Positions 1 through 21,520 of a stretch of DNA of 21,520 nucleotides are shown one piece after another. This stretch comes from a virus. Location: positions 1 through 21,520 of IMG/VR virus record IMGVR_UViG_3300027796_000054, one strand, 5' to 3'. The notes below the pieces were generated by a model. It saw only the letters and a program-made list of their open reading frames with translations, was not told the DNA's origin and made no database searches. Position numbers and translations under genes: made by a program. The stretch's first letter is position 1, and each line of letters begins with the position of its first letter.

Positions 1-17
1 TTAACTAATTTTCTCAT
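1..17 (-). CDS. Start of a gene that continues beyond the left edge
   Basis: Only the first codons are inside the window: ATG at 17-15, reading M-R-K-L-V. An AAGGTAGG-like ribosome site lies 4-8 bases upstream, and a promoter-like sequence (47-75) lies further upstream. The gene is separated from the HNH gene by a terminator, so it probably opens a new transcription unit after the late operon. Five residues do not allow any functional call. Confidence 0.45.
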
Positions 18-46
18 TTTTCCTACCTTCTTTCTTCTATGTTCTA

Positions 47-75
47 AATATATCACTATAATAAACTAAATGCAA
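47..75 (-). promoter_or_regulatory. Putative promoter for the leftward gene
   Basis: On the minus strand TTGCAT (75-70) is separated by 17 bases from TATATT (52-47), and TGA before the -10 gives an extended -10. The -35 matches consensus at only 3 of 6 positions; the -10 matches at 5 of 6. It lies between the late-operon terminator and a start codon at position 17, which is where a promoter is expected. A tandem 10-bp repeat directly upstream of the -35 suggests regulated activity. Confidence 0.5.
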
Positions 76-79
76 TAGT

Positions 80-99
80 TTTATGTTAATTTATGTTAA
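80..99. repeat. Tandem 10-bp direct repeat upstream of the -35
   Basis: The 10-mer TTTATGTTAA occurs twice in perfect tandem (80-89 and 90-99), which reads TTAACATAAA twice on the minus strand. The spacing equals about one helical turn and the repeat starts 4 bases upstream of the putative -35 at 70-75. This placement suggests a binding site for a phage regulator. The sequence is AT-rich, so a chance or slippage origin remains possible. Confidence 0.5.
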
Positions 100-137
100 A
101 ACTTTACAATATTTATTCCAAATCCTTATGCCACAAT

Positions 138-160
138 AAAAAAAGACTAATGTCTTTTTC
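138..160 (-). terminator. Intrinsic terminator at the end of the late operon
   Basis: An 8-bp stem, AAAAAGAC (140-147) with GTCTTTTT (152-159) around a 4-base loop, is followed on the minus strand by a T-rich run. The stem overlaps the stop codon of the HNH gene (147-149). Runs of A and T on both sides could make it act in both directions. The stem has only three G-C pairs, so it may be leaky. Confidence 0.65.
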
Positions 161-566
161 TCTTTTTAACTTTATGATGATGATTAACTTGTTTTCTTAA
201 ATATAAACGTGATTCGGCATCGTATTCAAATTCTTCTAATTTTTCTTGCATATAATCATGAAGTTGAAAAACGATTTCTCTATCTTTATCCATTTTAAGT
301 TGCAAGAATCCATCATTCATTACTTTAGCATACCTATTGCTTCTAGCTTCTATAAAATTGAATCTAGGGTGCGTTATTTCACACAGAGGGGCTATGTTAG
401 GTGGTACTGTCTTTCCATTATTCCTAACTGGATCTATATGATGGGCTGAATATCTATTGCCTTGCGTTATAATTTCCCCACAGCAACAAATTTTATTACC
501 CATTTCATCAACCAATACCTCTTTTAATTCTTTTAATGTTATTATCAAAGCCTCTCTATTCTTCAT
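147..566 (-). CDS. HNH endonuclease
   Basis: A 139-residue protein with an HNH (beta-beta-alpha metal) nuclease core: a Cys cluster at 27-29 (CCCGE), the catalytic AHHIDP at 41-46, Asn57, Cys62 and His66 in the HxxFN segment. The tail is very basic (HHHKVKKRKRH), which suits DNA binding. The start has an AAGAGG ribosome site. Stand-alone HNH proteins are common near phage packaging genes, where some assist terminase cleavage; others are homing enzymes. It is the last gene of the late operon, and its stop codon lies inside a terminator stem. The HNH fold is well supported; the role in packaging is an inference. Confidence 0.85.
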   Translation of the reverse strand: MKNREALIITLKELKEVLVDEMGNKICCCGEIITQGNRYSAHHIDPVRNNGKTVPPNIAPLCEITHPRFNFIEARSNRYAKVMNDGFLQLKMDKDREIVFQLHDYMQEKLEEFEYDAESRLYLRKQVNHHHKVKKRKRH

Positions 567-576
567 ATTATGCCTC

Positions 577-1524
577 TTACAATTCGTACCAACTCATATC
601 AACACTAATATTATTAGCTGATGATGATAAGTTAGTTATTGACAATGAATATTTCGTATTTGCTTTTAAAATAACTTCGCTACCCCTATTTACACTTCCA
701 GATGATCTAGTTGCGGGTGTACCACCCGTTCCTGCTCTAAATTCTCTTAATAGAACGGAACCAGTAATATTTAATCCCGTAGGGTTTAGTCTTAATGCAC
801 CTAATGATTGTGTTGTAGATACTCTATTATTATTATTTATAGGTATCAATGTTCCATCATTATTAGCAACTACATTTTCATAAGTATTGCCACTTATTCC
901 ACCATCATTTCCATATATAGCGTATATGAAATGTATAGGTTTAGCACCAACTTGTAAGGTGTAAATCATCGTTGCATTTGCATTAACACTTTGTACCCCT
1001 GCATAGAAGAAATGATGACCTTCATGTATTTCATAATGTTCTATTTCTATTGTTGCTATACCAGTATTTAATGGATCTTTAGCATTTTGCAATAATGTAT
1101 TAATAGAAGCATTAGAAACTCTTATTTCTTCAATATCGGGTGTTGACAAATTACTATTGTTTTTCATTTCTTCAATATCAGGAGTCATTAAGTTAGCATC
1201 TTGTTTAATAGTTTCTACATCGGGAACTATTAATTCAATATTTGTATCAATATCTTCAACTATGCCAAATATAGCGACTAATTCATCATATATATTTTTC
1301 CCGTTAGGTTCTACTAATTCATATACATCACTTGTATCACCAAGTCCCGTATTTATTACACCGCTATCTTGAGCGTTTTTATCGGTTCTTAACGACAATG
1401 AATATAATTCACCAACGGATCTATGCTCTATTAGTCTAAATCCTGCCATACCAATACTTTTTAAATAATTGGATGTGACAAAATCGCCTACTTTTAGATT
1501 ATCATAATCATTTATATTCCCCAT
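577..1524 (-). CDS. Virion structural protein with 14-residue tandem repeats
   Basis: I chose ATG at 1524 (315 aa) because AAGAGGTG sits six bases upstream; the GTG at 1533 belongs to that ribosome site. The N-terminal ~95 residues form an unrecognised domain. Three tandem 14-residue repeats follow at about residues 100-141, each with PD(V/I)E near its start, probably a helical stalk. The C-terminal part (about 155-315) is rich in Gly, Asn, Thr and beta-type segments and contains HYEIHEGHHFF, a pattern I associate with phage decoration or receptor-binding proteins of unknown structure. It lies after the lysin, where late-expressed fibres or decoration proteins often sit. The function is not proven by sequence. 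Confidence 0.65.
   Translation of the reverse strand: MGNINDYDNLKVGDFVTSNYLKSIGMAGFRLIEHRSVGELYSLSLRTDKNAQDSGVINTGLGDTSDVYELVEPNGKNIYDELVAIFGIVEDIDTNIELIVPDVETIKQDANLMTPDIEEMKNNSNLSTPDIEEIRVSNASINTLLQNAKDPLNTGIATIEIEHYEIHEGHHFFYAGVQSVNANATMIYTLQVGAKPIHFIYAIYGNDGGISGNTYENVVANNDGTLIPINNNNRVSTTQSLGALRLNPTGLNITGSVLLREFRAGTGGTPATRSSGSVNRGSEVILKANTKYSLSITNLSSSANNISVDMSWYEL
1102..1227 (-). repeat. Three 14-residue coding repeats
   Basis: Three consecutive 42-base units encode VPDVETIKQDANLM, TPDIEEMKNNSNLS and TPDIEEIRVSNASI. The units differ at many positions, so the repeat is old or under selection for shape. Fourteen residues are two heptads, which would suit a short coiled-coil or helical stalk joining the two domains of the protein. 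Confidence 0.7.
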
Positions 1525-1539
1525 ATACATCACCTCTTT

Positions 1540-2439
1540 TTATATGGATACTAATTTATCTACTTGTTTTATTATATCTTTGTATTTTACGTTTTCAGTA
1601 GCTAAAACTTGATTTTGTTTTCTTAATTCTTCAGTTTTTTGTAATTCTTCTTCATATAATTTCTTATAATCTAAAACAGGATATAGTTCTAACCAAGTTC
1701 CGTTATCCGCTATCCATTGACCATTAGCTATTCTATGCCAAGTGTATGTTCCATCATTGTATACTTCTAAATCGTTATAAATGCCGTTTTTTACGACAAA
1801 CCCCAAAGATGGACTATTCGTACTATGGTCGGCTCTAACTCTTAATTCATCGGCTAATACTTTGATTTGGGCTACACTTTCATTCCTATCTACAACTGGT
1901 GTAATAGGTGGAGTATCGGGTAATATCTTCCAAGTATATTTACTATACTTATAAATAGTATCTTTTGTTAAGAATAAAGCATTAAATGGTTCTATTGTAT
2001 TTTCAAACTTATATCCACCTTGAGAAGTAAAACTTGTAGCCATTTTAAATTTGCCTTTTTGTACTTCTAAATGACTATGTGTATCTACATTCCCCGCATT
2101 ACCCATATCTAAGTAATAATCACCTTGTTTAACTATTTGTCCTATACTTAAATTAGATGTATCACTATCATGTCCTATTAGTAATGTCATATAATCCGTT
2201 ATCCCATTTGCATATCTAACTTTATTTACACTTTCTAGTGCAACCAGAGCTCCTTTTGCATAATTATCTTTATATACTATTTTACCAGTAAAAGGTGCGT
2301 ATAATTTGGTGTCTTTGTATTGTATTAAAACTCCACAATCTATTGCTAGAACACCTAAATGAGAAACAGCACCATTCATTGGTTGACTTTCCCAAGTATG
2401 TCTAAATGGGAATATTGGATATTCTATAGGATATTCCAT
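1540..2439 (-). CDS. Endolysin: M23-like peptidase with SH3 domain
   Basis: The protein starts at ATG 2439 (299 aa), preceded by AAGGGAGATG; a longer in-frame reading to 2493 would overlap the holin and has no better site. Residues ~20-130 resemble an M23 (lysostaphin/LytM-type) metallopeptidase: His27 and Asp34 in SHLGVLAIDCG, His90, and the HSH pair at 121-123 that supplies the second zinc His. The His27-Asp34 spacing is longer than the usual HxxxD. Residues ~190-255 look like a bacterial SH3 cell-wall-binding domain (ELRVRADHS...TWHRIANGQW). The last ~40 residues are charged and probably coiled coil. There is no signal peptide, so export would need the holin encoded just upstream. It should cut peptidoglycan peptide bridges at lysis. 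Confidence 0.85.
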   Translation of the reverse strand: MEYPIEYPIFPFRHTWESQPMNGAVSHLGVLAIDCGVLIQYKDTKLYAPFTGKIVYKDNYAKGALVALESVNKVRYANGITDYMTLLIGHDSDTSNLSIGQIVKQGDYYLDMGNAGNVDTHSHLEVQKGKFKMATSFTSQGGYKFENTIEPFNALFLTKDTIYKYSKYTWKILPDTPPITPVVDRNESVAQIKVLADELRVRADHSTNSPSLGFVVKNGIYNDLEVYNDGTYTWHRIANGQWIADNGTWLELYPVLDYKKLYEEELQKTEELRKQNQVLATENVKYKDIIKQVDKLVSI

Positions 2440-2452
2440 AAAATCATCTCCC

Positions 2453-2641
2453 TTAAAAGTTTTTTTTATCTGTTGGATTATTAAGACCTGCAAAAATATT
2501 AACTACTGTCGTTATTGCTACAACTAATTCTTTTACTTGTTTTGTATAACCTGGAACAAATATTACAATTATAGTTCCTATTACACTAATTAATTGTGCT
2601 ATAACTACTGGGCTTTTTAATCTTTTTAATATCTCTTTCAT
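2453..2641 (-). CDS. Holin
   Basis: A 62-residue protein with two hydrophobic segments (about 11-30 and 37-53), a basic N-terminus (MKEILKRLK) and a short polar tail with NNPTDKK. Many Firmicutes phage holins of this size share the LKSPVV start and the LNNPTDK-type end. AGGAGG lies five bases before the ATG. It stops 13 bases before the lysin start, so the two are made from the same message. It is expected to form the membrane lesion that releases the lysin. Confidence 0.85.
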   Translation of the reverse strand: MKEILKRLKSPVVIAQLISVIGTIIVIFVPGYTKQVKELVVAITTVVNIFAGLNNPTDKKNF

Positions 2642-2650
2642 AATTTCCTC

Positions 2651-2941
2651 CTATTTTTCTAATTTAATTAATTTTTCTTTTATATCCGCAAAACATTTTA
2701 TTGCTCTTTCATCATGTTGTTTAAATTCACTAGTAGTATTATCCATACTAGCTTTCAACAACTTTAGACTTTCGGCAACGTTATTATTTGCACTAGCCAA
2801 TTCACTCAAAACCTTATTTGTTTGTTGTTTATCAGTTTTAGAACTTTTTTTGGTATCTAGCCAATCAAGTACAAATAAAACCGCTAATACTAACAATCCC
2901 CCATATTTCCCCACCATTACTATTGTTGATTCCTCTATCAT
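2651..2941 (-). CDS. Membrane-anchored coiled-coil protein of the lysis module
   Basis: A 96-residue protein with one hydrophobic segment near the N-terminus (about 9-27, YGGLLVLAVLFVLDWLD), followed by a basic stretch and a long charged helix, probably coiled coil (about 38-96). This shape resembles small holin-associated proteins such as BhlA/UviB- or XhlA-like products, but I cannot assign a family. It sits 10 bases upstream of the holin gene, which suggests a second holin, an antiholin or a lysis accessory role. A virion membrane-contact protein is another option. The ribosome site is AAAGGA. Confidence 0.6.
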   Translation of the reverse strand: MIEESTIVMVGKYGGLLVLAVLFVLDWLDTKKSSKTDKQQTNKVLSELASANNNVAESLKLLKASMDNTTSEFKQHDERAIKCFADIKEKLIKLEK

Positions 2942-2963
2942 AATTTTTATTCCTTTCTTGATG

Positions 2964-4421
2964 TTATAAGTAATTACTTACTGCTTTTATTATCATTGTT
3001 AATCCGCCCGTTGAACTATTCAAATAATAAACATAATTGTTTCCACCAGCATCATCTCTAACATTTAGATAATATGCCGTTTTTGTTTTTGACGATAAAT
3101 TATCTATTGTTTTTTCGACATAAGTTCTTACTAACTTAATATCAGCACCTGCTACTGAAATTGCATTATCACTATTTATTGTATTATTTGCATTTGATAA
3201 AGATACGGTCATAAACTTACCACCAGCGGTTGCAGAAGAAACACCAATTTGAAATAGTCCTTTATATTTAATGTCCCATAATCCTATTGGAATAGTTATT
3301 GTAATACTTCCTAAATTATAAATTGTTGTTCCACTTGTTATTTGGCTTCTTTCTGTTGTGTCATTGACAATAACACTCCATTTATCTTTATTTATATTAA
3401 ATCCTAATGGCTTTTTAACTTTACTATAATATATATTACTTATTGTATCATTAATTAACATACTATCAGTTCCGTGGTATACCGTTATAGTTGTTGCCGT
3501 TGGGTCTGCACTTATAAATGCTGTTTTTGTGACCGTCAATGCACTTGCACCTTGCGCTGTTGTTGCTATATATTTTGTTCTTACATATTCTTCACTTAAT
3601 GCATAGCCGTTTATTAAGAATAAATCATCAATTTGTCCACTCCAAAAAAATTGATTTGCTCCGCTATCATTTCCACACCCAATTCTTACATAATTAGTTG
3701 CTTGATATGTTGGTGTTGGCGAATAACTTGATGATACTAATAACCCATCTATATATAATTGAATATAGTTATTATTGTATGTTAATACTGCATAATGAAA
3801 TACATTATCAGTCACTACTGCAACTGATGTACAACTACCTGATATTGTGCCGTTTCCAACAACTCCAACAAGTTTGTTATTTGTATCCACATACATTCCA
3901 ACTCCCCAGTTAGAACCACTATAACTTTTTGATTGAAATATCATTCTATTGGCTCCTGTTGCACTTATTTTGAACCAAGCCCCTAATGTAAATGCTCCTG
4001 TTGGTTTTAATACTGCTGTATCAGTTATTGATAATGCTTGGTCTGTCCCGTTTAATGTTAATGCATTACTAAACTTTCCAGCACTATATGTCGGTGTTCC
4101 TACATTTGCCATAGTAAATCCACCAACTTCTGGTGTACTATTTGTATTAAAAGACCAATACCCGGTTAAACTTTGTGCTTGGTCGTATTTTATCTTCATA
4201 CCCTGTTCCACTAAACTTCTAACATCTGCACCTGTCGTCATTACACCCGTTGGACTATCTACGCTTGAATATGCTAACGTTGTTGGAAATGGTATCCATC
4301 CATCGTTTTCATTTATTGCTACCTTTATTTCATTCATATCATCATCGGTCACTTTATTTTCAACTGGTATACTCACATTTTCATTTAAAGCTACTTTATT
4401 CGCATAAGTTATTTTACTCAT
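2964..4421 (-). CDS. Tail adhesin with a LamG/concanavalin-like domain
   Basis: A 485-residue protein. Residues 1-80 are a likely attachment region (GWIPFPTTLAYSSVDSPTGV and GMKIKYDQA are typical of phage structural proteins). Residues ~85-290 form a LamG-type jelly-roll (GYWSFNTNS, LTLNGTDQALSI, FTLGAWFKIS, IQLYIDGLLV, SGQIDDLFLINGYALS), a fold used for carbohydrate binding. The remaining ~195 residues are beta-rich with no recognised fold. It is the last gene before lysis, the usual place of a receptor-binding protein. GGAGGTGA precedes the ATG and overlaps the end of the upstream gene. The receptor is probably a cell-surface glycan, which is an inference. Confidence 0.8.
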   Translation of the reverse strand: MSKITYANKVALNENVSIPVENKVTDDDMNEIKVAINENDGWIPFPTTLAYSSVDSPTGVMTTGADVRSLVEQGMKIKYDQAQSLTGYWSFNTNSTPEVGGFTMANVGTPTYSAGKFSNALTLNGTDQALSITDTAVLKPTGAFTLGAWFKISATGANRMIFQSKSYSGSNWGVGMYVDTNNKLVGVVGNGTISGSCTSVAVVTDNVFHYAVLTYNNNYIQLYIDGLLVSSSYSPTPTYQATNYVRIGCGNDSGANQFFWSGQIDDLFLINGYALSEEYVRTKYIATTAQGASALTVTKTAFISADPTATTITVYHGTDSMLINDTISNIYYSKVKKPLGFNINKDKWSVIVNDTTERSQITSGTTIYNLGSITITIPIGLWDIKYKGLFQIGVSSATAGGKFMTVSLSNANNTINSDNAISVAGADIKLVRTYVEKTIDNLSSKTKTAYYLNVRDDAGGNNYVYYLNSSTGGLTMIIKAVSNYL

Positions 4422-4422
4422 T

Positions 4423-6327
4423 TTAAATCACCTCCATGTCTTGATTTATCTTATAAAATTTGTCACTCGCATAACTTGAAGCATCTATTTCTAAATACAG
4501 CGTCACTAAATCATAACTTAATATTTGAAATTTAGAAATTGTTTTATCACTAGGAATATAAGTATATATATTTATTGTTGCAGTATTGCCAACGTATGTT
4601 ATTTGACTAGTTGGTATATCAAACGTATCATAACTATCATCACTAAATATTCTTTTAAATTTCAATGCTCTTGCGTTCGTATAATCATTTGTATCACTTA
4701 TTGAATCGTTTATCCTAATACCACCCGTTATATTTATTATTTCATTAAGTGGATCATTGCTATTTTTCATTACTAAACTATTTACAAAGTTAAGTAATAC
4801 CGATTCATATATATTTTTTGTTATATCTTCTACTTGATCAACTAATACTGAATTAGTTTCACCAAGTAAATCTTCTTTTGCTATTGTTATATCATTAAGG
4901 TAGTTATTTGGTATTTCTATCGTAGACGTCGTAGTATTATTATTTATACTTATATTATACAAGTTCCTAGCAAAAATTACAATATCGCTTTCATCGTATA
5001 AAATAGCATTATTTGGTACTAATGAATTAATATTGCTATAATCTACACCATTATAATTAAGTACATTATATATTTGCTTACATTCGAATACTGTGTTATC
5101 TATTTGTACATAGTAATCGTACAAATTAAATTGATTTGTGACACTAAACATACTTAAAGTAAATAAACCCGATGTAGTTCCCAACGTAGTTTCGTAATAA
5201 TTAGTCCCTATAATTTTCCCTACTTTTATAGTATTTGTAGCGGTATTACTATCCGTTATCATAGCATAAAATGGTTGGTTATTAGATTTGAAAAAATAAA
5301 ATCTACTACTTTCCAATGCACTAATATTTAACAAAGTAAACATATTGACTATTGCATTAGTGGAATAATTTATATATCCCATGTATATTGACTCTAGTGT
5401 AAGTGTAGGTAATTCACCTACTGCATATTCTACATATACAGTATTGTTGTCAATGATTAATGCCGTGTAATATGTAATATTTGCAACTGCGGGATTTATC
5501 ATATATTCAACTAAGTCATCGCTTACATTATTTGTATATTCAACGTAATTTCTTCCGCCTATATCATCACTCAACCAACCTACCATTTTAAAGCTTATTA
5601 CATTACTTACATTCCATGTTGCTATGGAACTTGCTAACGCATAATCTCTTGTTTCGGTAGTAGTTCTATACTCAGTCCAGACATTAGATCCACCAACAAC
5701 TATTTCTAATTGTTTACCAACGGGTTGTCTTTCACCATATACATTAGGTTCTGTTCCACTTATAAAATAGAATCCAGCATTTTCATTTTTAATTACTTGA
5801 CTTGTATAATATCCATCATTTGTTGATGGTATATCATAACTTATTCTATATACTACTGAATAAGTTGCAACGTCAGGTAATTTTAATAAAAAGTTATTTA
5901 ATAATATCAATCTTATTGTTGGTGCTATTAAAGTTCCCGTTCTTTCTGTTCCGTAAATAGTTCCATCATTTGCGACATTTAAAGTTTCTATTTGACCAAA
6001 ATCAGTACCACCTGAATATTCCGTTATCATTTGGATTTCTTCATAGTTAGTATCAAGTATATATATAAATCCACGGCACACTTCATCGATCGGTGACGTC
6101 ACATAATTTCCATATATTACATTTAATGGTAATCCGTTTTCATCAGCGTCTTTTCCTTGTAGACTTCCATTTATTGAATATCCTTCGGGAAAGTAAACAT
6201 CTAATTTACTTTTTATATTATTTGCCAAACTCGTAGGTGTTAAAAATTGAGGAACATTACTACCCGTTTCAATAGCTAAATTTCCAGTCAAATATTTCAT
6301 TAACTTGTTTTTAAAATCATCTGTCAT
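4423..6327 (-). CDS. Large tail-tip or baseplate protein
   Basis: A 634-residue protein with almost no Cys or Trp and many Asn, Thr, Tyr and Ile residues, as in beta-rich phage tail proteins. The N-terminal ~45 residues look like a docking helix region. The segment around residues 95-150 (ILDTNYEEIQMI, GQIETLNVANDGTIYG, RLILLNNF) has the look of a strand-repeat or propeller blade, but I do not recognise a named family. It lies between the hub-like protein and the LamG adhesin, so a role as baseplate scaffold or upper fibre is likely. The ribosome site AAGGAGGG is strong, and the gene starts 11 bases after the hub stop. Confidence 0.6.
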   Translation of the reverse strand: MTDDFKNKLMKYLTGNLAIETGSNVPQFLTPTSLANNIKSKLDVYFPEGYSINGSLQGKDADENGLPLNVIYGNYVTSPIDEVCRGFIYILDTNYEEIQMITEYSGGTDFGQIETLNVANDGTIYGTERTGTLIAPTIRLILLNNFLLKLPDVATYSVVYRISYDIPSTNDGYYTSQVIKNENAGFYFISGTEPNVYGERQPVGKQLEIVVGGSNVWTEYRTTTETRDYALASSIATWNVSNVISFKMVGWLSDDIGGRNYVEYTNNVSDDLVEYMINPAVANITYYTALIIDNNTVYVEYAVGELPTLTLESIYMGYINYSTNAIVNMFTLLNISALESSRFYFFKSNNQPFYAMITDSNTATNTIKVGKIIGTNYYETTLGTTSGLFTLSMFSVTNQFNLYDYYVQIDNTVFECKQIYNVLNYNGVDYSNINSLVPNNAILYDESDIVIFARNLYNISINNNTTTSTIEIPNNYLNDITIAKEDLLGETNSVLVDQVEDITKNIYESVLLNFVNSLVMKNSNDPLNEIINITGGIRINDSISDTNDYTNARALKFKRIFSDDSYDTFDIPTSQITYVGNTATINIYTYIPSDKTISKFQILSYDLVTLYLEIDASSYASDKFYKINQDMEVI

Positions 6328-6338
6328 AATATCCCTCC

Positions 6339-7844
6339 TTAATTATTTAATGGTGAATTTAATCCACAATTCAATATATTATCCCCAACTACAGTCAATT
6401 CGGTAATATCTAAATTTTTAAATATTATATTTGCTGTGTTTTCAACGTCTATATTTCTAGTTATATATTCACTTTCACTTATATTTCCACTTGCTTTTCT
6501 TCTTTGATTATCAAAGTAATTTATAGCCGTTTCCGAATCAAAATTACTTGATAATTGGTAAGTATAAAATACTTCCGAATAATCAGCCGTTTGATTTATA
6601 GTTGTTTCTTTTACCTTTACCATATAATCTATATTTAACATAGGAACATCGGGTATATTAAAATGTACTTGCTGTCCTATATTTAAAATATCATTATTAT
6701 GTGTCACTATCTTTAATAGTATTTCAGGTGTACCTTTATATTTAATATAAGCTTGACCTACGCTTTGTAATTCGGCACTTGATAACAAGTCATTTCTTGT
6801 TTCATATCTCGAAATAGTACCATTACGTCCTATTTGAGTACCTATTCTACTTATTTCACTATTATTGTATGTAATTTCACGTCCTTTTATTAATGGCGTG
6901 TATATTATCTGAATAATAGTATTAGCACTATATGGGGTGTTGCTTGGATTACTCATAAATTCCGCATCACCTGGAGTATAATAGAAATCTGCATATATTC
7001 CTAATGTTTTCTGATCATTAGTTGCGAACGTTGCCTCAACCGAATCTACATAAACATGAGATATAGTTCCTATTATTTGTTCGGTAAAAAATGTGTTTTT
7101 ATAACCATCGGCTATAATGTTTTCATTACCTTCTATATTGCCATAGACTAAATTACTTATTATTGCTTGTTTGTTTCTATAATCTCTAGTTCCAAAGGTA
7201 TAAGACATATCTACTATATCATTTGCTCCCCAATATGCACTAGTATAATCAATAGCAGTAGCACTAGGAAGTAGGGTAGGATCATAAAAATCGATTGCCG
7301 TTTGTGTATCACTTACCATTCTAGTAGTCCATCTACTTAAAGATATTTCCGCTAGATATTGAAACACGTCATAGGCAGTCTTATTTAATGTACTATATGC
7401 CCCTATTGTATCATCGTTTAATATGTCTATATTGCCTAATACAAATCCATAATCTGCTACCGCATCGATTACCATTTGAATAGCTTCGCTTACTGTCTTA
7501 TTAGCAATTACAAAGTCTAATGTTTTTCCATCGCTTAATAAAGTTTTATAATCTAATATTTGTAAACTTGCATATTTTGGTTGTCTAGGATTTAATTCTA
7601 TATCACCACTATTCTTAACTATTCCCGCAAAATATAGATCACCATTACGATATATCTTACATGCCGAATAGTCTAATGGTAAATAGAATCTACTAGTATA
7701 ATCTTTGTCTAATTCCCAACTTTTAGGATAGACATTATTTAGAATGGTAGAGGCTGTGTTCAAAAATTCTTCTGTTATTGTAAATTCTTTATTACATACA
7801 ACCTCCGTACCATTTATATACATTTGAATACTCGTACCAGTCAT
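6339..7844 (-). CDS. Hub-like tail protein after the tape measure
   Basis: A 501-residue protein. The N-terminal half (SIQMYINGTEV, YRNGDLYFAGIVKNSG, ILDYKTLLSDGKTLDF, ANKTVSEAIQMVIDAV, TAYDVFQYLAEISLSRW) resembles the hub domains of gp27/Tal-type tail proteins, which close the tube and hold the fibres. The C-terminal part has a second beta domain (about 330-440) and ends in a linker. Its ATG overlaps the tape-measure stop (TAATG), with GGAGGTG upstream, so translation is probably coupled. No separate distal tail protein (Dit) gene is seen, so this protein may combine the Dit and hub jobs. Family assignment rests on position and general pattern. Confidence 0.65.
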   Translation of the reverse strand: MTGTSIQMYINGTEVVCNKEFTITEEFLNTASTILNNVYPKSWELDKDYTSRFYLPLDYSACKIYRNGDLYFAGIVKNSGDIELNPRQPKYASLQILDYKTLLSDGKTLDFVIANKTVSEAIQMVIDAVADYGFVLGNIDILNDDTIGAYSTLNKTAYDVFQYLAEISLSRWTTRMVSDTQTAIDFYDPTLLPSATAIDYTSAYWGANDIVDMSYTFGTRDYRNKQAIISNLVYGNIEGNENIIADGYKNTFFTEQIIGTISHVYVDSVEATFATNDQKTLGIYADFYYTPGDAEFMSNPSNTPYSANTIIQIIYTPLIKGREITYNNSEISRIGTQIGRNGTISRYETRNDLLSSAELQSVGQAYIKYKGTPEILLKIVTHNNDILNIGQQVHFNIPDVPMLNIDYMVKVKETTINQTADYSEVFYTYQLSSNFDSETAINYFDNQRRKASGNISESEYITRNIDVENTANIIFKNLDITELTVVGDNILNCGLNSPLNN

Positions 7845-9514
7845 TAGCTAACACCTCCACCATAGTTATAACTATTTTTAGCACCACCACTATATGTTTT
7901 GATGTCATTAACCATTTGTCCCAATGCGTCTTGTTTAAAGTTATTTTGATTTATAACTGTTATATTAGGACTTAAATTTTGACTCGCTGTTCCATATAAT
8001 TGTGGGGATAAATCGAACATGCCATCGAATGATTGTTGTACTTCTTTTTCCATTCCTTGCATACCATCTACAAGTCCTTTTACATTCATTTTTCCTATAA
8101 ATGCGAACTCTGTACTAGGTGAATGTATTCCAAAGAATGACTTGATCTTATTTAATGCACCCGTCACAAATCCTTTTATTTTATCATATAGCCAATTTAC
8201 AACACCACTTATTCCGTTCCATAAACCTACGATAAGATTTTTACCTATTTTACCCATTTGATTTGGTACATCTGCAAAAAAGTCCATAATAGATTTTATT
8301 ATTTTTGGTATATATTTTAACAATTCAGGTATTGCTTGAATTAATCCTAAAATTATTCCTACTATTAACTTAAACCCTGCTTCTATAAACAGTGGCAAAT
8401 TATCAATTAATAAAGGAATTATCGATAATATTGCTTCTATTATTTGTGGTATTAATACTGGAGTCTGTTCAGCTAATGCTGTGATTATTAAAATTACTCC
8501 TTCAATCATCGCTTTTAATATTTGTGGAAGCATTTCAGATAACATTTGTATTATAAAAGGCAACATATCAATTAATATTTTGACTATCGAAGGAATAGCT
8601 TTTACAAGTCCTAATAATAATTCACCCGCACCTTTTATAATGCTAGGCAATAATGCCTGTAGCATAGGTGCTATTTGTGGTATTAATGCATTTAATAATT
8701 GTACTAATCCATCGGCTATTTGAGGTGCCATTTTAATTACGGCATTTCCTATATTAGTTCCCGCCGTGATAAACGTACTTATTACTTCTTCAATTCCACC
8801 TGCTCCACTTATAAAGTTGGTAAACGCTGATTTTGCACTAGCCATAGATCCAGTTATAGTTGATGAAGCCTCTTTTGCTGTAGTTCCCGTAATGCCCATT
8901 TCACCTTGTATTACGTGGATAGCATTGTACATATCATTTAGATTACCCATTTCATACTTTTGTCCACTTAATTTACTTGCATCTGCTAATAGTCTTTCCA
9001 TTTCGGTTTTAGTACCACCATAACCAAGTTTTAAGTTATCTAACATAGTATAATTTTGCTTAGCAAATCCTTGATATGCGTATTGTATTGCTTCCATTGA
9101 TGTTCCCATCTTATTAGCGTTATCAGCCATATCAATTATAGCCATATCAGCTGTTTTTGCTGATTCTGCGGTATCACCACCTAAACTTTGTAATAAACTA
9201 GCACTTATACTAGTGACTTGTTCCATATATTGATTAGCACTTATACCCGCCGTTTTATAAGCATTTTCAGCGTTATTTATAACGGCATCGGCACTGCCTT
9301 TAAATAATGTTTCAACACCCCCAACACTTTGTTCTAAATCTGCATATCCCTTTACTCCGGCTATAACAACCGCTGTAAGTGCTGTTCCTGCCACGGCAAA
9401 ACTTTTTCCAATTACACCCGCAACTTTTCCCATAGAACTAGCTAAATTAGACGATGTCTTTTTTAAATCGGTATCATCACCTTTAAAGTTAAATACTACA
9501 TTACCGCCATTCAT
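7844..9514 (-). CDS. Tape measure protein
   Basis: A 556-residue protein that sets tail length. Residues ~55-240 carry the conserved tape-measure block (YADLEQSVGGVETLFKGSAD, YMEQVTSISASLLQSLGGD, AIQYAYQGFAKQNYTMLDN, KLGYGGTKTEMERLLADAS). Residues ~245-410 are a long series of hydrophobic amphipathic helices rich in Ile, Leu and Pro. SFFGIHSPST, near residue 465, is a common tail-end motif of this family. At roughly 1.5 angstrom per residue it would give a tail of about 80 nm, short for a siphophage. GAGGTGA lies seven bases before the ATG. The terminator-like hairpin at 9546-9576 lies between it and the tail-tube gene. Confidence 0.92.
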   Translation of the reverse strand: MNGGNVVFNFKGDDTDLKKTSSNLASSMGKVAGVIGKSFAVAGTALTAVVIAGVKGYADLEQSVGGVETLFKGSADAVINNAENAYKTAGISANQYMEQVTSISASLLQSLGGDTAESAKTADMAIIDMADNANKMGTSMEAIQYAYQGFAKQNYTMLDNLKLGYGGTKTEMERLLADASKLSGQKYEMGNLNDMYNAIHVIQGEMGITGTTAKEASSTITGSMASAKSAFTNFISGAGGIEEVISTFITAGTNIGNAVIKMAPQIADGLVQLLNALIPQIAPMLQALLPSIIKGAGELLLGLVKAIPSIVKILIDMLPFIIQMLSEMLPQILKAMIEGVILIITALAEQTPVLIPQIIEAILSIIPLLIDNLPLFIEAGFKLIVGIILGLIQAIPELLKYIPKIIKSIMDFFADVPNQMGKIGKNLIVGLWNGISGVVNWLYDKIKGFVTGALNKIKSFFGIHSPSTEFAFIGKMNVKGLVDGMQGMEKEVQQSFDGMFDLSPQLYGTASQNLSPNITVINQNNFKQDALGQMVNDIKTYSGGAKNSYNYGGGVS

Positions 9515-9545
9515 ATATATTCACCTCATTTCTTCTTATATATTA

Positions 9546-9576
9546 AAAATGGAGATGAGGTTTTACCCTCACCTCC
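9546..9576 (-). terminator. Hairpin terminator between tail tube and tape measure
   Basis: On the minus strand GGAGGTGAGG (9576-9567) pairs with CCTCATCTCC (9560-9551) around a 6-base loop, giving ten pairs including one G-T wobble. ATTTTTAATA follows. The stem starts seven bases after the tail-tube stop codon. A partial terminator here would lower tape-measure expression relative to the abundant tail-tube protein. The 3' arm also has CCTCAT, complementary to ATGAGG of the tape-measure ribosome site (9529-9524). Confidence 0.75.
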
Positions 9577-9582
9577 TGTTCT

Positions 9583-10059
9583 TTAGGCAGATTGTACTAC
9601 GCCTTTTCCATTGATTACAAATTCACATGCATATTCGCCTTCATCTTCACTAGCTCCACCTAAGTCGCTAATTTTGATTACAACTGGTACTTGATACTTT
9701 TTATAAGTAAGTACATTAGCTGTCACTGTTTCAATTAATTCAAATTCAATAAGCTTGTTATTAAATTGAGCAACTGTTCCATTAACAATTAACGTATGTA
9801 AGTCACCTAGTTGAGCTTGAATAGCTGTGTTATTCATATCAATTTTAATAGTAGTTTCAATAGACATTTTAGCACCCGTGACAACACTACGTTTAATAGC
9901 ATCACAGAATACATAGAAGTCTTTTTCTTCGAAATCAGTTGTTAAACCTACTTCACTAGTAGTACATAATGCTGTCATTACTGGAACGGCAGTAGTACCT
10001 GTGTTTATTTTTAGGTTCTTTATGACTTCCCTATTATTAAGAAAATAATTATATGTCAT
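9583..10059 (-). CDS. Major tail (tube) protein
   Basis: A 158-residue beta-rich protein directly upstream of the tape measure. Features typical of siphophage tube proteins are the N-terminal VPVMTALCTTSEVGLTTDFE, then YVFCDAIKRSVVTGAKMSIE, a central long loop and the C-terminal EDEGEYACEFVINGKGVV. Hexameric rings of such a protein stack to form the tail tube. The ribosome site is GGGAGGA. There is no tail-assembly chaperone gene between this gene and the tape measure; the 68-base gap holds a terminator. Confidence 0.85.
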   Translation of the reverse strand: MTYNYFLNNREVIKNLKINTGTTAVPVMTALCTTSEVGLTTDFEEKDFYVFCDAIKRSVVTGAKMSIETTIKIDMNNTAIQAQLGDLHTLIVNGTVAQFNNKLIEFELIETVTANVLTYKKYQVPVVIKISDLGGASEDEGEYACEFVINGKGVVQSA

Positions 10060-10062
10060 AAG

Positions 10063-10509
10063 TTATTCCTCCCTTTTAATTTCATATATTTTATTGACAA
10101 TACATTTCATAGTTGCACTATAACCAACCCTTTTTATATCTAAATATTCGATAGTTTGTGGATTGCTATATTGTTTAAATATGATTTGCCATATTTCATC
10201 GTATGTATCATTTCCCGATACTCTAGTTGTATTTATTTTGACACTTTGTCCTATGAGATTTCCGATCGTTATTGATGTTTCTTTTTCTTCCTGTATAGAA
10301 CTACCAAATATATCTATTAAGAAATAGTCGAATAGGGGACTACAATCTCCAAAAAAGACTATTTTTTCACCCATTTGTTCTTGTACTACAATGACTTTTG
10401 AATCATCTTGATTTGTACTATATTCGGGTTTAATTTTAAACCCCGTAATTATTGATTGAAGATATTCTATAAGAATTAGATTTTTACGTTTTAATTCAAT
10501 TATATTCAT
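10063..10509 (-). CDS. Tail terminator or head-tail completion protein
   Basis: A 148-residue protein of mixed alpha/beta character with a helical start (MNIIELKRKNLILIEYLQSI) and a repeated strand pattern after residue 35. It is the last of four small genes between capsid and tail tube, the usual position of the tail terminator that caps the tube. Its ATG overlaps the stop of the upstream gene (ATGA), so translation is coupled; AAAGGA lies about eleven bases upstream. I infer the role from gene order and size. Confidence 0.55.
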   Translation of the reverse strand: MNIIELKRKNLILIEYLQSIITGFKIKPEYSTNQDDSKVIVVQEQMGEKIVFFGDCSPLFDYFLIDIFGSSIQEEKETSITIGNLIGQSVKINTTRVSGNDTYDEIWQIIFKQYSNPQTIEYLDIKRVGYSATMKCIVNKIYEIKREE

Positions 10510-10871
10510 TTCAATGGATTCCTTTCTATAGCATTACTTAAAATAGTATTGCTCCTTTTATTCCACATCCTTGTATACCAATTAGGGTTAGTTCCAGGTG
10601 TTGTCCAATTTGTAGTATCAGGTCTATTATAGACATATTTTGCATAGTCTGTATAAGATCCTATATGATAATTTCCATTAGATCCACGCACCCCTGCCGA
10701 TTTAGACGTTTGTCTTAATTTACCAGCATTAACTAAATCACTTAATGGTATTGTAGGATAAGCCATATCTAAAGTGATACTTGCAACCGCATAAATTACT
10801 TTATCGGGCTGTTTTTCTAACTTCTTCATAGCTCCAGGATTCCAACTGACTTTCACACTTGATATTATCAT
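10506..10871 (-). CDS. Minor capsid / neck protein (Minor_capsid_2-like)
   Basis: A 121-residue protein. The segment GNYHIGSYTDYAKYVYNRPD followed by TTNWTTPGTNPNWYTRMWNK is characteristic of the minor capsid/neck family in Firmicutes siphophages (Minor_capsid_2 type), related in position to the HK97 gp10 group. It probably helps join head to tail. The ribosome site is poor, and the start lies four bases after the upstream stop (TAG), so reinitiation by the same ribosomes is likely. Confidence 0.7.
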   Translation of the reverse strand: MIISSVKVSWNPGAMKKLEKQPDKVIYAVASITLDMAYPTIPLSDLVNAGKLRQTSKSAGVRGSNGNYHIGSYTDYAKYVYNRPDTTNWTTPGTNPNWYTRMWNKRSNTILSNAIERNPLK

Positions 10872-10875
10872 TGTG

Positions 10876-11211
10876 CTACTTGACAGCTACTATTTTGTTT
10901 TCTACTCTATTAAAAATCCAATTATCTTGAATCTTTAAAACTGTGTGAATCTTATTCTTAACTTCGGGTGATGTACTAACTCCATTTAAGAAAGTTATTT
11001 GATCACCTTCACGTATATCTTCATTTCTTTTAACTACATAATAGCCCGTAGCCTCGGGTATAGTATAAATACCAAACCTAAGACCTTGTGCTACGTTGTA
11101 TGGGCATACTTTAATAAATACATCCGTATAATTCTGATCATCATACGCACTAGTATTAGCAACCCTATCGAATTTACGTAGAGATGCTCTCATACCATTA
11201 ACAAGGAACAT
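10876..11211 (-). CDS. Head-tail stopper-like minor capsid protein
   Basis: A 111-residue beta-rich protein that fits the Minor_capsid_1 / head-closure group by size and order: it follows the connector and precedes the Minor_capsid_2-like gene. The GDQITFLNGV and KIHTVLKIQDNWIFNRV segments suggest a small barrel, as in head-closure proteins such as SPP1 gp16. No good ribosome site is present; the ATG comes two bases after the upstream TAG (TAGTAATG), which favours translational coupling. Confidence 0.6.
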   Translation of the reverse strand: MFLVNGMRASLRKFDRVANTSAYDDQNYTDVFIKVCPYNVAQGLRFGIYTIPEATGYYVVKRNEDIREGDQITFLNGVSTSPEVKNKIHTVLKIQDNWIFNRVENKIVAVK

Positions 11212-11213
11212 TA

Positions 11214-11609
11214 CTAATTACCAAAGGGCAAATCTAAGCCCATATTTTGATTTAGTGGATTTCCTCTATACGTATAACCATTAGGATGAGTTGAATCACC
11301 ATTTGCTAACATTCTTAATGCTAATGTTGAATAATCACTATTAATTTTAGCTTTCATATCACCAGCACTTATTTCATCTTTGAAGTCAACAAAAGGTATA
11401 TCATGCTCGAACATAAATCTCATTTGTTCCATAGAAGCATTTTTAATTGACAAAGGGACGCTAGTAGTGTCCCAACTGGCGTCCCTGTATATCAATCCTA
11501 CTTGCGAGAATATTATCTCACATACAGCTTCTATTTGCCACGTTGGAATTGTGGACTCAGCATATTCTATATACTTAGTTTTAAATTCCGTATCTGTGAA
11601 GAATGTCAT
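11214..11609 (-). CDS. Head-tail connector (gp6/gp15-like adaptor)
   Basis: A 131-residue mostly helical protein: FFTDTEFKTKYIEYAE, TIPTWQIEAVCEIIFSQVG, and a helix with MEQMRFMFEHD. This pattern and the position directly after the capsid gene match the head-tail adaptor that docks under the portal. The C-terminal ~30 residues (NGYTYRGNPLNQNMGLDLPF) look extended and may reach the next ring. GAGGTGAG lies close before the ATG. Confidence 0.7.
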   Translation of the reverse strand: MTFFTDTEFKTKYIEYAESTIPTWQIEAVCEIIFSQVGLIYRDASWDTTSVPLSIKNASMEQMRFMFEHDIPFVDFKDEISAGDMKAKINSDYSTLALRMLANGDSTHPNGYTYRGNPLNQNMGLDLPFGN

Positions 11610-11630
11610 ATTCTCACCTCATATCTTTTT

Positions 11631-12788
11631 TTAAGAACTTGCTGGAGCAATTACAACAGTATCAGTCTTAGAATCTGCATAGTTTCCATATACATCTTTT
11701 CCTAATACAGTTATTACATAAGTACCAGCTGTTGTTGGTGTACCAGTTATAGCACCAGTACTAGCACTTATTACTAAACCTGCAGGTAATCCTAATGCTG
11801 ACCATACTGTCACACCAGTACTTGCATTAGTATCACTATAAGCCACGCCTACTTGACCATCAGCTAATGTTGGTTGAGTAATTGTTGGTAAAGTTCCTAC
11901 TAATTTAATTATTGCTTCACTACGTACAACTTCAGCACCAAATAATATGTTGCCTTCTAATACATAGTATCCTGGATATCCTTGATAGTTTCCTGGATAT
12001 TGTGCCATACTTGAGAAGAACATATCGCCTACAGCTCCTATTGCGTTTGCAAAGAAACCTTTTATTCCAGTAGCAGTAGTTCCATTAGTCAATACAGCTG
12101 AATCTTGTATTTCGAATGTGTCTATACCATAAGCAACGCCTACGATACCTTTATCAACACCTTCAACACCAGTTCTAGTTTCATATTTTAAGAAGCTAGT
12201 TAGTGATGTGACAAAATTTGCATATTCAGTAGCTATTAATCCTAGCATATAACCACCATATATTTTTCTGTTGAATAATTTAGCTTTTAAATTATTTAAT
12301 AAAGTTATATATGCTGTAGCATCTGCTGGAGCCCAAACAACGCATTGACCTACTGTGTAAGCCATAGCACCATCAGCACTACCAGTTATAGCTGTGTTGA
12401 ATTTGTCATAACCGAATTTATCGATTTCAAAAGCAACTTCACTATCTTTTAATTTAATTTGTCCGTCTAATGCACCAGCAACGTTAGTTCCTAACATAAC
12501 TGGACTTATTTTGAATCCATAGTCTAATGGTAATTGAGTTAAGTCAACCTTAACACTACCATAAGTAGCTAATGGAGTTGATATAGGTGTCAATATTTCT
12601 GATTGAGCTCTCTTTGTAATAGCTGAAGCAACTTGTTTAATTACCTCAATTATTGGAGTTCCTGTTTGACGTGCTACTTGCATGTAGCTTTGGTCTAAGA
12701 AATTCATAAATGTTGAATTATAATATAGATTTGCATAAGTTCTTTTAACAACTGATTGTAAATCCAAATTTAATGTAGCAAAGTTCAT
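11631..12788 (-). CDS. Major capsid protein with C-terminal Ig-like domain
   Basis: A 385-residue protein. Residues 1-~295 form the capsid core, with an N-arm, a helix region and several strands (VKVDLTQLPLDYGFKISPVM, SEVAFEIDKFGYDKF, GGYMLGLIATEYANFV). Residues ~300-385 are an added Ig-like domain of the putative-Ig (He_PIG) type: LPAGLVISASTGAITGTPTT followed by AGTYVITVLGKD. Such domains sit on the outside of capsids and can bind glycans or mucus, or simply stabilise the shell. GGGAGGT precedes the ATG. The order scaffold-capsid-connector supports the call. The fusion is continuous, so every capsid subunit should carry the domain unless it is trimmed. Confidence 0.88.
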   Translation of the reverse strand: MNFATLNLDLQSVVKRTYANLYYNSTFMNFLDQSYMQVARQTGTPIIEVIKQVASAITKRAQSEILTPISTPLATYGSVKVDLTQLPLDYGFKISPVMLGTNVAGALDGQIKLKDSEVAFEIDKFGYDKFNTAITGSADGAMAYTVGQCVVWAPADATAYITLLNNLKAKLFNRKIYGGYMLGLIATEYANFVTSLTSFLKYETRTGVEGVDKGIVGVAYGIDTFEIQDSAVLTNGTTATGIKGFFANAIGAVGDMFFSSMAQYPGNYQGYPGYYVLEGNILFGAEVVRSEAIIKLVGTLPTITQPTLADGQVGVAYSDTNASTGVTVWSALGLPAGLVISASTGAITGTPTTAGTYVITVLGKDVYGNYADSKTDTVVIAPASS

Positions 12789-12818
12789 ATTTCATACCTC
12801 CCTTTTATTGTATAGATA

Positions 12819-13349
12819 TTATTTTGCCGTTAGACTAGATAGTGGTGTATCCCTAGTTATTTTAACTATAGTACCACCATTATTTTGTCCTTGATTACCC
12901 CCATTTAGACCACCTTCATTAGGTACTATTGGTTGGGTATTAGTAGTTTCTTTGAAATAAGTATCTTTAAATTTAGTTGCTATGCTTTCTACTGCTTTAA
13001 CATCGTCCTTTTCTTCTGAAAATAGACTTGATCTTAATTTAGATACTTCATCAAATTGATCTTCTTTAAATCCTTTGGAAATCATAGTCTTTTCTAATGA
13101 TACTTTTGATAAGTTAGCGTTAGTATCACTTAATTGTTTAACTGTGCTATTATAATTATTTTCTAATTGACTATATTTAGTAGTTAATTCGACTTCCTTA
13201 TCTTTTACAGCTTTGTCATAATCAGTTTTACTAACATAACCTTTCGTAGCTTCGCCTTTAACATCATTAGCTAATGCCTCAATGTCAAAGTCCTCATTTT
13301 TAAACTTGATATCCTTATTCTTTAAATATTTAGTTAAATCGATATTCAT
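12819..13349 (-). CDS. Capsid scaffold protein (GP20-like)
   Basis: A 176-residue acidic, helical protein resembling the minor structural GP20/scaffold family: a short N-terminal head (LTKYLKNKDIKFKNEDFD), a long coiled-coil region (about 35-90, with LENNYNSTVKQLSDTNANLS), then ISKGFKEDQFDEVSKLRSSL, a Gly/Asn linker and a C-terminal RDTPLSSLTAK that would contact capsid subunits. It should guide procapsid assembly and then leave. AAGGAGGA is a strong ribosome site. The ~110-base leader upstream holds two hairpins and the element described at 13377-13461. Confidence 0.85.
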   Translation of the reverse strand: MNIDLTKYLKNKDIKFKNEDFDIEALANDVKGEATKGYVSKTDYDKAVKDKEVELTTKYSQLENNYNSTVKQLSDTNANLSKVSLEKTMISKGFKEDQFDEVSKLRSSLFSEEKDDVKAVESIATKFKDTYFKETTNTQPIVPNEGGLNGGNQGQNNGGTIVKITRDTPLSSLTAK

Positions 13350-13376
13350 ATTTCTTCCTCCTTAAATTATCAGATT

Positions 13377-13461
13377 AAGAAGTGCATTATCGGTCGCGAC
13401 ACCTATGATAAATCATCTTTTAACTGGTGTATTATTATCGTAAACCAGTAATATGCTTTTT
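13377..13461. other. Structured intergenic element, inverted relative of the 16116-16199 RNA
   Basis: This is the second-largest gap in the head block, between minor head protein and scaffold. Read on the plus strand it has AGAAGTGCA (13378-13386), a hairpin GGT-CGCGAC-ACC (13392-13403), ATGATA (13405-13410), a hairpin ACTGGT/ACCAGT (13423-13428 and 13444-13449) and a CTTTTTAT run (13456-13463). The first three occur in the same order in the RNA on the minus strand at 16116-16199. I see no good plus-strand promoter. Read on the minus strand it is the leader of the scaffold mRNA and is complementary to that RNA. Whether it is a gene, a target or a relic is open. Confidence 0.55.
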
Positions 13462-14422
13462 ATAATCCCCCTTTCAATTCTTGTATTTTACCATTAAGCA
13501 ACGACACCTTACTTTTTGCTTTATCGTAATTTTCATAATCACCTAAGTTCTTATAAATAGACATATCCGTTTTTAGTTTTGTTCTTTGTAATTCAGTAGA
13601 TCTTATCTTTTGTTTGTTATCATATTTCTCTTGCCACTTATCACTATTGTAATCATTGTCTTGTAATTGAGATGAATCCCAATACAAAGTCCATTGATGT
13701 TTACAATTAGGATGTCCTACACCCCCCGCTATTGCTTCTTCTTGTGGTGGATATTTATTACTCTTGCCACTCTTACTATATACTTTACCTTGATAAGGCA
13801 TACATAGAGGACATGCGAACGGATGGGCTGGAAGATATACTAAATCATTTCCTAATAACTCCGAATCATAGTTAGTTCGATTCCAACCACTCTTATTTAA
13901 GTTAGTGTTGTAAACCATACTATTATAATTCGCTATATTATGATAACTTCTAATAGTTCCATTTTTATTGTAATATGGAATGTTATTTTGATAATCATCA
14001 TATTTGCTAACATAATTCGATAAATAAGTTCTTTTATCAACAAATCCATCTTCTAGTGTTTTATATCTACCACCATAGTATTTTGATATGTCTTTTGAGT
14101 ACTTATCTTCATACCTTTGATATACACTTTCAGGATCTATCTTATATATCTCATTATATTTTGCTTTTGGATTAACTACTTTATGTCCTTGACTATTATT
14201 TTCTTTAACCATTTTTTCTAATTCAACTATACGTTCTTTCATAAAATTATGGTCTACTTTATTCCATATCTTTTCAACTTCTTCTTTAAAGTAATCAACT
14301 GATTTACTATCAATCAATGAATTAAAGAATAGTTTTTTAGTCTTAAATATGAGGCTGTAATAATTAGTCATAACATAATCTACACTATCACCTATAAATA
14401 TACTCATAGGATCTCTATTCAT
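13460..14422 (-). CDS. Minor head protein (phage minor capsid 2 / MuF-like)
   Basis: A 320-residue protein that starts on the portal stop (TAATG overlap) with GGTGAAG as ribosome site. The C-terminal third has a metal-binding signature of this family: His200, CPLC at 204-207, then YQGKVYS, and HPNCKH at 237-242. The N-terminal two thirds are helical and Tyr/Asn/Lys-rich. SPP1 gp7-like proteins bind the portal and stay in the head, affecting DNA exit. Unlike some MuF proteins it has no added toxin or enzyme domain at its C-terminus; the last ~65 residues are a charged helix. Confidence 0.82.
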   Translation of the reverse strand: MNRDPMSIFIGDSVDYVMTNYYSLIFKTKKLFFNSLIDSKSVDYFKEEVEKIWNKVDHNFMKERIVELEKMVKENNSQGHKVVNPKAKYNEIYKIDPESVYQRYEDKYSKDISKYYGGRYKTLEDGFVDKRTYLSNYVSKYDDYQNNIPYYNKNGTIRSYHNIANYNSMVYNTNLNKSGWNRTNYDSELLGNDLVYLPAHPFACPLCMPYQGKVYSKSGKSNKYPPQEEAIAGGVGHPNCKHQWTLYWDSSQLQDNDYNSDKWQEKYDNKQKIRSTELQRTKLKTDMSIYKNLGDYENYDKAKSKVSLLNGKIQELKGGL

Positions 14423-15801
14423 TATACTTCACCATACTCCATCTTAATCGATTTCATCTCATCGTTATACGCTGTGACTAAATCGTCTACTTGCTTTTTA
14501 TTTTTTTCATTTCCTATAAAGTTTTCGTCAATGAGTTTATTTAGTATAGGTAATATTATCTTGGCTTTATATGTCATTGGTATTGCAGTCACACCTTGAA
14601 TCTTACTCATAACTGCTAACTTCTTCATATCATCAAACTTTTCATTTGCCCCAAAGTCCCAACTCAATTCACTAGGTAATAGATTTTCGGTTATATTTAA
14701 GCTTGTTTGTGCTTTAACTATATTTTCCATTAACTTGTTTATTTGAGGTGTTATTTGTGTCTTTATTGCTTCTACTGTCATATCGCTTGAATTTTTACTT
14801 ACATCGACATTTGCAGTATTTTGATAAGCATCTTTTTCGTATCCGAATGATACGGGGCTTAATCCAGCCATTTGTATTACTTGATAATCATAAAACTTAA
14901 ATGTATCAACGTATTGTGTGACTCTTATATCACCTTGTAAGAAGTTGAATAGTTGATGATCTTTATCACCAGGTAATAATGTAAAGTAATCTTGTAATTT
15001 GCCTACTGATATAGTGTCTACTTGATACGCCGTACTTCCTGGCTTCCAAGCTGTGACCATATCGCCACTTTGATAGTGTTGACTAGTCACAATTCTAGTT
15101 CTAGTCTTTTCTATCTCATCGGCAAGTGTATTAACTACTTTCATTTCTTCATTTAAGAACTTTTTACTATCCTTAAAGAACTCTAACCCTAAATCTATAT
15201 TAATCAATACTTCGTAAGGTAATATATATCTTGGTTTGTATTCACTTCCAGTCATTCTATTGAAATGACCTATGTTTATTTCCGTTTTTTCATTTGTTGA
15301 GCTTAATTGATAAGCTTGAAACGTTAAGTCAGTATTACCATTTAATAATTTGATATTACGTCTTAATATATATGTATATTTATCATCTTTACTTATTGCG
15401 TCAAAATCTTGTTCTATAGAAGCTTCGATTACTTTATCAAACTTCTGTACTAAATCGAATATATCGGATCTTTTAAAACTTTCAAGATATATCTTATCAT
15501 CATATTTGTGTATGTATATAAATGATTCTTTTTGATATACTGCCAATTCTAATGATTCTTTAAATGTAGGCATTAACCACCTTATATCTAAATTATCTGT
15601 TTGTGTGACTAAGTCACTTCCAAATATTTGATTTATTATGTATGTAGCTATCTTCTTTGCTGAAGGGGCTACACAATATTGTGATTCATAAGGTATATTG
15701 CTTTTACCATTTGTTATACCATTTTGTATTATTGTAGCTTCAATCTTTATGTATGGAGCTCCTAGAACGTTAAAAGCAGGTCTTACTCGAGCGTTGTTCA
15801 T
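14422..15801 (-). CDS. Portal protein
   Basis: A 459-residue protein of the SPP1-type portal group in size and position. Typical stretches are the N-terminal SAKKIATYIINQIFGSDLVT, LELAVYQKESFIYIHKYDDK in the wing, the long stem helix region DSKKFLNEEMKVVNTLADEI followed by EKTRTRIVTSQHY, and the clip-crown segment QVIQMAGLSPVSFGYEKDAY. The C-terminal ~150 residues are helical. It forms the dodecameric DNA channel at the capsid vertex and docks the terminase. Its ATG overlaps the upstream stop (ATGA), with AAGGAG about twelve bases upstream. Confidence 0.88.
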   Translation of the reverse strand: MNNARVRPAFNVLGAPYIKIEATIIQNGITNGKSNIPYESQYCVAPSAKKIATYIINQIFGSDLVTQTDNLDIRWLMPTFKESLELAVYQKESFIYIHKYDDKIYLESFKRSDIFDLVQKFDKVIEASIEQDFDAISKDDKYTYILRRNIKLLNGNTDLTFQAYQLSSTNEKTEINIGHFNRMTGSEYKPRYILPYEVLINIDLGLEFFKDSKKFLNEEMKVVNTLADEIEKTRTRIVTSQHYQSGDMVTAWKPGSTAYQVDTISVGKLQDYFTLLPGDKDHQLFNFLQGDIRVTQYVDTFKFYDYQVIQMAGLSPVSFGYEKDAYQNTANVDVSKNSSDMTVEAIKTQITPQINKLMENIVKAQTSLNITENLLPSELSWDFGANEKFDDMKKLAVMSKIQGVTAIPMTYKAKIILPILNKLIDENFIGNEKNKKQVDDLVTAYNDEMKSIKMEYGEV

Positions 15802-16088
15802 TCTACATCAACTCCTTCGTATAATTTTGATTCTACATGTGTTTCTCTTGTAATGTCATTGTGATAAAGGATACGCATAGGTACTAACACCACCTTAGCA
15901 TAATTAGTCTTAAATATATGTTTTCTAAACCACACATTTAGAACGTATGCTTTTTTTAATGGTTTTTCATCTGCGTCTACTTTAATCATTTTCACACATT
16001 GATTTAAGTAATATATATATAGTTTCCACTTTTTATTAGTGAATCTAGTTTTTATATTGTTAAATATTGTTTTAATTTTTTCTAACAT
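15798..16088 (-). CDS. Small basic protein of unknown function upstream of portal
   Basis: A 96-residue, strongly basic protein (MLEKIKTIFNNIKTRFTNKK at the start) that I do not recognise. It has a helical N-terminus, a central strand-like part (YAKVVLVPMRILYHND) and an acidic end. GAGGTGA lies five bases before the ATG, and its stop overlaps the portal start (ATGA), so the two are translationally coupled. It is the first gene after the promoter/RNA element at 16116-16234. A role in portal assembly or DNA packaging is suggested by position only. Confidence 0.6.
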   Translation of the reverse strand: MLEKIKTIFNNIKTRFTNKKWKLYIYYLNQCVKMIKVDADEKPLKKAYVLNVWFRKHIFKTNYAKVVLVPMRILYHNDITRETHVESKLYEGVDVE

Positions 16089-16115
16089 AGAATCACCTCT
16101 CTATTTCTATCCGTA

Positions 16116-16199
16116 CAATAAAAAGAAGCCCACAACAACCATTAATGGCTATCATGTGCTTCTCTGTGTTTCGCGACACTTTTTATTGCACTTCTATGT
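16116..16199 (-). ncRNA. Putative ~84-nt structured small RNA or leader RNA
   Basis: A consensus promoter (16206-16234) predicts a start near 16199. The RNA then has AGAAGTGCA (16195-16187), an A-rich segment, a hairpin GTGT-CGCGAA-ACAC (16179-16166) and a long terminator hairpin ending in TTCTTTTTATT. In addition CAATAAAAAG (16188-16179) is a perfect 10-bp complement of CTTTTTATTG (16125-16116), which could close the whole RNA as a three-way junction or compete with the terminator. No ORF with a ribosome site is inside. It may be a free small RNA, or the leader of the portal operon released by antitermination. I do not recognise a known RNA family. Confidence 0.6.
16117..16163 (-). terminator. 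Intrinsic terminator 30-80 bases after the promoter
   Basis: On the minus strand AGAAGC (16163-16158) pairs with GCTTCT (16129-16124). ACA/TGT extends it past a two-base bulge, and an inner AGCCA/TGGTT hairpin has a TTAA loop. TTTTATT follows directly. It ends the putative small RNA. Readthrough would enter the 96-residue gene and the portal gene, whose ribosome site (GAGGTGA) is about 20 bases further on. Confidence 0.8.
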
Positions 16200-16205
16200 A
16201 TATTT

Positions 16206-16234
16206 ATTATATCATTTTATTTTTCTAATGTCAA
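16206..16234 (-). promoter_or_regulatory. Perfect consensus sigma-A/sigma-70 promoter
   Basis: On the minus strand TTGACA (16234-16229) and TATAAT (16211-16206) are both exact consensus boxes, separated by 17 bases, with TGA before the -10 giving an extended -10. The -35 overlaps codons near the end of the Com-like gene (Leu-Thr). Predicted transcription starts near 16199. It should be very strong and needs only the host housekeeping polymerase, so it may fire before late gene expression. Confidence 0.88.
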
Positions 16235-16435
16235 ATCTCTCTTATAAGATTTAACGTGTATATAATGGGTTGGATATATTTCGTAGACTTCTATCATTCT
16301 ACAAGATCTACAAGGTATTTCTATAATCAAAGGTAGCGTAATATTGGTCTTAGTAAACACTTCAATAGACTTGTTATACTTTTCTATATCTACATTCATT
16401 AAGAATCGTTTTGTTGATTTACAATATATTTCCAT
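16217..16435 (-). CDS. Small Com-like zinc-finger protein, degenerate
   Basis: A 72-residue protein. Cys5 in MEIYCKSTKRFL and the pair Cys42/Cys45 in LIIEIPCRSCRMIEVYE resemble the Com family of small zinc-ribbon proteins (Mu Com binds mom mRNA), where the pattern is CxxC-KLL then IEIxCxxC. Here the second cysteine is Thr8, so zinc binding may be lost or shifted. AAGAGGG is the ribosome site. It follows the large terminase by 19 bases, and its 3' end carries the -35 box of the downstream promoter. The family link is moderate; function is unknown. Confidence 0.5.
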   Translation of the reverse strand: MEIYCKSTKRFLMNVDIEKYNKSIEVFTKTNITLPLIIEIPCRSCRMIEVYEIYPTHYIHVKSYKRDLTLEK

Positions 16436-16454
16436 AATATTACCCTCTTTCTTC

Positions 16455-17852
16455 TTAAACTATAGGACACCTATTTGTATCCGCCCATTCATCAATTAGA
16501 TAACGTGTTGCGTCTATTGAGTGGTCTAATTCCTTTTTATAGCAATTCTTACCTTCTTTTACAGACTTAACACTATCATATTGATATGATTCATATTCTA
16601 ATAATGAATCGTCCTTACCACTTAATTTCATAGTTCCATCGGGATAAAACATTTCCACACTAGGGGCTTCTAATATATAAAATAATTCTTTATACATTAA
16701 CGCTTGTAAGTGTTGCACACCTGCATCTACACTTCCAGCACCTTTTTTACTAGTGCTATATGGTATATTATCAGCGTCTAATCTATTAGTAAAGTGTGTT
16801 GCTTCACTATCTATTACGTTTGTAGTAATAGGGACATGTGGATATAACTTTTTCAAGTAAACCATAAAGAATCTTAACTGATTACTATAAAATTCCGTCG
16901 TAGGATTTGTTCCATCTTTACTAGGATCATGATAATAACATTGTAGTCTAACTAATATCCACTTTCTAGTAGATACATTGTAGCATAATGCTATAGGTAC
17001 AAACGTAGTAGGATTAACACTACCATAATCGATACCTAATCCTATTTCGCGTATTTGTAATCCATATAATGATTCTAGTTTGTTTATTCTATCAAATACT
17101 CTACCTTCCGCTACTACCCATTTGTTAAATATCTTTTGTTCTCTTAACGTCCCAGGTGGGAACATTTCAACAACTTTTCTTATCTTATCCGCAGTATCTA
17201 ACTTTGGGTTGTCGTATGGAAAGAATATTAAATGTCTAGCATCTTTTCTTTTGTCTAGTATATCACGTTTATATGGGTGAGCTTCACTTCCCTCAACGTT
17301 AAATGAATCTATTGATTTTAAATAAGGATGTCCTGCGTATGAAACTTGACGACCAGGTATTTCATTAAATGGTTGTTGTAATTGTTGTTGTGAATAGATA
17401 CGGGCTGATTCATCAACCCACCTAAATATTATAGGTTTACCTAATATCTTATTAAACGATAGATAATTATTAAATCCAAAGAAATATATCTTTAAATTGA
17501 ATATCTTTAAGTACTTTTCATTTCCCGATCCATACTTTAATTCATAATCTTCGCCTTTGGTAAATCCCATTTCTATTAAGAAGTTTTCTATTACGTCTAC
17601 AACGTTTCCTTTTAATGTTTCGGTAGTCCAACCTATTATAGCTCCATAATAACGATTATTAGGATCGTATTCATATAACGCTTGGGCATATAATATAACA
17701 CCCAAACATATTATAAATGTCTTACCCGATTGTGTACTGCCTAAGCAATAGATATCATTTATGTCTTCTGCTTGTATAAGGTTTAACGTTGTTTGTTGTT
17801 TCTTCGATATCTTTAGCTTCAACTTTGATAGGTTCACTTCTTGATTCATCAT
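16455..17852 (-). CDS. terL: Terminase large subunit
   Basis: A 465-residue packaging motor and nuclease. ATPase part: Walker A GSTQSGKT at 38-45, Walker B IIFRWVDE at 141-148, and a possible coupling motif near 183-191 (SFNVEGSEA). Nuclease part: Asp275 in GLGIDYGS, Asp348 in VIDSE and Asp447 in SIDATRY, the three acidic residues of the RNase H-like fold. The ATG at 17852 has GAAGGTGAG at good spacing, although it lies inside the previous gene, giving a 98-base overlap. It cuts concatemeric DNA and drives it through the portal, using ATP. Confidence 0.95.
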   Translation of the reverse strand: MMNQEVNLSKLKLKISKKQQTTLNLIQAEDINDIYCLGSTQSGKTFIICLGVILYAQALYEYDPNNRYYGAIIGWTTETLKGNVVDVIENFLIEMGFTKGEDYELKYGSGNEKYLKIFNLKIYFFGFNNYLSFNKILGKPIIFRWVDESARIYSQQQLQQPFNEIPGRQVSYAGHPYLKSIDSFNVEGSEAHPYKRDILDKRKDARHLIFFPYDNPKLDTADKIRKVVEMFPPGTLREQKIFNKWVVAEGRVFDRINKLESLYGLQIREIGLGIDYGSVNPTTFVPIALCYNVSTRKWILVRLQCYYHDPSKDGTNPTTEFYSNQLRFFMVYLKKLYPHVPITTNVIDSEATHFTNRLDADNIPYSTSKKGAGSVDAGVQHLQALMYKELFYILEAPSVEMFYPDGTMKLSGKDDSLLEYESYQYDSVKSVKEGKNCYKKELDHSIDATRYLIDEWADTNRCPIV

Positions 17853-17997
17853 TTAACTCACCTTCATATAATGCTTTTACACAATTATCAGATTTTACAT
17901 CTTCGACAGCCCTTAAATGTTTTATTTCTTTTTCACTATAAATCATTTGAGAACCCTCTATCATATAACGATCACCACTAATTTTAATTACTTTCAT
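17755..17997 (-). CDS. Small protein of unknown function overlapping terL
   Basis: I set the start at ATG 17997 (80 aa) because GGAGGTGA lies five bases upstream; the GTG at 18006 belongs to that ribosome site. The N-terminal half (MKVIKISGDRYMIEGSQMIY) looks like a short beta unit, and the C-terminal half is charged and Glu/Lys-rich, ending in PYTSRRHK. The last 98 bases also encode the start of the large terminase in another frame, so this tail may be disordered. The overlap couples its expression to the terminase. I do not recognise a family. Confidence 0.6.
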   Translation of the reverse strand: MKVIKISGDRYMIEGSQMIYSEKEIKHLRAVEDVKSDNCVKALYEGELNDESRSEPIKVEAKDIEETTNNVKPYTSRRHK

Positions 17998-18017
17998 AAC
18001 AGTCACCTCCTCTTTAT

Positions 18018-18434
18018 TTATACTATTTCATTAAGATTAAATGCTACACCATTGTCAGTCCACATAGCATATCCATTTGATAATACTTTGTAAAATCTTC
18101 CCTTGTAGCTTCTAACATCATTAACGTCCTTTTTTTCTCTTTGTACATTAATGAAATTTGCTGGTATGTTTTCTTCGGTATTATTTACTAATCCTGCTGA
18201 TACTGGTTTGTTGTCCATTGACATAACTGGTGCATCTCCTTTTTCAATTAATTCGATAAGAGTTGCATTGTTAGGCTTCTTTCCATATACAATACCTTTA
18301 GAATCACATATTGCCATAAGTTCTTTTTTAGTCATTTCACTTAATAGTTTTATCTTAGGCATTTCTATTCCTACAGGTGCATTTGCTAAATCAACGTTTG
18401 ATACATCTAACTTGATTTCTTCTACCTTTTTCAT
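18018..18434 (-). CDS. HeH/SAP-like DNA-binding domain protein
   Basis: A 138-residue protein. Residues ~32-65 (SEMTKKELMAICDSKGIVYG then KKPNNATLIELI) form a helix-extended loop-helix like the HeH, LEM or SAP motifs of phage and Rho-type nucleic-acid-binding proteins. The middle is Asn/Pro-rich and probably flexible, and the last ~30 residues (YKGRFYKVLSNGYAMWTDNG) look like a small beta unit. AAGGAGGTGA before the ATG is a perfect ribosome site. It lies between the terminase subunits, so a part in DNA packaging or virion structure is plausible but unproven. Confidence 0.6.
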   Translation of the reverse strand: MKKVEEIKLDVSNVDLANAPVGIEMPKIKLLSEMTKKELMAICDSKGIVYGKKPNNATLIELIEKGDAPVMSMDNKPVSAGLVNNTEENIPANFINVQREKKDVNDVRSYKGRFYKVLSNGYAMWTDNGVAFNLNEIV

Positions 18435-18485
18435 ATTCTCACCTCCTTCATCTAACTTGATTTATATAATAACACTTACGTGATA

Positions 18486-18848
18486 TTACCTTTGTTCAAT
18501 GTGTGATACCTTTTTTGTATTGTAATTTTCACCCGTAGGATATCCTCTATCATAAGTTAAATTATCAACACCACTTTTTGCTATATGTTCTAATACAAAA
18601 GCGTCCGTATCTTCTTCATCTTTCTTTGGTATATTAAGACTTGTAGTAATAAAATTACCTTCACCTAATAATTCCCATCTATTTGTTTTACATTCTATAC
18701 AACCTTTTTTGAATATTTTGATTATGTTATTGCCTTTATTGATATATCTTGTATTTCCACACTTCATACACTTTAATACATAACTATCATACGTATCATC
18801 ACTTTCGCGTATATCCTTTGGCTTATTTCTACTTTCATACTTTCCCAT
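18486..18848 (-). CDS. Zinc-ribbon protein next to terS
   Basis: A 120-residue protein with a zinc ribbon: CMKC at 27-30 and CIEC at 50-53, separated by a short strand-rich loop (GNTRYINKGN). The rest is polar with no clear fold. The gene begins six bases after the small terminase stop, with AAGGG about eleven bases before the ATG. Small zinc-ribbon proteins between terminase genes occur in many Firmicutes phages, and the job is unclear; DNA or RNA binding is the default guess. The four metal cysteines are intact. Confidence 0.7.
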   Translation of the reverse strand: MGKYESRNKPKDIRESDDTYDSYVLKCMKCGNTRYINKGNNIIKIFKKGCIECKTNRWELLGEGNFITTSLNIPKKDEEDTDAFVLEHIAKSGVDNLTYDRGYPTGENYNTKKVSHIEQR

Positions 18849-18854
18849 GTTTCA

Positions 18855-19448
18855 TCAACCCTTCTTATTCTCATACATAACGCTTTCTAAATCGCTATGA
18901 TCTACTACTTCTACTTCTATCTTTTTAGATACTGCATTATTTTCCGTTTTCTCAGGTTCAATAAATAGTCCGTATCGTTTTGCTAACTCTTTTCCCGCAG
19001 TTATTCTATCTTTAACACTTACATCGAATCCCATTTGGTCTTTAATTGAATCATCACCCCTAAATATTTTAGTAAACGTTTCTAATATTTCATTAGCATC
19101 CGCTATGGCTGATTTTTCTTCTTTTTTTTCTTGTTCTCTTAATGGTTTTAATCTTTCATCTATATATTTTTTGACCTTTTCATTACCTATCAAGCGTACA
19201 CTACTGCTTTCCGCACTCTCTGGTTTACACTTTGTATACACTTTTAAATAACTTTGTTTCCCGTTTTGGGTTTTAATGTATTCTTCGCAAAACATAATTT
19301 GATTATGTGATAATTCATTGTCTATTTTCTTCTTAGGCACTTTTTTATCTAATTTTGCATTTATCTTTTTGTTATCTTGCATTGGTGCGTCTACTATTGC
19401 CTTTAACTTTTTAATTGCTTTATCTACTGGTTCTTTCTTATTCGTCAT
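18855..19448 (-). CDS. terS: Terminase small subunit
   Basis: I chose ATG 19448 (197 aa), since GGTGAG lies four bases upstream and the GTG at 19457 is part of that site. A basic N-terminal stretch is followed by the Terminase_2-type helix-turn-helix (ELSHNQIMFCEEYIKTQNGK, YLKVYTKCKPESAESSSVRL, NEKVKKYIDERL), then a helical oligomerisation part with ANEILETFTKIFRGD and KDRITAGKELAKRYGLF, and an acidic tail. It recognises the packaging start site and loads the large subunit. The N-terminus overlaps the upstream gene by 11 bases. Confidence 0.9.
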   Translation of the reverse strand: MTNKKEPVDKAIKKLKAIVDAPMQDNKKINAKLDKKVPKKKIDNELSHNQIMFCEEYIKTQNGKQSYLKVYTKCKPESAESSSVRLIGNEKVKKYIDERLKPLREQEKKEEKSAIADANEILETFTKIFRGDDSIKDQMGFDVSVKDRITAGKELAKRYGLFIEPEKTENNAVSKKIEVEVVDHSDLESVMYENKKG

Positions 19449-19719
19449 AACTCTCACCAGCTTTTGCTTTATTGTCTTTAACCGCTACTAAGTACTTAAT
19501 AGTATACATCATGTTCTTTGGTGTTATTATCTTAGCGTATGTATACTTTTCTTCTTCATCAGTACCTTTCTTCTTTCTTATGCCTTGATACCAAAATTGA
19601 AGTGTGTATTTAGTTATTATAGTATTAAACTTCTCACTATAATTAGCTTTAGCCATACATGATACATCTATACCTTTTTTATTTAAAACATATAATAGCA
19701 TTTTTATTCTTTTATCCAT
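19438..19719 (-). CDS. Small protein of unknown function before terS
   Basis: A 93-residue basic protein (MDKRIKMLLYVLNKKGIDVS) with a helical start and two or three strands in the middle (YTLQFWYQGIRKKK, YTYAKIITPKNMM). I do not recognise a family. Its stop lies inside the terS 5' end, and the ribosome site is AAGGGTG. It stands between the sugar genes and the terminase genes, so it may belong to either group. Strong Lys content would suit nucleic-acid contact. Confidence 0.55.
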   Translation of the reverse strand: MDKRIKMLLYVLNKKGIDVSCMAKANYSEKFNTIITKYTLQFWYQGIRKKKGTDEEEKYTYAKIITPKNMMYTIKYLVAVKDNKAKAGESYDE

Positions 19720-19740
19720 AACTAATCACACCCTTTTTTA

Positions 19741-20403
19741 TTATTTGGCTTCTACTTCTTCTATATCTATTCCCCTACAATTCTTTAACCAATTCTTATA
19801 ATCTATTGGATAATCAAAATCATCCGTTTCATCTTCCCAATCTACTTCGTATTCTTTCATTAATTCGGGATGGTGTTCATATAGGTCTATTCCTAATAGA
19901 AATCTAACAAACATCCAATCGGTTCTATGTTCTAATCCTTCATCTAACATTTTATGATATTCGGCACATCTTTCAAACCAATAGTCTACGTCATATACTC
20001 CGTGTATATATCCTTCTTCCCATATCTTACCCGTGACACTATTTTTTCTATTGCAACACCAATGTAGCCATTTCTTATCGGTTTTTCTAGTTGCTAGGTC
20101 TTTTATTATTGCGTCGGTATAATAACAATCTCCATATAACATAGCGAAACTATCTATATCCTTTACCAAAAATCTCATTATATCGTATTTTGCTATTCTA
20201 CTAGTAAAATCAGGTATATAATTCTTTGCCCCTTCTACTTTGTACTTACCTATTATGTATATATCATCTAAACCATTTTCTATTAATACTCTTACCATAC
20301 GACTTATTAATGTTTCATTGTCTATTACTAATAATTGTTTATCTACCCCGTAAGCATTATTCCATCTCTTTGCTTCCCCATTAGCTAATATAAATATTCT
20401 CAT
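19741..20403 (-). CDS. Nucleotidyltransferase-like protein (sugar activation)
   Basis: A 220-residue protein. The N-terminal half resembles nucleotidyl/sugar-1-phosphate transferases: FILANGEAKRW (4-14) replaces the usual AAGxGxRxxP loop, followed by DKQLLVIDNETLI with Lys22, then IYIIGKY, and a GDCYYTD segment (91-97) whose Asp92 would bind metal. The C-terminal half (CCNRKNSVTGKIWEEGYIHG and after) is unusual and acidic. It would make an activated sugar for the two glycosyltransferases upstream. The altered loop leaves room for a modified substrate or weakened activity. AGGAGG precedes the ATG. Confidence 0.7.
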   Translation of the reverse strand: MRIFILANGEAKRWNNAYGVDKQLLVIDNETLISRMVRVLIENGLDDIYIIGKYKVEGAKNYIPDFTSRIAKYDIMRFLVKDIDSFAMLYGDCYYTDAIIKDLATRKTDKKWLHWCCNRKNSVTGKIWEEGYIHGVYDVDYWFERCAEYHKMLDEGLEHRTDWMFVRFLLGIDLYEHHPELMKEYEVDWEDETDDFDYPIDYKNWLKNCRGIDIEEVEAK

Positions 20404-20412
20404 AATTTCCTC

Positions 20413-21162
20413 CTAACACACAAATTTATCATTCTTAATATTATTATACGCCATTTCTAATCTTCTTTGACGTTCTTTTTCACAATATGGCTTTTCAACT
20501 TCCAAATCTTTTAAATCTGCATAGTATCTATATAAACTAGAACACCATTTATCACTATTTGATTTACTTACGCTATTGGTATTTAATCTATTCCATACTA
20601 TTGCAGGATCTATAATGTTTACAAACGTTTCTACCCTATCCATTAACTTTAAATGATATATTACATCTTCCATTAACGTGTTTTCGGGAAATCTAGGACA
20701 TAATTCTCTTTTGGTGACCTTTAACCAACACGCTACATTACAATCGCTAGTTATTTCTTCTAATGATCCATTGTTTAGTATAAAAGCTTCTTTTTTGTTT
20801 ATATCTTCCCTAATGTAGTTTAATCTTATACAATCTATTCCTTTATATTGCGATATTTCCTCAAACAAATTGTTTCTAGCTATATAATCATCACTATCTA
20901 AATAGAATATATAATCACCTATTGCGTTATCTAGTGCCATATTTCTTGATCCACCATTGAATCTTCTTTCATCTAAGAATATTAGTTTTATTTTATTATA
21001 TTTAATTAGAAAATAATGTAATATTCTTCTTGATTCGTCATTCGAGCAGTCATCTGCTATTATTATTTCTTCGGGTTGATAAGTTTGTCTTAAAATGCTA
21101 TTTAGACATCTTTCCAACCATTTGTCATTATTCCAATTAGGAATTATCACGCTAATCTTCAT
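20413..21162 (-). CDS. Family 2 (GT-A) glycosyltransferase
   Basis: A 249-residue protein with a full GT2 core: N-terminal ISVIIPNWNNDKWLERCLNS, the nucleotide-binding IIIADDCSNDE (34-44), GGSRNMALDNA (70-80), the DxD-like LDSDD (88-92), and a likely catalytic acidic pair in LMEDV (163-167). There is no membrane segment, so it works in the cytoplasm. It overlaps the ribosome site region of the preceding glycosyltransferase end (TAG inside the AGGTGG site), so the sugar genes form an operon. Substrate cannot be read from sequence. Confidence 0.88.
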   Translation of the reverse strand: MKISVIIPNWNNDKWLERCLNSILRQTYQPEEIIIADDCSNDESRRILHYFLIKYNKIKLIFLDERRFNGGSRNMALDNAIGDYIFYLDSDDYIARNNLFEEISQYKGIDCIRLNYIREDINKKEAFILNNGSLEEITSDCNVACWLKVTKRELCPRFPENTLMEDVIYHLKLMDRVETFVNIIDPAIVWNRLNTNSVSKSNSDKWCSSLYRYYADLKDLEVEKPYCEKERQRRLEMAYNNIKNDKFVC

Positions 21163-21170
21163 ACAACCAC

Positions 21171-21520
21171 CTACTTTTTAAATAAATTAGTAAATTCTTC
21201 AACCCACTTATCGTATTCATTTTCAAACTTCCACCCCTTGAGATTGTTCTTTAAAGTGTCTTTCTTATCTAATACTTCTTTTATACTTAAAGTCTTAATA
21301 TCTTTATCACATGTTATACAATAATCTTTGTAATTCATTCTTTCATGTAATGCTTCAAAATTAGTTGTTATGGTAGGTATTCCTAATAGCCAACATTCGT
21401 CTACAAATAGACACCATGATTCGCCCCATGTAGGTAGAAATCCATAATCACATTTTGATATGTACTTGTAAGGATTTTCTTGATACCCTACCCATTCTAT
21501 ATTGTATGATTTTATGTCAT
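21171..21520 (-). CDS. GT-B (family 4-like) glycosyltransferase, C-terminal part
   Basis: About 116 residues are inside the window; the N-terminal domain is beyond the right edge. I translated this stretch by hand. SKCDYGFLPTWGESWCLFVD followed by ECWLLGIPTITTN matches the conserved C-terminal nucleotide-sugar site of GT-B enzymes, including the E-x7-E motif (Glu of GES to Glu of DEC) and the GIPTITT strand. It ends in a typical C-terminal helix (DKWVEEFTNLFKK, stop TAG at 21173-21171). With the GT2 and nucleotidyltransferase genes it forms a glycan cassette. Confidence 0.85.
   Translation of the reverse strand, partial: DIKSYNIEWVGYQENPYKYISKCDYGFLPTWGESWCLFVDECWLLGIPTITTNFEALHERMNYKDYCITCDKDIKTLSIKEVLDKKDTLKNNLKGWKFENEYDKWVEEFTNLFKK

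Follow-up and report, generated by a model that had tools for sequence, protein, structure and literature searches.

A candidate small RNA encoded between the terminase and portal genes of gut and rumen phages is complementary to the scaffold-gene leader and is predicted to activate scaffold translation

Trans-acting small RNAs (sRNAs) such as DsrA for rpoS and RNAIII for hla activate their targets by binding a leader segment that otherwise masks the Shine-Dalgarno sequence (SD). Synthetic toehold switches work in a related manner, with a trigger RNA that opens a hairpin hiding the ribosome-binding site. Lambda 6S RNA starts at pR', a strong promoter that lies by the late genes close to a terminator and is subject to Q antitermination, while antitermination RNAs of the put/nut type act in cis at the start of operons, often at more than one site per phage. 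The pRNA of phi29 has a characteristic fold and works with the phi29-type packaging motor. According to the available part of a 2025 review, known phage sRNAs act mostly by repression, on lysogeny or host genes; the examples described there repress lysogeny genes, sponge host sRNAs or affect host genes, and none named in that part is dedicated to a scaffold or capsid gene of the phage itself (PMC12197685). Among the RNAs it covers, the c4 antisense RNA of P1 and P7 represses an antirepressor gene, and P22 sar, lambda OOP and aQ are cis-encoded antisense RNAs lying opposite or adjoining their targets (PMC12197685). In the open-access literature we found no phage sRNA acting on scaffold, capsid or other structural genes.

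The DNA analysed here (the window) is a whole virus record of 21,520 bases from a gut or rumen phage. It carries a promoter, a compact structured RNA and a terminator between terL and the head genes, all of them real sequence features, and we consider it likely that they form the gene of a base-pairing sRNA that activates translation of the phage's own scaffold gene. In kind the element is a base-pairing sRNA; new are the family, the structural-gene target, the predicted activation by SD release and the repeated re-matching of seed and target. As in DsrA-rpoS and RNAIII-hla, the leader segment that hides the SD is what the short RNA would bind, but here the RNA is phage-encoded, it targets the phage's own scaffold gene, its seed drifts and is re-matched, and activation is a prediction. 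Toehold switches likewise involve opening of a hairpin over the ribosome-binding site by RNA, whereas the phage system is natural, the hairpin arm is itself the binding site and some phages offer little free toehold. Lambda 6S RNA shares the strong promoter with a close terminator near late genes; the window RNA is shorter and covaries with an mRNA leader. The c4 RNA, as the available part of the review presents it, also binds a leader in its own phage around the ribosome-binding site, through complementary parts in loops (PMC12197685); the window RNA differs in being directed at a structural gene, in ending at a terminator of its own and in most likely being an activator. Membership in the c4 family was considered and rejected, as neither the window nor 10 relatives gave an Rfam match and the target is the scaffold gene, not the ant operon. 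With P22 sar, lambda OOP and aQ, as described there, the window RNA has in common that small phage RNAs base pair with phage mRNAs, but it is encoded about 2.8 kb from its target and its complementarity is partial (PMC12197685). If our reading is true, an sRNA dedicated to the phage's own scaffold gene and kept across dozens of phages would add a new control level for head assembly. The phages also supply a natural set of many matched riboregulator pairs that could be studied in laboratory strains, without the uncultured hosts.

The long genes of the window lie on the minus strand, and the order is terS, terL, orf72, the RNA, orf96, portal, minor head protein, scaffold, major capsid protein and tail genes. 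The gene for the terminase large subunit (terL, 16455-17852) matches PHROG_2. It is followed by the small conserved gene orf72 (16217..16435), whose end at 16217 falls inside the promoter, while orf96 (15798..16088), another small gene conserved in relatives, lies directly 3' of the terminator, followed by the genes for the portal (14422-15801) and the minor head protein (13460-14422), all on the minus strand. The proposed regulated gene (12819..13349, minus strand) lies between those for the minor head protein and the major capsid protein and encodes a head scaffolding protein of 176 aa; PHROG_2303, a head scaffolding protein, was matched by 9 of 12 family members (best E 9.6e-5). The structure model of the next product (11631..12788, minus strand; pLDDT 68) has phage capsids as top PDB matches (E 2e-11) and points to a major capsid protein with an HK97-like fold, which also bears a C-terminal Ig-like domain (PF05345). 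The PHROG_2303 matches and the HK97-like fold of the next gene therefore establish the order portal, minor head protein, scaffold, capsid.

The promoter is of the sigma-A/sigma-70 type (16206..16234, minus strand), with TTGACA at 16234-16229, a spacer of 17 nt, TATAAT at 16211-16206 and TG before the -10 box. A preliminary description of this DNA had called it a perfect promoter with an extended -10, and of the 87 promoter-like sites that 15.5 kb contain it is indeed the only one to score 12/12, the runners-up reaching 10/12. The predicted RNA of about 80 nt would run from about 16199 to 16116 on the minus strand, both ends being placed from the sequence, and comprises a 5' seed, hairpin 1 and an intrinsic terminator. 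That description had also named the intrinsic terminator, the compact structure and the absence of coding sequence. These claims were borne out by a folding energy of -25.9 kcal/mol (z = -4.2), with 0 of 200 shuffles equally stable, and by the lack of any minus-strand ORF of at least 50 aa in 16089-16216. The terminator hairpin (16123..16164, minus strand), with a U run at 16124-16120, is kept in relatives and begins GAAGCAY in most. Both features of a free-standing gene, a promoter and an intrinsic terminator, are present in the window and most relatives. The hairpin with a CGCGAA loop reported earlier (GUGU-CGCGAA-ACAC, 16179-16166) is present and corresponds to the conserved hairpin 1, but its sequence is lineage-specific. 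Similarly, the perfect 10-bp pairing of the RNA start with the tail (CAAUAAAAAG/CUUUUUAUUG) exists in the window but is peculiar to this phage, the equivalent comparison giving 2-7 nt in the other 71 phages; it ties up part of the seed (predicted probability of being free 0.075, net energy -4.4 kcal/mol). The statement that the RNA belongs to no known family holds for Rfam, where neither the window RNA nor 10 relatives reached the gathering cut-off of any family and relaxing the E-value brought up no real match (best score 14.8 bits against a gathering cut-off of 61.7).

Relatives were gathered by terL and portal searches and a subsequent portal alignment, which yielded about 100 IMG/VR loci and 12 loci from bacterial assemblies. 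The assemblies are labelled mainly as uncultured Bacilli, Erysipelotrichaceae and Clostridia, several being from ruminant gut samples, and the portal identity of the relatives to the window is mostly 52-62%. Among 50,697 phage records nothing similar was found by DNA or portal protein, and named phages include no close relative, the terL matches being distant with at most 27% identity among the matches listed. Nearly all relatives share the synteny terL-orf72-RNA-orf96-portal and have, immediately 5' of orf96-portal, a promoter-like site, AAGUGCA near the predicted RNA start, a small hairpin, an intrinsic terminator and then the orf96 start. Homologues devoid of promoter and fold, which the preliminary description had named as counter-evidence, were looked for; nearly all relatives keep the element. 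Of the searches it had suggested, Rfam gave no match, and a covariance model built from 27 RNAs recovers the RNA in most other lineages. This subset was used in place of a MAFFT alignment of all 71 sRNAs, which folded poorly because the architecture of hairpin 1 varies between lineages. Hairpin 1 and the terminator covary: of the 19 base pairs in the model, 12 have changed in both partners without loss of pairing. A bulged G in hairpin 1 is conserved. One sense-strand copy of the RNA is found in each of 12 contigs of 32-37 kb; the copy on the L106 contig scores below the model cut-off and is visible in the sequence. Matches of the model on the antisense strand (e.g. window 13372-13461, plus strand) were considered as a second gene and rejected, being weak and located on scaffold leaders, where such matches are expected from the reverse complement of the seed.

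In most relatives the promoter at the RNA scores better than shuffled sequence (median 10/12 versus 8/12). Among the relatives scanned, no promoter before the RNA was visible in L086, L093, L094, L106, L108 and L109. In these phages the RNA lies directly or closely 3' of orf72, and it may be released from a longer transcript. In L009 a 1.4-kb cassette has been inserted after orf72, and the RNA remains beside orf96; the cassette (L009 5540-7080) consists of several small genes with their own promoter, between orf72 and the RNA.

The main feature of the element, which the preliminary description had missed, is the complementarity of its 5' end to the scaffold leader. When the 5' word of the RNA was scanned for, its reverse complement turned up, in the window and in most relatives, on the same coding strand within the leader of the gene that follows the one for the minor head protein. 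In the window, the 5' end (U)AGAAGUGCA contains the seed (16187..16195, minus strand, about +5 to +13 of the RNA), which is the exact reverse complement of the target UGCACUUCU (13378..13386, minus strand), about 2.8 kb downstream. The target is followed by the SD of the scaffold gene (GGAGG, 13357..13361, minus strand; ATG at 13349-13347). Across most phages the matched seed comprises 9-15 nt (median 10), and the net binding energy is favourable in 66 of 72. A ranking by duplex energy over the whole locus does not always place the best hybridisation site in the scaffold leader, because the seed is short and purine-rich; this ranking did not single out the leader and was therefore left out as evidence, so that the case is made by covariation at a fixed place.

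This covariation makes the seed-leader pairing well supported by comparison of the sequences. The core AAGUGC/GCACUU is fixed in 53 phages and its flanks vary jointly on both sides; position -1 of the pairing, for example, is G-C in 42, A-U in 7 and U-A in 2. In the joint alignment 41 cells have changed on both sides with pairing kept, compared to 19.2 (SD 3.0) after shuffling, and 0 of 500 shuffles were as high, counts which are not strict probabilities as the sequences are related. Sliding the partner by 1-3 columns lowers the paired cells from 86% to 30-49%, a drop to which the fixed core contributes, since rows had been picked for the core. For 72 phages the hybrid energy of own pairs is -17.4 versus -14.07 (SD 0.28) for permuted pairs, about 12 SD better, and in 28 divergent phages the advantage of own pairs is still nearly 10 SD. 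Letters have been inserted on both the seed and the target side in L044, L088 and L112, and three lineages (L086/L099, L094/L106 and L108/L109) have replaced the whole seed on both sides and are still matched. Changes are also seen between close pairs: L094 (AGGAAUAGUAAAAGU/ACUUUUACUAUUCCU) and L106 (AGGAAUAUUAUAAGU/ACUUAUAAUAUUCCU) differ at two positions on both sides with portal DNA 83% identical, and L108 (GGCAAAAAAGCU/AGCUUUUUUGCC) and L109 (GGCAAAGAAGCU/AGCUUCUUUGCC) at one position on both sides with portal DNA 81% identical. The seeds of L088 (AGAAAGUGCAAAAU), L091 (AGAUAAGUGCAU) and L112 (AGAAAAAGUGC) each have an exactly matched target. In L068 and L075 a recognisable RNA shows little or no complementarity to its own leader, and RNA and target are both absent from L117, a relative from a Clostridia assembly that is also without orf72. 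The leader of L093 (on the same contig as L012) does not contain UGCACUUC and has a different 17/18 match; the 5' word of the RNA persists in this phage though the target match has moved.

A second contact is possible between the hairpin-1 segment GUCGCGA (16171..16177, minus strand) and UCGCGAC in the scaffold leader (13393..13399, minus strand). L004 and L014 carry UGUUGCAAC/GUUGCAACA on the two sides instead, and from the window to L014 UCGCGA becomes UUGCAA in both the RNA hairpin and the leader. As each word is a palindrome, this contact is weaker evidence.

A leader segment predicted to fold onto the SD overlaps the seed target in most phages. The window leader is predicted to form an 8-bp hairpin (13358..13382, minus strand) between CUUCUUAA (13382-13375) and UUAAGGAG (13365-13358), which covers GGAG of the SD, so that the probability of an unpaired SD is 0.0013 in the free leader and 0.22 with the seed target occupied. 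Occupancy was modelled by forbidding pairs in the target segment. Over 72 phages the predicted median rises from 0.001 to 0.150 upon occupancy, with accessibility up more than twofold in 60 and down in 5, whereas occupying control segments of equal length in the same leaders gave a median of 0.0012. The true target ranks within the top 10% of leader segments for SD release in 55 of 72. Moreover, anti-SD arms fit the SD flank of their own phage somewhat better (-6.45) than that of another phage (-6.02, SD 0.13). We infer the direction of regulation from these folding models: activation is favoured because occupancy of the target opens the SD and control segments do not, net binding is favourable and anti-SD arm and SD flank match within phages. 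Since seed and scaffold leader change together across dozens of phages, the RNA most likely switches scaffold production on while heads are assembled.

We propose that host RNA polymerase would start at the strong promoter after terL and stop at the intrinsic terminator; the resulting RNA, about 80 nt long, would carry the seed of 9-15 nt at its 5' tip. In the free leader of the scaffold mRNA, the seed-binding segment would be folded onto the SD and mask it. Pairing of the seed with this leader, to which the covariation points, would free the SD and raise translation of the scaffold gene and perhaps of the following capsid gene too. Scaffold and capsid output would thereby be tied to transcription of the head region, with terminase and portal accumulating first. 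The RNA most likely acts in trans; long-range pairing inside a read-through transcript is a possible alternative. The chances are about even, in our judgement, that in a whole clade of Firmicutes phages from gut and rumen capsid assembly is governed by such a toehold-like switch, in which seed, scaffold anti-SD arm and SD flank coevolve as a three-part code and private sRNA-scaffold pairs would not cross-activate in co-infection.

The same RNA could also bind the same leader and repress: a duplex 5' of the SD would block ribosomes or recruit RNase III, and scaffold synthesis would drop as the RNA accumulates. In most phages the target is located at roughly -20 to -45 relative to the start codon, 2-24 nt away from the SD and near enough to interfere, and the antisense RNAs P22 sar, P1/P7 c4 and lambda OOP repress according to the available part of the review (PMC12197685). 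We nevertheless regard repression as unlikely, since for 60 of 72 phages the models predict that pairing exposes the SD, an effect that control segments do not have, and since the better match of anti-SD arm and SD flank within phages is expected if the hairpin matters. Alternatively, the shared GAAGTGCA word might be a DNA operator for a phage regulator, placed near the promoter and near the scaffold gene, with RNA pairing being incidental. The core AAGTGC, invariant in 53 phages, would suit such an operator, but seeds and targets change in step, down to matched insertions and complete replacement, the two words are in antisense orientation throughout and the RNA hairpins covary, which makes this reading very improbable.

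The preliminary description had left open whether the element is a phage small RNA, a cis-acting antitermination leader or a packaging RNA. The small RNA was right in outline. A leader of the orf96-portal operon would use the terminator as an attenuator, overcome by an antiterminator or by pairing of the 5' element with the 5' arm of the terminator. In agreement with this, the RNA is always immediately 5' of orf96-portal, even with a cassette inserted ahead (L009), and base pairs can form between GUGC of the 5' element and GCAC/GCAU of the terminator arm, a pairing kept in L108/L109 (GGGC/GCUC) and L006 (AUGC/GCAU). As the main function, however, a cis leader appears improbable, as it leaves the covariation with a scaffold leader 2.8 kb away unexplained and the element, with its one sense copy, is not repeated at other operons. 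A second, cis role of the 5' element through pairing with the terminator arm is possible, and so is a secondary attenuating effect of the terminator on the portal operon, because the RNA always adjoins orf96-portal upstream. An antitermination leader of the put/nut or 6S type is not supported as the main function: repeated copies, as in processive antitermination, were not found in 12 contigs of 32-37 kb from relatives, each with one sense copy, and it is with the scaffold leader, in trans, that the RNA covaries. The position next to terL would suit a packaging RNA such as phi29 pRNA, but this reading is hardly credible, because the phage encodes both the large (PHROG_2) and the small terminase subunit and what is conserved in the RNA is a seed covarying with an mRNA; moreover, Rfam gave no match and the fold is one small hairpin plus a terminator.

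Further elements were noticed in the scaffold leaders. A perfect palindrome of 6-8 nt lies between target and SD in 44 of 52 distinct leaders, compared to 26% expected. The palindromes differ by phage (UUCUAGAA, GUCGAC, UCGCGA, GCUAGC, CUCAUGAG) and are absent from the window and L014; they possibly serve mRNA dimerisation or are a dimeric binding site. In the leaders of L045, L046, L007 and others a conserved element UAGAC...GUCUA is located 5' of the target. Pairing of its loop with the bases immediately 5' of the sRNA target (CUUGCUU/AAGCAAG, UCCUGCUU/AAGCAGGA) is possible and would result in an H-type pseudoknot-like structure with conserved AUAAACUUU, which may bind a protein or join in the switch.
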